DNA of 64,000 nt from Nitrospirota bacterium. GTDB lineage: Bacteria; Nitrospirota; Thermodesulfovibrionia; Thermodesulfovibrionales; Dissulfurispiraceae. The DNA is taken from NCBI GenBank assembly GCA_016936655.1, contig JAFGXL010000020.1, positions 1 to 64,000 on the forward strand. Direction: 5' to 3'. The notes under the pieces are model-generated. The model had not been told where the DNA came from. It was given only the letters and a program-made list of their open reading frames with translations, and did no database searches. How positions within the stretch are numbered: position 1 is the first letter of the stretch; every line of letters begins with the position of its first letter. Shown piece after piece: positions 1 through 64,000 of this stretch. A program made the position numbers and the translations under genes.

Positions 1-130
1 AAGGCAGTACAAAAGAGAGCATTTTGGCAATGCAGTAAGCTGTTAAATAATATTTATTTTAAATAATTTTATTCATATGAAAAATAAAAAGAGGATTTTT
101 TTCTCTAAAAACTAGAGAATAGGGTGATCT

Positions 131-1792
131 ATGTCATTAAAAAGCAAAACTATTAAGTGCGGTGTTGAGCGCGCTCCTCATAGAGCGCTTCTTTATGCTA
201 CAGGAATTCCAAAAAGCGCCATGTCAAAGCCATTTATCGGAGTGGCTACCGGATTTACTGATCTTATTCCAGGCCATATAGGCATGCGTGATCTTGAGAG
301 ATTTATTGAAAAAGGAGTCCATTCAGCTGGAGGATATCCGTTCTTTTTTGGAATACCCGGCATATGCGATGGCATAGCTATGGGTCATAAAGGAATGCAC
401 TATTCGTTGCCGTCAAGAGAGCTAATCGCTGATATGGTTGAGACAGTTGCTGAGGCTCATCAGCTGGACGGCTTGGTGCTGCTCACCAATTGTGACAAGA
501 TAACCCCTGGAATGCTGATGGCTGCTGCGCGGCTCAATATTCCCAGTATTATAGTTACTGCGGGGCCTATGCTCGCAGGCAATTATAAAGGTAAAAGGAC
601 AAATCTTACAAGCGATACATTTGAAGCTGTCGGTAAATTCAAAAAAGGACTTATAAGCAAATCTGAACTTGAAGGTCTCGAGATATGTGCATGTCCTGGC
701 GGAGGATCATGCCAAGGCATGTATACAGCCAATACAATGGCTTGTATAACGGAGGCTTTGGGAATGAGTCTGCCTGGCTGCGCTACTGTTCCTTCAGTTA
801 TGGCAGAAAAGAGGCGTATTGCTTATGAAAGTGGATACAGAATAATTGAGCTTGTGAAAAAGAATATAACTCCTCGCAAGATCATGACAAAAAAGTCTTT
901 TGAAAATGCGATAATGGTAGATCTTGCATTGGGAGGATCAACCAATACAGTGCTTCATATTCCTGCCATCGCACATAACGCGGGAGTTAGTCTTCCTCTA
1001 GACATGTTTGATAAACTCAGCAGGACAACACCACATATAGCCAACATGATCCCAGGCGGAGAGTATTATATGGAAGATCTCGACAGGGCAGGCGGAATAC
1101 CTGCAGTGCTTAGCAGACTAAAGGACAAGCTAAATAATGGTCTTACTGTGTCAGGCAGGCAGATTAAGGATATAGCTTCATCTGCTGTTGTTATTGATGA
1201 GGACGTAGTGAGACCAATAAGCAAGCCGTATCATAAAGAGGGAGGCATAGCCATTCTTAAAGGCAATATAGCTCCAGATGGCGCTGTTGTAAAACAGAGC
1301 GCAGTGAGCAAAAACATGATGAAGTTTGAGGGGATAGCGCGTGTTTTTAACTCTGAAGAGGCTGCTATGAAGGCAATAACCAGCGGTCAGATAAAATCTG
1401 GCGATGTTGTTGTGATCAGGTATGAAGGCCCTAAAGGCGGCCCTGGAATGCGCGAGATGCTCTCTCCGACTGCTGCAATTGCCGGTATGGGGCTTAGCGA
1501 ATCAGTAGCTTTGATAACAGACGGCAGATTTTCTGGAGGAACACGAGGCCCATGCATAGGGCATGCTTCTCCAGAGGCTATGGAAGGCGGCCCAATAGCT
1601 GCTATAAAAGAAGGAGATAAAATTAAAATTGATATATCTGCCAGAAAGCTTGATCTGCTGGTTTCTGATCAGGAAATTAAGGATCGTCTTTCCAGATGGA
1701 AGCAGCCAATGACTAAGATTAAGCACGGATGGCTCGCCCGCTATGCTAAATTGGTGACCTCAGCATCCACAGGCGCTATAATGAAAGACTGA
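131..1792 (+). CDS. ilvD: Dihydroxy-acid dehydratase
   Basis: Dehydrates 2,3-dihydroxy-isovalerate and 2,3-dihydroxy-3-methylvalerate to the 2-keto acids of valine and isoleucine synthesis; cytoplasmic Fe-S enzyme. The 553 residues match the family length. Cluster-ligand motifs are visible: [11 protein letters not shown] near residue 120 and [18 protein letters not shown] near residues 188-205, plus the C-terminal [19 protein letters not shown] segment. The ATG follows a weak ribosome site (agggtgat). A small perfect dyad, TCTCTA-N5-TAGAGA at 102-118, sits just before the start; its role is unknown. The first 100 bases are AT-rich with no gene seen. No other branched-chain genes lie nearby, so it seems to stand alone here. 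Identity is secure. Confidence 0.97.
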
Positions 1793-1809
1793 GAATCTCT
1801 GTATATGTG

Positions 1810-1838
1810 TTGCCAATAGCATCTGCATGATGTATATT
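1810..1838 (+). promoter_or_regulatory. Sigma-70-type promoter for the tRNA gene
   Basis: TTGCCA (1810-1815), 17-base spacer, TATATT (1833-1838). Transcription would begin about 1845, some 23 bases before the mature tRNA 5' end. Sequence match only. Confidence 0.55.
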
Positions 1839-1867
1839 TATTATCCTCAATCCAGCAAAGTTTTAAC

Positions 1868-1939
<72 letters not shown>

Positions 1940-2043
1940 TTTTTTAATAAATAGAATTAAATATTATGTCTAATTAATATAGTGTTATTTAAAATTAACT
2001 CCCAATGTGTTCTGTTGTATATCAGTATGTTTCTGGTATTCAT

Positions 2044-2072
2044 TGGACATTCTAAATTATATCTGTTATAAA
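2044..2072 (+). promoter_or_regulatory. Candidate promoter for the peroxiredoxin gene
   Basis: TGGACA (2044-2049), 17-base spacer, TATAAA (2067-2072), about 70 bases before the peroxiredoxin start. The surrounding stretch (1940-2144) is very AT-rich and holds no gene, so this match could arise by chance. Confidence 0.4.
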
Positions 2073-2144
2073 TTAAGTAGTAAGTTATTTAAGACAAACT
2101 TTTAATTATCTTATTTGCTGCAAACTATTTTATAGGAGGTGTTT

Positions 2145-2870
2145 ATGGCAGATGCTCCAAAGGCTGGATGCGCTCGTCCAACAGGCGGCCTTGTTGGAGT
2201 GCCAAAGGACGATCAGAAGAAGGATCAGCAGTCAAAATCTTCAGAACAGGAGGTTAAAAGGATGATTCAGGTTGGAAAACCAGCGCCGGATTTTTCTGCG
2301 CCAGCTTACTACAAAGGTGAATTCACATCAGTCAAGCTCTCTGATTTTCTGGGCAAGTGGGTTGTTCTATGTTTTTATCCAGGTGATTTTACATTTGTCT
2401 GAGCGACCGAGATATCAGCGGTCGCTGATAAATATCCTGAGTTCCAGAAGCTTGGGGTCGAAGTTCTATCTATGAGTGTTGACAGTGTATTTGTACATAA
2501 AATGTGGAATGATAATGAGATATCAAAAATGGTAAAGGGCGGTGTGCCTTTTCATATGCTCTCTGATGGAGGCGGAAAGGTAGGCGCAGCTTTTGGCGTA
2601 TATGATCCCGATGCAGGAGTAGAAAACAGGGGAAGATTTCTTATAGACCCTGATGGAGTTATACAGGGCTTTGAGGTGCTTACACCTCCTGTTGGTAGAA
2701 ATGTTAACGAAACCATAAGACAGATACAGGCGTTCCAGCTGGTCAGAGAGAAAAAGGGCTCTGAAGCAACGCCTTCAGGTTGGAGGCCCGGGAAGATGAC
2801 ACTTAAGCCTGGACCAGATCTTGTAGGCAAGGTATGGGAAGTATGGAAGCCGGAGATGGCATCAGAATAG
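2145..2870 (+). CDS. prxU: Selenocysteine-containing peroxiredoxin (AhpC/Prx family, in-frame TGA)
   Basis: Predicted thioredoxin-fold peroxidase reducing hydrogen peroxide and alkyl hydroperoxides. The frame opened by ATG 2145 (ribosome site taggaggtg) meets TGA at 2400-2402 and continues in the same frame to 2870. Read through, it is a 241-residue peroxiredoxin. The TGA falls exactly at the peroxidatic position: [13 protein letters not shown], where family members have FTFVCPTE. Downstream family sequence ([42 protein letters not shown]) is intact. The C-terminal resolving-cysteine site, usually VCPANW, reads ATPSGW here, so only Cys9 and Cys76 remain besides Sec86. Alternatives are a nonsense mutation or sequencing error; the exact Cys replacement and the hairpin after TGA argue against both. 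No sel genes lie in the window. Confidence 0.88.
2400..2426 (+). promoter_or_regulatory. Candidate bacterial SECIS hairpin at the Sec codon
   Basis: Directly after TGA (2400-2402), GCGACCG (2403-2409) pairs perfectly with CGGTCGC (2419-2425) around loop AGATATCAG; A2402-T2426 adds an eighth pair. Bacterial SECIS elements are hairpins inside the coding region just after UGA with a G at the start of the apical loop, and G is the second loop base here. The loop lies closer to UGA than in the E. coli fdhF element, so SelB recognition is an inference. Confidence 0.6.
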
Positions 2871-2900
2871 AGGCTGCAGCAATTAATATTCTATGACAAT

Positions 2901-2940
2901 AGGGCAGGCAGACTGTTAATCACAATCTGTCTGCCCTTTA
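2901..2940 (+). terminator. Terminator-like hairpin after the peroxiredoxin gene
   Basis: A 12-bp stem with one G.U pair, 2901-2912 with 2926-2937, and a short T-rich tail. It sits between the peroxiredoxin stop and the first YedE gene, so it may be partial or leaky if the genes are co-transcribed. Confidence 0.55.
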
Positions 2941-2957
2941 ATTTAAGAGGAGGCATT

Positions 2958-3500
2958 ATGAAGCTTAAAACAGCTGATGGTGGATGGAATCCATATTTTG
3001 CAGGAGCCCTCATCGGGCTTTTGGCAATAGCCTCTGTATTGGCTACAACAACACTTCTAGGCAAAACCAGCTATCTCGGAGCATCTACAACATTTGTTAG
3101 AGCTGCCGGATTACTCGAGCGGTCTGTTGCAGCTGATCATGTTGCTGAAAATGACTACTTCACTAAAGAGAAGGTCAGAATAGACTGGCAGTTTATGCTT
3201 GTTGCAGGAATTTTTATAGGAGCTTTATTATCATCAAAATCGGACAAGAGCTTTAAGCTGGAGCCTGTGCCGCCAATATGGAAAGACAGGTTTGGAAGTT
3301 CAATATACAAAAGGGCGGCTGGAGCTTTTATTGGAGGCATAATTGCTATGATAGGGGCGCGCATGGCTGATGGCTGTCCGAGCGGACATGGATTAAGCGG
3401 CATGATGCAGCTGTCTATGAGTTCTCTTGTTGCCCTTGCTCTCTTTTTTGGCTCAGGCATGATTGCTGCGAACCTTATTTATGCAAGGAGGCGCAAATGA
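2958..3500 (+). CDS. YeeE/YedE (TsuA-like) membrane transporter, first half
   Basis: Inner-membrane protein of 180 residues in the YeeE/YedE sulfur-transport family, whose studied member TsuA takes up thiosulfate; some relatives are linked to selenium metabolism. A first membrane segment spans about 14-36, with further hydrophobic segments at about 75-90, 112-132 and 150-175. The family signature DGCPSGHGLSG, with its conserved cysteine, is near residues 137-147. The strong ribosome site aggagg precedes the ATG. It overlaps the next gene by 4 bases (ATGA), and the two together equal one full-length YedE. Substrate unproven; the Sec peroxiredoxin next door makes a sulfur or selenium role plausible. 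Confidence 0.85.
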   Translation: MKLKTADGGWNPYFAGALIGLLAIASVLATTTLLGKTSYLGASTTFVRAAGLLERSVAADHVAENDYFTKEKVRIDWQFMLVAGIFIGALLSSKSDKSFKLEPVPPIWKDRFGSSIYKRAAGAFIGGIIAMIGARMADGCPSGHGLSGMMQLSMSSLVALALFFGSGMIAANLIYARRRK

Positions 3501-4027
3501 GCATAGAGCAGATATTGGGGTTGATAACAGGAATAATTTTTGGCTTTCTTCTGCAAAAGGGAAGGGTCCTGCGATTTGAAAAGCAGATAGGTGCTTTGCT
3601 TCTCAAAGACATGACAATAATCAAACTCATGTTTTCTGCAATACTTGTAGGAATGGTCGGCATTCTTATACTGTCTGATGCCGGGGTAATAAAATTGAGC
3701 CATAAACCTATGAATCTTGGAGCAGTTATTATTGGGGCTATTCTATTTGGTGCCGGGTGGGCTGTTATGGGTTTCTGTCCTGGCACATCTATCGGAGCTC
3801 TAGGAGAAGGCCGCTGGCATGCTTTCTTTGCGATAGCCGGCATGGTAGTAGGCGCAGCTATATACGCAGAGCTTTACCCGTTCATAAAATCAACTGTATT
3901 GTCGTGGCAGGATTTTGGAAAGATAGGAATTGCTGAAGCGGTTGGTGTGTCACACTGGGTAGTTGCGGTTGTTGTAGCAGTAGTTTTTGGTCTGATGTTC
4001 AGAATTTTTGAAAAAAGAAATATTTAG
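3497..4027 (+). CDS. YeeE/YedE (TsuA-like) membrane transporter, second half
   Basis: Second half-transporter, 176 residues, translationally coupled to the first. It has about five hydrophobic segments and the second family signature, GFCPGTSIGALGEGRWHAFFA, around residues 93-113, again with a conserved cysteine. In TsuA the conserved cysteines form a relay for the sulfur compound, and both halves here keep theirs. This split two-gene form is common in the family, so it is not a broken gene. Substrate (thiosulfate, another sulfane species, or a selenium compound) cannot be read from sequence. Confidence 0.85.
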   Translation: MSIEQILGLITGIIFGFLLQKGRVLRFEKQIGALLLKDMTIIKLMFSAILVGMVGILILSDAGVIKLSHKPMNLGAVIIGAILFGAGWAVMGFCPGTSIGALGEGRWHAFFAIAGMVVGAAIYAELYPFIKSTVLSWQDFGKIGIAEAVGVSHWVVAVVVAVVFGLMFRIFEKRNI

Positions 4028-4056
4028 CTGATTAAAACATAACATCCGGAGGACTA

Positions 4057-4440
4057 ATGAGAGTTCTATTTACTGTATTGCTCTTTCTTTTGATCAGTAC
4101 AAATGTTTATGCATTTAATTTGCAGCTCAATACATTCGACGCGGATACTAAAAAAACACTTACTAGTGATATCACAAGAGTTACGATTCAAGGATTTTCA
4201 GGGTATGCAGTAGTTGCTCTTAATACAAATCACTCCTCCTGTTCCATAACATTTCATGGAGATCATTCACAGGCTTTTCTTCTTTATCAACAGATAAGTT
4301 CCCTGCTTAAGAAAAAGATGATTGTTAATTGTGCGGGTAAGGATTATAGCACTCAATCCTCCAGCAGAATGCAGGTTGGAGTAATAATCAATCCAGCTGA
4401 AAAAATTATGAATAATTACTATTCTATTTCTGATAACTAG
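4057..4440 (+). CDS. Small secreted protein of unknown function
   Basis: 127 residues. An N-terminal signal peptide (hydrophobic residues 3-19, likely cleavage after VYA) predicts export. Two cysteines, in SSCSITF and IVNCAGK, could form a disulfide. The rest is polar with beta-like character, and I do not recognise the family. It follows the YedE pair by 30 bases with a good ribosome site (ccggagga), so it probably belongs to the same operon. No function is claimed. Confidence 0.7.
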   Translation: MRVLFTVLLFLLISTNVYAFNLQLNTFDADTKKTLTSDITRVTIQGFSGYAVVALNTNHSSCSITFHGDHSQAFLLYQQISSLLKKKMIVNCAGKDYSTQSSSRMQVGVIINPAEKIMNNYYSISDN

Positions 4441-4450
4441 TTTTATATAT

Positions 4451-4482
4451 GGGGATGCTTATTTTGGTTTTTAAGCATCCCC
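4451..4482 (+). terminator. Perfect 10-bp hairpin after the secreted orphan
   Basis: GGGGATGCTT (4451-4460) pairs perfectly with AAGCATCCCC (4473-4482) around a 12-base T-rich loop. No T tract follows on the plus strand, so it may be a non-canonical terminator or an mRNA-stabilising 3' hairpin. Confidence 0.5.
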
Positions 4483-4563
4483 ATAATGCAAAAAAACTCC
4501 TTAAATGCGTAAAATTTGCATCTGTCAGTTTGGTTTGTTCATGATTTTTAAGAGTTCTTATTT

Positions 4564-4579
4564 TGGCATTTTACTTGCA
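4564..4579 (+). promoter_or_regulatory. Sigma-54 promoter of the dihaem cytochrome gene
   Basis: TGGCAT-TTTAC-TTGCA matches the -24/-12 consensus TGGCAY-N5-TTGCW in spacing and in all key bases. It lies 36 bases before the cytochrome ATG, and a sigma-54 activator is encoded just downstream of that gene. Confidence 0.8.
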
Positions 4580-4614
4580 ATACTATATTTATAAAATATT
4601 AATGGAGGCTGAAT

Positions 4615-5283
4615 ATGATGAAAAAATTTGCAGTGGTTTTTGCAGCGCTTTTTTTTGGTGTAACTGTATCTGCATATGCCGGAACATTTGAGACCAAGTG
4701 TATGGCATGTCACAACGCTGCAGGCAAGCCGGCTCCGTCAAAGTCCGCTATGGTAAAGAAGTTTAAAACAGCTGATGATTTTATCAAGGCATCAAAAGAA
4801 AATACAAACCCAATGATGAATGCTGTTAAGAATGATCTGGACAGCATAAAGAAGTCTGCTTCAGAGTTGTATAAGTCTTCAGCTGTCGATACAAAATCAA
4901 AAGAGCAGGCTGAGCTTTCGCAGCCTGCAGCTGTCGCATCTGAACCTGACAGTGCTCTTATTCAGGAGATGTTAACACTGGATTCAGCATTTAAGGAGAT
5001 AGTCTCTGCCGTTGCTTTACAGAGCAGCGATCGGGTTCTAAAGGCTATAGAGCCGATGCATGGAACAATGGAAAAGACCCATGAGGCTGTAAAGTCAGGC
5101 AATGTAACGATCAGAAAGAACCAAAAGAAGATCGCTACTTTTATACAGATGGATAAGAGTTTTCATGCAAATCTTGCATCGCTTGAGGCTGCTGCAAAAA
5201 AGAATAACCAGAAGCTGATGGCATCAACAACAAAAAAGCTCTTTGATGGCTGCATATCTTGTCATCAGATGTTCAGACCATAA
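4615..5283 (+). CDS. Periplasmic dihaem cytochrome c
   Basis: 222 residues with a signal peptide (MMKKFAVVFAALFFGVTVSAYA). Two CxxCH haem sites are visible: CMACH just after the signal peptide and CISCH about seven residues from the C-terminus. The first half resembles a small class I cytochrome. The second half, helical with a terminal CxxCH, resembles cytochrome c' or related four-helix proteins. A lysine/serine/alanine-rich linker joins them. Likely a periplasmic electron carrier or haem-based sensor; partner unknown. It is behind a sigma-54 promoter and next to a sigma-54 activator, so expression is probably conditional. Confidence 0.85.
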   Translation: MMKKFAVVFAALFFGVTVSAYAGTFETKCMACHNAAGKPAPSKSAMVKKFKTADDFIKASKENTNPMMNAVKNDLDSIKKSASELYKSSAVDTKSKEQAELSQPAAVASEPDSALIQEMLTLDSAFKEIVSAVALQSSDRVLKAIEPMHGTMEKTHEAVKSGNVTIRKNQKKIATFIQMDKSFHANLASLEAAAKKNNQKLMASTTKKLFDGCISCHQMFRP

Positions 5284-5323
5284 AGTTATTATTTTTTAGA
5301 CAGTTGACCTTAGTCTAATACAT

Positions 5324-5341
5324 ATGTCATATTTATGACAT
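5324..5341. promoter_or_regulatory. Perfect 8-2-8 palindrome at the activator start
   Basis: ATGTCATA-TT-TATGACAT is a perfect inverted repeat whose right end includes the first bases of the annotated ATG of the sigma-54 activator. Its symmetry suggests a dimer-binding operator, perhaps autoregulatory. No second copy was seen before the cytochrome gene. Confidence 0.5.
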
Positions 5342-6338
5342 GACCTTGAGCAATGGTATTAACAGCGGCGTATGCCCTGAAATGATAGGTGATTCTCCTG
5401 CTTTTAAAAATATCAATGAGCTAATCAGTAAGGTCTCCGCAACAGACAGCACAGTTCTTATTCTTGGCGAGAGCGGAACCGGCAAGGAGCTTATAGCCAA
5501 GACTATTCATCTGAAAAGCAGCAGATGCAAAAAACCTTTTATACCTGTAAACTGCGGCGCCATACCTATGGATCTCCTTGAATCAGAGCTTTTTGGTCAT
5601 GAAAGGGGCGCTTTTACCGGAGCCATAGCTGCAAGGGCAGGAAGATTTGAGCTGGCAGACGGAGGCACAATATTTCTTGATGAGATAGCAGAGATGCCGG
5701 CTATACTTCAGGTTAAGCTGCTCAGGGTGCTGCAGGAGCGTTCTTTTGAAAGGGTAGGAGGAGTAAAGACTGTCCAGACAGACACGCGCATAATGGCTGC
5801 CACAAACAAGGATCTTGAACAGGAAGTGAAGGCAGGCAGATTCAGAGAAGATCTTTTTTACAGATTAAATGTCATACCTGTCAACATCCCTCCGCTAAGA
5901 CAGAGAAAAGAAGATATACTTGCGCTTTGTTCATTTTTTGTACGCAAGCATGCAGACAGGTTTGGCAGACAGCCAGTAACTTTTTCTGATGAGGCTGTCA
6001 ACATATTCATGAATTATGAATGGCCTGGCAATGTTCGTGAGCTCGAAAATACGATTGAGCGTCTTCTTGTGCTAAAAGATGATAATGTTGTTACCCCCTT
6101 TGATCTGCCTGAGAGGATGACAGGCAAAAAGATTCCAGAGCTGCCATCTATAATTGACGATGAGGATGCAAACCCGTTTGTTGCAGGTATAGATCTTAAC
6201 AGTGCAATAGAAGAATACGAAAAGAGATTGATCCTGCATGCTCTTGAACTTAATAATGGAGTTAAAAGTCAGGCAGCAAAGTACCTTAATCTAAACCGCA
6301 CGACACTAATAGAAAAGATGAAGCGGCTAGGCATCTGA
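5340..6338 (+). CDS. Sigma-54-dependent activator without receiver domain
   Basis: 332 residues, nearly all AAA+ sigma-54 interaction domain (about 20-245) followed by a Fis-type helix-turn-helix (about 285-330). Walker A is GESGTGKE, the sigma-54 contact loop GAFTGA is intact, Walker B is IFLDEIAEMP, and the arginine-finger region is FREDLFYRLNV. There is no receiver, GAF or FleQ-like sensory domain before the AAA+ core, so activity is probably set by expression or a partner. No ribosome site precedes ATG 5340; ATG 5382, directly before the conserved IGDSPAF, is an alternative start. It lies between the sigma-54-driven cytochrome and the flagellar block, and may regulate either. Confidence 0.88.
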   Translation: MTLSNGINSGVCPEMIGDSPAFKNINELISKVSATDSTVLILGESGTGKELIAKTIHLKSSRCKKPFIPVNCGAIPMDLLESELFGHERGAFTGAIAARAGRFELADGGTIFLDEIAEMPAILQVKLLRVLQERSFERVGGVKTVQTDTRIMAATNKDLEQEVKAGRFREDLFYRLNVIPVNIPPLRQRKEDILALCSFFVRKHADRFGRQPVTFSDEAVNIFMNYEWPGNVRELENTIERLLVLKDDNVVTPFDLPERMTGKKIPELPSIIDDEDANPFVAGIDLNSAIEEYEKRLILHALELNNGVKSQAAKYLNLNRTTLIEKMKRLGI

Positions 6339-6445
6339 TCTGCTTGCTGTCATTTATTTAACGAATCCAGCCTGAATATTTAGCTCTAGTTGTCATAATC
6401 TTGACTTTCAGATTCTAACGTCCTGAAAAATAACGTTAAAAAAAA

Positions 6446-6461
6446 TGGCACAAATCTTTCA
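6446..6461 (+). promoter_or_regulatory. Weak sigma-54-like promoter before the TPR gene
   Basis: TGGCAC-AAATC-TTTCA has a perfect -24 element but TTTC instead of TTGC at -12. TAACGT (6416-6421) and ACGTTA (6433-6438) form an inverted repeat just upstream. Suggestive, not firm. Confidence 0.4.
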
Positions 6462-6476
6462 AGTAATTATTTAATC

Positions 6477-8108
6477 ATGATTTTGACAAGACTGTTTATA
6501 TTTATACTTTTACCTCTTTATTTTAGTGGAATGCTTTATGCTGAGCAGCCTGTTACTGAACAGCTGAAGCAGGCAGATCAATTTTATAAGCTTCAGCAGT
6601 ATCAGCAGGCTAAGACTGCATATTCAGATATCTATCGTTATTTTAATAAAGGCGCTGAAGGACAAAGCGCTCTGTTGGGAATCTCACGAGCTGATTTTAA
6701 ACTCAATTTATTTAACGAATCTGTAATACGAATCAATCGTTTTTTAGCTTCTTTCCCAGAATCCAGCCATAAGAATGAAGCGATATATCTTCTTGCTGAA
6801 TCATTGATGAAGCTAGGCAGGCTTGATGATGCAAAAAAGAATTTTGAGCTTGTTACAGGATCGTTCATAAACACATCTGTGCTCAGGCTTGGACAGATTG
6901 CCCTCAAACAAAATGATATGCAAAAAGCAGAGGCTATGCTTAAACTTCTGCCTTATGAGTTCAGAACTAAGGAGCCTGAGGCTATATATATTGAGGCGGA
7001 GCTTCTTAGCAGAGCAGGCAGGCATAAGGAGGCGCTAACTACTGTCAGAAAGATTAGAGACTCAGAAATAAAAAACAACGAGGTTCTTATAGGCAAGGCT
7101 GCTGTGCTTTTTGCTGCAGGTCAGCTTACAGAGGCAGAGTCAATTTTAAAGCCGATATCAGAGGCTAGCATATCAGCAGTTGATAGAAACAACTCCAGAA
7201 AAATTCTTCTAAAAATATACGAAGCTCAAGGCAAGATTGATGACGCTATAAAGTTGAGCACTGAACTTTCTGCAGGAGAATCCAGCGATGAACTTAAACT
7301 CAAGATATCCTCTTTTTATGAGAAGAAGGGAGATATGCAGAATGCTATTAGATATCTCACTTATCTACTTGACAGAAAAACAAGGGCTTCGGAAATAGAA
7401 AAACGTCTAAAAGCATTCGATGAAAAAAAAGACCCAAATTTGATTGATTACCTTGTAAGGTATAGTCCATATATCTCAAATGACAGTCCTTATCTTTTTG
7501 AGGTCGCAAAAAAGCTTTCAGCAAACAATAAAAAAATAGAGGCATCTACACTTTATAAGAAAGCGCTCACAGGATCTAACAAGGCGCACGCTGCAATTTT
7601 AATGTCTTCTGAGCTTTTAAAAGAGGGCAAGGTAGACCAAGCTAAAAAGTTATTGGAGCCTTTTATGCTTGACACAAGGTATTTAGCAAAATCCTCAGTG
7701 ATGATGGCTGATATATTAGAGCAAGAGGGAGATCTTAAAAGGGCTGTTGAGTATCTTTCCAGGGTATCGAAAGTTGAGAAAAACAATCATGATGTTCTAG
7801 CAAAACTAGGTGACATATATTGGAAACTGGATAATAAAAAAGCCTCGCTACAGAGCTATGTTTCTGCTGCATCAGGAGATAATTCGCTTTATTCCGTAAA
7901 AGCGGCTGACGCGTTATATCTCGGTGGGGATTCAAAAAAAGCGTCGCTATATTACAAAAAGGCGCTTGATATAGGAATTAAAGACAAGGATGTATTGCAA
8001 TGGACTGAATACCAGTACGGCAAGATAACAAACAATAAAGAGTTTATAAAAAAAGCTAAGGAAAAGGGCGGCATACTGGGAGAGGCTGCTGCAATTTTGG
8101 CGGAATGA
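6477..8108 (+). CDS. Exported tetratricopeptide-repeat protein
   Basis: 543 residues. An N-terminal signal peptide (about 1-22, ending LYAEQ) is followed almost wholly by tandem TPR-like helix pairs, for example QADQFYKLQQYQQAKTAY, LLAESLMKLGRLDDAKKNF and LGDIYWKLDNKKASLQSY. It is probably a periplasmic protein-protein scaffold. It stands first in the block and overlaps the histidine kinase gene by 4 bases, so it may assist flagellar assembly or signal to the two-component pair. No enzymatic motif is seen. The exact role is unknown. Confidence 0.85.
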   Translation: MILTRLFIFILLPLYFSGMLYAEQPVTEQLKQADQFYKLQQYQQAKTAYSDIYRYFNKGAEGQSALLGISRADFKLNLFNESVIRINRFLASFPESSHKNEAIYLLAESLMKLGRLDDAKKNFELVTGSFINTSVLRLGQIALKQNDMQKAEAMLKLLPYEFRTKEPEAIYIEAELLSRAGRHKEALTTVRKIRDSEIKNNEVLIGKAAVLFAAGQLTEAESILKPISEASISAVDRNNSRKILLKIYEAQGKIDDAIKLSTELSAGESSDELKLKISSFYEKKGDMQNAIRYLTYLLDRKTRASEIEKRLKAFDEKKDPNLIDYLVRYSPYISNDSPYLFEVAKKLSANNKKIEASTLYKKALTGSNKAHAAILMSSELLKEGKVDQAKKLLEPFMLDTRYLAKSSVMMADILEQEGDLKRAVEYLSRVSKVEKNNHDVLAKLGDIYWKLDNKKASLQSYVSAASGDNSLYSVKAADALYLGGDSKKASLYYKKALDIGIKDKDVLQWTEYQYGKITNNKEFIKKAKEKGGILGEAAAILAE

Positions 8109-9226
8109 TGACAAAAAAGACAGCAGATCTTGAGCTGTTAAACAAGGCTATGGAGACATTCAACAGCGCATCCACGTCTCTGCTCGCTTATTACAGTGCG
8201 CTTGAAGACAAGGTAAAGCTTCTGACGCAGGAGGTTGAGCACAAAAAGCAGCAGCTTGACAGCATACTTGACAGCATAGATATGGGAGTAATTTTTTTTG
8301 ATACAACATCAACTGTAACTTTGATAAACAGCGCTGCAAAGAATCTTCTTGGTGTTACAGACCAAGATATCGTAGGAGCTACTGATATTCGAGCTGAGAT
8401 TAATGACAGCATGATAATTCCTGAAAACTCAAGACCGTTTCCTGCTCTATATTCAGAGACTGATGTGCTAGATAAAACAGGAAGTGCTATTGGAAGAGTT
8501 TTTATATTTAAGGATATCACGAGGCTTCGCGAGCTTGAGGCAGAGAATGAACGCAACAGAAGGCTTACAGCAATGGGAGAATTGGTACTCAAAATAGCTC
8601 ATGAAGTGAGAAATCCACTCGGCAGCATCGAGCTTTTTGCCAGCCTTATATACGAAGATCTCAAGGGCACAAAGCAGGCCGAATACGCCAGCAGGATATC
8701 TGACTCTGTCCGATCTCTTGTGAATACACTGGACAATATGCTCAGATATTCAAGAGGCATAGCTCCAAAATTCACAATGGCCAGCTTTAGTGAAACATTA
8801 AAAGAGATAGCTTCTGAGTTTGCAGAGACTTTAGACTCAAAGTCAGTTGAACTTATCTATACGACAGAACTTAATACTGAACAGAGTGTATTATCAATGG
8901 ATAAGGGTCTTATGCGTCAGGCTCTGATAAATGTATTTCTTAACGCTATGCAGGCTATGCCTGATGGCGGCAGGCTGTATGTAACCACATTTAGAGATCA
9001 CAATAACAGCTTTGTAATCTCTATCAAAGATACAGGAATAGGAATGGATTCAGAGACAGCTTCAAAAATATTCGAGCCTTTTTTCTCTACGAAAGACAGG
9101 GGCACAGGATTAGGAATGTCTATAACCCAGAGTGTTGTAGAGGCTCACAACGGCAGTATAAAAGTGAATTCCGAGCTTGGTGCGGGTACAGAGTTTAAAA
9201 TTACTCTTCCGCAGAAAATTAGCTGA
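8105..9226 (+). CDS. Soluble PAS histidine kinase, FleS/FlgS-like
   Basis: 373 residues without a membrane segment. An N-terminal coiled coil (about 1-55) leads to a PAS domain (about 55-150), the HisKA H-box IAHEVRNPLGS with its phospho-histidine near residue 167, and an HATPase_c domain with N box NVFLNAMQAM, DTGIGM and GTGLGMS. It should phosphorylate the response regulator encoded 17 bases downstream. Soluble kinases of this layout sense flagellar assembly state in other bacteria (FlgS, FleS). The position directly before flgB supports that role here. Confidence 0.88.
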   Translation: MMTKKTADLELLNKAMETFNSASTSLLAYYSALEDKVKLLTQEVEHKKQQLDSILDSIDMGVIFFDTTSTVTLINSAAKNLLGVTDQDIVGATDIRAEINDSMIIPENSRPFPALYSETDVLDKTGSAIGRVFIFKDITRLRELEAENERNRRLTAMGELVLKIAHEVRNPLGSIELFASLIYEDLKGTKQAEYASRISDSVRSLVNTLDNMLRYSRGIAPKFTMASFSETLKEIASEFAETLDSKSVELIYTTELNTEQSVLSMDKGLMRQALINVFLNAMQAMPDGGRLYVTTFRDHNNSFVISIKDTGIGMDSETASKIFEPFFSTKDRGTGLGMSITQSVVEAHNGSIKVNSELGAGTEFKITLPQKIS

Positions 9227-9243
9227 TAAAAAACGGAGAAGAG

Positions 9244-10530
9244 ATGAAACCAGTATTAATTGTTGACGACGAAAACCACATGGCAGAGGCGCTCTCTGAG
9301 GCTGTAAAACGGTGTGGCCTGCTGCCTACGGTTATGAACAGTCCGATAGATGCGCTGCTTAAACTAAACCTTCTGGACTATTCTCTTATTCTTACAGACA
9401 TGAAGATGCCCAAGATGGATGGTCTTGAGTTTCTTAAGGAGATCAGAAAAAGAGGACTCTTTGTTCCTGTTATTGTCATTACAGGATACGGCACTGTAGA
9501 AAACGCGGTAGATGCTATGAAACTAGGAGCTGCTGATTATCTTATGAAGCCATTTTCTTTCGATGCCCTCAAGACTGTGATAGGTCGCATAATGCCTTCG
9601 GAAGAGACAGATCTTGTGGCTGCAGCTCCAGTTATGAAGAAGCTCGTAGCCATGGTAAAAGAGGTAGCTCCGAGTGATATAACCGTACTGCTTACTGGTG
9701 AAAGCGGCACAGGCAAAGAGGTTATAGCGAAATACATTCATAAACACAGCATGAGATCATCTGGAGCGTTTATCGCTATAAATTGCGCTGCTATATCTGA
9801 AAGTCTGCTGGAGTCAGAGCTGTTTGGTCATGAAAAGGGGGCATTTACCGGAGCATCCGAGAGGCGTATAGGGAAGTTTGAGCTCGCTAATAAGGGCACT
9901 CTATTGCTGGACGAGATAAGTGAGATGGCTTTTCAGCTCCAGGCGAAGCTGCTTAGAGCTATACAAGAGCGCGAGATTGACAGGATAGGCGGCAAAGCTC
10001 CTGTGGCAGTTGACACAAGAATAATTGCGACAACAAACAAAGATCTTCTTCAGGAAGTAAAAGCCGGAAAGTTTAGGGAAGACCTTTTTTACAGACTTAA
10101 TGTATTTCCGGTCAGGATACCGACATTGAGAGAGCGTAAAGAGGATATAATACCTCTTGCAGAATTTTTTATATCCAAGCTTGCTTCTAAAATGGGGCGT
10201 GGGTACAGTATCTCACCGGAGTTCAGAGACTATCTTACGCAGAGGCTATGGAATGGCAATGTTCGTGAGCTCGAGAATTTTATCTATCGAACAGTTGTAA
10301 TAGCAAAGACTGACGCTCTTATGCCGCCTGATGATGTTTTCGAACAAAAGAGTGAAGACGCAAAAGAACTTTCTGGTGGCACAGTTAAAGATATGGAGCG
10401 TGAGCTCATACTTAATACTCTTGAAGGGACTGGATGGAACAAGACAAAGGCTGCGGAAAAGCTCGGTCTGAGTGTCAGAACTATCAGAAATAAGCTGAAA
10501 GATTATAATTTAGATAAAAAAGATGTTTAA
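9244..10530 (+). CDS. Sigma-54 response regulator, FleR/FlgR-like
   Basis: 428 residues in three domains. The receiver (about 1-118) has acidic residues DDE near the start and phospho-acceptor Asp in LILTDMKMP. The AAA+ domain (about 125-360) carries GESGTGKE, GAFTGA and LLLDEISEM. The C-terminal Fis-type helix-turn-helix is KTKAAEKLGLSVRTIRNKL. It is partner to the kinase just upstream and the most likely activator of the sigma-54 promoters before flgB, fliK, fliL and flgF. It ends 64 bases before flgB, with a -24/-12 promoter in the gap. Confidence 0.92.
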   Translation: MKPVLIVDDENHMAEALSEAVKRCGLLPTVMNSPIDALLKLNLLDYSLILTDMKMPKMDGLEFLKEIRKRGLFVPVIVITGYGTVENAVDAMKLGAADYLMKPFSFDALKTVIGRIMPSEETDLVAAAPVMKKLVAMVKEVAPSDITVLLTGESGTGKEVIAKYIHKHSMRSSGAFIAINCAAISESLLESELFGHEKGAFTGASERRIGKFELANKGTLLLDEISEMAFQLQAKLLRAIQEREIDRIGGKAPVAVDTRIIATTNKDLLQEVKAGKFREDLFYRLNVFPVRIPTLRERKEDIIPLAEFFISKLASKMGRGYSISPEFRDYLTQRLWNGNVRELENFIYRTVVIAKTDALMPPDDVFEQKSEDAKELSGGTVKDMERELILNTLEGTGWNKTKAAEKLGLSVRTIRNKLKDYNLDKKDV

Positions 10531-10542
10531 TTTCGTGAAATA

Positions 10543-10558
10543 TGGAATAAATATTGCA
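10543..10558 (+). promoter_or_regulatory. Sigma-54 promoter of the flgB operon
   Basis: TGGAAT-AAATA-TTGCA keeps the GG and GC dinucleotides with correct spacing, 36 bases before the flgB ATG. Confidence 0.7.
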
Positions 10559-10594
10559 TATGTTTATCTGTATAAATGTATTTAAGGAGGTTTT

Positions 10595-10927
10595 ATGGCT
10601 GACAATATGGTAGTGCTTCAGAAGATGCTCGACATCGCTGCATTCAGACATAAGGTTCTTGCATCGAATATAGCTAATGCTGATACCCCGGGTTACAAGG
10701 CCAAAGATATATCCTTCGAAAAAGAGCTACAGAAGGCAGTAACAGGAGTAAGCACAGATTATGAAATTACAGAATCGCAGCCGACTCTACAGAACAGAGA
10801 TTTTAATACTGTTGATCTTAATATCGAGATGGCAAAGGTTGCGGAAAATACTTTAATATACAATACAGCAACGCAGCTGCTCTCTACCAAAATCCGCATG
10901 ATGAAAGATGCGTTGAAAGGAGCTTGA
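10595..10927 (+). CDS. flgB: Flagellar proximal rod protein FlgB
   Basis: 110 residues. Rod protein of the flg_bb_rod family, exported by the flagellar type III system to the periplasmic rod. The N-terminal motif LASNIANADTPGYKAKDI is diagnostic. Strong ribosome site (aaggagg). First gene of the basal-body operon. Confidence 0.95.
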   Translation: MADNMVVLQKMLDIAAFRHKVLASNIANADTPGYKAKDISFEKELQKAVTGVSTDYEITESQPTLQNRDFNTVDLNIEMAKVAENTLIYNTATQLLSTKIRMMKDALKGA

Positions 10928-10932
10928 TAAAC

Positions 10933-11340
10933 ATGAAAGAGATGTTTCTGCCTCTCAGAATCAGTGCTTCTGCGCTTGAAGCTCAGAAGATAAGGATGAA
11001 TACAATAGCTTCTAATTTAGCTAATGTTAATTCAACAAAAACGCCTGAGGGCGGTCCTTATAAAAGGAAAGATGTGCTTTTTCAGTCGCATCTTTATAAT
11101 GAATATTCTGCAGGAGTTAATGTAGCAAATGTTGTAGAAGACAACAGGCCTCCACGCACTGTATATGATCCTTCGCATCCTGATGCAGATCAGGCCGGAT
11201 ATGTAAACTATCCGAATATAAACAGTACCGAGGAGATGGTGAATTTGATATCCGCCTCAAGGGCTTTTGAGGCGAACCTTACTCTTATTAATTCGTACAA
11301 GGAAATGTACATGAAGGTCCTGGATCTTGCCAGGTCGTGA
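10933..11340 (+). CDS. flgC: Flagellar proximal rod protein FlgC
   Basis: 135 residues. N-terminal rod motif IASNLANVNSTKTPEGGPYKR and a C-terminal MVNLISASRAFEANL helix typical of rod and hook proteins. I chose ATG 10933 (MKEMFLPL), spaced properly from aaggag at 10916; the upstream in-frame TTG at 10924 is too close to that site. It lies 5 bases after flgB. Confidence 0.95.
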   Translation: MKEMFLPLRISASALEAQKIRMNTIASNLANVNSTKTPEGGPYKRKDVLFQSHLYNEYSAGVNVANVVEDNRPPRTVYDPSHPDADQAGYVNYPNINSTEEMVNLISASRAFEANLTLINSYKEMYMKVLDLARS

Positions 11341-11348
11341 GGTGAAAA

Positions 11349-11654
11349 ATGAGCGAGATTAAAATACCCGGAATACCAATTCAAGGCATATCTGAGCCAT
11401 CCGCACAGCAGACTCAAAAGAACGGTTCTGCACAGGGAACTTTTGCTGATGCAATTAAGCAGGCGCTTAATGACGCAACAAAAATCCAGGAAGATGCTGA
11501 AAAGTCTGTTGAAGGATTTGCAAAGGGCGAGATAAACGACATCCATACAGTTGTGCTGGCAATGCAGAAGGCAGACCTTTCGCTTCAGACAATGCTGCAG
11601 GTCAGAAACAAACTTATGACAGCATACGAAGATATAATGAAGATGCAGGTGTAG
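11349..11654 (+). CDS. fliE: Flagellar hook-basal body protein FliE
   Basis: 101 residues. FliE joins the MS ring to the rod. The C-terminal half has the family sequence KGEINDIHTVVLAMQKADLS and LMTAYEDIMKMQV, where typical FliE reads RNKLVxAYxEIMRMQV. The N-terminal part is low-complexity Gln/Ala/Ser. Placed between flgC and fliF as is usual. Confidence 0.94.
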   Translation: MSEIKIPGIPIQGISEPSAQQTQKNGSAQGTFADAIKQALNDATKIQEDAEKSVEGFAKGEINDIHTVVLAMQKADLSLQTMLQVRNKLMTAYEDIMKMQV

Positions 11655-11700
11655 CGGTTCTTTCTTTTGACTTAAAAAAATAAAGTATTCTGAGGGGAAA

Positions 11701-13233
11701 ATGGCATTAGAAGATCTCTTTGAACAGATAAAGCTCTGGCCATTGAAAAGGAAAATAACCTTTGTGCTTGTAATCCTAATAAGCTTTGGGCTTATGTGGG
11801 GTATCGTAGCATGGAGTGATCGTGTTGAATATCAGGTACTCTTTAGCAACCTGGGACCGCAGGATGCAGGCAATGTGGTCGGCAAACTCAAGGAGATGAA
11901 GATCCCTTTCAGGGTTGAAGGGAATGTAATATTTGTTCCGAGTACAAAAGTTTATGAAACCAGGCTCGATCTAGCTGCACAGGGAATACCTCAGGGCGGC
12001 GGTATAGGCTTTGAGCTATTTGACAAGGCGCAGATTGGTGTAACAGAGTTTGTTCAGCGTCTTAACTACAGGCGCGCATTACAGGGAGAGCTGGCTAGGA
12101 CAATAAAAGATCTTTCAGAGGTTGATGAAGCTAGAGTGCATATAGCTATACCTGAGCGTACAATTTTTGCTGATAGAAGTGACAGGCCTACAGCATCAGT
12201 TGTGCTTAAAGTAAAGCCAGGAAGAGTTTTAAATCAGAACCAGATTGGAGGCATAGTTCATCTGGTATCCAGCAGTATTGAGGGTATGACGCCTTATGAT
12301 GTTTCCGTCATAGATAACATGGGAAATCTTCTTTCAAAGTCCACAGACCTTAATGTGGCTGCTGACTCAATGCAGCTCGATTATCAGAAGTCATTAGAAA
12401 AAGATTATGAGTCAAGACTTCAGAGTATGATGGAGGGGATAGTAGGCAGAGGCAAGGCGATTGTCCGCGTCGCCGCAAAAATTGATTTCACACAGACAGA
12501 GAAGACTGAAGAAAGATTTGATCCTGATACTATAGCTGTCAGGAGCGAGCAGAGGTCTCAGGAGAAAACAACAGGCCCGGCATCCGGCGGAATACCAGGG
12601 GTAATGTCAAACCAGCCAGGGCAGCCGCCTGCACAGTCAGCTGCAACCGGCCCTATGTCACAGAAACAGACTGAAAGCATAAGCTATGAAGTTAGCCGCA
12701 GTGTAAGCAAAACGGTTAGGCCAAAAGGCGATATCAAAACCATTTCTGTTGCTGTGCTGATAGATGGCACATACAAAAAAGAAGGTGATAAAAATGTTTT
12801 TGTTCCGAGACCTGAGGCCGAGCTGAAGAAATATGATGATTTGGTAAGGGCTGCTATCGGTTTCAATCAGGAACGAGGAGATCAGGTGACTGTACAGAAT
12901 GTGCCTTTTGAGGCGACAGTAGAAGATATGGTGCCTGAAAAGACAGATATACTAAAGATAGTCCTGCCGATTCTTAAACTTTTTGTTCCTCTGGTTGTAG
13001 CGCTTTTACTTATAATGTTCGCAATAAAGCCTATAGTAGAAATTCTCAAGGCTCCTATAAAGCTGGCTCCCAGAGCGAGGGTTGCTCAGTATGAGGAAGA
13101 GCCTGAGGTTATAAGATCAACAGAGATGCCTGAGCGTCAGGAAAAGCAGATGAAGGAGCAGATTACAGAGGCTGTAAAAAGAGATCCTCGCAAATCCGCA
13201 ATGATACTTAAAGACTGGATGTCGTCAGAGTAA
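11701..13233 (+). CDS. fliF: Flagellar MS-ring protein FliF
   Basis: 510 residues, inner membrane. Transmembrane helices lie near residues 18-40 and 420-445. The two ring-building motifs of the YscJ/FliF family lie between (YQVLFSNLGPQDAGNVV; DEARVHIAIPERTIF). The C-terminal cytoplasmic tail, which binds FliG, is charged and helical. It ends one base before fliG. Confidence 0.96.
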   Translation: MALEDLFEQIKLWPLKRKITFVLVILISFGLMWGIVAWSDRVEYQVLFSNLGPQDAGNVVGKLKEMKIPFRVEGNVIFVPSTKVYETRLDLAAQGIPQGGGIGFELFDKAQIGVTEFVQRLNYRRALQGELARTIKDLSEVDEARVHIAIPERTIFADRSDRPTASVVLKVKPGRVLNQNQIGGIVHLVSSSIEGMTPYDVSVIDNMGNLLSKSTDLNVAADSMQLDYQKSLEKDYESRLQSMMEGIVGRGKAIVRVAAKIDFTQTEKTEERFDPDTIAVRSEQRSQEKTTGPASGGIPGVMSNQPGQPPAQSAATGPMSQKQTESISYEVSRSVSKTVRPKGDIKTISVAVLIDGTYKKEGDKNVFVPRPEAELKKYDDLVRAAIGFNQERGDQVTVQNVPFEATVEDMVPEKTDILKIVLPILKLFVPLVVALLLIMFAIKPIVEILKAPIKLAPRARVAQYEEEPEVIRSTEMPERQEKQMKEQITEAVKRDPRKSAMILKDWMSSE

Positions 13234-13234
13234 T

Positions 13235-14215
13235 ATGAAAAAAATGACTGGTGTGGAAAAAGCTGCTGCTTTTCTCTCTATAATCGGGGAGGAGGCTGCT
13301 ACACAGGTGTTCAAGCATCTTGATCCGCTTGAGCTCGCAAGGATAGTTCCTATGATGGCGAGAGTTAAGCTTTCTACTGATATTGCCAATGATGTTCTAA
13401 AAGACTTCGGAGAAAAAAGCGGCAATGCCATGCTTGCTGTTGATGAAAAATATATAAATAAAATACTTGTTGATGCTTTTGGTGAAGAACACGCCAAAAA
13501 GCTGATGGACAAGATTGAGAGCGGCGCCAGTGCGTTTGATATACTCAGATGGCTGGACTCCAACTCAATAGCAAATATGCTCACAAGGGAGCACCCTCAG
13601 ACCATAGCTATCATACTAGCCCACCTCGAGCCGCTGCAGTCTGCGGAAATACTGGCTAGGCTTCCTGAGCATATAAAAATTGATGTATCACTAAGGATTG
13701 CCAGCCTTGATCAGATATCTCCGTCAATACTCGGAGAACTGGAGGATGTGCTTCAGACCCAGTTACAGAGCTATACACGAGGCAGAAAGATTGGCGGCAT
13801 CAAGACTGTTGCCGAGATCATGAATCAGATGGACAGGGCTTCAGAAGATCTTATACTCAAGAATATAGAGGAAAAGGATCAGATCCTCGCAGACGAAATA
13901 CGCAAGCTCATGTTTACATTTGATGACCTTGTGCTTGTTGACGATAAAGGCATTCAGCTTATTCTCAAAGAGATCACTACTGATGACCTTGCTCTTGCGC
14001 TTAAGATGGCTTCTGATGAACTTAAAGACAAGATATACAAAAATATGTCTCAACGCGCTGTGCTTATACTAAAAGATGAAATTGAGGCGAAGGGCGCTGT
14101 CAAAGTCTCTGATGTTGAGAGGGCTCAGATGAATATTGTTAGAGTAGCGCGCAGGCTTGAAGAGGAAGGCAAGATAATCATAGGAGGCAAGGGTGGTGAA
14201 GAAGTCGTTGTATGA
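13235..14215 (+). CDS. fliG: Flagellar motor switch protein FliG
   Basis: 326 residues; forms the rotor ring on FliF and transmits torque. It shows MTGVEKAAAFLSIIGEEAA at the N-terminus, the middle-domain EHPQTIAIILAHLEP (the EHPQTxA motif) and a C-terminal torque helix region near FTFDDLVLVDDKGIQLILKE. Its 3' end overlaps fliH by 23 bases. Confidence 0.97.
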   Translation: MKKMTGVEKAAAFLSIIGEEAATQVFKHLDPLELARIVPMMARVKLSTDIANDVLKDFGEKSGNAMLAVDEKYINKILVDAFGEEHAKKLMDKIESGASAFDILRWLDSNSIANMLTREHPQTIAIILAHLEPLQSAEILARLPEHIKIDVSLRIASLDQISPSILGELEDVLQTQLQSYTRGRKIGGIKTVAEIMNQMDRASEDLILKNIEEKDQILADEIRKLMFTFDDLVLVDDKGIQLILKEITTDDLALALKMASDELKDKIYKNMSQRAVLILKDEIEAKGAVKVSDVERAQMNIVRVARRLEEEGKIIIGGKGGEEVVV

Positions 14216-14834
14216 TAGGGCGCTCGATTCAGTCCAGGCATATAAGCCTGAGCCTCTTGACGAATCAGGCATACGAAAGAGACTTTCTGAAAAGAATTTA
14301 CAGGATCCTCATGCAAGAATAAAGGCGCTCGAAAATGAGGGCTATGAAAAAGGCTATCAGACAGGCCTCGATGCAGCAAAGAATGATGCTGAACAGTCAC
14401 TTCAAAAGAGGCTATCAGAGTTGGACAGCATAATAAGTGAACTTTCCAAATACAAGAGCAGGAAGATAAAAGAGGTCTCTGAGCAGATTATATCTCTTGC
14501 ACTAGACATAGCAAAAAAAGTGATACAGAAAGAGATTGAGAGCGACAAAGACATAGTTCTTTTTGTTGCGCTGAACGCAATGAAGAAAGTGAGCGAGCGA
14601 GAGGAGAACATCACTCTTAAGGTGAGCCCGATTGATTATGAGGTTATAATCTCTGCTAGCAGTACGCTTAAAGATGCCTCCGGAGTCAAGGATATTGTTA
14701 TAGAGCCTGATGATTCAATATCTCCAGGAGGATGTTATATCATCACTGAAAGAGGCGAGATCGATGCACGGATTGAAGAACAGATAAAGGAAGTGGAAGG
14801 TGTTGTCAGAACTGCAACTGATAGAGAAGTGTAG
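14193..14834 (+). CDS. fliH: Flagellar export regulator FliH
   Basis: 213 residues. Stator-like regulator of the FliI export ATPase. Charged N-terminus, then a GxxxG-like stretch (ENEGYEKGYQTGLDAAK), a coiled coil and the C-terminal ATPase-binding domain (SLALDIAKKVIQKEI; DDSISPGGCYIITERGEIDARIEEQ). The start is GTG behind aggaggcaag, inside the end of fliG. Confidence 0.92.
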   Translation: MVKKSLYDRALDSVQAYKPEPLDESGIRKRLSEKNLQDPHARIKALENEGYEKGYQTGLDAAKNDAEQSLQKRLSELDSIISELSKYKSRKIKEVSEQIISLALDIAKKVIQKEIESDKDIVLFVALNAMKKVSEREENITLKVSPIDYEVIISASSTLKDASGVKDIVIEPDDSISPGGCYIITERGEIDARIEEQIKEVEGVVRTATDREV

Positions 14835-16122
14835 AACCTTTCTGTCTGATGTCGATGTTGTTAAGGTTTACGGACGGGTAGACAGAGGGGTTGGACTGAT
14901 CATCGAAGGGTTGGGCCCTCCGGCCAATATCGGAGATATCTGCGAGATCGAGTCTGACGGTTCTCTGCTGGAGGCTGAGGTTATAGGATTTAAGGGCGAT
15001 AAGATACTCCTTATGCCTGTTGGCGAGATGATGGGAATCGGACCTGGAGCCAAGATAATAGCAAAAGGCAGGCAGAGATATATAAGAGTCGGAGATGCGC
15101 TTCTTGGCAGAGTGCTTGATGGACTCGGCAATCCGATGGATGACAAAGGGTCTCTTACCGGTCAGCTTTGCCCTATATTCACTGATCCAATCAATCCGCT
15201 AAACAGAAAAAGAATTTCTGAGCCTCTTGATCTCGGCATAAGATCTATAAATACAATGCTTACCTGTGGAAAGGGCCAGAGAATAGGCATTATGGCCGGC
15301 AGCGGCGTGGGAAAGAGCGTGTTGCTCGGAATGATGGCCAGAAACACTGCTGCTGATATAAATGTGATAGCTCTGATCGGCGAGAGAGGAAGAGAGGTTA
15401 GAGAGTTTATAGAGAAAGATCTTGGAGAAGAAGGACTGAAACGTTCAGTGCTTGTTATCGCTACATCAGACACATCCCCGCTTATCAGGATACGCGGCGC
15501 ATTTGTAGCAACAGCGATAGCAGAATATTTCAGGTCAAAAGGCAAAGATGTTCTACTGATGATGGATTCGTTGACCAGGTTTGCGATGGCGCAGCGCGAA
15601 ATTGGCCTTACTGCAGGAGAGCCTCCGACTTCAAAAGGATACCCGCCTTCAGTCTTCAACCTTCTTCCCAAGCTTCTTGAGAAGGCAGGCACATCAAATA
15701 CTGATGGATCAATAACAGGCCTCTATTCAGTGCTCGTAGAGGGTGATGATATGAACGAGCCGATAGCTGATTCAGCAAGATCCATCCTGGATGGTCATAT
15801 TGTTCTTTCGCGTGAGCTTGCAAACCATAACCACTATCCTGCAATTGATGTGCTGCAGAGCATCAGCAGAATCATGAAAGATATAACAGACAACAGACAT
15901 AAGGCAGCTGTGGAAAAGGTTCTTGATATAATGGCAACCTATAAAAGATATGAAGATGTAATAACCATAGGTGCATACAAGGAAGGCACCAACCCAAAAC
16001 TTGATAATGCCATCAAAATGATGGAAAAGATAAGGCCGTTTTTAAAACAGAAAATAAGTGAACGCGTAACATATCAGCAGGGGCTTTTTGACCTGTTTGA
16101 TATGTTAGAGGCTGCAGCATGA
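14800..16122 (+). CDS. fliI: Flagellum-specific export ATPase FliI
   Basis: 440 residues. Hexameric ATPase of the export apparatus, related to F1-beta. Walker A is GIMAGSGVGKS near residue 165. Walker B and neighbourhood are VLLMMDSLTRFAMAQREIGL, and GEPPTSKGYPPSVF is typical of FliI. The GTG start overlaps fliH by 35 bases with ggaag as ribosome site. It overlaps fliJ by 4. Confidence 0.97.
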   Translation: MLSELQLIEKCRTFLSDVDVVKVYGRVDRGVGLIIEGLGPPANIGDICEIESDGSLLEAEVIGFKGDKILLMPVGEMMGIGPGAKIIAKGRQRYIRVGDALLGRVLDGLGNPMDDKGSLTGQLCPIFTDPINPLNRKRISEPLDLGIRSINTMLTCGKGQRIGIMAGSGVGKSVLLGMMARNTAADINVIALIGERGREVREFIEKDLGEEGLKRSVLVIATSDTSPLIRIRGAFVATAIAEYFRSKGKDVLLMMDSLTRFAMAQREIGLTAGEPPTSKGYPPSVFNLLPKLLEKAGTSNTDGSITGLYSVLVEGDDMNEPIADSARSILDGHIVLSRELANHNHYPAIDVLQSISRIMKDITDNRHKAAVEKVLDIMATYKRYEDVITIGAYKEGTNPKLDNAIKMMEKIRPFLKQKISERVTYQQGLFDLFDMLEAAA

Positions 16123-16553
16123 GCACCATAATAGAGAGTCTCCTCAAGATAAAGAGATGGACAGAGGATGACGCAAAGAATAAATTCGCTGAAATTCTTA
16201 AGGCGCTCTCAGTAGAAGAGCACAGGCTCGTAGATCTTGAGCATCAATATAAAAGTATTGTGCTCAGGATTAAGTCAGAGGCTAGGATGGAAATTGACAT
16301 AGACAAGCTCAAGAAAATGCATGAATACTCCGAGCATATGCTTAATAAGATACAGCTCCAGAAAACAGTTGTTCTCGCAAGAGAAGCTGATGTTGAGACA
16401 GCAAGGAAGATATTGACAGAAGCGACCAAGGATAAAAAAATATTCGAAAAGCTTGATGAAAAACAGAAGACAGCTATAAAGGAAGAGTATAAAAAAAATG
16501 AACAGGCAAGGACGGATGAACATACTTCCGCTAGATTTAGGCATGGGTGCTGA
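16119..16553 (+). CDS. fliJ: Flagellar export chaperone FliJ
   Basis: 144 residues, almost entirely charged coiled coil, as expected for FliJ, which connects the FliI hexamer with FlhA. Position directly after fliI (ATGA overlap) is decisive, since FliJ sequence is poorly conserved. The C-terminus ends in the ARF-type motif common in FliJ. The next gene begins inside its 3' end. Confidence 0.85.
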   Translation: MSTIIESLLKIKRWTEDDAKNKFAEILKALSVEEHRLVDLEHQYKSIVLRIKSEARMEIDIDKLKKMHEYSEHMLNKIQLQKTVVLAREADVETARKILTEATKDKKIFEKLDEKQKTAIKEEYKKNEQARTDEHTSARFRHGC

Positions 16554-17019
16554 TAAAAAGCTGATATGCTTTTTATCAGCGGCGCTGTTTTTATTTATAT
16601 TGGCAGCTCTGCCTGCTGATCTCTCTGCGCAGCAGAGCAAGGCTGACGCTGCAAAACAGGATAAGATGCAGGAGTCTCCTAAGACAGGCAAGTCTTTAGA
16701 AGAAGAACGAATGAGTATTATAAAGGCTGATATCCAAAAGGCGATTGAAGAGTATAAAAAGCTCAAGGCTGAAGCTGACAAGTCTATAAAGGCTGCTGAT
16801 GAAAAGAATCAGGAGAAGCTTACCAATATCGCAAAGATGTTTGAGTCTATGCCTGCTGAAGAGGCAGCTCGCAGGATGGAGAAGCTTGACGACAGCAGTG
16901 CGTTAGTTATCCTCAAGGCACTCAAGCCTAAATCCGCAGGCAAAATACTGGCTCAGATGGAGACAGAAAGGGCTGCAGCCTTATCCAAAAAAATGATTCC
17001 CGTGAGTGCTCTGCCTTAG
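16498..17019 (+). CDS. MotE-like protein (MgtE-N / FliG-like domain)
   Basis: Membrane-anchored protein of up to 173 residues. A hydrophobic segment (about 22-42) is followed by a charged coiled coil and a C-terminal MgtE-N-like repeat (IAKMFESMPAEEAARRMEKL; ALVILKALKPKSAGKIL). This is the layout of MotE, which in other bacteria chaperones the stator protein MotC. The gene sits between fliJ and fliK, where motE-like genes often occur. The start is uncertain: ATG 16498, 16516 (behind aagga) and 16543 are all possible and all overlap fliJ. Product role is inferred from layout and position. Confidence 0.75.
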   Translation: MNRQGRMNILPLDLGMGADKKLICFLSAALFLFILAALPADLSAQQSKADAAKQDKMQESPKTGKSLEEERMSIIKADIQKAIEEYKKLKAEADKSIKAADEKNQEKLTNIAKMFESMPAEEAARRMEKLDDSSALVILKALKPKSAGKILAQMETERAAALSKKMIPVSALP

Positions 17020-17075
17020 GAAAAAAGTTCCCATCAGGAAAACTTTTCCAGCTGTACACATTAAGTTTTTCCTAA
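17016..17075. repeat. Inverted repeats and paired GGAA-N5-TTCC sites before fliK
   Basis: TTAGGAAAAA (17016-17025) and TTTTTCCTAA (17066-17075) are a perfect 10-bp inverted repeat. Inside it lie two 13-bp palindromes of one form, GGAA-N5-TTCC, at 17019-17031 and 17037-17049, with centres 18 bp apart. As RNA they could fold as a terminator for the motE-like gene. As DNA they are candidate activator sites 75-110 bp upstream of the sigma-54 promoter. Confidence 0.55.
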
Positions 17076-17124
17076 ATATGCGACCTAGTCAATCAAATAC
17101 ACTGTAAATAAAAGCTTTTTCTTC

Positions 17125-17140
17125 TGGCATGCATATTGCC
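17125..17140 (+). promoter_or_regulatory. Sigma-54 promoter of fliK-flgD-flgE
   Basis: TGGCAT-GCATA-TTGCC matches the -24/-12 consensus, 43 bases before the chosen fliK start. An in-frame TTG at 17136 lies inside the promoter and cannot be the start. Confidence 0.8.
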
Positions 17141-17183
17141 TCAATCTTTTTCGGTTGAGCAGCTAATGCAGAAGGAGATAAGC

Positions 17184-18464
17184 ATGAATATTAATCTTTT
17201 CCAGATGTTTGCAGGCCCGAAGATGCCGCAGGGCGCTGAAGGGCTTATGAATCAGAATCTCCAGCAGGGCGGTGCATCAGAAGATTTCTCTGGCATACTT
17301 CAGGCACTGCTGATCGAAGGTATGGCCGGCAACCAGATTGTCGATTTATACAATACTGCAGCATCTGATGCCTCAACAGCTAATGCATCAACTTCTGATT
17401 CTGATGCTGTTACGATGATTTCTGAGAGTCTTAGAGATGGACTTTTAACAACAGAAGAGCTTGCAGGCATAATTCAGGGTATGCTCGCACAGATGCCAAA
17501 TGTTCAGACAGAGTTTGCATTAAAATTAGGAAATTATTTAGCTTCGTCGATATCTGCTAATCAGTTGGGTCAGGCAGCAGATATAATGAAGGCTGCTGTT
17601 AATCAAGCTATACAGTATAAGTCAGGCCTGCAGAATATACCTGCTCAGGTCGCTGGAGGAGCAGATGCTTCTTCTGCCGAGCCTCTTAATCAGTCTACAA
17701 CTGCTTCAATTGTAAATAATGGGGTCTCTGACATGCTGAATAAGTTTAACAAGCCTGAATTAACCAAAACAGATACAGCTTTTAAAGATACATCTGCTGC
17801 ACCAAAGGGAATGAATGCAGAAGACTTCTTTAAGCAGCTTGCATCCAAGATAACTGACCAGAAGTCTCAGAATCTTGGAGGTTTCATAGACAACAGTGCA
17901 TCTAGTGCGCTAAAGCAGGGAGCTGGTGAAGATGTTTTCAGCAGGCTTGTGTCAGAGATCACAAAATCTGCAGACAATGGTACAAGCGACAAATCTACTG
18001 ATATCTTGAAAAATGCAACAGATATTAAATTAAGCGCTACTGCTTCTGCTCATGCTCACAATTCTCAGGAAGCTGCTGCAGCCACAAAAGAGATTTCGTA
18101 TGTTTCAAAGGTTCATGAGATTGATCAGGTGATAATGAAGATGGCTAACTCTGGACAGCAGAGGCTTATCCTAAGGATAGATCCCCCCGAGTTAGGGAGT
18201 ATTCAAATAAAACTGGTAATGGAAAATGGAGTGATCAGAGCAGACTTCAGGTTTGACAATCAGGCAGCAAAGGAGAGCTTTGCACTGGCTCTTCCTCAAA
18301 TAAAGACATCCCTAGAGGATGCAGGTATAAGAACTGGAGAGTTTTTTGCTGATCTTAAAGATGATTACTACTCAGACAGAAAAGAGGGTCAGGATAGACC
18401 TCAGCATAATAAAAACGGAAACAGACAGAAAGAGGAAGGCTCATTTTTTGAGCTCTTCGCATAA
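17184..18464 (+). CDS. fliK: Flagellar hook-length control protein FliK
   Basis: 426 residues. The long N-terminal part is Ala/Ser/Gln/Thr-rich and low-complexity, as expected of the secreted ruler. The C-terminal Flg_hook domain (about 315-405) has RLILRIDPPELGSIQIKL, the family's LxPxxLGxVxVxL pattern. FliK switches export from hook to filament subunits through FlhB. ATG 17184 follows the ribosome site aaggag. flgD comes 10 bases later. Confidence 0.92.
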   Translation: MNINLFQMFAGPKMPQGAEGLMNQNLQQGGASEDFSGILQALLIEGMAGNQIVDLYNTAASDASTANASTSDSDAVTMISESLRDGLLTTEELAGIIQGMLAQMPNVQTEFALKLGNYLASSISANQLGQAADIMKAAVNQAIQYKSGLQNIPAQVAGGADASSAEPLNQSTTASIVNNGVSDMLNKFNKPELTKTDTAFKDTSAAPKGMNAEDFFKQLASKITDQKSQNLGGFIDNSASSALKQGAGEDVFSRLVSEITKSADNGTSDKSTDILKNATDIKLSATASAHAHNSQEAAAATKEISYVSKVHEIDQVIMKMANSGQQRLILRIDPPELGSIQIKLVMENGVIRADFRFDNQAAKESFALALPQIKTSLEDAGIRTGEFFADLKDDYYSDRKEGQDRPQHNKNGNRQKEEGSFFELFA

Positions 18465-18474
18465 GGAGGCAGAA

Positions 18475-18903
18475 ATGGCAATAGATAGCACAGCTCCAAT
18501 AATGAACAACCCGCTTTACACTGGATCAACAACAGAGGCTAGCGCAGCACAAAAGAATTCTGCTTTGCTTAAAGATGATTTTCTTAAGCTTCTTGTTACC
18601 CAGCTTAAAAACCAGGATCCGCTCGATCCGATGGATAATTCAGAATTCGTTTCGCAGCTGGCTACATTCAGTTCTCTGGAGCAGATATCGAACATGAGTA
18701 AGAGCATGGAGACATTTATTGCAAACCAGAACTATCAGAATGCAACAATGGCAGCATCGGTAATAGGAAAGGAGATAACGTCAGTCACAGGCGAGACAGG
18801 AGTTGTGAAGTCTATATCCATTGAGGCTGATGGCGTATTTCTCGAAGTTAATGAAAGCAAAATACCATTTGCAGCGATACAGAGCATAAAAAATCCTGCG
18901 TAA
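18475..18903 (+). CDS. flgD: Flagellar hook capping protein FlgD
   Basis: 142 residues. Scaffold for hook assembly. The conserved core LKDDFLKLLVTQLKNQDPLDPMDNSEF is diagnostic and is followed by SQLATFSSLEQ. I chose ATG 18475 behind aaggagg; the frame is open further upstream but only over the end of fliK. It is short because the C-terminal Fn3/tudor part of E. coli FlgD is mostly missing, as in many phyla. Confidence 0.95.
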   Translation: MAIDSTAPIMNNPLYTGSTTEASAAQKNSALLKDDFLKLLVTQLKNQDPLDPMDNSEFVSQLATFSSLEQISNMSKSMETFIANQNYQNATMAASVIGKEITSVTGETGVVKSISIEADGVFLEVNESKIPFAAIQSIKNPA

Positions 18904-18918
18904 TAAAAGGAGGAAGCT

Positions 18919-20211
18919 ATGGGTATTCTCACATCACTATTTACAGGAGTCAGCGGACTTAATTCAAACGGCAATGCGCTATCGGTTATAGGCGACAACA
19001 TTGCCAACTCAAACACAACGGGCTTTAAGGGCAGTAGAGCGATTTTTGGAGACATTCTTAGCCAGGCGCTTGGCGGAGGTTCTGGTTTCCAGATTGGTCG
19101 AGGTGTATCAATGCAGTCGGTTGAGGCGCAGTTTACACAGGGCACACTCGAGTCAACATCAAATCCTTTGGACATGGCTATAGAGGGTGATGGTTTTTTC
19201 CTGGTCAATAGCGCTGCTGGCGCTACTTACTATACAAGGGCAGGTCAGTTCCATCTGGACAAAGACGGCAACATGATAAATCCTGAAGGGCTTTTGCTGC
19301 AGGGGTATTTAGCGCAGCAGAACAATGCCCTTGGCACCATTAATGTGGCATCCATCAACAGCCAGCCGAATCCTACAGGTGAAGTTAAGGTTTACACAAA
19401 TCTTAATTCAAATGATTCAACAATAGCAGCCTTCAGTATTGCTGATCCTACAGGCACATCAAATTTTTCGACATCGATAACAGTCTATGATTCTTTGGGA
19501 AACAGCCATCTGATAAGCGTATATTTTACAAAGACAGCAGCAAATACCTGGACATGGAATGCAGTTGGAAACTCGGCAGAGATTACTTCTACATCTACAT
19601 CCGGATCAAACGCGAGAATAGCATCAGGCGCTCTTGGTTTTACAACAAACGGAGAGCTCAACACAGAGAGCGCTACAACTTATTACAATGCTGGTGCTAC
19701 TGGCATAGATTTTAATGGAGCAACATTAAACCAGATTACAGCCTTTGATTTCGGTTCAAGCATAACAACTGACGGCGGTACAGGTCTTGATGGAACAACA
19801 CAATTTGGCTCGCCATCCTCAGTATTCTTTCAGAGTCAGGATGGCTTTACATCTGGCAGCCTTCAGAGTTTGATAGTTGATCAGAATGGTATAATCACTG
19901 GAGTGTTCACAAACGGTCAGGTGCAGGAGATAGCATCTGTAGCGATATCGAGGTTTATTGCCCCGCTTGAGCTATCAAAGATAGGACGCAATCTGTACGC
20001 TGAGTCATCAGGATCAGGCCAGCCTATTATTGGTACAGCCGGCACATCAGGTAGGGGAAGAGTTCTTGCGAACTCACTAGAGGCAAGCAATGTTGACTTG
20101 GCAGAAGAATTTGTAAAGATGATCGCAGCTCAGAGGGGGTTTCAGGCCAACACAAGAGTTATAACAACAACGGATGATATGTTGACCGAGCTTATGAATA
20201 TTAAGCGGTAA
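18919..20211 (+). CDS. flgE: Flagellar hook protein FlgE
   Basis: 430 residues. Polymerises into the hook outside the cell. N-terminal LFTGVSGLNSNGNALSVIGDNIANSNTTGFK and C-terminal SNVDLAEEFVKMIAAQRGFQANTRVI match the rod/hook family. The variable central domain is Ser/Thr/Gly/Asn-rich. Followed by a strong terminator that closes this transcription unit. Confidence 0.96.
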   Translation: MGILTSLFTGVSGLNSNGNALSVIGDNIANSNTTGFKGSRAIFGDILSQALGGGSGFQIGRGVSMQSVEAQFTQGTLESTSNPLDMAIEGDGFFLVNSAAGATYYTRAGQFHLDKDGNMINPEGLLLQGYLAQQNNALGTINVASINSQPNPTGEVKVYTNLNSNDSTIAAFSIADPTGTSNFSTSITVYDSLGNSHLISVYFTKTAANTWTWNAVGNSAEITSTSTSGSNARIASGALGFTTNGELNTESATTYYNAGATGIDFNGATLNQITAFDFGSSITTDGGTGLDGTTQFGSPSSVFFQSQDGFTSGSLQSLIVDQNGIITGVFTNGQVQEIASVAISRFIAPLELSKIGRNLYAESSGSGQPIIGTAGTSGRGRVLANSLEASNVDLAEEFVKMIAAQRGFQANTRVITTTDDMLTELMNIKR

Positions 20212-20233
20212 TGTTTCAATCGGACAATGTCTT

Positions 20234-20270
20234 AAAAAGAGCGCACAAAATCTGCTGTGCGCTCTTTTTT
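20234..20270 (+). terminator. Rho-independent terminator after flgE
   Basis: AGAGCGCACA (20238-20247) and TGTGCGCTCT (20256-20265) form a perfect 10-bp stem flanked by A and T runs. Usable in both directions, but the coding context makes it the end of the flgE unit. Confidence 0.93.
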
Positions 20271-20273
20271 ATA

Positions 20274-20327
20274 TCAAATGTTTGACATTAAAGTCACTCC
20301 TGGAGTTATTTTGTGTCAAATATTTGA
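20274..20327. promoter_or_regulatory. 54-bp composite dyad upstream of the fliL promoter
   Basis: TCAAA-TG-TTTGACA at the left and TGTCAAA-TA-TTTGA at the right are 14-bp arms that mirror each other with one mismatch. Each holds its own 12-bp palindrome (20274-20285, 20316-20327). A third palindrome, ACTCC-T-GGAGT (20296-20306), is at the centre. Adjacent centres are about 21 bp apart, two helical turns. It lies 43-96 bp upstream of the sigma-54 promoter, the usual place for activator sites. Confidence 0.65.
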
Positions 20328-20369
20328 ACTTAAATAAAAAACAATCAATCAAATCAATGTGTTAATCTC

Positions 20370-20385
20370 TGGCATACTCTGTGCA
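20370..20385 (+). promoter_or_regulatory. Sigma-54 promoter of the fliL operon
   Basis: TGGCAT-ACTCT-GTGCA has GG and GC at the correct spacing, with G for T at the first -12 base. It stands 51 bases before the fliL start. Confidence 0.7.
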
Positions 20386-20435
20386 TATATATACGAGCTG
20401 TTTATTATTATGTATTGGATACAAGGGGGATTTTT

Positions 20436-20924
20436 ATGGCTGAAGAAAAAGACAAAAATCTGGAGGATGGTCAGGAGCCTGAAACAGCCCCTAAAAAGGG
20501 TAAGGGCATGATGCTGATCATAATAATTGTAGCTGGCGTACTGGTTTTGGGTGGAGCTGCTTTTTTTGTTGTAAGGATGCTGGGTGGCTCAGAGAAGAAA
20601 GAAGAGGTAAAAAAGGAAGAATCTACTGCAATGCTTGTTATGGAGCCTTTTGTTGTTAATCTCTATGATCCTTCAGGGGCAAGGTTTCTGAAGGTGAGCA
20701 TACAGATAGAGCTTTCGAGCGCTGAGATTCTTGAGAAGGCAAAGGCCAAGACCCCTCAGCTTAGGGATTCAGTAATAACGCTTCTGACATCAAAGACAGC
20801 TGATTCAGTAATGTCTCCTGAGGGAAAGCTTCAGATAAAGGATGAGATCAGCCTGAGAGCAACACAGATAATCGGTGAAAACAGCGTAAAAAATGTATTT
20901 TTGACAGATTTTGTGATGCAGTAG
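20436..20924 (+). CDS. fliL: Flagellar basal body protein FliL
   Basis: 162 residues. Single-span inner-membrane protein around the stator. Lys/Glu-rich cytoplasmic head, membrane helix near residues 26-47, then the periplasmic FliL domain (VMEPFVVNLYDPSGARFLKVSIQIEL; LRDSVITLLTSKTADSV). ATG 20436 follows aaggggga; the frame is open 21 bases further up without a good start. First gene of the switch and export operon. Confidence 0.93.
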   Translation: MAEEKDKNLEDGQEPETAPKKGKGMMLIIIIVAGVLVLGGAAFFVVRMLGGSEKKEEVKKEESTAMLVMEPFVVNLYDPSGARFLKVSIQIELSSAEILEKAKAKTPQLRDSVITLLTSKTADSVMSPEGKLQIKDEISLRATQIIGENSVKNVFLTDFVMQ

Positions 20925-20961
20925 AGACTAAAGAAGAACAAATCCGGTAGAGAGGATATAG

Positions 20962-21924
20962 ATGGAAGATATACTATCGCAGGAAGAGGTTGATGCCCTA
21001 CTAAAAGGCATAACAGACGGCGAGGTAGAGACTGAAAAAGTTGAAGAGGTTGTCGGAGTAAGGGCTTACGATTTTACAGCTCAGGAGAAGATTGTTAGGG
21101 GCAGAATGCCCTCTCTTGATATAGCCAACGAAAGGCTAGCCCGCAACTTCAGACTCTCTCTTTCTGCTGCTATAAGACGAATGGTTGAGGTTACCAGCGT
21201 AAACGTAAATATCACCAAGTTTTATGATTTTATGCGTGGCATACCTTTTCCTTCTAGCATCAATATCTTCAAAATGGAGCCTTTAAGAGGGTTCGGGCTT
21301 CTTGTTTTTGATGCTCCTATGATATTCAGTCTTATAGAGTTTTTCTTTGGCGGAACTGGCAAAGGATACTACAAGCCTGAGGGGCGCGAGTTTACCCCGA
21401 TAGAGCAGAAAATAATTCACAAGGTTGTTATGATGTTTTTTAGTGATATGGAAGAGGCATGGAAGCCTATATATCCGATAGTTCCAACATATGTAAGGGC
21501 TGAAATGAACCCGCAGTTTGTCACAATAGTCACTCCTGTTGATGTGATCATAAAGGTTGAATTTATTCTCGAGATAGAGGCAAAGCAGTGCAAGGTGCTG
21601 CTCTGCATCCCATATGGTACAGTCGAGCCTATAAAAGAAAAGCTATACAGCGCTTTTTCTGCAGACAGGGATGAGCTTGATACAAAATGGCTGGAGCGTT
21701 TGAATGAGGGGCTTAAGAGAATCCCTGTTGTGCTTACAGGCGAACTTGGCAGAACCACAGTGAATATTGATGAGGTGCTCTCGCTGAAAACCGGAGATGT
21801 TCTTCTTCTTAATTCTAGAGTTGATGATGACCAGAATCTCAGCATAGAGGGTGTGCGTAAATTTTCAGGCAGGTTTGGGGTGTATAGGGGATCATACGGC
21901 TTAAAAATAAAAAAGGTGCTCTGA
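20962..21924 (+). CDS. fliM: Flagellar motor switch protein FliM
   Basis: 320 residues. C-ring protein that binds phospho-CheY. The N-terminal CheY-binding peptide LSQEEVDALLKGI is clear. The middle domain has LDIANERLARNFRLSLSAAI, and the C-terminal SpoA/FliN-like domain has GRTTVNIDEVLSLKTGDVLLL. Confidence 0.96.
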   Translation: MEDILSQEEVDALLKGITDGEVETEKVEEVVGVRAYDFTAQEKIVRGRMPSLDIANERLARNFRLSLSAAIRRMVEVTSVNVNITKFYDFMRGIPFPSSINIFKMEPLRGFGLLVFDAPMIFSLIEFFFGGTGKGYYKPEGREFTPIEQKIIHKVVMMFFSDMEEAWKPIYPIVPTYVRAEMNPQFVTIVTPVDVIIKVEFILEIEAKQCKVLLCIPYGTVEPIKEKLYSAFSADRDELDTKWLERLNEGLKRIPVVLTGELGRTTVNIDEVLSLKTGDVLLLNSRVDDDQNLSIEGVRKFSGRFGVYRGSYGLKIKKVL

Positions 21925-21962
21925 TCCTTAAATGAATAACATCAAACTCCAGGAGATGAAAA

Positions 21963-22289
21963 ATGACAGATGAAGTGAAGAATCTTGATATGCAGGAAAT
22001 TAAGTCTGAAGGAGAGATATCATCTACTCCGAGGGATATTAATTTTATACTCGATGTGCCTCTTGAGCTTTCGGTTGTTATAGGCAGGACAAAAATTCTT
22101 GTTCAGGAACTTCTGCAGTTAGGGCAGGGGTCTGTAATTGCGCTGGAAAAGCTTGCAGGTGAACCTATGGAGGTTTATGTAAATGATAAGCTCATCGGCA
22201 GAGGAGAGGTTGTAGTTGTTAATGAGAAGTTTGGCATAAGGCTTACAGATATAGTAAGCCCTTCAGAAAGGGTGAGGCAGCTTAAATAA
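21963..22289 (+). CDS. fliN: Flagellar motor switch protein FliN
   Basis: 108 residues. C-ring protein with the SpoA domain: FILDVPLELSVVIGRTKILVQELLQLGQGSVIALEKLAGEPMEVYVND, split here by the usual conserved positions, and GRGEVVVVNEKFGIRLTDI. It follows fliM by 38 bases and precedes fliO by one. Confidence 0.96.
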   Translation: MTDEVKNLDMQEIKSEGEISSTPRDINFILDVPLELSVVIGRTKILVQELLQLGQGSVIALEKLAGEPMEVYVNDKLIGRGEVVVVNEKFGIRLTDIVSPSERVRQLK

Positions 22290-22290
22290 A

Positions 22291-22650
22291 ATGACCAGCG
22301 GACTGGTGATGGAATTGTTCAAGATAGCTTTTGTTTTCATAGCTCTACTTGGCGGCCTGCTTTTTATACTAAAGCTGCTCAAGTCTAGAATGCTGCCTTC
22401 AAAAGGTATGCTCCAGATTGTCCACTACCAGTCATTAGGGCCAAAAAGAGGTGTTGCTGTCGTTAAGGTTATGAAGGACTATCTGCTTTTGGGAATGACT
22501 GATGCTCATATCTCTCTGCTCGCAAAACTGAACGCATCTGAGGTTGAGCAGTCTATTTCAGAGCTGAATATGGATCGCATTAATCCTGCTTCATACGGAT
22601 TTGACAGCATCTCTTCCAGAATCAGAGGTTTTTTCAGGAGAGAAAATTAA
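22291..22650 (+). CDS. fliO: Flagellar biosynthesis protein FliO
   Basis: 119 residues. One N-terminal membrane helix (about 5-27) and a small cytoplasmic domain with the family pattern LQIVHYQSLGPKRGVAVVKV and YLLLGMTDAHISLLAKL. FliO helps assemble the FliP ring. Identity also rests on position between fliN and fliP, with which it shares one base. Confidence 0.88.
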   Translation: MTSGLVMELFKIAFVFIALLGGLLFILKLLKSRMLPSKGMLQIVHYQSLGPKRGVAVVKVMKDYLLLGMTDAHISLLAKLNASEVEQSISELNMDRINPASYGFDSISSRIRGFFRREN

Positions 22651-23375
22651 TGGCCATATTAATATTGGCGCTAATAACCTTCATATTTGCAGATCCTTCT
22701 GTATCGATAGCTGCTCCGCAGCCGGCACCTGCAACTGGAACTCTTTTTGGTTTGTCTACTCCGCTGGAGATAATGGTATTTATTACGCTGCTGTCATTTC
22801 TTCCTGCATTGCTGGTAATGACAACATGCTTCACCAGAATAGTTATAGTTCTCTCTTTCATCAGACAGGCTCTAGGCACAGCCCAGGTGCCGCCTACACA
22901 GGTTATAGTTGGACTCTCTCTCTTTATAACAATTTTTGTCATGTCTCCGGTTATTGATCGTGTTTATACAGAAGCATATTTGCCATATTCCAATAAACAG
23001 ATGAATCTTGAGCAGGCGCTTGATACTGCGAGCGTTCCTATGAAGGAATTTATGCTGAAGCAGACAAGAGAAAAAGATCTGGCTCTTTTTTTGAATATGT
23101 CCAAAATGGAAAGACCTACCAAGCCTATGGATCTTTCCATGCGTGTAGTTATACCGGCTTTTGCGATTGGAGAACTAAAAAAGGCATTCGAAATTGGATT
23201 TCTCATATATCTGCCTTTTCTGGTTATAGATATGGTTGTCGCCAGCGTATTGCTCTCGATGGGTATGATGATGCTGCCTCCGGTTATGATATCACTGCCG
23301 TTTAAACTTCTTCTTTTTGTGCTCGTTGATGGATGGCAGCTGGTTATAGGATCTCTAGTGGCAGGTTACAGATGA
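22650..23375 (+). CDS. fliP: Flagellar export gate protein FliP
   Basis: 241 residues. Core of the export gate. A cleavable signal peptide is typical of FliP (hydrophobic 2-21). Conserved stretches include LSFLPALLVMTTCFTRIVIV, RQALGTAQVPPTQV, VIPAFAIGELKKAFEIGF and MMMLPPVMISLPFKLLLFVL. The stop overlaps the fliQ start (ATGA). Confidence 0.97.
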   Translation: MAILILALITFIFADPSVSIAAPQPAPATGTLFGLSTPLEIMVFITLLSFLPALLVMTTCFTRIVIVLSFIRQALGTAQVPPTQVIVGLSLFITIFVMSPVIDRVYTEAYLPYSNKQMNLEQALDTASVPMKEFMLKQTREKDLALFLNMSKMERPTKPMDLSMRVVIPAFAIGELKKAFEIGFLIYLPFLVIDMVVASVLLSMGMMMLPPVMISLPFKLLLFVLVDGWQLVIGSLVAGYR

Positions 23376-23641
23376 CAGTTGAACTTTTAAATCAGGTATC
23401 TAGACAGACTTTTGAGACCATTATGCTGGTTGGCGGTCCGGTGCTGCTTGTCAGCCTGATTATCGGACTGGCTATAAGTATTTTTCAGGCAGTTACTCAG
23501 CTGCAGGAGATGACTCTGACATTTGTACCCAAAATCATAGCTGTGTTTTTGACAATAATGGTTGCTCTTCCATGGATGGTAAAAATATTAATGGAATTCA
23601 CTAAAAACATTTATTTGAATATTCCTCTTTATGTGAACTGA
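23372..23641 (+). CDS. fliQ: Flagellar export gate protein FliQ
   Basis: 89 residues with two membrane helices (about 16-38 and 48-72), typical length. Family motif LLISIFQAVTQLQEMTLTFVPK appears here as IGLAISIFQAVTQLQEMTL. ATG 23372 overlaps the fliP stop; the open frame further upstream is inside fliP. Confidence 0.96.
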   Translation: MTVELLNQVSRQTFETIMLVGGPVLLVSLIIGLAISIFQAVTQLQEMTLTFVPKIIAVFLTIMVALPWMVKILMEFTKNIYLNIPLYVN

Positions 23642-23643
23642 AA

Positions 23644-24378
23644 ATGGAACTCTACAATATAATAAATATTTATTCCAGCAAATTTGTGCCTGTCTTCATC
23701 AGGGTAGCGATATTGTTTACATTTATTCCATACCTCGGCGGCCCATCTGTCCCTCTTATTGCCAGAATAGGGCTTATGCTCTCTTTTACTCTGCTTTTTA
23801 TGCCTGTAGTTGATATCAATCCCGACCAATATTATGCGCTGCTTGATGCTGTATTTATAGGTGTTGCTCTGGGACTATGCTACAGACTTATAGCTTCTGC
23901 AATGGAGATGGCTGCGCAATGGATAAGCCTCCAGATGGGATTCGGTGTAGCAGGTGTTTTTAATCCGCAGTTTGGAGAGGTGCTCGGTCCTGTGAGTCTG
24001 CTTTATAGCCTTATAACGCTTGTATTATTTTTTGTGCTCGACATACACCACTATTTCATCGAGGCCATATCTCTCAGTTTCAATGCTACGCAGCTTCGTT
24101 ACGACAGCATTGTTGAGTCGATAGTGCGTTTTAGCTCTGTTATCTTCCCAATGGCGTTTAAATTATCTGCTCCGGTAATACTTATTCATATAATGATCAA
24201 CATAGGCATGGGATTTCTCTCTAGGGCAATGCCTCAGGCGAATATATTTTTCATAAGTTTTCCTATTCTGATATTAATAGGTCTCTTTGTCATGGCGATT
24301 TCGATGCCGCTGACAATAACCGTGTTTTCCAACGGATTTATTAATTTTAAAGATGCTATAAAGGTATTTCTGAGATAG
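23644..24378 (+). CDS. fliR: Flagellar export gate protein FliR
   Basis: 244 residues with about six membrane helices. Conserved QMGFGVAGVFNPQFGEVLGPV-like segment and C-terminal PQANIFFISFPILILIGLFVM region. It lies 2 bases after fliQ and 3 before flhB. Confidence 0.95.
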   Translation: MELYNIINIYSSKFVPVFIRVAILFTFIPYLGGPSVPLIARIGLMLSFTLLFMPVVDINPDQYYALLDAVFIGVALGLCYRLIASAMEMAAQWISLQMGFGVAGVFNPQFGEVLGPVSLLYSLITLVLFFVLDIHHYFIEAISLSFNATQLRYDSIVESIVRFSSVIFPMAFKLSAPVILIHIMINIGMGFLSRAMPQANIFFISFPILILIGLFVMAISMPLTITVFSNGFINFKDAIKVFLR

Positions 24379-24381
24379 GAT

Positions 24382-25449
24382 ATGGCAGAAGATCAAGATC
24401 AAAAAACCGAACAAGCGACGCCGCAACGAAAGCAGAAGGCCAGGGAAAAAGGCGATATCCCGAAAAGCCGTGAGCTTACATCCATTATTCCCATATGGGT
24501 TGTGTATGCATTTCTTTCGTTCAGCGGGATTATTTTTACATCCATATCCGGATATATGGCCAGCTCCCTTAATAGGTCTTTTTCGTATGAATTAACGCCC
24601 AACAGCCTGATGAATCTTTTTATTGCTGATTCTGCCAGCGTCGGCCTGATAATGATGCCGATGTTTTTTACTATGGTTGGTCTGATAATGCTGGTTCATT
24701 TTCTCCAGACCAGATTTTTGCTAACATCTAAACCACTCACTCCTGAATTCGGCAGGCTTAATCCTATAAAAGGCGTAAAAAGATTTTTCAGCATAAATAT
24801 TATTGTTGAACTGCTTAAAGGCGTACTTAAATTGTTTATTCTGAGCCTATTTATATATGTAATCATTAAAAAAGAGATCTATATTCTGCCGCTTCTGGTA
24901 AATATGGACATGTCAACGCTTACTGTGTATGCGTTCGGTGAGATCAAGCATCTGGTTCTTATATCCGGGATAGCTCTTACTGTTTTTGCAGCAGCAGATA
25001 TAGGTTACCAAATATGGCATACAAACAGAAGCCAGCGCATGACTAAGCAGGAAGTTAAAGATGAGTACAAGGATATAGAGGGAGATCCGAGAGTAAAGGC
25101 GAGGATAAAATCCTTGCAGCGCGACATGATGAGAAAAAGGATGATGCAGGAAGTGCCGCAGGCAGATGTGGTCATAACAAACCCTACTCATTATGCTGTG
25201 GCGCTTAAATATGATCCTAAAGCAATGGGAGCTCCAAAGGTTGTTGCAAAAGGCGCTAACCTGATAGCCCAGAAGATCAAGGATATCGCAAAAGAAAACA
25301 GAGTGCCTGTATTTGAGGACAAGCCGTTAGCCCGAGCCCTGTATCTGATCGACCTTGGGCATGAGATACCAGAGGCTATGTATAAGGCTGTTGCTGCGAT
25401 TTTGGCGAATGTATACAAACTGAAAAGGAAGGTCATGACAGCGTTATGA
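24382..25449 (+). CDS. flhB: Flagellar export switch protein FlhB
   Basis: 355 residues. Four membrane helices and a cytoplasmic C-terminal domain that self-cleaves within NPTH, intact here in ADVVITNPTHYAVAL (about residue 265). N-terminal QKTEQATPQRKQKAREKGDIPKS is typical. FlhB changes export specificity with FliK. Overlaps flhA by 4 bases. Confidence 0.96.
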   Translation: MAEDQDQKTEQATPQRKQKAREKGDIPKSRELTSIIPIWVVYAFLSFSGIIFTSISGYMASSLNRSFSYELTPNSLMNLFIADSASVGLIMMPMFFTMVGLIMLVHFLQTRFLLTSKPLTPEFGRLNPIKGVKRFFSINIIVELLKGVLKLFILSLFIYVIIKKEIYILPLLVNMDMSTLTVYAFGEIKHLVLISGIALTVFAAADIGYQIWHTNRSQRMTKQEVKDEYKDIEGDPRVKARIKSLQRDMMRKRMMQEVPQADVVITNPTHYAVALKYDPKAMGAPKVVAKGANLIAQKIKDIAKENRVPVFEDKPLARALYLIDLGHEIPEAMYKAVAAILANVYKLKRKVMTAL

Positions 25450-27488
25450 TTGATCAGCTTTTAAAAAGAAGCGACCTGCTCCTTACGCTGGGTATTGTAC
25501 TGATCCTAGGACTGATGATCATACCGATACCTCCTCTGCTTCTGGACATGACTCTCACAATCAGCATTACTCTTTCAATATTGATACTGCTGGTCTCATC
25601 ATATATAACAAGACCTCTGGAGTTTTCAGCTTTTCCATCAGTGTTGCTTATAGCTACGCTTTTGCGCCTTGCTCTCAATATTGCTTCAACAAGACTCATT
25701 CTTACCCATGGAGACACTGGCATAGAGGCAGCAGGCAAGGTTATAAAATCATTTGGAGAGTTCGTAATAGGCGGCAATTATGTTGTCGGCTTTATAGTGT
25801 TTTCTATTCTTGTTGTCATCAACTTTGTTGTTATTACAAAAGGCGCAGGCAGAATAGCTGAAGTTGCTGCAAGGTTTACTCTCGATGCGATGCCCGGCAA
25901 ACAGATGAGTATTGACGCTGATCTTAATGCAGGGCTTATAGATGAAAACGAGGCGCGTAGGCGCAGGCAGGATGTGAGCAGAGAGGCAGACTTCTATGGC
26001 GCCATGGATGGCGCCAGCAAGTTCGTTAGAGGAGATGCTATAGCTGCCATAATTGTTATGGTGCTAAACATTGTAGGCGGTTTTTTTATAGGAGTGCTGC
26101 AAAAGGGCATGCCGATTGCCGATGCTGCCATGAATTACACAATACTCACTGTAGGCGACGGTCTGGTTGCGCAGATACCTGCTCTTATTACATCAACAGC
26201 TGCTGGTTTAATAGTCACAAGAGCGGCATCTGAGTCAAACCTTGGCGTTGATTTTGTCAAGCAGCTTTTTGTAAGCCCTAAAACATTAGCAACAGCTGCC
26301 GGCATTCTGGCATTTTTCGGTCTTATTCCCGGTCTGCCGCACCTGCCGTTTCTTTTTGTTGCTGCTGTTGCTGGCACTGCTGCTTACTTTTTGAGAAAAG
26401 GCTCTGAAGCTGCTGAGGAACAGGAGGCTCCTGCAGAAGAGATTAAGGCTCCGGAATCTCTTGAGGCTCTGCTGCCTCTGGATCCGCTCTCTCTTGAGAT
26501 TGGTTATGGCGTGATTTCTCTTGTAGAGGAGGGGGGACCTCTGCTGGCAAGGATAAAAGCTATCAGAAGGCAGATGGTTACAGAGATGGGGTTTGTAGTT
26601 CCACCTGTGCATATAAAAGATAATCTTTCTCTGAAGCCTACGGAGTATTCTTTGCTGATAAAAGGTGTAGAGATAGCATCCGGAGAGGTTATGCTCAACA
26701 GGTATCTTGCTATACTGCCTGGAACAGAAGGAGAAAAGATTGACGGAATACCAACAAAAGATCCTGCGTTCGGCCTGCAGGCGGTATGGATTGATGAGAA
26801 GGATGTCGAAAGGGCGCAGTTCAGCGGATATACAGTTGTTGATGTGCCATCAGTTATCACAACTCACCTTACAGAGATAATTAAAAACTATTCGCATGAG
26901 CTTCTGGGCAAGCAGGATGTTCAAAAGCTGCTTGATAATATAGCAAAGGCACAGCCAAAGGTGGTTGAAGATCTGGTGCCCAGCCTGCTGAGCCTTGGCG
27001 CTGTGCATAAGGTTCTTCAAAATCTGCTTAAGGAAAGAATATCAATTCGGGATCTTCAGACAATACTCGAGACGCTTTCTGATTACAGCGTTATGACGAA
27101 AGACACAGATGTGCTTACAGAGTATGTGAGGCAGTCTTTGGCAAGAAGCATAACAAAGCAGCTCCAGAATCCGGACGGTTCAGTATCTGTATTGCTCATG
27201 GATCCAAATACAGAAAGGTCAATAATCGAGGCTGTTCAGACCACGCAGCAGGGTTCATATCTGGCTCTTGATCCCGTCACTCTCGAAAAGGTTATCGACA
27301 GCATAAGACGCAGCTCTGAGGGCGGCGCTGTAAAGGGCTACCAGCCTGTTATAATCTGTTCCCCTAGCATTAGAAGATTTGTGAAGAAACTCGCAGAGCG
27401 GGTCTCTTTTGGAATAATGGTGATCTCTCACAACGAGATAGCGCCGAATACAAGAATTTTTTCTGTAGGAACTATATCTGCTGATTAA
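25446..27488 (+). CDS. flhA: Flagellar export gate protein FlhA
   Basis: 680 residues. The N-terminal half has about eight membrane helices and the FHIPEP signature region (KGAGRIAEVAARFTLDAMPGKQMSIDADL-type). The C-terminal cytoplasmic domain docks substrates and chaperones. Full length and uninterrupted. Confidence 0.97.
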   Translation: MIDQLLKRSDLLLTLGIVLILGLMIIPIPPLLLDMTLTISITLSILILLVSSYITRPLEFSAFPSVLLIATLLRLALNIASTRLILTHGDTGIEAAGKVIKSFGEFVIGGNYVVGFIVFSILVVINFVVITKGAGRIAEVAARFTLDAMPGKQMSIDADLNAGLIDENEARRRRQDVSREADFYGAMDGASKFVRGDAIAAIIVMVLNIVGGFFIGVLQKGMPIADAAMNYTILTVGDGLVAQIPALITSTAAGLIVTRAASESNLGVDFVKQLFVSPKTLATAAGILAFFGLIPGLPHLPFLFVAAVAGTAAYFLRKGSEAAEEQEAPAEEIKAPESLEALLPLDPLSLEIGYGVISLVEEGGPLLARIKAIRRQMVTEMGFVVPPVHIKDNLSLKPTEYSLLIKGVEIASGEVMLNRYLAILPGTEGEKIDGIPTKDPAFGLQAVWIDEKDVERAQFSGYTVVDVPSVITTHLTEIIKNYSHELLGKQDVQKLLDNIAKAQPKVVEDLVPSLLSLGAVHKVLQNLLKERISIRDLQTILETLSDYSVMTKDTDVLTEYVRQSLARSITKQLQNPDGSVSVLLMDPNTERSIIEAVQTTQQGSYLALDPVTLEKVIDSIRRSSEGGAVKGYQPVIICSPSIRRFVKKLAERVSFGIMVISHNEIAPNTRIFSVGTISAD

Positions 27489-27518
27489 AACTTGCTTGAA
27501 AGAGGAGGAAATAACTAA

Positions 27519-28547
27519 ATGAAGATGAAGAAGTTTGTCGGTCAGACCTTCAAGGAAGCGATTGACCTTGTCAAGAAAGAGCTCGGCCCTGATGCGATAA
27601 TTCTTTCGAGCAAGTCTGTAAAAGCTGGACCGTTTGGCATCCTCAACAAAGACGCTGTTGAAGTTACTGCAGCTATAGATGATTCTGCACTTGTAAAGCC
27701 ATCAGAGGCTCAAAGCGAAAAGGATGAAATACTTAAAGAACTAAGAAGCCTTAAAGATGAGATAGGTTTTCTTAAAGAGACTTTAAGGCCTATCGTTCCT
27801 ACGCTAAGAATCAGCAGAGACAAGAAAGGAATATTCAATCTGCTGATCAGTCAAGGGGTAGATCCCCAGTTTGCGATGATAATAGTAGAACGCGCTAAAG
27901 ACTCTATAGAAAGCCTCAAAAATGTAATAAAAAAAGATATAAAGGTTCAGGATTCAGAGTCTTATACAGACAGTGATGCGATGATATTCATGGGGCCATC
28001 CGGCGCAGGCAAGACAACAACAATGTCAAAGATAGCTTATATGATGGCAGCAAGACGCAAAAGGGTAAGTCTTGTATCTCTTGATCACCAGCGGATAGGT
28101 TCTATAGCGGCTCTGAAGGATCTTTCGAGGCATTTAAGATGCCAGCTTAGGGTCATAAAAAATGTTAGCGAGCTGCCTCGGCTGATATATAAAGACGCAG
28201 AGAGAAGCACTATACTTGTAGATACTCCGGGCTATGCATATAAAAATATATCCAGGGATCTTAAAGACTTTTTCCCGGGTAATTCAGGTATAAAGAGATG
28301 CTATCTCATGGACTCAACTATGAATACAAATACTGCTCTAAACTACTGGCAAAACGGATGTTCAGACACCATAGATACGATTGCATTCACAAAGCTGGAC
28401 ATGGCGACTCAATACGGTTCACTCTACAATCTCTCAATGCTTACAGGTCGCCCTATGTCGTTTCTTGCAACAGGACCTGATGTGCCTAATGATATCAAGG
28501 TTCCGAATGCTGACTTTCTCGCGAATTTGATTATTGGAGGTGTTTAA
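27519..28547 (+). CDS. flhF: Flagellar SRP-like GTPase FlhF
   Basis: 342 residues. The N-terminal basic domain starts MKMKKFVGQTFKEAIDLVKKELGPDAIIL. The C-terminal SRP-type GTPase has MGPSGAGKTTTMSKIA, SLDHQRIGSIAAL and LVDTPGY. FlhF recruits the first basal-body parts and sets flagellar position, usually polar. The G4/NKxD region reads FTKLDMA, as expected for FlhF. Confidence 0.94.
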   Translation: MKMKKFVGQTFKEAIDLVKKELGPDAIILSSKSVKAGPFGILNKDAVEVTAAIDDSALVKPSEAQSEKDEILKELRSLKDEIGFLKETLRPIVPTLRISRDKKGIFNLLISQGVDPQFAMIIVERAKDSIESLKNVIKKDIKVQDSESYTDSDAMIFMGPSGAGKTTTMSKIAYMMAARRKRVSLVSLDHQRIGSIAALKDLSRHLRCQLRVIKNVSELPRLIYKDAERSTILVDTPGYAYKNISRDLKDFFPGNSGIKRCYLMDSTMNTNTALNYWQNGCSDTIDTIAFTKLDMATQYGSLYNLSMLTGRPMSFLATGPDVPNDIKVPNADFLANLIIGGV

Positions 28548-29356
28548 TGGATTCTAGGATGCCCAGAATCATGGCTGTGTCGAGCGGCAAGGGAGGGGTT
28601 GGAAAGACAAACTTTGTAGCCAACCTTGCGCTCTTCTATGCCAGTTTAAATAAAAGAGTTCTTATCCTTGATGCTGACCTTGGGCTAAGCAATATAGACG
28701 TGCTCTTTGGTCTCGCACCAAAATACAATCTCAAACATGTGCTTCTTGGTGAAAAGAAGCTAAAGGAGACGATAGTTACAGGTCCGCAGGGAGTTATGAT
28801 ACTGCCTGCAAGCTCGGGAATAAGGGAGCTGACCAAGCTTAATGATAAACACAGACTTAAACTTGTTTCTGAGCTGGATACTTTTGATATGCCATTTGAC
28901 ATATTTCTTATAGATACAGGCGCTGGAATTTCTGACAATGTGCTTTTTTTCTGCAGCGCAGCTCAAGAAACTATTGTGGTGGTAACTCCTGAACCTACAT
29001 CCATAGCAGATGCGTATGCACTTATAAAGGTGCTTTCCAGGGATTTTGGTGAAAAACAGTTCAGGATACTTGTAAATACAGCCAGGTCAGAAAAAGAGGC
29101 TTTTGACACATTCAGAAAACTCGCGATTGTAGCTGACAAATTTCTTAATATTTCGATAGACTATCTAGGCTATCTTCCTTTTGATCAGAATGTTAAAGAT
29201 GCGATCATAGCTCAAAAGGGTTATATTGCGCTCTATCCTAACAGCAGTTTTTCTAAGCATCTTGGTCAGGTTGGCAGAAAGCTTCTTGAGCTTCCTCAGG
29301 GCAAGGTCAAGGGCAATATTCAGTTCTTCTTAAAAAAAGCTTTAAGAGTTGGTTGA
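28547..29356 (+). CDS. flhG: Flagellar number regulator FlhG (MinD-like ATPase)
   Basis: 269 residues. Deviant Walker A SSGKGGVGKTNFVANLA near residues 10-26, then LDADLGLSNIDVLFG and the switch FLIDTGAGIS. ParA/MinD family; FlhG controls flagellar number by acting on FlhF. It overlaps flhF by one base. The C-terminal amphipathic tail (FFLKKALRVG) fits a membrane-targeting helix. Confidence 0.94.
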   Translation: MDSRMPRIMAVSSGKGGVGKTNFVANLALFYASLNKRVLILDADLGLSNIDVLFGLAPKYNLKHVLLGEKKLKETIVTGPQGVMILPASSGIRELTKLNDKHRLKLVSELDTFDMPFDIFLIDTGAGISDNVLFFCSAAQETIVVVTPEPTSIADAYALIKVLSRDFGEKQFRILVNTARSEKEAFDTFRKLAIVADKFLNISIDYLGYLPFDQNVKDAIIAQKGYIALYPNSSFSKHLGQVGRKLLELPQGKVKGNIQFFLKKALRVG

Positions 29357-29387
29357 TTTCAATTAAAATATTTATATAGGACTATAT

Positions 29388-30116
29388 ATGGCAAAAATGA
29401 CAAAAAAACAAAAAGAACAGGCAGTTGACCAGTTTTTGCCGCGTGTTAAGTATTATGCCAACAAATACGCGTTCTGTCTGCCTGCTGAACTCAGCTCAGA
29501 AGATCTTGTATCTGCAGGAATTGTGGGCCTTCTCGAGGCGATTGACCGTTTTGATCCTGCATTAAATACTACTTTAAGCACTTTTGCTGACTTCAGGATC
29601 AGGGGCGCTATGATTGATGAGATAAGATCCATGCAGTGGGCTTCTAAAGACGCCAGAAAAAAACTTGAAGAGGTTAGAAATACCTATTCATCCATGGAAA
29701 AGATGCTCAACAGGAGCGTATCAGATGAAGAAGTCGCAGAAAAGCTTAATATGTCTCTCGACAGCCTTTATAAAACTCTCTCTATAGCCGGCACCATAAA
29801 TATGGTCAGTCTTGAAGACCTCGGTGTCAATAAAGACGGCGAATCGCTTGATATACTTGAGTGCATCTCAAAGGAGGGAGAGCGGGATGTCCTTGAGGAG
29901 CTTAATCTTAAGGAGATGAGAGATACTCTCGGCTCTGCTATTGACGACCTTGGTGAAAAAGAAAGACTTATAATATCTTTATACTATTATGATGAGCTCA
30001 CAATGAAAGAGATAGGCAAAGTACTCGATATAAGCGAATCCAGAGTATGCCAGCTGCATGGCAAGGCTCTTATGAAACTTAAAAATATTCTTGAACAGTA
30101 TGTTTGTAAAGATTAA
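29388..30116 (+). CDS. fliA: RNA polymerase sigma-28 factor FliA
   Basis: 242 residues. Sigma factor for late flagellar and chemotaxis promoters. Region 2 (SSEDLVSAGIVGLLEAIDRFDP; FRIRGAMIDEIRSMQW), region 3 and region 4 (LGEKERLIISLYYYDELTMKEIGKVLDISESRVCQLH, helix-turn-helix) are all present. Its anti-sigma FlgM is encoded at 46072. Confidence 0.96.
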   Translation: MAKMTKKQKEQAVDQFLPRVKYYANKYAFCLPAELSSEDLVSAGIVGLLEAIDRFDPALNTTLSTFADFRIRGAMIDEIRSMQWASKDARKKLEEVRNTYSSMEKMLNRSVSDEEVAEKLNMSLDSLYKTLSIAGTINMVSLEDLGVNKDGESLDILECISKEGERDVLEELNLKEMRDTLGSAIDDLGEKERLIISLYYYDELTMKEIGKVLDISESRVCQLHGKALMKLKNILEQYVCKD

Positions 30117-30178
30117 TTGATTCCATCCGATATATATTAATTAAGGTTATCTTATTTAGTTAATTTTGAGGAGAGCAT

Positions 30179-32032
30179 ATGGCTAGACAACTTAAGAATC
30201 TCCTGAAAAAACTTTCGCATAAAGATCCTGCTGTCAGAAGAAGTGCTGCAGAGGAGCTTTCACAGGGCGATGAGAGGGCAGTTTATCCGCTCATAAAGGC
30301 TTTGGGAGACTCTAATGGCGGAGTACAGGATGCTGTCATGAGGTCTCTTATAGCAATCGGCGGCGAGACTACAGCCTACATGGTACTTCCTCTTCTTCGC
30401 GAAGGTACATTCATAAGAAATACTGCACTCATAATACTTACCTCAATTGGTGCACCTGTTGTGCCGCTTCTATATACTCTGCTCAGGGATAAGGATGATG
30501 ATGTCAGAAAATTCGGTCTGGATCTTATGGGCGAGATCAAAGCAGGCGTCAATGTAAAACAGGTAGTTCCAATGCTTAAAGACAGCAATGCAAATGTTCG
30601 CGCAGCAGCAGCCAAGACAATCGGACTGCTCAACTATACAGCAGCTGAACCACAGCTTATCCAGTCGCTTAATGATGAGGAGTGGGTCTGCTTCTCTGTG
30701 CTTGAGGCATTGGGTGAGATGAGGTCTGAGCAGGCAGTGCCAGCGATTGGCGCTCTTCTTAACCTTAACTCAAGTCCCGCAGTTCGTTACGTAGCAATTG
30801 AGGTGCTCGGCAAGATAGGTAATCCAAAGGCAAATCCTTTTCTGATGAGCTATCTCACTTATGCTGACAGCGATGAGACCAATGCTGTAATCAAGAGCAT
30901 GATTCAGATAGGCATTACTCCGGATATGGCAGATCTTACGGAGCATTTGATCGTCATGCTCGAAAAGAGTGATGACGAAGATCTCGAGATAGCCTTAAGA
31001 GGGATAGCTGATCTCAACTGCAGAACTGCTGTAAAACAGCTGATCAATCTTGCAGGTTCACTAGACACCTCAATACTAGGCAATGAAGAGAAGATCAGCC
31101 AGATCATGGATGTTATCAAAAAAATAGATTCTGAAGAAGAGCTTTTGAAGATTCTTGATGATCCTGAAATCAAATACAGGGGCAGGTCATTAACGATTAC
31201 GCTTTTGGGAGAGATTAAGAGCAGCAGGGCTGTGCCGGGTATACTCAAAAATTTAAAGGATACAAGCAGGGACATGCGCAGGGCTTCAGCAAAGGCGCTC
31301 GGCGACATAGGAGCCAAGGAGAGCATAGGAAGTCTTCTCGATGCTTCACAGAGCGATCCTGATGCGCATGTCAGAAAGGCTGCAATACAGGCTCTCGGCA
31401 ATATCGGGACAGCTGATGCATTTGAACCTCTAATAAGTCTTATAGAGGTGGAACAATATTTTGATGTAAAGGAAGAGATAGTCAGGGCGCTTCTGAAGAT
31501 TGATGAAAAACTCTTCCTGGAGAACTTCCGCAACTATAATAATTCCATTAAAGAGATAACTGCAGGAATAATCATGGATATTGACATGCTGATAAGTCTT
31601 GCAGCAGATCCGGATGAACGTGTCAGGATAGCTGCTGTTAAAGGAATGGGCGCTGTCGGAGGCCAACAGGCTGCTTTGCAGCTTATTACTTATTTGTCTG
31701 ATACAGACCCTGAGATCAGAAAGACAGCTGTTTCTGGCCTTGGCAGCGCTGGCTACTGTCCTCAAGAGCTGGTGTCCTCTCTTGATGATGCAGATCAGTG
31801 GGTCAGGTTTTATGCTGTTAAATCTATTTCGCAGACATGTGAAGACAAAGACCAGCTGATCGGCATATTAAGCCGTATGCTTAATGATGATTTTGTTCCT
31901 GTTGTAATGTCTGTTATCGATGTTATACGCGATATCGGAGGCGCGGAGGCTTACGAAACGCTCAACCAGTTTGTTGATCATACGAATGATGATATAAAAC
32001 AAAAAATTAGAGAGGCTCTTGATACATTATGA
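30179..32032 (+). CDS. HEAT-repeat protein between fliA and cheR
   Basis: 617 residues made almost wholly of HEAT/PBS-lyase-like repeats of about 31 residues (DSNANVRAAAAKTIGLLNYTAAEPQLI; DPDAHVRKAAIQALGNIGTADAFEPLI; DTDPEIRKTAVSGLGSAGY). No signal peptide or membrane helix, so it is cytoplasmic. It overlaps cheR by 4 bases, so it is translationally coupled to the chemotaxis genes. A scaffold within the chemosensory array or for CheR is possible, but nothing in the sequence names a partner. Confidence 0.85.
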   Translation: MARQLKNLLKKLSHKDPAVRRSAAEELSQGDERAVYPLIKALGDSNGGVQDAVMRSLIAIGGETTAYMVLPLLREGTFIRNTALIILTSIGAPVVPLLYTLLRDKDDDVRKFGLDLMGEIKAGVNVKQVVPMLKDSNANVRAAAAKTIGLLNYTAAEPQLIQSLNDEEWVCFSVLEALGEMRSEQAVPAIGALLNLNSSPAVRYVAIEVLGKIGNPKANPFLMSYLTYADSDETNAVIKSMIQIGITPDMADLTEHLIVMLEKSDDEDLEIALRGIADLNCRTAVKQLINLAGSLDTSILGNEEKISQIMDVIKKIDSEEELLKILDDPEIKYRGRSLTITLLGEIKSSRAVPGILKNLKDTSRDMRRASAKALGDIGAKESIGSLLDASQSDPDAHVRKAAIQALGNIGTADAFEPLISLIEVEQYFDVKEEIVRALLKIDEKLFLENFRNYNNSIKEITAGIIMDIDMLISLAADPDERVRIAAVKGMGAVGGQQAALQLITYLSDTDPEIRKTAVSGLGSAGYCPQELVSSLDDADQWVRFYAVKSISQTCEDKDQLIGILSRMLNDDFVPVVMSVIDVIRDIGGAEAYETLNQFVDHTNDDIKQKIREALDTL

Positions 32033-32859
32033 TCCCTCCACTTACGGAAGAGGTTTTTAGACAGCTTAGGGATTTTATATACGAAAAGAGCGGAATTTTT
32101 ATTCCGGACAATAAGAAGTATTTTCTTGAGAACAGGCTTGGCAGACGTGTGCAGGAAAAGAATCTCAAGACATATGATGACTATCTTTATATTCTCAAAT
32201 ACGGCAACGACAAGCCGGAGCTGACCAAGCTTTTTGACATGGTCACAACAAATGAGACCTTTTTCTTTAGGGAGCCTCTCCAGTTTGAACTCCTTACAGG
32301 AGAACTGCTCAAAAGGGTACTGGATGAAAATTCCAAGTCATCCAGAAAGGATATAAAGGTATGGTCAGCAGCCAGTTCTACTGGTGAAGAGGCATATACG
32401 ATTGCTATGCTTCTAAATGAATCGCCTGGCATGAAAGGCTATACAACTGACATATATGCAACTGATATATGCGAATCTGTTCTGCTATCAGCAAAGAACG
32501 GCGTATATGGATCGTATGCAGTAAGAAATGTGCCTGAGCAGTATTTAAAGAAATACTTTACAAATACAGATCAGCAGTTTCACTTGTCTGCTCAGATTAA
32601 AAAGATGGTCAAATTTTCCAAGATCAATCTTTTTGATGAAAAGGAAGTTAAGACCATAAGGGGCATGGACATAGTATTTTGCAGAAATGTGCTCATTTAT
32701 TTTGATGACAGGGCAAAGCAGAAGGTTGTATCTCATTTATATGATGCACTGAGGCCCGGAGGCTATTTAGTAATAGGAATATCTGAAAGCCTTCATAGTA
32801 TTACTAGAGCTTTTAGGCCTGTAGTTATTAATAAAGTAATCATATATCAGAAAGTGTAG
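32029..32859 (+). CDS. cheR: Chemoreceptor methyltransferase CheR
   Basis: 276 residues. Methylates receptor glutamates using SAM. The N-terminal all-alpha domain is followed by the SAM-binding motif AASSTGEEAYTIAML near residue 112, then FCRNVLIYFDDRAKQKVV and the GGYLVIGISESL segment. The C-terminal receptor-tethering site was not sought. Confidence 0.96.
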   Translation: MIPPLTEEVFRQLRDFIYEKSGIFIPDNKKYFLENRLGRRVQEKNLKTYDDYLYILKYGNDKPELTKLFDMVTTNETFFFREPLQFELLTGELLKRVLDENSKSSRKDIKVWSAASSTGEEAYTIAMLLNESPGMKGYTTDIYATDICESVLLSAKNGVYGSYAVRNVPEQYLKKYFTNTDQQFHLSAQIKKMVKFSKINLFDEKEVKTIRGMDIVFCRNVLIYFDDRAKQKVVSHLYDALRPGGYLVIGISESLHSITRAFRPVVINKVIIYQKV

Positions 32860-32875
32860 TTTAAGAGGGGAGGAT

Positions 32876-33268
32876 ATGAAGATTCTTATCGTTGATGACG
32901 ACAAGACCACACGAAAACTGCTGACTCTCTATCTCAAGGCAAAGGGATACGAGGTTGTTGCTGCTGAAAATGGTCTGGAGGCCATGGAAAAGCTCGGCAC
33001 AGAAAATGTTAATCTTGTGGTCAGCGACATGAATATGCCATTTATGGACGGCATCGAACTCGTAAAAAATATGCGCAACGATGCTGTTCTTGCAGATATG
33101 CCTGTTATTATGCTTACTACTGAAGCAGATGAGGATGAGAAGAAGAGGGCATTTGATGCTGGTGTTAATGATTATCTTGTAAAACCTTCAAATGCTGAAC
33201 AGATAACTGAGAGTATAAAGAGGATAATTAAACAGTTTTTCAATAAAGGGGGTGAAGCTGGTGTTTGA
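32876..33268 (+). CDS. Single-domain response regulator
   Basis: 130 residues, receiver only. IVDDDK acidic pair, phospho-acceptor Asp in [13 protein letters not shown], Thr in MLTTEADE and Lys in DYLVKPS. It is less like E. coli CheY than the next gene, lacking the SDWNM and GY(V/I)VKPFTA features, so it may tune adaptation or act as a phosphate sink. It overlaps the next gene by 17 bases. Confidence 0.9.
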
Positions 33269-33665
33269 TCTAAAACTAAAGGTATTGGTAGTTGACGACT
33301 TCCCCACCATGAGGAGAATAGTCAAAAACCTTTTAAAGCAGCTCGGATTTGAGAATATAGATGAGGCTGAAGATGGTAACATGGCTTTAAATAAGATGAA
33401 GAGCGGAAACTACGGTCTGGTTGTATCTGACTGGAATATGTCCAATATGGAAGGCATCGAGCTTCTTAGGAGTGTAAGGGCTGATGATACGCTTAAAGAG
33501 ACTCCCTTTCTCATGGTGACTGCTGAGGCTGAAAAAGAAAAGGTTATAGAGGCGATAAAAGCTGGTGTCGATAACTATATAGTCAAGCCTTTTACAGCAG
33601 AAATTCTTAAAGAAAAACTTGAGAAGATTGCAGACAAGAGACCGTCACTAAAAGCCGGAGGATAG
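33252..33665 (+). CDS. cheY: Chemotaxis response regulator CheY
   Basis: 137 residues, receiver only, close to E. coli Che[29 protein letters not shown] around the phospho-acceptor Asp, MVTAEAEKE and [16 protein letters not shown]. It should carry phosphate from CheA to FliM. Start is GTG at 33252 or GTG at 33261; the latter is better spaced from aaaggggg. Confidence 0.95.
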
Positions 33666-33666
33666 A

Positions 33667-35496
33667 ATGGCTGATGAGATGGATGAGATAATAAACGAAT
33701 TTGTTACTGAGGCTGAAGAGACTCTTGAGCGAATAGACCCTTTATTTATTGAACTTGAGACAAAGGGCTATAACAAGGATCTTCTTAACGAGATATTCCG
33801 AGGGATGCATACACTCAAAGGCGCAGCAGGGTTTCTCGGATTTCAGCCTATTGTTGATGTAGCCCACCGTTCAGAGAGTATAATGAAAAAGGTTCGAGAC
33901 GGCGAGATACAGATGACAACGCCGCTTATGGACGTAATACTCAAGAGTGTTGACGCGCTAAGGCTTCTTATATCTCATATAAGAGTAAAAGATGGTGTAG
34001 AGGAAGATGTATCAGCTCTTTTGAAAGAGCAGGATTCTGCACTTGAAAATGCTACAACCGGGCAGGCTGCAGAAAAGGAAAAAATTGCAGAAGCAGCGCT
34101 AGCTGCTGAAGTGAAGGAAGATGCTTCAAAAGAAGCTGCTATTGAAAAGCCAGCGCCTGTAGAACCAAAGGTTGAAGCAGCTGAATCAGAAAAAACACAT
34201 GCTCCTGAACATGCTGCAGCCCAGCAGAAGCCGCATGTACAGACAATAACCCCGCCTGCTGATGATACTGCCCAACAGGCATCCAAAGAAAAAGATGTTG
34301 TAGCAAATCTTAGAGTGGATGTTTCGAGAATTGACAAGGTTATGGATCTTGCCGGTGAAATAGTTCTGGCAAGAAACAGGCTGCTGAATATTGCATCAAG
34401 GCTGGATGTTGTTCATTCCGGAGATCCTCTCGTAGAAAATCTAAGCGAGACTACCGCGTTTCTGGACAGGGTGACCTCAGATCTTCAGCTGGCTGTAATG
34501 AAGATGAGGATGCAGCCAATTCAGAAGGTTTTTGGCAAATTTCCCAGAATGGTCAGAGATCTTGCGCGCAACCTGGGCAAGGATATTGATCTGGAGATAT
34601 TTGGTGAGGACACTGAAGTAGACAAGAGTGTTATCGAAAATATCGGAGATCCTCTTGTGCATATCATAAGGAACTCCATAGATCATGGTCTTGAATTTTC
34701 TGATGAACGAGTTGCAAAAGGCAAGCCTCCAAAAGGCAGGATAGTAATAAGCGCTTTCCAGAAAGGCACACTTATAGTCATAGAAGTTGTTGATGATGGC
34801 AAAGGCATCGATCTTGAAGTTGTTAAGAGAAAGGCGATAAACAGAGGGCTCATTACTGAAGAAGAGTCTCTTAAGATGTCTGAAGATGCTATTGTCAATC
34901 TTATTTTCCTCCCGGGCTTTTCGACAAAAGAGGTCTCTACAGAGCTGAGCGGCAGGGGCGTTGGCATGGATGTTGTTAAGACCAATGTCGCCAAACTTAA
35001 CGGATATGTAGAGGTTATCACAAAAAAAGATGTTGGAAGCACATTCAGGATAAGTCTGCCTCTCACTCTGGCTATACTTCAGGCGATGATGATAAAAGTC
35101 GGCAAGGAAGTGTATGCTGTGCCTCAGTCAATGGTTGAAGAGACTATAAGGATTAAAAAGGAAGAGATAAAGGATATAGCTGGACAAAAGGTTCTTACAA
35201 TCCGTGACAGGGTTCTGCCCATGTATGACATGGCTACAGTGCTTGGTGTTAAAAATGTTGTTGATGAAGGCAGGGATTTTACCTATATACTCGTGATGGT
35301 TGTAGGAGACAGGCGCTTCTGTATTTCTGTTGATGAGCTTATAGGGCAGGAAGAGGTGGTTATAAAGACTATCAACGGTATAGATTCTGATGAATGCGGT
35401 ATCCTAGGAGCCACCATAACCGGTGACGGCACGGTTGTGCTTATAATTGACCTTGCTGTGATGGCTCGCGGACTTTTTGCTGGTTCATCAAAATAA
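33667..35496 (+). CDS. cheA: Chemotaxis histidine kinase CheA
   Basis: 609 residues. P1 Hpt domain with His48 in MHTLKGAAGFLG. A long Ala/Glu/Lys-rich linker (about 125-210) stands where P2 would be, so CheY docking may be direct. P3 dimerisation follows (LRVDVSRIDKVMDLAGEIVLARN). P4 ATPase has HIIRNSIDHGLE and GRGVGMDVVKTNV. The C-terminal P5 CheW-like domain completes it. The start is 1 base after the cheY stop. Confidence 0.96.
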   Translation: MADEMDEIINEFVTEAEETLERIDPLFIELETKGYNKDLLNEIFRGMHTLKGAAGFLGFQPIVDVAHRSESIMKKVRDGEIQMTTPLMDVILKSVDALRLLISHIRVKDGVEEDVSALLKEQDSALENATTGQAAEKEKIAEAALAAEVKEDASKEAAIEKPAPVEPKVEAAESEKTHAPEHAAAQQKPHVQTITPPADDTAQQASKEKDVVANLRVDVSRIDKVMDLAGEIVLARNRLLNIASRLDVVHSGDPLVENLSETTAFLDRVTSDLQLAVMKMRMQPIQKVFGKFPRMVRDLARNLGKDIDLEIFGEDTEVDKSVIENIGDPLVHIIRNSIDHGLEFSDERVAKGKPPKGRIVISAFQKGTLIVIEVVDDGKGIDLEVVKRKAINRGLITEEESLKMSEDAIVNLIFLPGFSTKEVSTELSGRGVGMDVVKTNVAKLNGYVEVITKKDVGSTFRISLPLTLAILQAMMIKVGKEVYAVPQSMVEETIRIKKEEIKDIAGQKVLTIRDRVLPMYDMATVLGVKNVVDEGRDFTYILVMVVGDRRFCISVDELIGQEEVVIKTINGIDSDECGILGATITGDGTVVLIIDLAVMARGLFAGSSK

Positions 35497-35508
35497 AGAG
35501 GAGATCAT

Positions 35509-36696
35509 ATGCAATACATCGGCTTCATGATGAACTCAAACGAGTATTCAATTCCTATATTAAAGGTGCAGGAGATTGTTAATGTGCCTTCTGTCACCAA
35601 ACTGCCTCAGGCTCCGCACTACATAGAGGGTATAACAAATCTCAGAGGCAGGATTATACCAGTTGTGAATCTGAAAAAACTGGTTGGCCTGCCGGGAGAG
35701 GGCGGTGACAAGGTTATAGTCATTTCGAGCGGAAAGATAACCTTTGGCATATTGATAGACAGCATAACAGGAGTTGTTTCAATTGATGATTCTTTGATTG
35801 AACCGGCTGAAAACTTTATGCAGACAAATATCGATCAGATTGAAGGCGTAGCAAGAGTTGACAATAAGCTCGTGGTGCTTCTGGATACAAAGAAACTCAT
35901 ACCTTTGGAGGATATGAGCATGTTTGAAGACCAGGTTTTTGACTACAAAGAGACTGCTGATGGTCAAAAAGTTGAAGTCATAAAAAAACTTGAGGGTGTA
36001 GGCGGTGAAGTTCTGGTAAAGGAGATGGTCGACGCGAAAGAGTTCTTCCATAAAAAGGGATTATCAACAGCTGATCCAAAGTACCAGATCGTAGAAAAGC
36101 TTATGGAGTTTATGGATGCTGTAAATACTCAGGATCTTGAAAAGGCTGATTCAGCCATCCAAGAGATTATGAAATCAGGCCAGTCGGATCTTTTTAAAGA
36201 GGTAGGCAGGATAACCAGAAAATTGCATGATTCAATAAGAAGCTTTAAAGAAGCTCTTGATCCAAAACTTAAAGATATGGCTGTATCAGATATGCCTAAT
36301 GCTGTTGACAAGCTCCAGTTTGTCATCACAAAAACTGAGGAGGCCGCAAACAAAACCATGGAGATAGTTGAGACCCATATATTATCCATGGACGAGCTTG
36401 CAGGTCATATAAGAAATCTTCAGGGTTCTGAAGAGTCCGTAGCTTATCTTAAGGATTTTAAAAATAAGTTTGAAGACAATCTTACTGAGATACTCACAAC
36501 TCAGTCATTTCAGGATATAACCGGTCAGACGATAAAGAAGGTGATAAAGCTAGTTGGCGACATAGAGGAAGAGCTTGTAAAAATGATAACAACTTTCGGC
36601 TTTAAGATGGACAGCGGCAGCAAGAGCGCTGCAGATGAAGCAGAAAAGGTGTCGCAGTCTGATGTTGATGACCTCTTAAAGGAGCTGGGGTTCTGA
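35509..36696 (+). CDS. CheW-CheZ fusion: coupling protein plus CheY-P phosphatase
   Basis: 395 residues in one unbroken frame. Residues about 1-135 are a CheW/SH3-like coupling domain (LKVQEIVNVPSVTKLPQAP; YIEGITNLRGRIIPVVNL). Residues about 185-395 match CheZ throughout: VGRITRKLHDSIRSF; the four-helix MPNAVDKLQFVITKTEEAA; the active-site FQDITGQTIKK (334-340 plus), where Asp336 and Gln340 correspond to E. coli Asp143 and Gln147; and the CheY-binding tail SDVDDLLKELGF, nearly identical to E. coli VDDLLDSLGF. The product should place the phosphatase in the receptor-kinase array. No separate cheW or cheZ occurs in the window. Confidence 0.93.
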   Translation: MQYIGFMMNSNEYSIPILKVQEIVNVPSVTKLPQAPHYIEGITNLRGRIIPVVNLKKLVGLPGEGGDKVIVISSGKITFGILIDSITGVVSIDDSLIEPAENFMQTNIDQIEGVARVDNKLVVLLDTKKLIPLEDMSMFEDQVFDYKETADGQKVEVIKKLEGVGGEVLVKEMVDAKEFFHKKGLSTADPKYQIVEKLMEFMDAVNTQDLEKADSAIQEIMKSGQSDLFKEVGRITRKLHDSIRSFKEALDPKLKDMAVSDMPNAVDKLQFVITKTEEAANKTMEIVETHILSMDELAGHIRNLQGSEESVAYLKDFKNKFEDNLTEILTTQSFQDITGQTIKKVIKLVGDIEEELVKMITTFGFKMDSGSKSAADEAEKVSQSDVDDLLKELGF

Positions 36697-36700
36697 TTAC

Positions 36701-37756
36701 ATGGTAAAAGTACTTATTGTAGATGACTCAGCATTCATGCGAAACGCTATCTCATCCATGCTGTCTTCCGACCATGAGATAAACATAGTCGGCACAGCAA
36801 AAGATGGAATTGAAGCTATAGAGAAGGTCGCTCTCCTTAAGCCGGATATTGTGACGCTGGACATTGAGATGCCGAGGATGGACGGTTTGACGGCGCTCAA
36901 ACATATCATGGAAAAGACACCTGTTCCTGTTATTATGCTCAGCTCTTTGACAGTTGAAGGGGCAAAAGAGACCCTTGATGCATTTGATCTTGGAGCAGTA
37001 GATTTTATACCCAAAAATCTTTCAGACCTTTCTGTAAACATAGTAAAGATAAAAGAGTCACTTGTCGAGAAAGTAAAACATCTTGCAAAACGCGGAGTAG
37101 TTAGGAGAAGGCGCTCAGCATCTGAAACACAAGTTGAGCATGCTCCAAGACCGGCTCTGCAGGTCAGATCAACTGGAGAACGCAAGGTTACCTTGATATC
37201 GATAGGTACATCTACTGGCGGGCCCAAGGCGCTTCAGGAGATAATTCCGCAGCTGCCTAAAGATTTTCCTATACCGATTGTTATTGCACAGCATATGCCA
37301 GCAAATTTTACAGGCCCATTTGCTGAAAGGCTTAATCAGCTCAGCGGTATAACAGTCAAGGAGGCAGAAGAAGGTGAGCCGCTTAAATCAGGAGTTGCTC
37401 TGATTGCGCCGGGCTGGGGTCATATGAGGGTAAACCGAGTACGCGGCATTGAAACTATTGTAAGTATAACTCCTGGAAGTAAAGAGGAGTATATATACAG
37501 GCCGTCTGTTGATGCATTAATGCTTTCTGTGTCTGAATTTTATCCGGGCAGAGCATTAGGAGTAATACTTACTGGAATGGGAGCTGACGGATCCAAAGGA
37601 ATAGCAGCCATGAAGGCAACAGGATCTAGAATCTTCGCACAAAATGAAGAGTCTTGTGTTGTTTACGGCATGCCAAAAGCTGTTGTAGATGCTGGTTTGG
37701 CTGACAAAATTCTGGATCTTGAAGATATAGCTGGCGAAATAGTCAATTCAGTATAG
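36701..37756 (+). CDS. cheB: Chemotaxis protein-glutamate methylesterase CheB
   Basis: 351 residues. N-terminal receiver with phospho-acceptor Asp in VTLDIEMPRMDG, a basic linker (about 125-155), then the CheB catalytic domain with Ser in SIGTSTGGPKAL, His in IAQHMPANFT and Asp in LTGMGADGSKG. It removes receptor methyl groups and deamidates glutamines. Four bases after the CheW-CheZ gene. Confidence 0.96.
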   Translation: MVKVLIVDDSAFMRNAISSMLSSDHEINIVGTAKDGIEAIEKVALLKPDIVTLDIEMPRMDGLTALKHIMEKTPVPVIMLSSLTVEGAKETLDAFDLGAVDFIPKNLSDLSVNIVKIKESLVEKVKHLAKRGVVRRRRSASETQVEHAPRPALQVRSTGERKVTLISIGTSTGGPKALQEIIPQLPKDFPIPIVIAQHMPANFTGPFAERLNQLSGITVKEAEEGEPLKSGVALIAPGWGHMRVNRVRGIETIVSITPGSKEEYIYRPSVDALMLSVSEFYPGRALGVILTGMGADGSKGIAAMKATGSRIFAQNEESCVVYGMPKAVVDAGLADKILDLEDIAGEIVNSV

Positions 37757-37783
37757 ATCGATTCAACGTCTTCAGGAGGGATT

Positions 37784-39301
37784 ATGAAAATAGGAAAACA
37801 GCTTCAGATTTTTATTGTGCTGCTTTTGGTCTTCCCACTTATTAATGTGCTGTTTGTTTTTTGGCAGCTGGATATGAAAGATGACGGCAGGGTTGTCAAC
37901 TATTCAGGCATTGTCCGCGGAGCTACTCAGAGGCTGGTTAAGCTAGAGATTTCTGGTGTGCAGCAGGATAAGCTCAGTGCAAAACTAGACAGCATTATTG
38001 AAGGGCTTATTAACGGAAGTAAAGAGCTTGGCCTTCCAACAGCAAAAGATGCTGCGTATATAGCCAGCATGAAGGATGTTAAGGCTTCATGGGAAAAGCT
38101 TAAAAAGACTGTTATAGAAGCAAGGCAGAAACCTGAAATAAAACCTGAGCTGCTTAAGGAGAGCGAGGCATACTTCGAGCTGACAAACAAAGCTGTATCA
38201 GCTGCAGAGGGATATTCAGAAAAGAAGGCCGGCAAGCTTGGGTACATGGCAGTTATTCTTTTCTTGGTCAACCTGGTTGTACTCTGCCTAGTATGGTTAA
38301 AGACAAGAACAAATATATCCAGACCTCTTGCTGACATAGAATCAAAAGTCTCGAAGATTTCTTCTGGAGATCTGAGGGTCAACATAGATTACGCAAAAAA
38401 TGACGAGATAGGATCTATGGCTGGCAGCGTAAGGCGAATGGTCGCATCATTTCAGTCTCTTATAAAGGCGATGTTTACTTCATCAGAGAGTGTTGTTAGC
38501 GCTGTATCTCTCCTGAGTTCAAAAGGCTCAGAGACAGCAGATAAAGCAAAGTATCAGGCTATGCAGGCATCAAACATAGCAACAGCTGCTGAGGAGATGA
38601 ACCAGACAATAGGTGATATAGCCAGAAATGCTTCTGTTGCATCTGATACATCAAGTCAGGCTATGGAGACCGCAAAGAAGGGGCAGCAGATAGCAGACGG
38701 AGCTGTTGACACAGTAAATAGGGTTTATACATCAACAATTGAGCTTGCCACAATGGTTGAAAAGCTGAATAACAGAGTAGGAGAGATTGGAGAGATTATA
38801 ACTACAATTAATGATATTGCTGATCAGACAAACCTGCTCGCTCTCAACGCAGCCATTGAGGCAGCAAGGGCAGGAGAACAGGGCAGAGGCTTCGCTGTTG
38901 TTGCTGATGAGGTTAGAAAGCTTGCTGAACGCACAATAAAGGCTACAGCAGAGATATCTGACAAGATAGGATCTGTGCAGGCAGAGTCTGAACAGACAGC
39001 GAAGTCAATGTCAGATGCATCAGGTGAGGTTACAAAAGCTACAGAGTTTATAAAAGAGGTTGGGGTTTCTCTGAACCATATTGTGACTGAGGTTCAGAAG
39101 GTGAGAGACCAGATAACACAGATTGCAACAGCAGTGGAACAGCAGTCAGCCACATCTTCTGAAGTTGCCGATAACACTGAGCAGACACTTGCTACAGCAA
39201 AGCAGATTGAAACTCTTTCTGTAGAGGTTGTTAAAGAGGTTGAGGCCTTACGCGATGTAGCAGAAAAGCTTACAAATACAGCAAAAGATTTCAAGGTATA
39301 A
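37784..39301 (+). CDS. Methyl-accepting chemotaxis protein with NarX/PilJ-type P-box
   Basis: 505 residues. Membrane helices at about 8-28 and 152-172 flank a periplasmic domain of about 120 residues. That domain begins with [21 protein letters not shown] (38-58, in two parts), like the P-box of NarX/PilJ-type sensors. HAMP (about 173-226) and the signalling domain follow, with hairpin tip [21 protein letters not shown]. The P-box of NarX binds nitrate or nitrite, but ligand specificity here is only a guess. It is the sole receptor in the window. Confidence 0.93.
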
Positions 39302-39313
39302 AATTAGAGGCAA

Positions 39314-39676
39314 ATGGCTAATATATTGATTATTGACGACGATGCGATGGTGAGCGAGCTGCTCGCCATCTATATCTCAAGATCCGGACACAAATCATAT
39401 TCTGCCTCTTCATATGAAGAGGCAGAAGCTATTTTCAGCAACGGCGGCATAGATGCAGTTTTTTGCGACTATAAGCTGCCAGAATGCTCCGGTCTCCAGA
39501 TGTATTCCATGTTTAAGGATTTGAGAGCTAAAGAAGATCTTCGTTTTGCTCTCATAACAGGAGCGGTAATGGGGCAGGAAGAGAAGAAATTTATAGACAC
39601 CGAGGGTATTAATTATATTGTTAAGCCCTTTTCTGAGCAGGATATAAAAAAACTTTTGTCTGATTTTTCGCTATGA
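39314..39676 (+). CDS. Single-domain response regulator
   Basis: 120 residues, receiver only: IIDDDAMV acidic pair, likely phospho-acceptor Asp in AVFCDYKLPECSG, Thr in LITGAV and Lys in YIVKPFSEQ. It overlaps the HDOD gene by 4 bases, and this REC-HDOD pairing suggests that the receiver controls the HDOD protein. Confidence 0.9.
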   Translation: MANILIIDDDAMVSELLAIYISRSGHKSYSASSYEEAEAIFSNGGIDAVFCDYKLPECSGLQMYSMFKDLRAKEDLRFALITGAVMGQEEKKFIDTEGINYIVKPFSEQDIKKLLSDFSL

Positions 39677-40521
39677 TGAGTGAAAACTCCATAGAGAAAC
39701 TTATACTGGATACAGTAGATCTTCCGAGTCTTCCTCCAGTTGCCTCAAAAGTCCTCCAGCTTATAAACAAGGACGGCTCTTCAATCGTTGAGATGGAAGA
39801 GCTTATTGCAAAGGATCAGGCCTTTTCAGCCCGCATCCTCAGAGTTGCAAATTCCCCATATTACGGAAGAGGCAGAAGTATAGAAACAGTCTCATCCGCT
39901 ATATTGATGATAGGCTTCAATACCATGAAATCGCTTGTTGTAGCAGCATCTCTCAAGGATATGCATAACAGATTCGGACTGTTCGAAAAAAAGCTCTGGG
40001 AGCATAGTCTTGCTGTATCGATTGCTGCATCAATGATCGCAAAAAGGACACGTCTTGTTCATGATGAAGAAGCTATGGTTGCAGGCCTCCTGCATGATGT
40101 AGGCAAGACAGTACTCAATAACAATATGGCTGACAAGTATTCGCTTGTTATTCAAAAGGTTTTTGATGAGGGCGCCTCGTTTTATGCAGCTGAGATAGAA
40201 ATGCTTGGTTTTAACCACTGCAATGTCGGAGGCCTTATAGCCAGAAAATGGAAGCTCCCAAAGGGTCTGGAGGTTGTAATCGAGTATCACCACGCAGATG
40301 AGCTGCCTGCTTTTGACGACAGCAGCAACGAGGTCTTATGCGGTATAGTCAAGACGGCTGACGCTCTATGTCTGAATCTTGGAATAGGGTTTCAGATGCA
40401 TAAAGCTATACCGGATATTGATGTTCAGGCTCTCGGCTTGACCAGCGCTGATCTGGATAAGGTTTCTGCTGATGTTGAGGCTTCTGTACAGCAGCAGTTG
40501 GCAGAGCTGCTCGCTTTGTAG
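39673..40521 (+). CDS. HDOD-domain protein
   Basis: 282 residues. HDOD domain (about 15-215): LPSLPPVASKVLQLINKDGSS, ILRVANSPYYGRGRSIETVSSAILMIG and the HDVGK-containing GLLHDVGKTVLNNNMADKY. HDOD proteins are non-enzymatic HD-fold regulators linked with signalling, motility and cyclic-di-GMP. An intact HD pair is present, so weak hydrolase activity cannot be excluded. Coupled to the receiver gene just upstream. Confidence 0.9.
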   Translation: MMSENSIEKLILDTVDLPSLPPVASKVLQLINKDGSSIVEMEELIAKDQAFSARILRVANSPYYGRGRSIETVSSAILMIGFNTMKSLVVAASLKDMHNRFGLFEKKLWEHSLAVSIAASMIAKRTRLVHDEEAMVAGLLHDVGKTVLNNNMADKYSLVIQKVFDEGASFYAAEIEMLGFNHCNVGGLIARKWKLPKGLEVVIEYHHADELPAFDDSSNEVLCGIVKTADALCLNLGIGFQMHKAIPDIDVQALGLTSADLDKVSADVEASVQQQLAELLAL

Positions 40522-40564
40522 AGCAGCTGTCTAAATTTTTCCGTATTTTCAACGATAAATAATT

Positions 40565-40765
40565 ATGGCTACTGAAGATGGCATAAAAGGTATATCTGCA
40601 ATAGCTGTATCTGCAGGCACAAGAAAGGGATATTCTTTTCCCCAGAGCAGGATAATGCGAAAGCGCACACCTGCTAAAGGTGAAGAAAAAGGCGCTGAGA
40701 GGCTTGCTGGCACGCCAGAAAAAAATGCAGAAGAGAAGAAAGCGGGTGTGGATATAACGGTATAA
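40565..40765 (+). CDS. Small basic orphan protein before flgF
   Basis: 66 residues, Lys/Glu/Arg/Ala-rich, probably disordered in its second half (RKRTPAKGEEKGAERLAGTPEK). No family is recognised. For it being real: it lies in the same direction as its neighbours and ends 3 bases before a terminator hairpin. Against: there is no clear ribosome site before its ATG. The rest of the 420-base gap between HDOD and flgF (40766-40982) holds only the terminator and the sigma-54 promoter. Confidence 0.5.
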   Translation: MATEDGIKGISAIAVSAGTRKGYSFPQSRIMRKRTPAKGEEKGAERLAGTPEKNAEEKKAGVDITV

Positions 40766-40768
40766 TTT

Positions 40769-40791
40769 TTCCCTGCACCGGGAATTTTTTT
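40769..40791 (+). terminator. Terminator ending the chemotaxis unit
   Basis: TTCCC (40769-40773) pairs with GGGAA (40780-40784) around TGCACC, followed by seven Ts. The stem is short but the T tract is strong. Confidence 0.7.
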
Positions 40792-40941
40792 CCTTTCTCT
40801 GTTTTGTTGTATGCATTATTGGCTCTTAAAATCTTCTTTAATTCCTCAATATTGCTCTATTGCCCGGTAAAAAATATTACAAAATGCTTACTTTTAGTCA
40901 AAGACCTTCATTTTGTTGATTAAAACAATCAGTTGTTCTTT

Positions 40942-40957
40942 TGGCATTCGCCTTGCT
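40942..40957 (+). promoter_or_regulatory. Sigma-54 promoter of the flgF operon
   Basis: TGGCAT-TCGCC-TTGCT fits the -24/-12 consensus fully, 26 bases before the flgF ATG. An in-frame TTG at 40941 lies in the promoter and is not the start. Confidence 0.83.
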
Positions 40958-40982
40958 ATGTAGAATGTCAAAAGGGGGCTGC

Positions 40983-41717
40983 ATGTATAAAGGAGCTTAT
41001 GTAGCATTAACTGGAGCAATTCTAAGAAGCCACGAGATGGACAATGTGGCAAATAACCTTTCGAATGTTAATACGACTGGCTACAAGAGGAGTTCGTTCG
41101 CAGCCAATATGTATACAATTATGCAGGATATAGATAAACCCGCATCTTCTGTATATCCTGATGCAAGAGCTATGGCATATTTTGGTGATTTCAAAATAGA
41201 TCAGACGCAAGGAACGGTTAAAACCACAGGCAATACATTTGATCTGGCTATTTCTGGGGAAGGCTATTTTGTTGTTCAGGATAATAATGGTGTCTATTAC
41301 ACAAGAAACGGCGTCTTCACAATAGATAGAAATGGCGTTCTTATGAATGAGAGCGGGCAGAAGGTTCTTAATACTGCCGGCACGCAGATTGTTATTCCTA
41401 GAGAAGATCCGTCTGCTCAGATAAGTATAGGCAAGGACGGGAGCATCTATGCAGGGGCAAATCTTGTTGGCAAGGTAAAAGTTGTTAAGCTTTCAGGTGT
41501 TGAGCATCTCGGAGGTTCTCTTTATAAAGGAACAGAGGCAGGCGCTTCGACAGCGGATATTATGCAGGGCACTATTGAACAGTCAAATGTTAATGGTGTC
41601 AGAGAAATGCTTGGATTAATAATGGCATCAAGAAATATAGAGTCAGCCATAAAGATGATAAAGAATTTTGATGACCTTTCACAAAAGGTTGTCAATGAAC
41701 TTGGGAAAGTCAGATAA
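40983..41717 (+). CDS. flgF: Flagellar rod protein FlgF
   Basis: 244 residues. Proximal rod protein, MYKGAYVALTGAILRSHEMDNVANNLSNVNTTGYKRSSF at the N-terminus (given in parts by motif) and a NVNGVREMLGLIMASRNIE C-terminal helix. ATG 40983 follows aaaggggg. It stands just before its paralogue flgG, as usual. Confidence 0.94.
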   Translation: MYKGAYVALTGAILRSHEMDNVANNLSNVNTTGYKRSSFAANMYTIMQDIDKPASSVYPDARAMAYFGDFKIDQTQGTVKTTGNTFDLAISGEGYFVVQDNNGVYYTRNGVFTIDRNGVLMNESGQKVLNTAGTQIVIPREDPSAQISIGKDGSIYAGANLVGKVKVVKLSGVEHLGGSLYKGTEAGASTADIMQGTIEQSNVNGVREMLGLIMASRNIESAIKMIKNFDDLSQKVVNELGKVR

Positions 41718-41739
41718 AAATGAACTATAGGGGGCAGAG

Positions 41740-42528
41740 ATGATAAGGGCGCTTTTTACAGCAGCAACAGGTATGCATGCGCAGCAGATGAATGTTGATG
41801 TGATATCGCATAACCTTGCAAACGTTAACACCGTTGGTTTCAAAAGGAGCAGGGCAGATTTTCAGGATCTTCTGTATCAAAACCTGCGGAATCCCGGAGC
41901 TCCGTCTGCAGAGGGCACGCAGATACCTGTAGGTATTCAGGTGGGTCTTGGTGTTAAGCCTGCTTCTGTGCAGAAGCTGTTTACTCAGGGCGATTTTTTG
42001 AGCACTGGAAATAATCTTGATATGGTGATTGAAGGCGATGGTTTCTTTCAGATCACAATGCCTGACGGAACAATATCATATACAAGAGCGGGCTCATTTA
42101 AGCTTGATAAAGACGGCAGGGTTGTAAATCCTGATGGTTATCCACTGGAACCGGCTATAACAGTTCCTTCTGATGCAATTAATATAACTATTGGAACAGA
42201 CGGAAGGATCACAGTTCTTCAGGCTGGCAATACGACTCCTGTAGAGATAGGCGCTATAGAGTTGGCAAGATTTATCAACCCAGCAGGCCTCCTCGCTACG
42301 GGTAAGAATCTTTATGTTGTGTCTGATGCTTCAGGTGATGCTATAACAGGAACCCCCGGCACAGAGGGAAGGGGGACTATAAATCAGTTTTATGTCGAAT
42401 CTTCAAACGTAAATGTTGTTGAGGAACTGGCTAATCTTATAATTGCACAGAGGGCTTTTGATCTTAATTCAAAAGCAGTAACAACTGCTGATGAGATGCT
42501 CCAGACAGTCGGAGCGCTGAGGAGATAA
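41740..42528 (+). CDS. flgG: Flagellar distal rod protein FlgG
   Basis: 262 residues, typical length. N-terminal [20 protein letters not shown] and [26 protein letters not shown]-terminal [22 protein letters not shown]. Forms the distal rod through the periplasm. Confidence 0.97.
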
Positions 42529-42532
42529 GAAC

Positions 42533-43261
42533 ATGACAATGCTAGGCAGAGATAGATGCAGAAGGCTTTTGCTGATGACTATAGCCTGTGTAGTAATAAT
42601 AGCATCGGCTGCATATGCCTATGCTGACATGGATATAAATCCTTCTTTAAGGAAGATGCTTTCTGACGAGATATCAAAGACTATCGGCGATGCTCCCCAG
42701 ATCGTGAGCGTAAGGATAATGAAAGGGTATGATTTTATAAACCTGCCTGCAGGCGTAGAGTTTAAATCAATAAGCCCTCTTGTATATGCAGGTAAAAACA
42801 GGTTCACCACATTATTGGCATTAAACTCAAAAGGTAACAAGGCTGCCGAGTCTATGATAGAGGTTGTTTATGATGTTCTAGTGGATGTGTTTGTTGCCTC
42901 CAGATACATACAGCGCGGCGTCACAATAACTGAAGATGACTTCTATGCCGTAAAACAGAGGCGCTCAAGGCTTTCTCGTTCTGTTGTACAGGACAAGGCA
43001 GATATACTGGGCAAGATAGCAAAGGTGTCTGTAAACGAGGGGTCTGTCATTCTTGCTGATCATATGACCAGCAGCATGATATTTAAACGCGGTCATAAAG
43101 TTAGCGTTATTGTTGAAGGCGATAACATCGCATTGGCTTCTTCGGGAATTCTTAAGTCAAATGCATCGCTTGGCGGTGCTGCCACAGTGCAGTGTGAGTC
43201 GTCAAAGCGAGAGGTTACAGGAATCTTAATATCACCAACAACAGTGAGGATAAAACTATGA
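42533..43261 (+). CDS. flgA: P-ring assembly chaperone FlgA
   Basis: 242 residues with a signal peptide (hydrophobic 12-30). C-terminal SAF domain: VFVASRYIQRGVTITEDDFYAVKQ, GSVILADHM and VSVIVEGDNIALASSG. FlgA is the periplasmic chaperone for FlgI. It overlaps flgH by 4 bases. Confidence 0.92.
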   Translation: MTMLGRDRCRRLLLMTIACVVIIASAAYAYADMDINPSLRKMLSDEISKTIGDAPQIVSVRIMKGYDFINLPAGVEFKSISPLVYAGKNRFTTLLALNSKGNKAAESMIEVVYDVLVDVFVASRYIQRGVTITEDDFYAVKQRRSRLSRSVVQDKADILGKIAKVSVNEGSVILADHMTSSMIFKRGHKVSVIVEGDNIALASSGILKSNASLGGAATVQCESSKREVTGILISPTTVRIKL

Positions 43262-43998
43262 GACTGATAAATCTGATTATTTATGGAGCTGCGGCAGCAT
43301 TGATATCAACAGCTCTTACAGGATGCTCCGGGCTTAAGGATTCTAGAGATATAAAAGATGCGCCTATGCCTCCTAAATATGTGGAAACAAAAAAGCCAGA
43401 GACTGCTGCTACAGAAGGGTCGCTATGGAAGGCATCAACTGCATCATTTTACGAAGATAGAAAAGCAAAAAGAGTCAATGATCTGGTCACTATAATCATA
43501 AATGAGAGCTCTACTGCGTCAAAAAAAGCATCAACAAACTCATCCAGAAGCTCTGATGCAGATTATGGTCTGAGTAATATATTCGGCATGAGTACAGATT
43601 TCGGCATTCAGAAGATGCCTTTTGTTAATGGCCTTTATAAAGGACCTAACGGTATATTCACTCCTTCTGCCAGTGGAAATGCCTCGTCTGATTTTGCAGG
43701 CACAGGCGATACAACAAGGCAGGGCAGATTGTCTGGCACAATAACTGCAAAGATAATAGAGGTGCTGCCAAATCAGAATATGGTTTTGGAGTCCAGAAAA
43801 GAGGTTGTTGTTAATAATGAAAAAGAGATATTGGTTTTGAGGGGCATAATAAGGCCTGATGATATAACTACCAACAACACAATACTTTCACAGTATGTTG
43901 CTGATGCACAGATATATCTCGTTGGTGACGGAGTACTTGATGACAAACAGTCTCAGGGCTGGCTGGTAAGGTTGCTGGATAAGGTATGGCCATTTTAA
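43258..43998 (+). CDS. flgH: L-ring lipoprotein FlgH
   Basis: 246 residues. Lipobox LTGCSG near residue 22. Conserved SLW, FYEDRKAKRVNDLVTIIINE and LPNQNMVLESRKEVVVNNEKEILVLRGIIRPDDI segments follow (in the family order). Forms the outer-membrane L ring, so this organism has an outer membrane. Confidence 0.95.
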   Translation: MRLINLIIYGAAAALISTALTGCSGLKDSRDIKDAPMPPKYVETKKPETAATEGSLWKASTASFYEDRKAKRVNDLVTIIINESSTASKKASTNSSRSSDADYGLSNIFGMSTDFGIQKMPFVNGLYKGPNGIFTPSASGNASSDFAGTGDTTRQGRLSGTITAKIIEVLPNQNMVLESRKEVVVNNEKEILVLRGIIRPDDITTNNTILSQYVADAQIYLVGDGVLDDKQSQGWLVRLLDKVWPF

Positions 43999-44021
43999 TA
44001 ACAAACAACAAAGGTGAAAAG

Positions 44022-45164
44022 ATGAAAATGACAAGCGATTCTAAAATGAAAGCCTTTGGGTTGCTGCTAATTCTTACGCTCTGCATAGGGGCTGTTTTTT
44101 CGATTATGCCGGCAGATGTAGCAGCTGAACGCATAAAGGATGTTGCAAACTTTTCAGGCATTAGAGAGAATGAGCTTATAGGATACGGCATTGTTGTTGG
44201 TCTTAATGGTACTGGCGACAAGGACGGCACATATATATTTCAACCTTTTGCAAACATGCTTACAAGGATGGGTGTTAATGTTAATCCTGCTGACATAAAG
44301 GGCAAGACAAAGAATATAGCAGCTGTAATTGTGACAGCAAGGCTTCAGACAATGACCAAGCCCGGTTCCAAAGTGGATGTGCATGTTGCCTCAATAGGTG
44401 ATGCAAAGAGCCTTCAGGGCGGCACGCTTCTTATGACACAGCTTAAAGGGCCTGACAGTCAGGTATATGCTCTTGCACAAGGACCTGTCTCCATAGGAGG
44501 TTTTGTAGCAGGCGGCAGCGGTGGTCAGACTATAAAAAATCATCCAAATGCGGGATCTATACCTAATGGAGCGATTGTAGAAAAAGAGGTTCCTATTCAG
44601 CTAGCAAGGAAAAAACATCTGGAGCTTGTTACTGCTGTGCAGGATTTTACAACTACAAAGAGAATAGCTGAGAGAATAAACAGAGATTTGAAGGCTGATA
44701 TTGCTATTGCTGAAGGACCGTCATCGGTATCTATTAATGTGCCGGATGCCTATTCTGCAAAGATTGTCGAGTTTATGTCCCGGATAGAGCTTCTTGATGT
44801 TGAGGTTGATATGCCTGCAAAGGTGGTTGTAAATGAGAGAACAGGCACAATAGTAATGGGTGACAATGTCAGAATAGCACCTGTTGCTCTTGCACATGGG
44901 GGGCTTACTATAGAGATCAAGACAGACTACGCAGTTTCTCAACCATTACCATTAGCTCCAAAGGGGGCAGAGACAGTAGTTGTTCCAGAAAAAGAGGTTA
45001 AGGTTGAGGAGAAGAAAGTGGCTTTAACCGAGGTGAAGGGCGCAACAATCGGTGAGCTTGTTAAGGGACTTAATGCCTTGGGAGTATCACCCAAGGATCT
45101 TATAGCTATACTTCAGGCCATTAAGGCATCTGGAAGCCTGAAGGCAGAGCTGGTGATAATGTGA
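44022..45164 (+). CDS. flgI: P-ring protein FlgI
   Basis: 380 residues with an N-terminal signal peptide. Conserved RIKDVANFSGIRENELIGYGIVVGLNGTGD region, QTMTKPGSKVDVHVASIGDAKSL and the C-terminal GVSPKDLIAILQAIKASGSL. ATG 44022 follows aaggtga; the open frame reaches back into flgH. Forms the periplasmic P ring with FlgA help. Confidence 0.95.
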   Translation: MKMTSDSKMKAFGLLLILTLCIGAVFSIMPADVAAERIKDVANFSGIRENELIGYGIVVGLNGTGDKDGTYIFQPFANMLTRMGVNVNPADIKGKTKNIAAVIVTARLQTMTKPGSKVDVHVASIGDAKSLQGGTLLMTQLKGPDSQVYALAQGPVSIGGFVAGGSGGQTIKNHPNAGSIPNGAIVEKEVPIQLARKKHLELVTAVQDFTTTKRIAERINRDLKADIAIAEGPSSVSINVPDAYSAKIVEFMSRIELLDVEVDMPAKVVVNERTGTIVMGDNVRIAPVALAHGGLTIEIKTDYAVSQPLPLAPKGAETVVVPEKEVKVEEKKVALTEVKGATIGELVKGLNALGVSPKDLIAILQAIKASGSLKAELVIM

Positions 45165-46012
45165 ATAATTTTCTTGGCATAATGGGTCTGACTTCTGTTT
45201 CCACAAGCGCTGAGCTTGAGTCAGCAAAGATTTCTGCTCAGTACCAGAATCTTAGTAAAGCTGAAGGCCTCAAAAGTCAGACAGATCCAAAGGTATTTGC
45301 AAAAGATTTAGAAAAAGTGTTTTTGAATGAGCTTCTTAAAGTAATGCTTGAACAAACTGAGTTCGGCAAGGATAAGACTGTATCTATGTATCTGCCAGTT
45401 TTTACTGAGGAGATGTCAAAAGAATTTGCTGAAAAGGGTATAGGTATCGGTGAATTCTTTATGAATAACCCTAGTATTCGGAAGCTCTTTACACAGGATA
45501 AAGATACCTCTATTATGGTAGATAAGCCAAGCTCCAGCATGCTTATCAATAACATCGACAAAACAGATACTAATAATAGCGAATTTAAAGTTCCGCTTGA
45601 TGAAAGAACGCGTATTTCATCTCAATTCGGTCTGAGAAATGATCCGTTTACAGGTAAGACAAAGATGCATAATGGCATTGATATCCCGATGCCTGAGGGT
45701 ACACCGATAATGCCTGCTGCATCAGGAAGGGTTGTGTTTAGCGGTGATAAGGGCGGATATGGCAAAACCGTTGTTATTTATCATGAAAATGGCTTTATAA
45801 CCATATATGCACATAATTCTCAGAATCTAGTAAAAGAGGGCGATCTTGTTGATAAAAATACAAAAATTGCTCTATCTGGCTCAACCGGCAGGTCTACAGG
45901 CCCGCATCTCCATTTCGAGGTGAGAAGAGACGGTGTAGCCATTAATCCTCTTAAGGCTGCTGATGCTTATGCAAAGTCAGCTGAATTAGGCAGAACTGCA
46001 GACAAGGGTTAA
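45161..46012 (+). CDS. FlgJ rod-binding domain fused to M23 peptidase
   Basis: 283 residues. Residues about 40-105 are the FlgJ rod-binding domain (DPKVFAKDLEKVFLNELLK; EMSKEFAEKGIGIGEFF). Residues about 145-265 are an M23/LytM metallopeptidase with all zinc ligands: His170 and Asp174 in HNGID, and His249/His251 in GPHLHFEV, with His218 in YAH. E. coli FlgJ instead carries a glucosaminidase domain at this place. Likely role: cap the growing rod and cut peptide cross-links in the wall to let it through. GTG start overlaps flgI by 4 bases. No Sec signal peptide is seen, which fits export through the flagellar channel. Confidence 0.9.
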   Translation: MNNFLGIMGLTSVSTSAELESAKISAQYQNLSKAEGLKSQTDPKVFAKDLEKVFLNELLKVMLEQTEFGKDKTVSMYLPVFTEEMSKEFAEKGIGIGEFFMNNPSIRKLFTQDKDTSIMVDKPSSSMLINNIDKTDTNNSEFKVPLDERTRISSQFGLRNDPFTGKTKMHNGIDIPMPEGTPIMPAASGRVVFSGDKGGYGKTVVIYHENGFITIYAHNSQNLVKEGDLVDKNTKIALSGSTGRSTGPHLHFEVRRDGVAINPLKAADAYAKSAELGRTADKG

Positions 46013-46053
46013 TTTTTTATGCTGAGTCACGATAATATATTAGATTCTAATAT
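46009..46053 (+). promoter_or_regulatory. Sigma-28-like promoter and dyad before flgM
   Basis: TTAATTTT (46009-46016), 11-base spacer, CACGATAA (46028-46035) resembles the FliA consensus TAAAGTTT-N11-GCCGATAA. Just after it, ATATTAG-ATT-CTAATAT (46037-46053) is a perfect 7-3-7 dyad of unknown function. Late transcription of flgM-flgN-flgK-flgL by FliA is normal in other bacteria. Confidence 0.5.
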
Positions 46054-46071
46054 TTATGTGGAGGTGTAGTT

Positions 46072-46362
46072 ATGAAAATTTCTGATGTTGTTAATGTTCA
46101 GGACGCAAATTTTCAGAACCCTGACAAATCAGCGGTAAAGGCTCAGCAGCAGCAGGTAGAACAGAAGGATGATCAAGTCACTGTTTCTGATCGTGCAAGA
46201 GAGATATCTAAGCTCAGAAATGATGTTGACAAAATTCCTGATGTGAGAAGCGACCGTGTAGATGATGTTAAAAAAGCCATCGACTCAAATACTTACAATG
46301 TAAAGGGTGAAGCAGTAGCAGGTAAAATTATCAAGGAGGCTCTGATTGACTCACTTGTATGA
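46072..46362 (+). CDS. flgM: Anti-sigma-28 factor FlgM
   Basis: 96 residues, polar and probably disordered at the N-terminus. C-terminal sigma-binding pattern: VTVSDRAREISKLRNDVDKIPDVRSDRVDDVKKAIDSNTYNVKGEAVAGKII, read here by its parts. Binds FliA until hook completion. Good ribosome site (gtggaggtg). Overlaps flgN by 17 bases. Confidence 0.93.
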   Translation: MKISDVVNVQDANFQNPDKSAVKAQQQQVEQKDDQVTVSDRAREISKLRNDVDKIPDVRSDRVDDVKKAIDSNTYNVKGEAVAGKIIKEALIDSLV

Positions 46363-46783
46363 TGAGCTAATTTCTGTTTTGGAACAGGAATTTGTTCTCT
46401 GCGAACAGATGCAGGAACTGCTGCAGAAAGAGCAGGATGTAATACTTGCGCTGAACGCTTCAGTGATTGAGGAGCTAATGAATAAAAAGATGCATTTGAC
46501 AAATATGCTGAAAGAGTCTGACCTCAAAAGAGAGGCCTTGCTTGGCCAGCTAGGTTATCCGAACAAGACCATTTTATATCTTGCGGAGGTTGCAGATACT
46601 CAGTACAGCAGCAGACTTTCTGAGCTTGCAGGTAAATTTGCGGATGTTGTAGCAGAGATTACGGAGCTCAATAAAATGAATGGCAGGTTGGTTAAGCGCA
46701 CCCTGTATCATCTTAAAAGTTCAGCCTCTTTTCTTGGCGGCTTTAGTGTTACAGGCGGCGCTGGGCTGTCAGTGGAGGCTTAA
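46346..46783 (+). CDS. flgN: Flagellar export chaperone FlgN
   Basis: 145 residues, helical. FlgN-family features: LYDELISVLEQEFVLCEQMQELLQKEQDVI, then KMHLTNMLKESDLKREALL and LNGRLVKRTLYHL-like NGRLVKRTLYHL. Chaperone for FlgK and FlgL, encoded just after it. TTG start 6 bases after aaggagg. Confidence 0.88.
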   Translation: MTHLYDELISVLEQEFVLCEQMQELLQKEQDVILALNASVIEELMNKKMHLTNMLKESDLKREALLGQLGYPNKTILYLAEVADTQYSSRLSELAGKFADVVAEITELNKMNGRLVKRTLYHLKSSASFLGGFSVTGGAGLSVEA

Positions 46784-48502
46784 ATGGCTATCTCAGGACT
46801 TTTTGATATCGGCAAGACCGCACTCTTGACAACAAGGAAGGCTCTAGATACTGTTGGCAACAATATAGCCAACGCATCAACCCCCGGATACTCTAGGCAG
46901 GAGGTTGTGCTCGAGAATATTCCATCAGGCATCTTCTCAAGAACTGGCCTTACAGGAAGAGGTGTTAGGATATCAGAGGTTCAGAGAATGTACTCTTCAT
47001 TTGTGAGTCTCCAGATGAGAAATGAGTCTTCACTCCAATCGTATTATGAAAAATATAACAGTCTTATAACTCAGCTTGAGGATGTTTTTAACGAGTCGTC
47101 AGACTATGGAATATCGCCATCAATCAACTCTTTTTTCAATGCATGGGATGAGGTGGCGCAGTATCCTGACGGTTATGCTCAGCGCGCTCAACTTTTACAG
47201 CAGGCAGAGACGATGACTGTAAGGATAAGCCAGGCTGCAGACACGCTTTCTGGACAGAGAAGCGAGATACTAAAGAGCACAACTGATCTTATTAAAAAGG
47301 CAAATACATATTTACATCAACTCTATGATCTTAACGAAAAGATCGCAGCATCACCGGGCGCTCTTGATCTCAAGGATCAGAGAGATTACACTCTTGAGCA
47401 GCTTAACAAAATACTGAATGTAACATCATATGAGGATAATTCAGGAAGGTACGCAGTTCTTATAGGCGGCACTCCGCTTCTTGACGGCGGCAAGGTTTAT
47501 GAACTGAAGGTTGAGCTTGCTGGCACAGGCTATATGCAGGTATCAGCTGAGCTGCCCACTGGCGATGTGGATATAACAAATACCGTTACAAACGGAGAGT
47601 TGAAAGCTAACCTTCAGATGCGTGACAATGTTATTCCTGATTATCTTAACAAGCTTAATGCTATGGCTATAAATATAGCTGATCAAGTCAATTATTATCA
47701 CAGGCAGGGCTATGGCCTAGATTCATCTACAGGCAATAATTTCTTTAATAATTTATCAAATATAACAGACAGCTCTGTTAGTGGTGCGCTCTCATCAGTA
47801 ACAATAGCATCTTCTGTTACTTACGGCTTACATGCTGGCAAAATATACCAGATTGATTACAACACTACAGGCGGAGCAGGCTACCAGCAGGAGGGCGCCT
47901 CCGGAATTTATTGGCGAGTCAGAGAGTCATCAGATGACGGAACAACATGGACTGCAATTTCAACTGGATCAGTAACGCTGAGTGCTGATACAGCAACAAC
48001 GCCTGATTATAGAACGCTTTCTTTTAATGGAATACAGATAAGGGTTGATGGAGATCAGGCAGATCTGCTTACTGATACATCAGGTTCATTTGATCTTTCA
48101 ATCAGCATGAATGCTGCATCTCAAATGAGTGTCTCGCTCACAGATCCCAACAAGATAGCTGCTGCTGCAAGTTCAGCCATGCTGCCGGGCGACAACACAA
48201 ATGCAAAGACAGTTGCCGCCCTTCTGGATCAGGCTTTTATGGAGGGCAGCACTATAACAGATTTTTACGCAGCTATAGTTTCTTCTGTTGGAGCAGACTC
48301 TTCTGCATCTGAAGGAAATTTAAAGTTTCAGACAGCTCTTGTAAAGGAGCTGGAGACCAGAAGGCAGGAGGTCTCCGGAGTCAGTCTTGATGAGGAGGCT
48401 GCAAAGCTTCTCAACTACCAGAGATCTTATGAAGCTGCAGCAAAGATGATAACAGTGGCTGATGAGCTTTTTCAGACGCTAATAGCTATGACAGGGAGGT
48501 AA
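46784..48502 (+). CDS. flgK: Hook-filament junction protein FlgK
   Basis: 572 residues. N-terminal ALDTVGNNIANASTPGYSRQEV and C-terminal SGVSLDEEAAKLLNYQRSYEAAAKMITVADELFQTLI are typical of hook-associated protein 1. The Ser/Thr-rich middle contains a variable outer domain (about 330-450). It follows flgN directly and precedes flgL by 2 bases. Confidence 0.95.
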   Translation: MAISGLFDIGKTALLTTRKALDTVGNNIANASTPGYSRQEVVLENIPSGIFSRTGLTGRGVRISEVQRMYSSFVSLQMRNESSLQSYYEKYNSLITQLEDVFNESSDYGISPSINSFFNAWDEVAQYPDGYAQRAQLLQQAETMTVRISQAADTLSGQRSEILKSTTDLIKKANTYLHQLYDLNEKIAASPGALDLKDQRDYTLEQLNKILNVTSYEDNSGRYAVLIGGTPLLDGGKVYELKVELAGTGYMQVSAELPTGDVDITNTVTNGELKANLQMRDNVIPDYLNKLNAMAINIADQVNYYHRQGYGLDSSTGNNFFNNLSNITDSSVSGALSSVTIASSVTYGLHAGKIYQIDYNTTGGAGYQQEGASGIYWRVRESSDDGTTWTAISTGSVTLSADTATTPDYRTLSFNGIQIRVDGDQADLLTDTSGSFDLSISMNAASQMSVSLTDPNKIAAAASSAMLPGDNTNAKTVAALLDQAFMEGSTITDFYAAIVSSVGADSSASEGNLKFQTALVKELETRRQEVSGVSLDEEAAKLLNYQRSYEAAAKMITVADELFQTLIAMTGR

Positions 48503-48504
48503 TT

Positions 48505-49428
48505 ATGCGTATCACGACAAGGATGTTTTATGACAATTTTCTGGCTGGAATGAATTCTAATATGCAGGCTATAGTTGAAGCCAGCGAGCAGATATCATCA
48601 GGCAAAAGGGTGAACAGGCCTTCTGATGATCCGCTGGCAATGTCCAGAATAGTCGGTTACAAAAAAGAGACATCCCAGATAACCCAGCACAAAAGAGCTA
48701 TAAACACAGCAAAAGACAGCCTGGAAACCATGGATTCAACTTTAACCACGCTCTCTAGTGTGCTTTCAAGAGCAAAAGAGCTTGCCATTAAAGGGGCTTC
48801 AGGAACAGAGACAGCACAGACACGCGCGATAATAGCTCAAGAGGTTGATGTGCTGCTTCAGGAGGCCGTCAGTCTGGCAAATACAAAGGTTGGCAGCAGG
48901 TATATATTTTCAGGTTACCAGTCAACAACAGCTCCTGTTGATTCTACAGGTGCGTTTGCTGCTGATTCGAATATTGTAAAGATCAACATTGGTGAAAATA
49001 TTGATATTAGCCTGAATATGCCTGCCAGTGAGCTTTTTAATGATGCAACAGCGCTGCCTTCAACAATAGATACAAATCCTGATAACAGCCGTTATATCCT
49101 AAAAGCATTGAATTTTCTAAAACAGTCTCTTTCAGATCCGAATGTAACAACACAGGATCTACAAAATTCGATTGGATATATCGATGGAGTTAATGATGTG
49201 CTTTCACAGAAGATGGGAGAGGTGGGGGCAAAGCTTAATAAGGTGGCTGACATAGCTGATTTTCTTGATGACAGGCAGTTTAATGTCACAAAGTATCTCT
49301 CGAATGACCAGAGCGCTGATGTGGCGAGTCTCGTTACACAGATAGCTCAGAGACAGACATCTTTAGAGGGGCTTAGACAGGTGACAACAGAATTTTTGTC
49401 AGTTAATCTGTTCAGCTTCCTACGTTGA
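48505..49428 (+). CDS. flgL: Hook-filament junction protein FlgL
   Basis: 307 residues. Flagellin-like N-terminus (ISSGKRVNRPSDDPLAMSRIVGYKKE) and C-terminus (QRQTSLEGLRQVTTEFLSVNLFSFLR). Short variable region, no filament-type surface domain, and position after flgK mark it as FlgL and not flagellin. Confidence 0.94.
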   Translation: MRITTRMFYDNFLAGMNSNMQAIVEASEQISSGKRVNRPSDDPLAMSRIVGYKKETSQITQHKRAINTAKDSLETMDSTLTTLSSVLSRAKELAIKGASGTETAQTRAIIAQEVDVLLQEAVSLANTKVGSRYIFSGYQSTTAPVDSTGAFAADSNIVKINIGENIDISLNMPASELFNDATALPSTIDTNPDNSRYILKALNFLKQSLSDPNVTTQDLQNSIGYIDGVNDVLSQKMGEVGAKLNKVADIADFLDDRQFNVTKYLSNDQSADVASLVTQIAQRQTSLEGLRQVTTEFLSVNLFSFLR

Positions 49429-49435
49429 GGATAAT

Positions 49436-49663
49436 ATGCTTGTACTAACCAGAAAACAGGGACAGCTCATAAATATAGGCGACGATATTAAAATAAAAAT
49501 TGTAGAGGTAGGCCAGAACTTTGTGAGATTAGGGATAGAGGCGCCAAGAGAGATGCCGGTATACAGGGAAGAGCTTTATGAAAAATTAAAGCAGCTTAAC
49601 ACAGAGGCATCTCAGCTCGATATAGACAAGCTTAAGGATTTTCTCGAAATTAAAGAAAAATAA
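49436..49663 (+). CDS. csrA: Carbon storage regulator CsrA
   Basis: 75 residues. RNA-binding translational regulator: MLVLTRKQGQLINIGDDI, IKIVEVGQNFVRLGIEAPREMPVYREELY. Binds GGA motifs in mRNA leaders. Next to fliW, which antagonises CsrA in a partner switch with flagellin in other bacteria. Confidence 0.97.
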   Translation: MLVLTRKQGQLINIGDDIKIKIVEVGQNFVRLGIEAPREMPVYREELYEKLKQLNTEASQLDIDKLKDFLEIKEK

Positions 49664-49672
49664 GGGGTGCGC

Positions 49673-50095
49673 ATGAAAATTCAGACTTCAAGATTCGGAG
49701 AACTGGAGATTAGCGAAGATAAGATACTCGATTTTACATCAGGCATCCCCGGATTTAGCGAACTAACAAAGTTTACTGTAATTGAGTATAAAGATCCTAT
49801 CAGCTGGATGCAGTCCACAGAAAATCCGGAAGTTGCTTTTATAATCTCAAATCCATTTGATCTCTTCTCAAACTACTATATAAAGCTTGGAGATGAGGCC
49901 TTGAAATTTCTTGATATAAAGGATGAATCAGAGGCGCTTGTTTTTGTTATACTCTCTGTTTCTGATGATGTTCTTACAGCCAACCTCAGAGCTCCACTGG
50001 TGGTAAACACACGGAGCCGTAAGGCGACCCAGCTTATTGTTGATGATGACAAGCTGCTTTTCAAAACACCTGTGAACACTATTAATAAAAAGTGA
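49673..50095 (+). CDS. fliW: Flagellar assembly factor FliW
   Basis: 140 residues. Binds CsrA and flagellin. Family features: SRFGELEISEDKILDFTSGIPGF, NPFDLF, and LRAPLVVNTRSRKATQLIV. ATG 49673 follows aagggg; an in-frame GTG lies 6 bases earlier. Last gene of the flagellar block. Confidence 0.96.
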   Translation: MKIQTSRFGELEISEDKILDFTSGIPGFSELTKFTVIEYKDPISWMQSTENPEVAFIISNPFDLFSNYYIKLGDEALKFLDIKDESEALVFVILSVSDDVLTANLRAPLVVNTRSRKATQLIVDDDKLLFKTPVNTINKK

Positions 50096-50131
50096 TTCAC
50101 TAAAAAATCGATCACATTGTATTCCAGTATC

Positions 50132-50158
50132 CGCGGCAAGTTGTTGCCGCGTCTTGTT
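50132..50158 (+). terminator. Terminator closing the flagellar block
   Basis: CGCGGCAA (50132-50139) pairs perfectly with TTGCCGCG (50144-50151) around GTTG, followed by TCTTGTTT. Confidence 0.85.
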
Positions 50159-50172
50159 TGTGATACTAATTT

Positions 50173-50201
50173 TTGAAAAAATATATGTTCCATGTTATTT
50201 T
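50173..50201 (+). promoter_or_regulatory. Candidate promoter of greA
   Basis: TTGAAA (50173-50178), 17 bases, TATTTT (50196-50201), between the upstream terminator and greA. The -10 match is partial. Confidence 0.45.
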
Positions 50202-50236
50202 ATGTTGATAAATAAATATAAGGGAGAAACTTATTA

Positions 50237-50719
50237 ATGAAGCGTGTACCAATGACACCTGAAGGTTATAAGAAGCTTAAGGAGGAGCTAGACAGGCTTT
50301 TAAAGATCGAGCGCCCTAAAAACATTCAGGATATAGCAGAGGCGAGAGCACATGGAGATCTTTCAGAAAATGCAGAGTATCATGCAGCACGTGAGAGGCA
50401 ATCATTTATCGAGGGCAGAATACAGGAGCTGCAGTCAAAGCTTTCGCTTGCAGATGTTATAGACCCGTCAAAGATAAATATGTCGCGTGCAGCTTTTGGT
50501 GCAAAAGTGAAAGTTTATGACATCGGAGCTGAGGAAGAGTTTGAGTTTACGCTTGTAGGCCCTGATGAGGCTGATGTCAAGGCTGGCAAGATATCGATAT
50601 CATCACCTGTCGGCAAAGCGCTTATAGGCAAAGAGGTTGGAGATACAGCCAGAGTAAAGGCTCCAGCAAGAACGATAGAGTACGAAATACAGGAGATATC
50701 CTTTGAGCAGATTTTTTAA
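50237..50719 (+). CDS. greA: Transcript cleavage factor GreA
   Basis: 160 residues. Rescues backtracked RNA polymerase. The N-terminal coiled coil with MTPEGYKKLKEELDRL and the tip motif ARAHGDLSENAEYHAARERQ, then the FKBP-like C-terminal domain (ISISSPVGKALIGKEVGD). It overlaps pyrK by 17 bases. Confidence 0.97.
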   Translation: MKRVPMTPEGYKKLKEELDRLLKIERPKNIQDIAEARAHGDLSENAEYHAARERQSFIEGRIQELQSKLSLADVIDPSKINMSRAAFGAKVKVYDIGAEEEFEFTLVGPDEADVKAGKISISSPVGKALIGKEVGDTARVKAPARTIEYEIQEISFEQIF

Positions 50720-51467
50720 GGCAGAGATATCCGGATCAGATATTCTGAATTCCGACATTTGTCTGCTCAGCTTAAAGCCTCATGCTGAATATGAGCATCC
50801 GCTTCCGGGACAATTTTATATGCTGCAGGCTATAGGATGCTATGATCCACTGCTTAAGAGGCCGTTCAGCATATTTAGCATAAAAAATAACAATCTAAGT
50901 TTTTTGTTCAGGGTGCGCGGCAAGGCTACAAAAATACTCAGTTCTCTTAAAAAAGGCGAGGTTATTGATGTGATCGGACCTTTAGGAAACAGCTATCCAG
51001 AGCCTGGTTCTGATTTCGTTGCTGTAGCCGGCGGTGTCGGCGTAGCTTCTTTGTACAATCTGATAGAAAAATATAGCTGCAGGGCTCACTTTTTTTACGG
51101 TGCAAAGACAAAAGACGAGCTTGTGCTTCTTGATAAAATCAGTTCTCTGGCAAAAGAGCTTACGATAGTTACACAAGACTGTTCATGCGGTCTTGAGGGA
51201 GTTGTTACAGACGCTTGTGCTGATGCGATATGTATTCCAGACTCAGCGCTAAACGGTCTGCCTGTCTACGCATGCGGTCCGAATCCAATGCTGAAGGCGC
51301 TGCATAGCAGACTTAGCGGCAAAGGCATCAAATGTTATGTATCTTTGGAAGAACATATGGCCTGCGGAGTAGGAGCCTGTCTTGGATGTGTTGTAAAAGG
51401 TATAAATGAGTACAAACGAGTATGCAAAGAAGGTCCGGTCTTTTCAATGGATGAAATACAATGGTGA
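50703..51467 (+). CDS. pyrK: Dihydroorotate dehydrogenase electron-transfer subunit PyrK
   Basis: 254 residues. FAD and [2Fe-2S] subunit linking PyrD (class 1B) to NAD. FAD motif RPFSIFSI, NAD-binding VAVAGGVGVASLYNLIEK, YACGPNPMLKAL, and cluster cysteines in EEHMACGVGACLGCVVK plus a downstream Cys in YKRVCKEGPVF. TTG start behind aggaga, within the end of greA. Overlaps pyrD by 7 bases. Confidence 0.93.
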   Translation: MSRFFKAEISGSDILNSDICLLSLKPHAEYEHPLPGQFYMLQAIGCYDPLLKRPFSIFSIKNNNLSFLFRVRGKATKILSSLKKGEVIDVIGPLGNSYPEPGSDFVAVAGGVGVASLYNLIEKYSCRAHFFYGAKTKDELVLLDKISSLAKELTIVTQDCSCGLEGVVTDACADAICIPDSALNGLPVYACGPNPMLKALHSRLSGKGIKCYVSLEEHMACGVGACLGCVVKGINEYKRVCKEGPVFSMDEIQW

Positions 51468-52372
51468 ACCTTTCAGTAAAGATCGGCAGGCTTGAATTGC
51501 CGAACCCTGTAATGACTGCATCAGGCACATTCGGTTATGGTCAGGAATATTCTGAATTCTTTGATATAGAAAGACTGGGCGCTATTGTGGTTAAGGGACT
51601 GTCTTATGTACCAAAACAGGGCAATCCGCCTCCGAGAATAGCTGAAACCCCGGCAGGGATGCTTAATGCCATAGGGCTTCAGAATATAGGAGTAGATAGG
51701 TTTATTGCAGAAAAATTGCCTCACCTCAGAACTCTGGATCTTAAGGTTATAGCCAACTTTTTCGGCGACAGCATAGTCGAGTATGTAAAAGCAGCAGAGG
51801 CTCTTACAGACTCAGGCGGAGTTCATGCCCTTGAGATGAATATATCATGTCCTAACAAACAGGCAGGGTGGATTGTATTTGGCACAAATCCTGATGCCAT
51901 GCGTGAAGTTGTTACAGCAGTCAGAAAAGCTACGGATCTGCCTTTAATTGTGAAACTTTCGCCAAATGTAACTGATATAGGGATGATGGCAAAGGTGGCC
52001 GAAGATTGTGGAGCTGATGCTGTATCACTCATCAATACCATTACAGGCATGTGTATAGATACAAAGACCAGAAGGTCAAAGATTGCGAATGTTACAGGTG
52101 GTCTTTCCGGACCTGCAATAAGACCGATAGCCGTAAGAATGGTCTGGGAGGTTAATAAATCTGTAATGATACCGATAATAGGTATGGGGGGGATAATGAC
52201 AGCGCAGGATGCATTGGAGTTTATTATTGCCGGCGCATCAGCAGTATCTGTAGGCACTGCAAATTTTATTAACCCTGTAGCTGCAATAGAGATAATATCC
52301 GGGATAGAAAGTTATCTATTGGAGCATGGAATAGCGGATATTAATGAAATCATCGGAAGCCTCAAAACATAA
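51461..52372 (+). CDS. pyrD: Dihydroorotate dehydrogenase, class 1B catalytic subunit
   Basis: 303 residues. FMN enzyme of pyrimidine synthesis. NPVMTASGTFGYG, the active-site Cys in EMNISCPNKQAGW, and FMN-binding GGLSGPAIRPIAVRMVWE and GMGGIMTAQDALEFIIAGASAVSVGTANF, taken by their parts. Pairing with PyrK marks the NAD-linked class 1B. Confidence 0.96.
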   Translation: MVNLSVKIGRLELPNPVMTASGTFGYGQEYSEFFDIERLGAIVVKGLSYVPKQGNPPPRIAETPAGMLNAIGLQNIGVDRFIAEKLPHLRTLDLKVIANFFGDSIVEYVKAAEALTDSGGVHALEMNISCPNKQAGWIVFGTNPDAMREVVTAVRKATDLPLIVKLSPNVTDIGMMAKVAEDCGADAVSLINTITGMCIDTKTRRSKIANVTGGLSGPAIRPIAVRMVWEVNKSVMIPIIGMGGIMTAQDALEFIIAGASAVSVGTANFINPVAAIEIISGIESYLLEHGIADINEIIGSLKT

Positions 52373-53168
52373 GCAGTTTAAAAAGCCCTCCGGCATAGTT
52401 ACACTCACAACCGATTTCGGATATTCAGACAGCTTCACAGCAGAGATTAAAGGCGCAATTCTAAAAATTACGCCTGAAGCAAATCTTGTAGATATAACCC
52501 ACCTTATAGAGAAGCATTCCATAATACATGCAGCCATTATTATTGACGCTGTATCATCTGGCTTTCCTGCAGGAACAGTTCATCTCGTTGTTGTTGATCC
52601 TGGTGTTGGGTCTTTGAGGCGTCCTATAGTTATAAAGTCTGATGGAAGCTTTTTTGTAGGTCCAGATAATGGTGTATTCTCTAAACTACTCACAAAAGCT
52701 AACAAATTTGCTATTTACGAAATAACAAATGCTGAATATGTCAGTACATTCAGTAGCGCAACATTTTATGGCAGAGATGTTTTTGCTCCTGTTGCAGCAC
52801 ATCTGAGTGTAGGACTCGATATAAAAAAGCTCGGCCCTGAAATTAAAGATCCTGTGATTCTTGAGTTCAGCCGGCCTATTGAGGATTGTAATATGATTAC
52901 AGGCGAGATTGAGTATATTGACGGTTTCGGCAATGCGATATCTAATATTAAATGCAGTGGATGCGAGTTTTTTGATAAAGTTTCATCAATCTATATTGAT
53001 GATATACCTGTCTATGCCAAGAGATGCTACGCTGAGGCAGAGGAGGGCAGCCTCTCATGCCTAGTGAACAGCTCTGGCTGTCTCGAATTTTTCGTCAACC
53101 AGTACAGCGCTGCAAAGATGTATGATCTGCAAATAGGTTCTGTTGTGAAGTTGATGAAGAATACCTGA
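52344..53168 (+). CDS. SAM hydroxide adenosyltransferase family protein (DUF62)
   Basis: 274 residues. Family that hydrolyses S-adenosylmethionine to adenosine and methionine; distant relatives are fluorinase and chlorinase. Motifs: TLTTDFGYSDSFTAEIKGAI, DPGVGSLRRPIVI, FVGPDNGVF and TFYGRDVFAPVAAHLS. It starts inside pyrD (29-base overlap). The C-terminal domain contains IEYIDGFGNAISNI. Activity is inferred from the family. Confidence 0.92.
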   Translation: MKSSEASKHKQFKKPSGIVTLTTDFGYSDSFTAEIKGAILKITPEANLVDITHLIEKHSIIHAAIIIDAVSSGFPAGTVHLVVVDPGVGSLRRPIVIKSDGSFFVGPDNGVFSKLLTKANKFAIYEITNAEYVSTFSSATFYGRDVFAPVAAHLSVGLDIKKLGPEIKDPVILEFSRPIEDCNMITGEIEYIDGFGNAISNIKCSGCEFFDKVSSIYIDDIPVYAKRCYAEAEEGSLSCLVNSSGCLEFFVNQYSAAKMYDLQIGSVVKLMKNT

Positions 53169-53188
53169 GATTTGCTCAGGCTTTTTTT
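53164..53188 (+). terminator. Terminator overlapping the SAM hydrolase stop
   Basis: CCTGAG (53164-53169), loop ATTTG, CTCAGG (53175-53180), then C and seven Ts. The stop codon is inside the left arm. Confidence 0.9.
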
Positions 53189-53207
53189 GAGGTTAGTATC
53201 TAATTGA

Positions 53208-53237
53208 TTGACACTTAACCGCTTTTGCGCCTATAAT
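53208..53237 (+). promoter_or_regulatory. Consensus sigma-70 promoter of the DEAD-box gene
   Basis: TTGACA (53208-53213), 18-base spacer, TATAAT (53232-53237): both hexamers perfect. Start would be near 53244. Confidence 0.88.
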
Positions 53238-53255
53238 ATTGCATGTTTTAGGATG

Positions 53256-53294
53256 ATCTCTCAGATAACCTATTATATCTGAGAGATTTTTTTT
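53256..53294 (+). terminator. Attenuator-like terminator in the helicase leader
   Basis: ATCTCTCAGATA (53256-53267) and TATCTGAGAGAT (53276-53287) form a perfect 12-bp stem with an 8-base loop, followed by a run of eight Ts (53287-53294). It begins about 12 bases after the predicted transcription start and ends directly before the helicase ribosome site (ggagg). Confidence 0.9.
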
Positions 53295-53312
53295 GATATG
53301 GAGGACAAAAAA

Positions 53313-54869
53313 ATGAAGTTTGAAGATTTTAATTTAAGCAAAGAGACGATGAAGTCGATATCAGAAATCGGCTTTGAAGAGCCAACCCCGATACAGGCAA
53401 CAACTATTCCGCTGATACTTTCAGGAGAAGATGTTATAGGACAGGCACAGACCGGCACCGGCAAGACAGCCGCATTCGGCATACCTATTGTCGAACAGAT
53501 GGCTCCAAAAAGCAGAGCTCCTTACGCAATTATCCTTGAGCCTACCAGAGAGCTGGCTGTGCAGGTAGCTCAGGAACTGCACAAGATCGGCAAGCATAAA
53601 GGCATTAATGTATTGCCTGTTTATGGAGGCAAATCTATTGATACGCAGATCAAGGCACTTAAAAGAGGAGTGAATGTTGTAGTAGGAACACCGGGCAGGG
53701 TTATTGATCACATAAACAGAAAGACGCTTTCTCTTTCAGACATCCGTACTCTTATTCTTGATGAGGCTGATGAGATGCTTAATATGGGTTTTATCGAGGA
53801 TATCGAGACCATACTCAAAGAGACTCCTTCAGAGAGACAGACACTGCTTTTTTCCGCTACCATGCCGCCAGAGATTCTGAATATAGGCAAAAGGTATATG
53901 AAGAATCCAAAGAAGGTTAATGTAAACACCAGCAATCTGGTTGTCACAAAGATCAAACAGGTATTTTACGAGGTGAGGGGCGAGCAGAAGATTGATGCTC
54001 TGTCAAGGCTTATTGATGTAGAAGACCCGGGTCTGGCTATAGTATTCTGCCACACAAAGCGTGAAGTGGATGATGTGGCTATGAAGCTTGAAGAGATGGG
54101 CTACAGCGCCAGTTCTTTGCATGGCGACCACTCACAGGCAAGACGCGATGAAGTTATGGCGAAGTTTAAAAAGGGAACGCTAGATATACTTGTGGCTACT
54201 GATGTAGCAGCAAGAGGGCTGGACATACAGAATGTCACACATGTTTTTAACTTTAGCATACCCCAGAATCCTGAGAGCTATGTTCACAGAATAGGCAGGA
54301 CTGGACGTGCGGGTAAATCTGGAATGGCTATAACGCTTGTTTCCCCCAGAGAGTACAGATTGCTAAGGATGATAGAGAAGACAGCAAAAACTTCTATCGA
54401 CAGAAAAAAGCTGCCGTCTGGGAAGGATGTCCTGCAGGCCAGACAAAAGAATATCGTAAAATCACTGGCGGAGATAGTTGCAGAAGGCAGGCATAATTCT
54501 TATATGGATATGGTGCGAGAGCTTTCTGAGACACAAAGTTTCAGCGACATTGCAGCAGCTGCTCTATATGCTGCATACGGAGAGATAAAGGAGCCTGCTT
54601 TAGAGACAACTTCAGAAGGGCGGAGCGGCGTGGTTCGTCTCTTTATGACTATTGGCAGAAAAGACAATATTAAAGTTGCGGATATCGTTAAGTCTATTAC
54701 AGCAGAGTCTGGTGTTCCGCACTATTCTATAGGCAATATTGCTGTACTCGATAAATACTCATTTGTAGAAGTGCCTGCGGATGCTGCTGACAAGGTTATT
54801 CGTTCGCTGGATGATATGGTGATGAAAGGCAGAAGAGTAAGAGTACAGCAGGCAAAGGACAGAAGATAG
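53313..54869 (+). CDS. DEAD-box RNA helicase with DbpA-type RNA-binding domain
   Basis: 518 residues. ATP-dependent RNA unwinding. Q motif FEEPTPIQ, motif I AQTGTGKT, PTRELAV, TPGR, DEAD in LILDEADEMLNMGF, SAT, HGDHSQ, and HRIGRTGRAG. The C-terminal domain (about 435-518; VRLFMTIGRKDNIKVADIV, YSFVEVP) is the DbpA/CsdA RNA-binding fold. Start is ATG 53313 after ggagg; an ATG 15 bases earlier overlaps that site. The family acts in ribosome assembly and cold adaptation. A terminator in its own leader suggests attenuation or self-control. Confidence 0.94.
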   Translation: MKFEDFNLSKETMKSISEIGFEEPTPIQATTIPLILSGEDVIGQAQTGTGKTAAFGIPIVEQMAPKSRAPYAIILEPTRELAVQVAQELHKIGKHKGINVLPVYGGKSIDTQIKALKRGVNVVVGTPGRVIDHINRKTLSLSDIRTLILDEADEMLNMGFIEDIETILKETPSERQTLLFSATMPPEILNIGKRYMKNPKKVNVNTSNLVVTKIKQVFYEVRGEQKIDALSRLIDVEDPGLAIVFCHTKREVDDVAMKLEEMGYSASSLHGDHSQARRDEVMAKFKKGTLDILVATDVAARGLDIQNVTHVFNFSIPQNPESYVHRIGRTGRAGKSGMAITLVSPREYRLLRMIEKTAKTSIDRKKLPSGKDVLQARQKNIVKSLAEIVAEGRHNSYMDMVRELSETQSFSDIAAAALYAAYGEIKEPALETTSEGRSGVVRLFMTIGRKDNIKVADIVKSITAESGVPHYSIGNIAVLDKYSFVEVPADAADKVIRSLDDMVMKGRRVRVQQAKDRR

Positions 54870-54874
54870 GCTGT

Positions 54875-54903
54875 TTGACAAGAACTGCTGTATAATTTAT
54901 ATT
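54875..54903 (+). promoter_or_regulatory. Promoter of the thiamine operon
   Basis: TTGACA (54875-54880), 17 bases, TATATT (54898-54903). Transcription would start near 54910, at the first stem of the riboswitch. Confidence 0.7.
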
Positions 54904-54906
54904 TAA

Positions 54907-54998
54907 GCATCCCTGGGGGAGGTTTTTAACCTGAGAGTCGGTTGCAAGCAACAGACACCCCTTGAACCTGATCCAGGTAATTCTGGCGTAGGGAATGG
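54907..54998 (+). ncRNA. TPP riboswitch (THI element)
   Basis: Conserved aptamer blocks in order: CTGAGA (54931-54936), CCCTTGAACCTGATC (54958-54972) and GGTAATTCTGGCGTAGGGA, with P1 formed by CATCCCT and AGGGAATG. Binds thiamine pyrophosphate. The terminator 22 bases further down shows control by transcription termination. Confidence 0.96.
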
Positions 54999-55019
54999 GC
55001 AATGAATCCGGATATTTAT

Positions 55020-55059
55020 ATCCTCTATTCCGCTCAGGGATAGGGGATTTTTGTTTTTT
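55020..55059 (+). terminator. Expression-platform terminator of the TPP riboswitch
   Basis: ATCCTCTAT (55020-55028) pairs with ATAGGGGAT (55040-55048), nine pairs with one G.U, followed by TTTTGTTTTTT. It lies between aptamer and thiS, so bound TPP should stop transcription here. Confidence 0.88.
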
Positions 55060-55071
55060 GGAGGACTCTCA

Positions 55072-55269
55072 ATGAAGATAAGGCTTAATGGTGAGGATTA
55101 TGAAACAGAAGCGGAAACTCTGAAACAGCTTATTCAGGAGCTGCAGATAACCACTGACCGTGTTGCTGTTGAACTTAATCTCACAATTATTAGAAAGGCA
55201 GACCATGACGCAACAACCATAAAAGAGAATGACGCTGTAGAAATTATACAATTTGTTGGCGGCGGATAA
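55072..55269 (+). CDS. thiS: Sulfur carrier protein ThiS
   Basis: 65 residues, ubiquitin-like fold ending in VGGG, whose terminal Gly-Gly carries the thiocarboxylate for thiazole synthesis. MKIRLNGEDYETEAETLKQLI and VELNLTIIRK are typical. ATG 55072 follows ggagga. Confidence 0.95.
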   Translation: MKIRLNGEDYETEAETLKQLIQELQITTDRVAVELNLTIIRKADHDATTIKENDAVEIIQFVGGG

Positions 55270-55289
55270 GACGCTAAATGGAGGATCTA

Positions 55290-56060
55290 ATGCAGGACAA
55301 TCTTGTTATCAAAGGCATCGAGTTTAGATCAAGGCTCTGGGTAGGCACAGGCAAGTATAAGGATTTTGAAGAGACCGCCCGTGCTGTAGAAGCATCAGGC
55401 GCTGATGTAGTTACAGTTGCTGTAAGAAGAGTGAATATTACAGACAGAAAATCAGAGAACCTTCTCGATTTCATCGATCCCAAAAAATATAAGATACTTC
55501 CAAATACAGCCGGCTGCTTTAATGTTGAGGATGCTCTGAGGTACAGCCGTCTCGCCAGAGAGGCTGGAGTATCTGATATGGTAAAGCTGGAGGTTATAGG
55601 CGATGAAAGGACACTCTTTCCTGATGTCATAGGAACACTCAAGGCCACAGAGATACTTGCAAAAGAGGGCTTTATGGTCTTTCCTTATACAAATGATGAT
55701 CCAATAATGGCAAAGAGGCTTGTGGATGCTGGCGCTGTTGCAGTAATGCCTCTTGCAGCTCCTATAGGTTCTGGTCTTGGCATCAGAAATCCGTACAACC
55801 TGAAGATAATACTTGAATCTGCAACTGTGCCTGTTATAGTCGATGCAGGTGTGGGAACTGCTTCTGATGTTGCTGTAGCTATGGAGCTAGGTAGCGATGC
55901 TGTGCTTCTTAATACAGCGATAGCTGGAGCTAAAGATCCGATAATGATGGCTTCAGCCATGAATCATGCTGTTTTAGCTGGCAGGCTTGCATACAAGGCC
56001 GGCAGAATCGGAAGAAAGCTCTATGCAACAGCCAGCAGCCCTATAGAGGGAATGCTCTAA
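55290..56060 (+). CDS. thiG: Thiazole synthase ThiG
   Basis: 256 residues. Makes the thiazole phosphate of thiamine from DXP, dehydroglycine and Thi[47 protein letters not shown], the active-site Lys in [15 protein letters not shown], and [16 protein letters not shown] 55290 is spaced well from tggagg. Confidence 0.96.
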
Positions 56061-56067
56061 TAGATTT

Positions 56068-56715
56068 ATGAGACTTAGGCCTCAATTCAGGTTTTATCAG
56101 GTCACTGACAGCAAACTGTTCAGCAGTATAGATCGCATGCTGGATGTTATAGCTATGCAGCTTGATGCAGGGCTAAGGGCTGTCCAGATGAGGGAAAAGG
56201 GGCTTGCTGATCTGGATGTATTCAATCTTGCGGTAACACTAAGATCTATGACTAGCAATTATAACGCAAAGCTTTTTATCAACGAGCGCGTTGATATAGC
56301 TTTATGCTGCGAAGCAGATGGTGTGCATCTTGGCTTTACCGGAATACCTATAGCCGCGGCGCGCAGAATATGTGGGAAGAGGCTTATGATCTTTGCATCA
56401 ACTCACAGCATGGAACAGGCAAAATCAGCAGAAGCTGAGGGTGCGGATTTAATAACATTTGGACCTGTTTTCGCTACTCCTTCAAAGATGTGTTATGGTG
56501 ATCCTGTGGGTCTGAAAGCGCTGGCAGATGTCGTAAAGAGCGTAAATCTTCCTGTCTATGCCCTTGGAGGGATTGATGCAGATAATCTTGATCAGGTGCG
56601 AAGCGCAGGGGCATACGGTACAGCTGTTATAAGGGCAGGGCTTCAGAGTAGAGATATAAAAGGTATGATCAGAAAATTCGAAAATGTACCAGGAGATGCT
56701 GATGACAAGAATTGA
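56068..56715 (+). CDS. thiE: Thiamine phosphate synthase ThiE
   Basis: 215 residues, TIM barrel. Joins thiazole phosphate and HMP-PP. FYQVTDSKL, VQMREKGL, INERVDIALCCEADGVHLG, and GPVFATPSKMCYGDPVGL; ALGGID near the end. TenI-like paralogues look similar, but operon position between thiG and thiC supports ThiE. Confidence 0.92.
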   Translation: MRLRPQFRFYQVTDSKLFSSIDRMLDVIAMQLDAGLRAVQMREKGLADLDVFNLAVTLRSMTSNYNAKLFINERVDIALCCEADGVHLGFTGIPIAAARRICGKRLMIFASTHSMEQAKSAEAEGADLITFGPVFATPSKMCYGDPVGLKALADVVKSVNLPVYALGGIDADNLDQVRSAGAYGTAVIRAGLQSRDIKGMIRKFENVPGDADDKN

Positions 56716-57988
56716 AGAAGCAAAAAAGGGAAACATAACAGAAGAGATGCGCAGAGTTGCTGCCGCTGAGTCTATTGATCCATCTGCCCTTGCAGCTGAT
56801 ATAGCTGAGGGCAGAACAGTAATATCCAGAAATATACTTCATAAAATTGAGCCTCTTGGCATAGGTAGAGGTCTGCGTACAAAAGTAAACGCAAATATAG
56901 GGACGTCAAAAGACAGGGTCTCATATGATGAGGAACTGCAGAAGCTGGACATAATAACAAAATATGGAGCAGATGCTGTTATGGACCTCTCTACCGGCGG
57001 AGCGATACGTGAGCTAAGAAATAAGATGATGAGTAAGTCAAAAATATCTGTAGGAACAGTGCCAATATATGAAGCTGCTGTCAAAGCTGCAGAAGAGCAT
57101 GGAAGGCTTGCAAAGATGAGCGCTGATGATCTGTTTGATGTTATAGAACAGCATGCAAAGGACGGCGTGGATTTTGTGACAGTTCATTGCGGTATAACAA
57201 TAAAAACAATTGAAAGGCTTAAAAATGACCAGCGCATACTCGATGTTGTCAGCAGGGGAGGCGCTTTTCTTGTAGAGTGGATTATATACAATAATATGGA
57301 AAACCCACTTCTTGAACAATACGACAGACTGCTTGATATCTGCAAAAAATATGATATGACCCTAAGTCTAGGAGACGGTTTTAGACCTGGATGTCTTGCT
57401 GATTCTACAGACAGGAGCCAGATAGAAGAGCTGTTAACACTCGGAGAACTCAGGGATGCCGCACTTGCGCATGGAGTGCAGGCGATTATCGAAGGACCAG
57501 GTCATGTGCCGCTTAACCAGGTTGAGCTGAATATAAAACTCCAGAAGGAGATTTGCAAAGGAGCGCCATTTTACGTGCTTGGTCCTTTGGTGACAGACTT
57601 GGCTATGGGATATGATCATATATCATCAGCTATTGGCGGAGCGATAGCAGGTGCAGCAGGAGCAGACTTCCTCTGCTATGTAACACCTGCTGAACATATA
57701 AGGCTTCCGGACTTAGAAGATGTTAAAGAGGGTGTTATAGCATCAAGAATAGCAGCTCATGCTGCTGACATAGCCAAGGGGGTTCCTGGCGCCATACAGA
57801 AAGATATCAGGATGGCAGAATGCAGGCGCGATCTGGACTGGGAAGGCCAGATTAATCTCAGTTTTAATCCGGACAAGGTCAGAGAGTGGAGAGGACAGAC
57901 ACCGCCCGCACTATCTGAGGTATGCAGCATGTGCGGTGAATTCTGTGCAATAAAGACTGTAAGAAGGGCATTTGGGAAAGAGGAGTGA
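56702..57988 (+). CDS. thiC: HMP-P synthase ThiC
   Basis: 428 residues. Radical SAM-type enzyme that turns AIR into the thiamine pyrimidine. GTNIGTSKDR-like VNANIGTSKDR, MDLSTGG, HCGIT, GDGFRPGCLADSTD, EGPGHVPLNQVE, and the C-terminal cluster motif CSMCGEFCAIK. ATG 56702 is six bases from aggag and overlaps thiE by 14 bases. Confidence 0.97.
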   Translation: MTRIEEAKKGNITEEMRRVAAAESIDPSALAADIAEGRTVISRNILHKIEPLGIGRGLRTKVNANIGTSKDRVSYDEELQKLDIITKYGADAVMDLSTGGAIRELRNKMMSKSKISVGTVPIYEAAVKAAEEHGRLAKMSADDLFDVIEQHAKDGVDFVTVHCGITIKTIERLKNDQRILDVVSRGGAFLVEWIIYNNMENPLLEQYDRLLDICKKYDMTLSLGDGFRPGCLADSTDRSQIEELLTLGELRDAALAHGVQAIIEGPGHVPLNQVELNIKLQKEICKGAPFYVLGPLVTDLAMGYDHISSAIGGAIAGAAGADFLCYVTPAEHIRLPDLEDVKEGVIASRIAAHAADIAKGVPGAIQKDIRMAECRRDLDWEGQINLSFNPDKVREWRGQTPPALSEVCSMCGEFCAIKTVRRAFGKEE

Positions 57989-58003
57989 TGTATAATATGA
58001 CTG

Positions 58004-59701
58004 ATGCAGCTCACAGATAATGCTATAAAAATTCTAGAAGCCCGTTATCTGCTCAGAGATGAAAAGGGCGGGCTGATCGAGACGCCTGACCAGATGTTCA
58101 GGCGCGCATCAGCAACTGTAGCATCATCAGAGATTAATTATAAAAATGACGAAGCTGAGTGGGAAGATAAGTTTTTTGATCTTTTATCATCTCTTAGATT
58201 TCTTCCAAATTCACCAACGCTAATAAATGCTGGCAAGCATTTAGGACAGCTTGCAGCATGTTTTGTCCTTCCGCTAGATGACTCGATGAACAGCATCTTT
58301 GATACACTCAAAAATGCAGCGCTCATACTTCAGAGCGGCGGAGGCACAGGGTTCTCATTTTCTCACTTAAGGCCAAGGTCTGACACAGTCAAATCAACAG
58401 GCGGCATAGCCAGCGGTCCAGTATCTTTCATAAAGGTTTATAACACAGCTACAGAAGTGATCAAACAGGGAGGCGCACGCAGGGGCGCCAACATGGGTGT
58501 GTTGAGTGTTAGTCATCCAGATATAATTGAGTTTGTCCGCGCTAAAAGAGAGCATAATCATCTCGAGAACTTCAACATATCTGTTGCTGTTACTGATGAG
58601 TTTATGGATGCACTAGCCAGAGATGACTACTATCAACTGATAAATCCACGCACAAATGAAAAAAAAGCGATTATTTCGGCGAAAGAGATTTTTGACGAGA
58701 TTGTGCTGAGTGCATGGGAGACAGGAGATCCGGGCCTGTTATTTGTTGACAAAATGAACAGAGCTAATCCTACTCCTCATATCGGCACATTTGAGACTAC
58801 CAATCCGTGCGGTGAACAGCCGCTGCTTCCATTTGAAGCATGCGTATTAGGATCTCTGAATCTCTCGGCATTTGTAAAAAACCAGGCTGTTGATTATGAA
58901 TCTCTAGGTTGCGATATAACTACAGCTGTCAGGTTTCTTGATGATGCGATCGACGCCAGCGAGTATCCTCTTAAAGAGATAGAGCATATGCACAAGGGCA
59001 ACAGAAAGATTGGGCTTGGAGTTATGGGCTGGGCTGATATGCTTGTGATGCTTGGCATCCCATACGACAGCAAAAAAGCTTTTTTGACAGCCAGAGAGAT
59101 TATGGGCTTTATAAACAGAAAGTCAAAACAGGCATCAGCAGATCTGGCAATGGAGCGCGGAGTATTTCCTAACTTCAAGGGTTCAATCTATGATTCTCCA
59201 TCTATGCCAAGAGTAAGGAATGCTACGACAACCACGATAGCTCCTACAGGCTCGTTGTCTATAATAGCAGACTGTTCAAGCAGCATTGAGCCTATCTTCT
59301 CTCTTGCATACAAAAGGCATGTGATCGACTCTGAATTAATCGAGGTGAATAAATATTTCCTTGCAGCAGCAAGAAAATATGGTTTTGATAAAGATGAAAT
59401 AATGGATCAGGTCATGCGTAAAGGCAGCTGCAGAGGTGTAAACGGCATTCCTTCAGAAATCAAAAAGATATTCAGGACAGCACATGAGATTAAACCTCTT
59501 GATCACATAGAGATGCAGGCAGCTTTTCAGGAGTATACCGACAATGCTGTATCAAAGACTCTGAATCTTCCACACAGCGCAAGCAAAGAGGACGTTGCAG
59601 AGGCATTTTTGCTTGCCTATTCCAAAGGATTAAAAGGCATAACAATATTCAGATACGGATCAAAGAAGGGCACGCTATCTCACGGCAGGGAGAGTGAATG
59701 A
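58004..59701 (+). CDS. nrdJ: Adenosylcobalamin-dependent (class II) ribonucleotide reductase
   Basis: 565 residues. Reduces ribonucleotides with a B12-generated thiyl radical; oxygen-independent. Active-site Cys in LAACFVLPLDD, the radical-Cys motif NPCGEQPLLPFEACVLGSLNLS (Asn-x-Cys-x-Glu and the second disulfide Cys), and GGTGFSFSHLRP are intact. It is short for the class: the chain ends at FRYGSKKGTLSHGRESE, without the cysteine pair that re-reduces the active site in many NrdJ proteins. It lies 15 bases after thiC and overlaps the next gene by 4, so it is likely co-transcribed with the thi genes. Confidence 0.94.
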   Translation: MQLTDNAIKILEARYLLRDEKGGLIETPDQMFRRASATVASSEINYKNDEAEWEDKFFDLLSSLRFLPNSPTLINAGKHLGQLAACFVLPLDDSMNSIFDTLKNAALILQSGGGTGFSFSHLRPRSDTVKSTGGIASGPVSFIKVYNTATEVIKQGGARRGANMGVLSVSHPDIIEFVRAKREHNHLENFNISVAVTDEFMDALARDDYYQLINPRTNEKKAIISAKEIFDEIVLSAWETGDPGLLFVDKMNRANPTPHIGTFETTNPCGEQPLLPFEACVLGSLNLSAFVKNQAVDYESLGCDITTAVRFLDDAIDASEYPLKEIEHMHKGNRKIGLGVMGWADMLVMLGIPYDSKKAFLTAREIMGFINRKSKQASADLAMERGVFPNFKGSIYDSPSMPRVRNATTTTIAPTGSLSIIADCSSSIEPIFSLAYKRHVIDSELIEVNKYFLAAARKYGFDKDEIMDQVMRKGSCRGVNGIPSEIKKIFRTAHEIKPLDHIEMQAAFQEYTDNAVSKTLNLPHSASKEDVAEAFLLAYSKGLKGITIFRYGSKKGTLSHGRESE

Positions 59702-60456
59702 CAAATCTTATAATTAAAAAGTGCATAACAGCTTTTATTCTGCCGCCGGGTATTTTTATATCTATACTTATGTTAATCTCGATCATCTTTTTTGTAAGGA
59801 AGAGATTCAAACCTGCATTTATATCTATGTTCTTGTTTATCACACTATGGATATTTAGCATATTTCCTACCGCAGACATACTTTTAAAAGGACTCGAATC
59901 CGGTTATTCAATTCCGATAAATCCCAAGGGTGATCTCATAGTGCTGCTTGGCGGAGGTGTCATAGAAGACGCTCCTGATATTACAGGCATAGGGGTACCT
60001 TGTTCTGAATTTTATGCAAGGATTATAGCTGCTGTCAGACTTCAGAAGATGCTGAATGTTCCTGTTTTGATCTCTGGCGGAAAGGTTTTTAATTCCAATC
60101 CCGAGGCTCTAATAGTAAAGCGATTTCTTATTGATCTGGGCGTTCCTGCACCAAAGATATATATAGAAGATGAGAGCAGAGATACGCTTGAAAATGCACT
60201 CAACACAAAGACAATTATAATTAAATACGGATTCAAAAATCCGCTGGTTGTAACGACAGCTCTGCATATGAGAAGGGCAGAACTCTGTTTTCAAAAAGCT
60301 GGACTTAAGATAAAACCTTACCCTGTAGGTTTTAAGACACTACAAGGCAGACCGTATAGATGGTATAATTTTTTACCACATGCGGATAATATGGAAAATA
60401 TATCAGCAGCAATGCATGAATATATAGGTTATCAATTTTATAAAATGGTTTATTAG
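59698..60456 (+). CDS. DUF218 (YdcF/ElyC-like) membrane protein
   Basis: 252 residues. Two N-terminal membrane helices (about 10-30 and 36-57), then a DUF218 domain: GDLIVLLGGGVIED, VLISGGKVF, IEDESRDTLENALNT, and VVTTALHMRRAELCFQKAGL. ElyC in E. coli affects envelope synthesis, but the biochemical role of the family is unsettled. Overlaps nrdJ by ATGA. Confidence 0.88.
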   Translation: MTNLIIKKCITAFILPPGIFISILMLISIIFFVRKRFKPAFISMFLFITLWIFSIFPTADILLKGLESGYSIPINPKGDLIVLLGGGVIEDAPDITGIGVPCSEFYARIIAAVRLQKMLNVPVLISGGKVFNSNPEALIVKRFLIDLGVPAPKIYIEDESRDTLENALNTKTIIIKYGFKNPLVVTTALHMRRAELCFQKAGLKIKPYPVGFKTLQGRPYRWYNFLPHADNMENISAAMHEYIGYQFYKMVY

Positions 60457-60466
60457 GAGGGATTTT

Positions 60467-61201
60467 ATGATATTGGGAGTTAATGTAGATCATGTTGCGA
60501 CAATCAGACAGGCTAGAAGAGGTACCGATCCTGATCCTGTAATGGCTGCGCCGCTTGCTATACTTGGCGGATCTGACGGGATAACCATTCATTTAAGAGA
60601 AGACAGACGGCATATCAATGACCGCGATCTTAGAATGATGAGAGAGATTGTTACAACTGAACTTAATCTCGAAATGGCAGCTACTGATGAGATGATCAAG
60701 ATAGCTATAAAGACCAAACCGGATCTTGTCACTCTTGTTCCTGAAAAGAGAGAGGAGTTGACAACTGAGGGCGGATTGGATATGAAGAGGCAGTCTAATA
60801 ATCTTAAAAGGGCAATATCTAGACTTCACAGGGCTGGAATCCCTGTGAGCCTTTTTATAAATCCAGACAGAAATGATATATCTCTTGCGCAAGCTGCAGG
60901 CGCTGATATGGTAGAAATACATACAGGTCTCTATTCAAACACAAAAGGCGATAAGCAGGTAGGTGAGCTCGCCAGAGTTATTGATGCCGCAGCCGCAGCA
61001 AATAATTATGATCTTATGGTTAATGCAGGCCATGGACTAAATTATTTCAATGTTTCATCAATAGCTTCTATCCCCGATATCAGAGGGCTTTATATAGGGC
61101 ACAGCATAATCTCAAGAGCAGTATATATCGGACTTGAAAGGGCTGTTTCTGAGATGAAGGCGCTGATAAACAAGGCATTACTCGGCAGTCTTGTTGAGTA
61201 G
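60467..61201 (+). CDS. pdxJ: Pyridoxine 5'-phosphate synthase PdxJ
   Basis: 244 residues. Last step of PNP synthesis from 3-amino-1-hydroxyacetone phosphate and DXP. NVDHVATIRQARRGTDPDPV, HLREDRRHINDRDL, LVPEKREELTTEGGLD, EIHTGLYS, NAGHGLNYFNV, and IGHSIISRAVYIGLERAV. Good ribosome site (taggagg). Confidence 0.97.
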   Translation: MILGVNVDHVATIRQARRGTDPDPVMAAPLAILGGSDGITIHLREDRRHINDRDLRMMREIVTTELNLEMAATDEMIKIAIKTKPDLVTLVPEKREELTTEGGLDMKRQSNNLKRAISRLHRAGIPVSLFINPDRNDISLAQAAGADMVEIHTGLYSNTKGDKQVGELARVIDAAAAANNYDLMVNAGHGLNYFNVSSIASIPDIRGLYIGHSIISRAVYIGLERAVSEMKALINKALLGSLVE

Positions 61202-61231
61202 AGATTTCCAGCTATAAAACAAGAAGTTTTT

Positions 61232-61777
61232 TCAGTGATCCACAAATATCAGTTTGTCTGTCTCGAACCCGAGCGCTTTTGCTTTTGCGATGAGGATGCT
61301 TTTCAGCTCGTTGTCAATTTTTTGTGTTCGCGCAAGAATCCATAGATATGATCTGTCAGGACCGCAGACCAGAGAGTATTGATAGTTTTTGTGGTCGAGC
61401 TCAAAGATTACATATGCTCCATAAAAAGGTCCGAAGAATGATACCTTTAGGTGACCGATGTCAGGACTTTTAACAAAGTATGCCTTGCCTTTTGCTTCTT
61501 TCCATTTGTTGCCTTTTTCTGAATATCCTCGATTTATAACCTTCACACTGCCATCATCAAGAAGGCTGTAGTCAGCGGATACTTTAGAGAGACCTCGTTC
61601 GAAAGAGTGGTCTAACCGCGCTATCTCGTACCAACGGCCAAGATATTTTTCAAGCACAAAATTTTCAACAGGCTTTATATTTTCTGGTATGCCTATACAG
61701 CTGCCAAGAAGCATACATAGAGCAGAAACAGCTCGTTTTGCGACAGTTTTATAAAACGATCTTGTTTTCATATGCAT
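61232..61777 (-). CDS. blc: Outer-membrane lipoprotein, Blc-type lipocalin
   Basis: 181 residues on the minus strand. Lipobox LLGSC near residue 27. Lipocalin motif FVLEKYLGRWYEIARLDHSFERGL, then VKVINRGY, AKGKAYFV, LKVSFFGPFYGAYVIFEL and YLWILARTQKID. Binds lipids or other hydrophobic ligands at the outer membrane. It faces pdxJ (convergent) with only 30 bases between. Confidence 0.92.
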   Translation of the reverse strand: MHMKTRSFYKTVAKRAVSALCMLLGSCIGIPENIKPVENFVLEKYLGRWYEIARLDHSFERGLSKVSADYSLLDDGSVKVINRGYSEKGNKWKEAKGKAYFVKSPDIGHLKVSFFGPFYGAYVIFELDHKNYQYSLVCGPDRSYLWILARTQKIDNELKSILIAKAKALGFETDKLIFVDH

Positions 61778-61856
61778 AATGTTCTCAATTGATATTATAT
61801 ATGATCAAAAATGTCGGCGCTAATTTTATTGATATTTCGACAAATAAAATAAGTAA

Positions 61857-62483
61857 TCAACCATTAGCTGACTTTAACAGCTTTAGCCCATCATAAAGAA
61901 GCATTGATGCAAGAGAAACAAGCAACAGACCTAAAAATCGCATTGTGTAGACATATATTTTGCCTTTGAAAAAATCTTTAGACCTGCCTAATAATATTGC
62001 GATCATTATTTTAGATCCAACAAGAAAGAGATAAAAGCTTATTGTGAAACTCAAAAATGCGCAAATGCCTTGATTTATCGCTTTTGTCATAATCGGACCG
62101 CCTACGCTAAGCCAGAAGATATAAGGACTAGGGTTCAGGATATTAGCGAGCATACCCTTACTCAGTGAGCGTTCTGCTGTTGTATTTACATCAATATTCA
62201 AGCTCTTTGACTTGAAACATTCATAAGCCATATACGACAGAAAGATGCAGCCGGAAATTGAAATGAACCCTAGTATGGCATCTGACCCAGAAATTTTTGA
62301 CATTAGAAACATTGCTGCAATTATGATTGGTAGGTCAGTAAGAATGGGTGCTACGGCTATTTTAATTCCGGATTTAACTCCATGTCTGAGTGTTTCTGAT
62401 ATTACTAGCGCAAAAAGCGGGCCCGGAGTAAACCCTGAGGACAGGCCGATCAGTGTACCAAGTGTTAAAAAATATACCATCAT
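61857..62483 (-). CDS. LysE/RhtB-family amino-acid exporter
   Basis: 208 residues on the minus strand, about six membrane helices. N-terminal SSGFTPGPLFALVISETLRHGVKSGIKIA contains the family's G-x-x-x-GPG-like signature. NPSPYIFWLSVGGP is typical of the LysE superfamily. Substrate unknown. It precedes the lipocalin on the same strand by 80 bases and may share its transcript. Confidence 0.9.
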   Translation of the reverse strand: MMVYFLTLGTLIGLSSGFTPGPLFALVISETLRHGVKSGIKIAVAPILTDLPIIIAAMFLMSKISGSDAILGFISISGCIFLSYMAYECFKSKSLNIDVNTTAERSLSKGMLANILNPSPYIFWLSVGGPIMTKAINQGICAFLSFTISFYLFLVGSKIMIAILLGRSKDFFKGKIYVYTMRFLGLLLVSLASMLLYDGLKLLKSANG

Positions 62484-62531
62484 GCATCTTATCTGATGGG
62501 ATTAATGTTGTCAAACCAGTAGCTGTACTTC

Positions 62532-62560
62532 TTGCATAGCATATGAAGTGACAGTATAAT
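62532..62560 (+). promoter_or_regulatory. Candidate promoter of acpS
   Basis: TTGCAT (62532-62537), 17 bases, perfect TATAAT (62555-62560). The -35 element is poor. Confidence 0.5.
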
Positions 62561-62590
62561 GTTAAATATTTATATAAAGAGGCTATGCAA
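62532..62590. repeat. 9-bp inverted repeat around the acpS promoter start
   Basis: TTGCATAGC (62532-62540) and GCTATGCAA (62582-62590) are perfect mirror copies 41 bases apart. The left arm overlaps the -35 region and the right arm ends just before the acpS ribosome site (caggaga). Confidence 0.5.
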
Positions 62591-62603
62591 ATCAGGAGAT
62601 ACA

Positions 62604-62996
62604 ATGATTCTTGGAATAGGCACAGACATTGTTGAGATCAAGAGGATTAAGCACGCGATTGCGCGCTGGGGCAACAGGTTAGTTGAAAGGATCTTTAGCC
62701 CAAGGGAGATAGAGTATTGCTACTCAAAGAGCGAACCTTCAACTCACTTTGCAGCACGCTTTGCAGCAAAAGAGGCATTGATAAAGGCGATTGGAACAAG
62801 CTCAATAGGTTCAGGTGCTGCTTATTCGTTAAAAAATATAGAGGTCTCAAACAGCCAATCCGGCGCTCCAATGCTTGTGCTGAAGCCGGGTATTATAGAT
62901 CAGGATAAATATGAGGGGTCACTTCGACTGCATCTGACACTTACGCATGAGCGTGAATATGCCTGCGCCTTTGTTGTTCTTGAAACAAATCGATAA
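62604..62996 (+). CDS. acpS: Holo-acyl-carrier-protein synthase AcpS
   Basis: 130 residues. Transfers phosphopantetheine to ACP. MILGIGTDIVEIKRIKHAI with the metal-binding Asp, RIFSPREIEYC, and FAARFAAKEALIKAIGT with the second acidic ligand; LTLTHEREYACAFVV near the end. ATG 62604 follows caggaga. Confidence 0.95.
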   Translation: MILGIGTDIVEIKRIKHAIARWGNRLVERIFSPREIEYCYSKSEPSTHFAARFAAKEALIKAIGTSSIGSGAAYSLKNIEVSNSQSGAPMLVLKPGIIDQDKYEGSLRLHLTLTHEREYACAFVVLETNR

Positions 62997-63009
62997 TAAA
63001 AGGTATAAT
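62980..63009 (+). promoter_or_regulatory. Candidate promoter of the etf genes
   Basis: TTGAAA (62980-62985), 18 bases, TATAAT (63004-63009), starting inside the end of acpS. A small dyad TCTTGA-AAA-TCAAGA (63015-63029) lies at the expected transcript start. Confidence 0.6.
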
Positions 63010-63088
63010 TTCAATCTTGAAAATCAAGAACCACTTCAACAAAAGTCTCGTGCTTTCAATCAATTAATAATATAGAAGGAGGGTTCGG

Positions 63089-63877
63089 GTGAGAATAATA
63101 GTTTTTGTAAAACAGGTTCCCGATACCGCTGAAGTAAAGATCAATCCAGAGACAAATACACTTGTGCGCGAAGGTGTTCCAAGTATTATAAACCCATATG
63201 ATGTCCATGCTCTTGAGGCTGCTCTACAGATACGCGACCATAAGGGCGGAAAGGTGATTGTTGTGACTATGGGTCCACCGCAGGCTGAAGATGCTCTCAG
63301 AGAGGCTGTATCCATGGGTGCGGATGAGGTCTTTCTGGTATCAGATAGGGCATTTGCCGGGGCTGACACATGGGCAACTTCCTATGCTTTATACAGGGCT
63401 GCGGAGAAGATCGGTTTTGACATCATACTGTGCGGTAAACAGGCTATAGACGGAGATACAGCGCAGGTTGGTCCAGAGACCGCAGAGTTTCTTAACATAC
63501 CGCATATCTCTTACATCAGAAAAATTGAGGATGTGTCTGAAAGCTCCATAAAGGTACAGAGGCTGATGGACGACGGTTACGATATTGTTGAATCATCGCT
63601 TCCTCTGCTTATGACAGTTGTTAAAGAGATTAATACCCCTAGACTCCCATCTTTGAAGGGCAAGATGGCTGCAAAGAAGGCTGTTATAAATAAGCTTGAT
63701 CTCGAGGCTCTCGGGGGCAAAGAAATAGAGGCCAATGTAGGACTTAAGGGATCACCTACACAGGTCAGAAACATCTTTGCTCCGAAGTGCCAGGTCCAGA
63801 AGCGCGAATTGAGCGGAACACCAGAAGAGCAGGTGGCAGCTCTTGTTCAGGATTTAAGGAGGATAAGATGCGCATAG
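63089..63877 (+). CDS. etfB: Electron transfer flavoprotein beta subunit
   Basis: 262 residues. Adenine-nucleotide-alpha-hydrolase fold subunit of ETF. IIVFVKQVPDTAEVKINPET, HALEAALQIRDH, VVTMGPPQAEDALREAVSMGADEVFLV (by parts) and ILCGKQAIDGDTAQVGPETAEFL, which contains the ETF-beta signature. GTG start with the strong site gaaggaggg. Overlaps the next gene by 10 bases. Confidence 0.95.
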   Translation: MRIIVFVKQVPDTAEVKINPETNTLVREGVPSIINPYDVHALEAALQIRDHKGGKVIVVTMGPPQAEDALREAVSMGADEVFLVSDRAFAGADTWATSYALYRAAEKIGFDIILCGKQAIDGDTAQVGPETAEFLNIPHISYIRKIEDVSESSIKVQRLMDDGYDIVESSLPLLMTVVKEINTPRLPSLKGKMAAKKAVINKLDLEALGGKEIEANVGLKGSPTQVRNIFAPKCQVQKRELSGTPEEQVAALVQDLRRIRCA

Positions 63878-64000
63878 TTGTTATCTCTGACAAATGTGTT
63901 TCATGCGGAGTATGCGTTGATTCATGTCCGTTTTCAGCCATAGAGATGAGAGATGAGAAAGCGTTTATTACTGAAGGATGCCAGTTCTGCAGGGCATGTA
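63868..64000 (+). CDS. Ferredoxin-domain protein, probably Fd-EtfA (cut by window end)
   Basis: Only the first 44 codons are in the window. They encode a 4Fe-4S ferredoxin motif, CVSCGVCVDSCPFSAIEM, and the start of a second, CQFCRAC. Position after etfB, with overlapping ends, suggests an ETF alpha subunit with an N-terminal ferredoxin domain, as found in bifurcating or membrane-linked ETFs of anaerobes. The EtfA part itself is outside the window. Confidence 0.75.
   Translation, partial: MRIVVISDKCVSCGVCVDSCPFSAIEMRDEKAFITEGCQFCRAC

What the first reader, a model, noticed from the sequence alone, without database searches (positions are those of the whole stretch)
35509..36696. CheW and CheZ fused in one polypeptide
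One uninterrupted 395-codon frame holds a CheW coupling domain and a complete CheZ, including catalytic-equivalent Asp336 and Gln340 and the CheY-binding tail VDDLLKELGF. E. coli attaches CheZ to the array through CheA-short; here fusion to CheW would achieve the same and fix the stoichiometry. I am not aware of this being a standard arrangement.
Basis: partly seen in the sequence, partly recalled or inferred. Interest (0 to 1): 0.75.

Follow-up and report, generated by a model that had tools for sequence, protein, structure and literature searches.

The report
Array adaptor fused to chemotaxis phosphatase
In a group of Nitrospirota bacteria, the protein that plugs into the chemoreceptor array (CheW) and the enzyme that switches the swimming signal off (CheZ) are made as one protein, which probably anchors the off-switch at the array without the helper protein E. 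coli uses.

Summary
One uninterrupted 395-codon frame (35509-36696, +) encodes a CheW domain (Pfam 112 bits) followed by CheZ (123 bits). It lies inside a flagellar-chemotaxis operon between cheA and cheB.

It is not an artefact. About 64 of 296 sampled genomes of the phylum carry the fusion, nearly all in one class (Thermodesulfovibrionia, Nitrospirota) and in conserved gene order. A divergent version occurs in a second class. In a third group CheZ follows a decayed CheW. Nitrospira-like genomes have CheZ alone.

In 49 aligned fusions the CheW Glu-Arg pair (E. coli E38/R62) and the CheZ catalytic Asp are invariant. The catalytic Gln is kept in 47, and the CheY-binding tail is conserved.

CheZ is not quite complete: the apical hairpin that E. 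coli uses to bind CheA-short is shortened. And stoichiometry is not fixed: a conserved ordinary CheW is also present, next to the fusion in many relatives and unlinked in this genome.

Most likely it is a second coupling protein, working like CheV or spirochaete CheW-CheR-like, that tethers active CheY-P phosphatase to the array. No description of CheW-CheZ turned up in the open literature I could search. I rate it a new variant of a known kind.

The parts
35509..36696 (+). cheW-cheZ fusion gene, 395 aa
35497..35503 (+). Shine-Dalgarno-like AGAGGAG upstream of the fusion start
35512..35901 (+). CheW domain (residues 2-131); E22 and R46 equal E. coli CheW E38 and R62
35902..36186 (+). Linker (residues 132-226), faster-evolving; only scattered positions are conserved in it
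36187..36693 (+). CheZ domain (residues 227-395), apical hairpin shortened
36514..36528 (+). DITGQ, catalytic D336 and Q340 (E. coli D143, Q147)
36664..36693 (+). C-terminal CheY-binding peptide VDDLLKELGF (386-395)
32029..32859 (+). CheR
32876..33268 (+). single-domain receiver protein (RR1), syntenic in relatives
33252..33665 (+). CheY, presumed substrate of the CheZ part (179 bits to the E. coli CheY model, cut-off 189)
33667..35496 (+). CheA of the flagellar system (Hpt, dimerisation, ATPase, CheW-like); no P2 match
36701..37756 (+). CheB, starts 4 bases after the fusion's stop
37784..39301 (+). methyl-accepting chemotaxis protein

Best explanation
The gene encodes an auxiliary coupling protein. 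Its CheW domain takes CheW positions in the receptor-CheA array of the flagellar system. Its CheZ part forms the usual dimeric four-helix phosphatase, held next to the kinase by a linker of about 90 residues. CheY-P made by CheA is caught by the C-terminal peptide and hydrolysed by the D336/Q340 site at the array. The covalent tether replaces the CheA-short docking that E. coli uses. A separate ordinary CheW fills the remaining positions, so the amount of phosphatase at the array depends on the CheWZ:CheW ratio. Shown: the fusion, its conservation, intact active-site and coupling residues, the shortened docking tip, operon context, and the co-occurring ordinary CheW. Inferred: array incorporation, phosphatase activity, dimerisation and the tether's effect.
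For: Both domains are significant in Pfam in the window protein and in all 15 diverse members tested. In 49 fusions E38/R62 (E. coli CheW numbering) is 49/49, CheZ D143 is 49/49, Q147 is 47/49 and the final Phe is 48/49; the W97 and F98 alignment columns are gapped in 49/49. It is the only CheZ in the genome; the one other weak hit overlaps an MCP-signal match. The order FlhF-FlhG-FliA-HEAT-CheR-RR-CheY-CheA-CheWZ-CheB is conserved in many relatives. An ordinary CheW of one supported clade (98/95) is found alongside it. No internal start with a Shine-Dalgarno site is conserved that would release free CheZ; the commonest position occurs in 11 of 49. No CheA-short-like internal start with a good Shine-Dalgarno site was seen in cheA. 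Precedent: E. coli localises CheZ at the array and this alters sensitivity and motor timing (PMC7696710; PMC2673030). Spirochaete CheW-CheR-like is an array component used together with a classical CheW (PMC7666581).
Against: No structure supports it: the AlphaFold2 run on 5 sequences failed (mean pLDDT 38.7). Localisation and enzyme activity are untested. The linker might be cleaved, giving free CheZ. A shortened hairpin is not unique to fusions: CheZ of alpha- and delta-proteobacteria also lacks the CheA-short site (PMC7750401). In one group of genomes (f28) the CheW half has decayed while CheZ remains, so tethering through CheW is not needed in all lineages.
Confidence: 0.75

Rival explanations
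1. The fusion is the structural CheW of the array, so every CheW position of that array carries a CheZ.
For: No other cheW lies in this operon in the window; the nearest CheW genes are on other contigs.
Against: An orthologous ordinary CheW is conserved and lies in the same cluster in many relatives. This genome keeps it at C42:216705. CheV is present too.
Confidence: 0.1
2. The polypeptide is processed, or translated from an internal start, so that CheW and CheZ act as separate proteins.
For: The linker is fast-evolving (dN 0.18 against 0.03-0.05 in the domains). Some members have chance internal start-plus-SD sites.
Against: No internal start is conserved in position (best 11/49). The linker occurs in nearly all members of the main class at similar length. 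The fused frame is kept over large divergence (down to 26% identity).
Confidence: 0.08
3. The CheZ part is not mainly an enzyme but a CheY-P sink or a structural brace of the array, like the non-catalytic CheR-like half of spirochaete CheW-CheR-like.
For: CheW-CheR-like is a structural precedent. Second copies in G158 and G290 have Q147 replaced by Arg while the CheW residues are kept.
Against: All other fusions examined keep D and Q, 47/47. No other CheZ exists in the genome to do the job.
Confidence: 0.07

Closest known systems
E. coli CheZ localised by CheA-short
   Same: Same phosphatase family, catalytic Asp/Gln, CheY-binding tail, and presumed placement at the array.
   Different: There docking is non-covalent through the apical hairpin and CheA-short. 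Here CheZ is covalently joined to CheW, the hairpin is shortened and no CheA-short-like start was seen.
CheW-CheR-like of spirochaetes (F2 systems; PMC7666581)
   Same: A CheW domain fused at its C-terminus to another chemotaxis enzyme domain; found with a classical CheW that lies outside the che cluster.
   Different: The fused domain is a methyltransferase-like fold judged non-catalytic there. Here it is CheZ with its catalytic residues kept.
CheV (CheW + receiver domain)
   Same: An auxiliary CheW-type adaptor carrying a second domain that acts on the phosphoryl flow; proposed as an extra adaptor and phosphate sink (PMC4742279).
   Different: It carries a receiver domain, not a phosphatase. 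This genome also has a separate CheV-like protein.
Stand-alone CheZ of Nitrospira-like genomes
   Same: Same phylum; the gene lies between cheY and cheA in the cluster.
   Different: No CheW domain (frames of roughly 200-300 aa).

Membership tests
CheW coupling proteins (PF01584) | Match over the curated cut-off across the whole domain | tested here: met
   112.2 bits, cut-off 23.5, residues 2-131
CheW coupling proteins (PF01584) | Conserved Glu38-Arg62 salt-bridge pair and NLRG core | tested here: met
   E22/R46, invariant in 49/49 fusions; NLRG present
CheW coupling proteins (PF01584) | Binds CheA P5 and receptors in arrays | not testable with these tools
   Needs biochemistry or imaging
CheZ phosphatase (PF04344) | Match over the curated cut-off | tested here: met
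   123 bits, cut-off 30.7, two collinear stretches
CheZ phosphatase (PF04344) | Catalytic DxxxQ (D143, Q147) | tested here: met
   D336/Q340; D 49/49, Q 47/49 in the family
CheZ phosphatase (PF04344) | C-terminal CheY-binding peptide | tested here: met
   VDDLLKELGF against E. coli QVDDLLDSLGF
CheZ phosphatase (PF04344) | CheY-P dephosphorylation activity | not testable with these tools
   No assay
E. coli-type CheZ docked to CheA-short | Apical hairpin with W97/F98 | tested here: not met
   Columns gapped in 49/49; hairpin 53 against 74 residues in this protein
E. coli-type CheZ docked to CheA-short | Internal CheA-short start | tested here: inconclusive
   In-frame ATG codons exist near the end of P1, with at most 3-base SD matches
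CheV | CheW domain followed by a receiver domain | tested here: not met
   No Response_reg match in P0001
CheW-CheR-like (spirochaete F2) | CheR-like C-terminal domain | tested here: not met
   No CheR match in P0001

The most novel reading that the evidence does not exclude
Because CheZ dimerises through its helix bundle, CheW-CheZ dimers physically cross-link neighbouring CheW positions in the array rings. The phosphatase is then also an architectural element, so array geometry and signal termination are set by one protein. This fusion would have arisen more than once in the phylum.
Probability: 0.25. Interest if true: 0.65.

Novelty: new variant of a known kind. Interest (0 to 1): 0.5.

Why it matters
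Where the CheY-P phosphatase sits changes sensitivity and timing in E. coli, where the tether is a special short form of CheA. A natural, widely conserved covalent tether to CheW shows another solution to the same problem. It gives a ready-made single protein for testing what phosphatase localisation does. It also adds to a pattern (CheV, CheW-CheR-like, CheW-CheZ) in which CheW serves as a plug-in carrying different enzymes into arrays. Annotation that labels such proteins simply 'CheW' would miss the phosphatase.

Tried and rejected
- AlphaFold2 on the permitted 5-sequence alignment gave pLDDT 38.7 and was discarded; no fold search was run on it.
- Sequencing artefact: rejected, since dozens of independent genomes carry the intact frame.
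- Internal translation start releasing CheZ: not conserved.
- A second CheZ in the genome: the weak hit at C42:85971 overlaps an MCP-signal match.
- Fixed stoichiometry: rejected because of the conserved separate CheW.
- Fusions on plasmids: 276 plasmid records matched, none over 80% of the query in one place.
- Literature: ten searches gave no CheW-CheZ protein. The CheW-architecture survey by Vass et al. 2022 (cited in PMC12632262) is not held under its PMC id (an earlier try with a guessed DOI also failed), so earlier mention there cannot be excluded.

Full report
OBSERVATION. The frame 35509-36696 (+) translates to 395 residues without a stop and starts ATG after AGAGGAG. Pfam finds CheW (2-131, 112.2 bits, cut-off 23.5) and CheZ (123 bits, cut-off 30.7, two collinear stretches from 227 to the end). 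The PDB sequence search finds CheW 2qdl and 2ho9 within residues 2-141 and CheZ 1kmi from 224.

CONTEXT. The gene lies in a flagellar-chemotaxis operon: FlhF, a MinD/FlhG-like ATPase, FliA, a HEAT-repeat protein, CheR, a receiver protein, CheY, CheA, CheW-CheZ, CheB (4 bases after the fusion's stop), an MCP, then FlgF/G, FlgA, FlgH and FlgI. The genome is about 2.0 Mb in 42 contigs. Its relatives in a named collection are Nitrospirota, including a Thermodesulfovibrionales MAG; the class name used here is inferred from those titles. It has three CheA genes, seven MCP-signal matches, eight CheW-domain matches and one CheZ. The window's CheA has Hpt, dimerisation, ATPase and CheW-like domains but no P2 match; residues about 130-205 are low-complexity.

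CONSERVATION. Of 296 genomes drawn from the phylum, I count about 64 with the fusion (my tally of the rows, plus G001 and G011). Sixty are in the window's class. The gene order is well conserved there. In 49 fusions the CheW E38/R62 pair is invariant, CheZ D143 is invariant, Q147 is kept in 47 and the last Phe in 48. The two Q-to-R cases are second copies in G158 and G290, where no other chemotaxis genes except receiver-domain matches were recognised nearby. Fifteen diverse members all match both Pfam families. dN/dS against the nearest relative is 0.017 (CheW) and 0.023 (CheZ), approximate because synonymous sites are nearly saturated. The linker changes faster (dN 0.18 against 0.03-0.05).

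ANATOMY. The CheZ part lacks profile positions 80-106. The segment from E. coli residue 70 to D143 is 74 residues in E. coli, 53 in this protein and in 35 of 49 fusions, and 51-70 in the others. The columns of E. coli W97/F98 are gapped in all. In E. coli those aromatics bind CheA-short (PMC7750401). [quoted passage not shown]

EVOLUTION. In the CheZ tree the class-level fusions group apart from a second set of fusions (family f20), which nests with a stand-alone CheZ of the same family (100/99). Strongly supported branches force at least two changes of the fused state in both the CheZ and the CheW tree. The cause is either two fusions or one fusion with later splits; E. coli CheZ is a long branch, so the root is unsure. 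In family f28, CheZ is preceded by a region with weak CheW similarity (22.6 and 21.0 bits, cut-off 23.5; none in a third member), read here as a decayed CheW.

THE SECOND CheW. The CheW tree contains a supported clade (98/95) of ordinary CheW proteins. It includes this genome's unlinked CheW (C42:216705, between a glnE-like gene and a glutamine synthetase gene), and CheW genes lying next to or a few genes from cheWZ in G032, G062, G083, G140, G152, G162, G207 and G236. Further loci carry CheW at 62-84% identity, in the cluster or elsewhere. The array therefore probably contains both proteins, as in spirochaete F2 arrays, where CheW-CheR-like works with a classical CheW that lies outside the cluster (PMC7666581).

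MECHANISM (inferred). The CheW half docks with CheA P5 and receptors. The CheZ half dimerises and removes CheY-P at its source. In E. coli, array-localised CheZ raises sensitivity and makes the off-response distance-dependent (PMC7696710; PMC2673030). With no P2 on CheA, the CheZ tail could also be the main CheY-P docking site at the array; this is speculation.

LIMITS. No structural model, no experiment, no survey outside Nitrospirota, and a key survey paper unavailable. Classification: new variant of a known kind, a CheW-type auxiliary adaptor with a fused CheZ phosphatase.

Noticed in passing
30179-32032: A 617-aa HEAT-repeat protein between fliA and cheR is kept in the same place in many relatives; its role in the chemotaxis cluster is unknown.
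   Followed up: partly
33667-35496: The flagellar CheA has no recognisable P2 (CheY-docking) domain; a low-complexity Ala/Glu-rich stretch lies in its place.
   Followed up: partly
32876-33665: Two single-domain receivers overlap by 17 bases, an RR1 protein followed by CheY; both are conserved in order across the class.
   Followed up: no
L039 6903-8081 (-), L040 6627-7817 (+): Second CheW-CheZ copies in G158 and G290 have the catalytic Gln replaced by Arg, and no other chemotaxis genes except receiver-domain matches were recognised near them; possibly non-catalytic adaptors.
   Followed up: partly
L069 3122-4165 (-), L070 3383-4495 (-), L071, L072: In family f28, CheZ is preceded by a region that looks like a decayed CheW domain, below the Pfam cut-off.
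   Followed up: partly
L054 (G058:C59): A genome of another class carries a 59-60% identical fusion with much of the cluster on a 10.8-kb contig; horizontal transfer or bin contamination.
   Followed up: no
L110 (G180:C94): A CheZ unlike the others, without CheW and with a long extra C-terminal tail, in a genome of the same order; possibly foreign or contamination.
   Followed up: no
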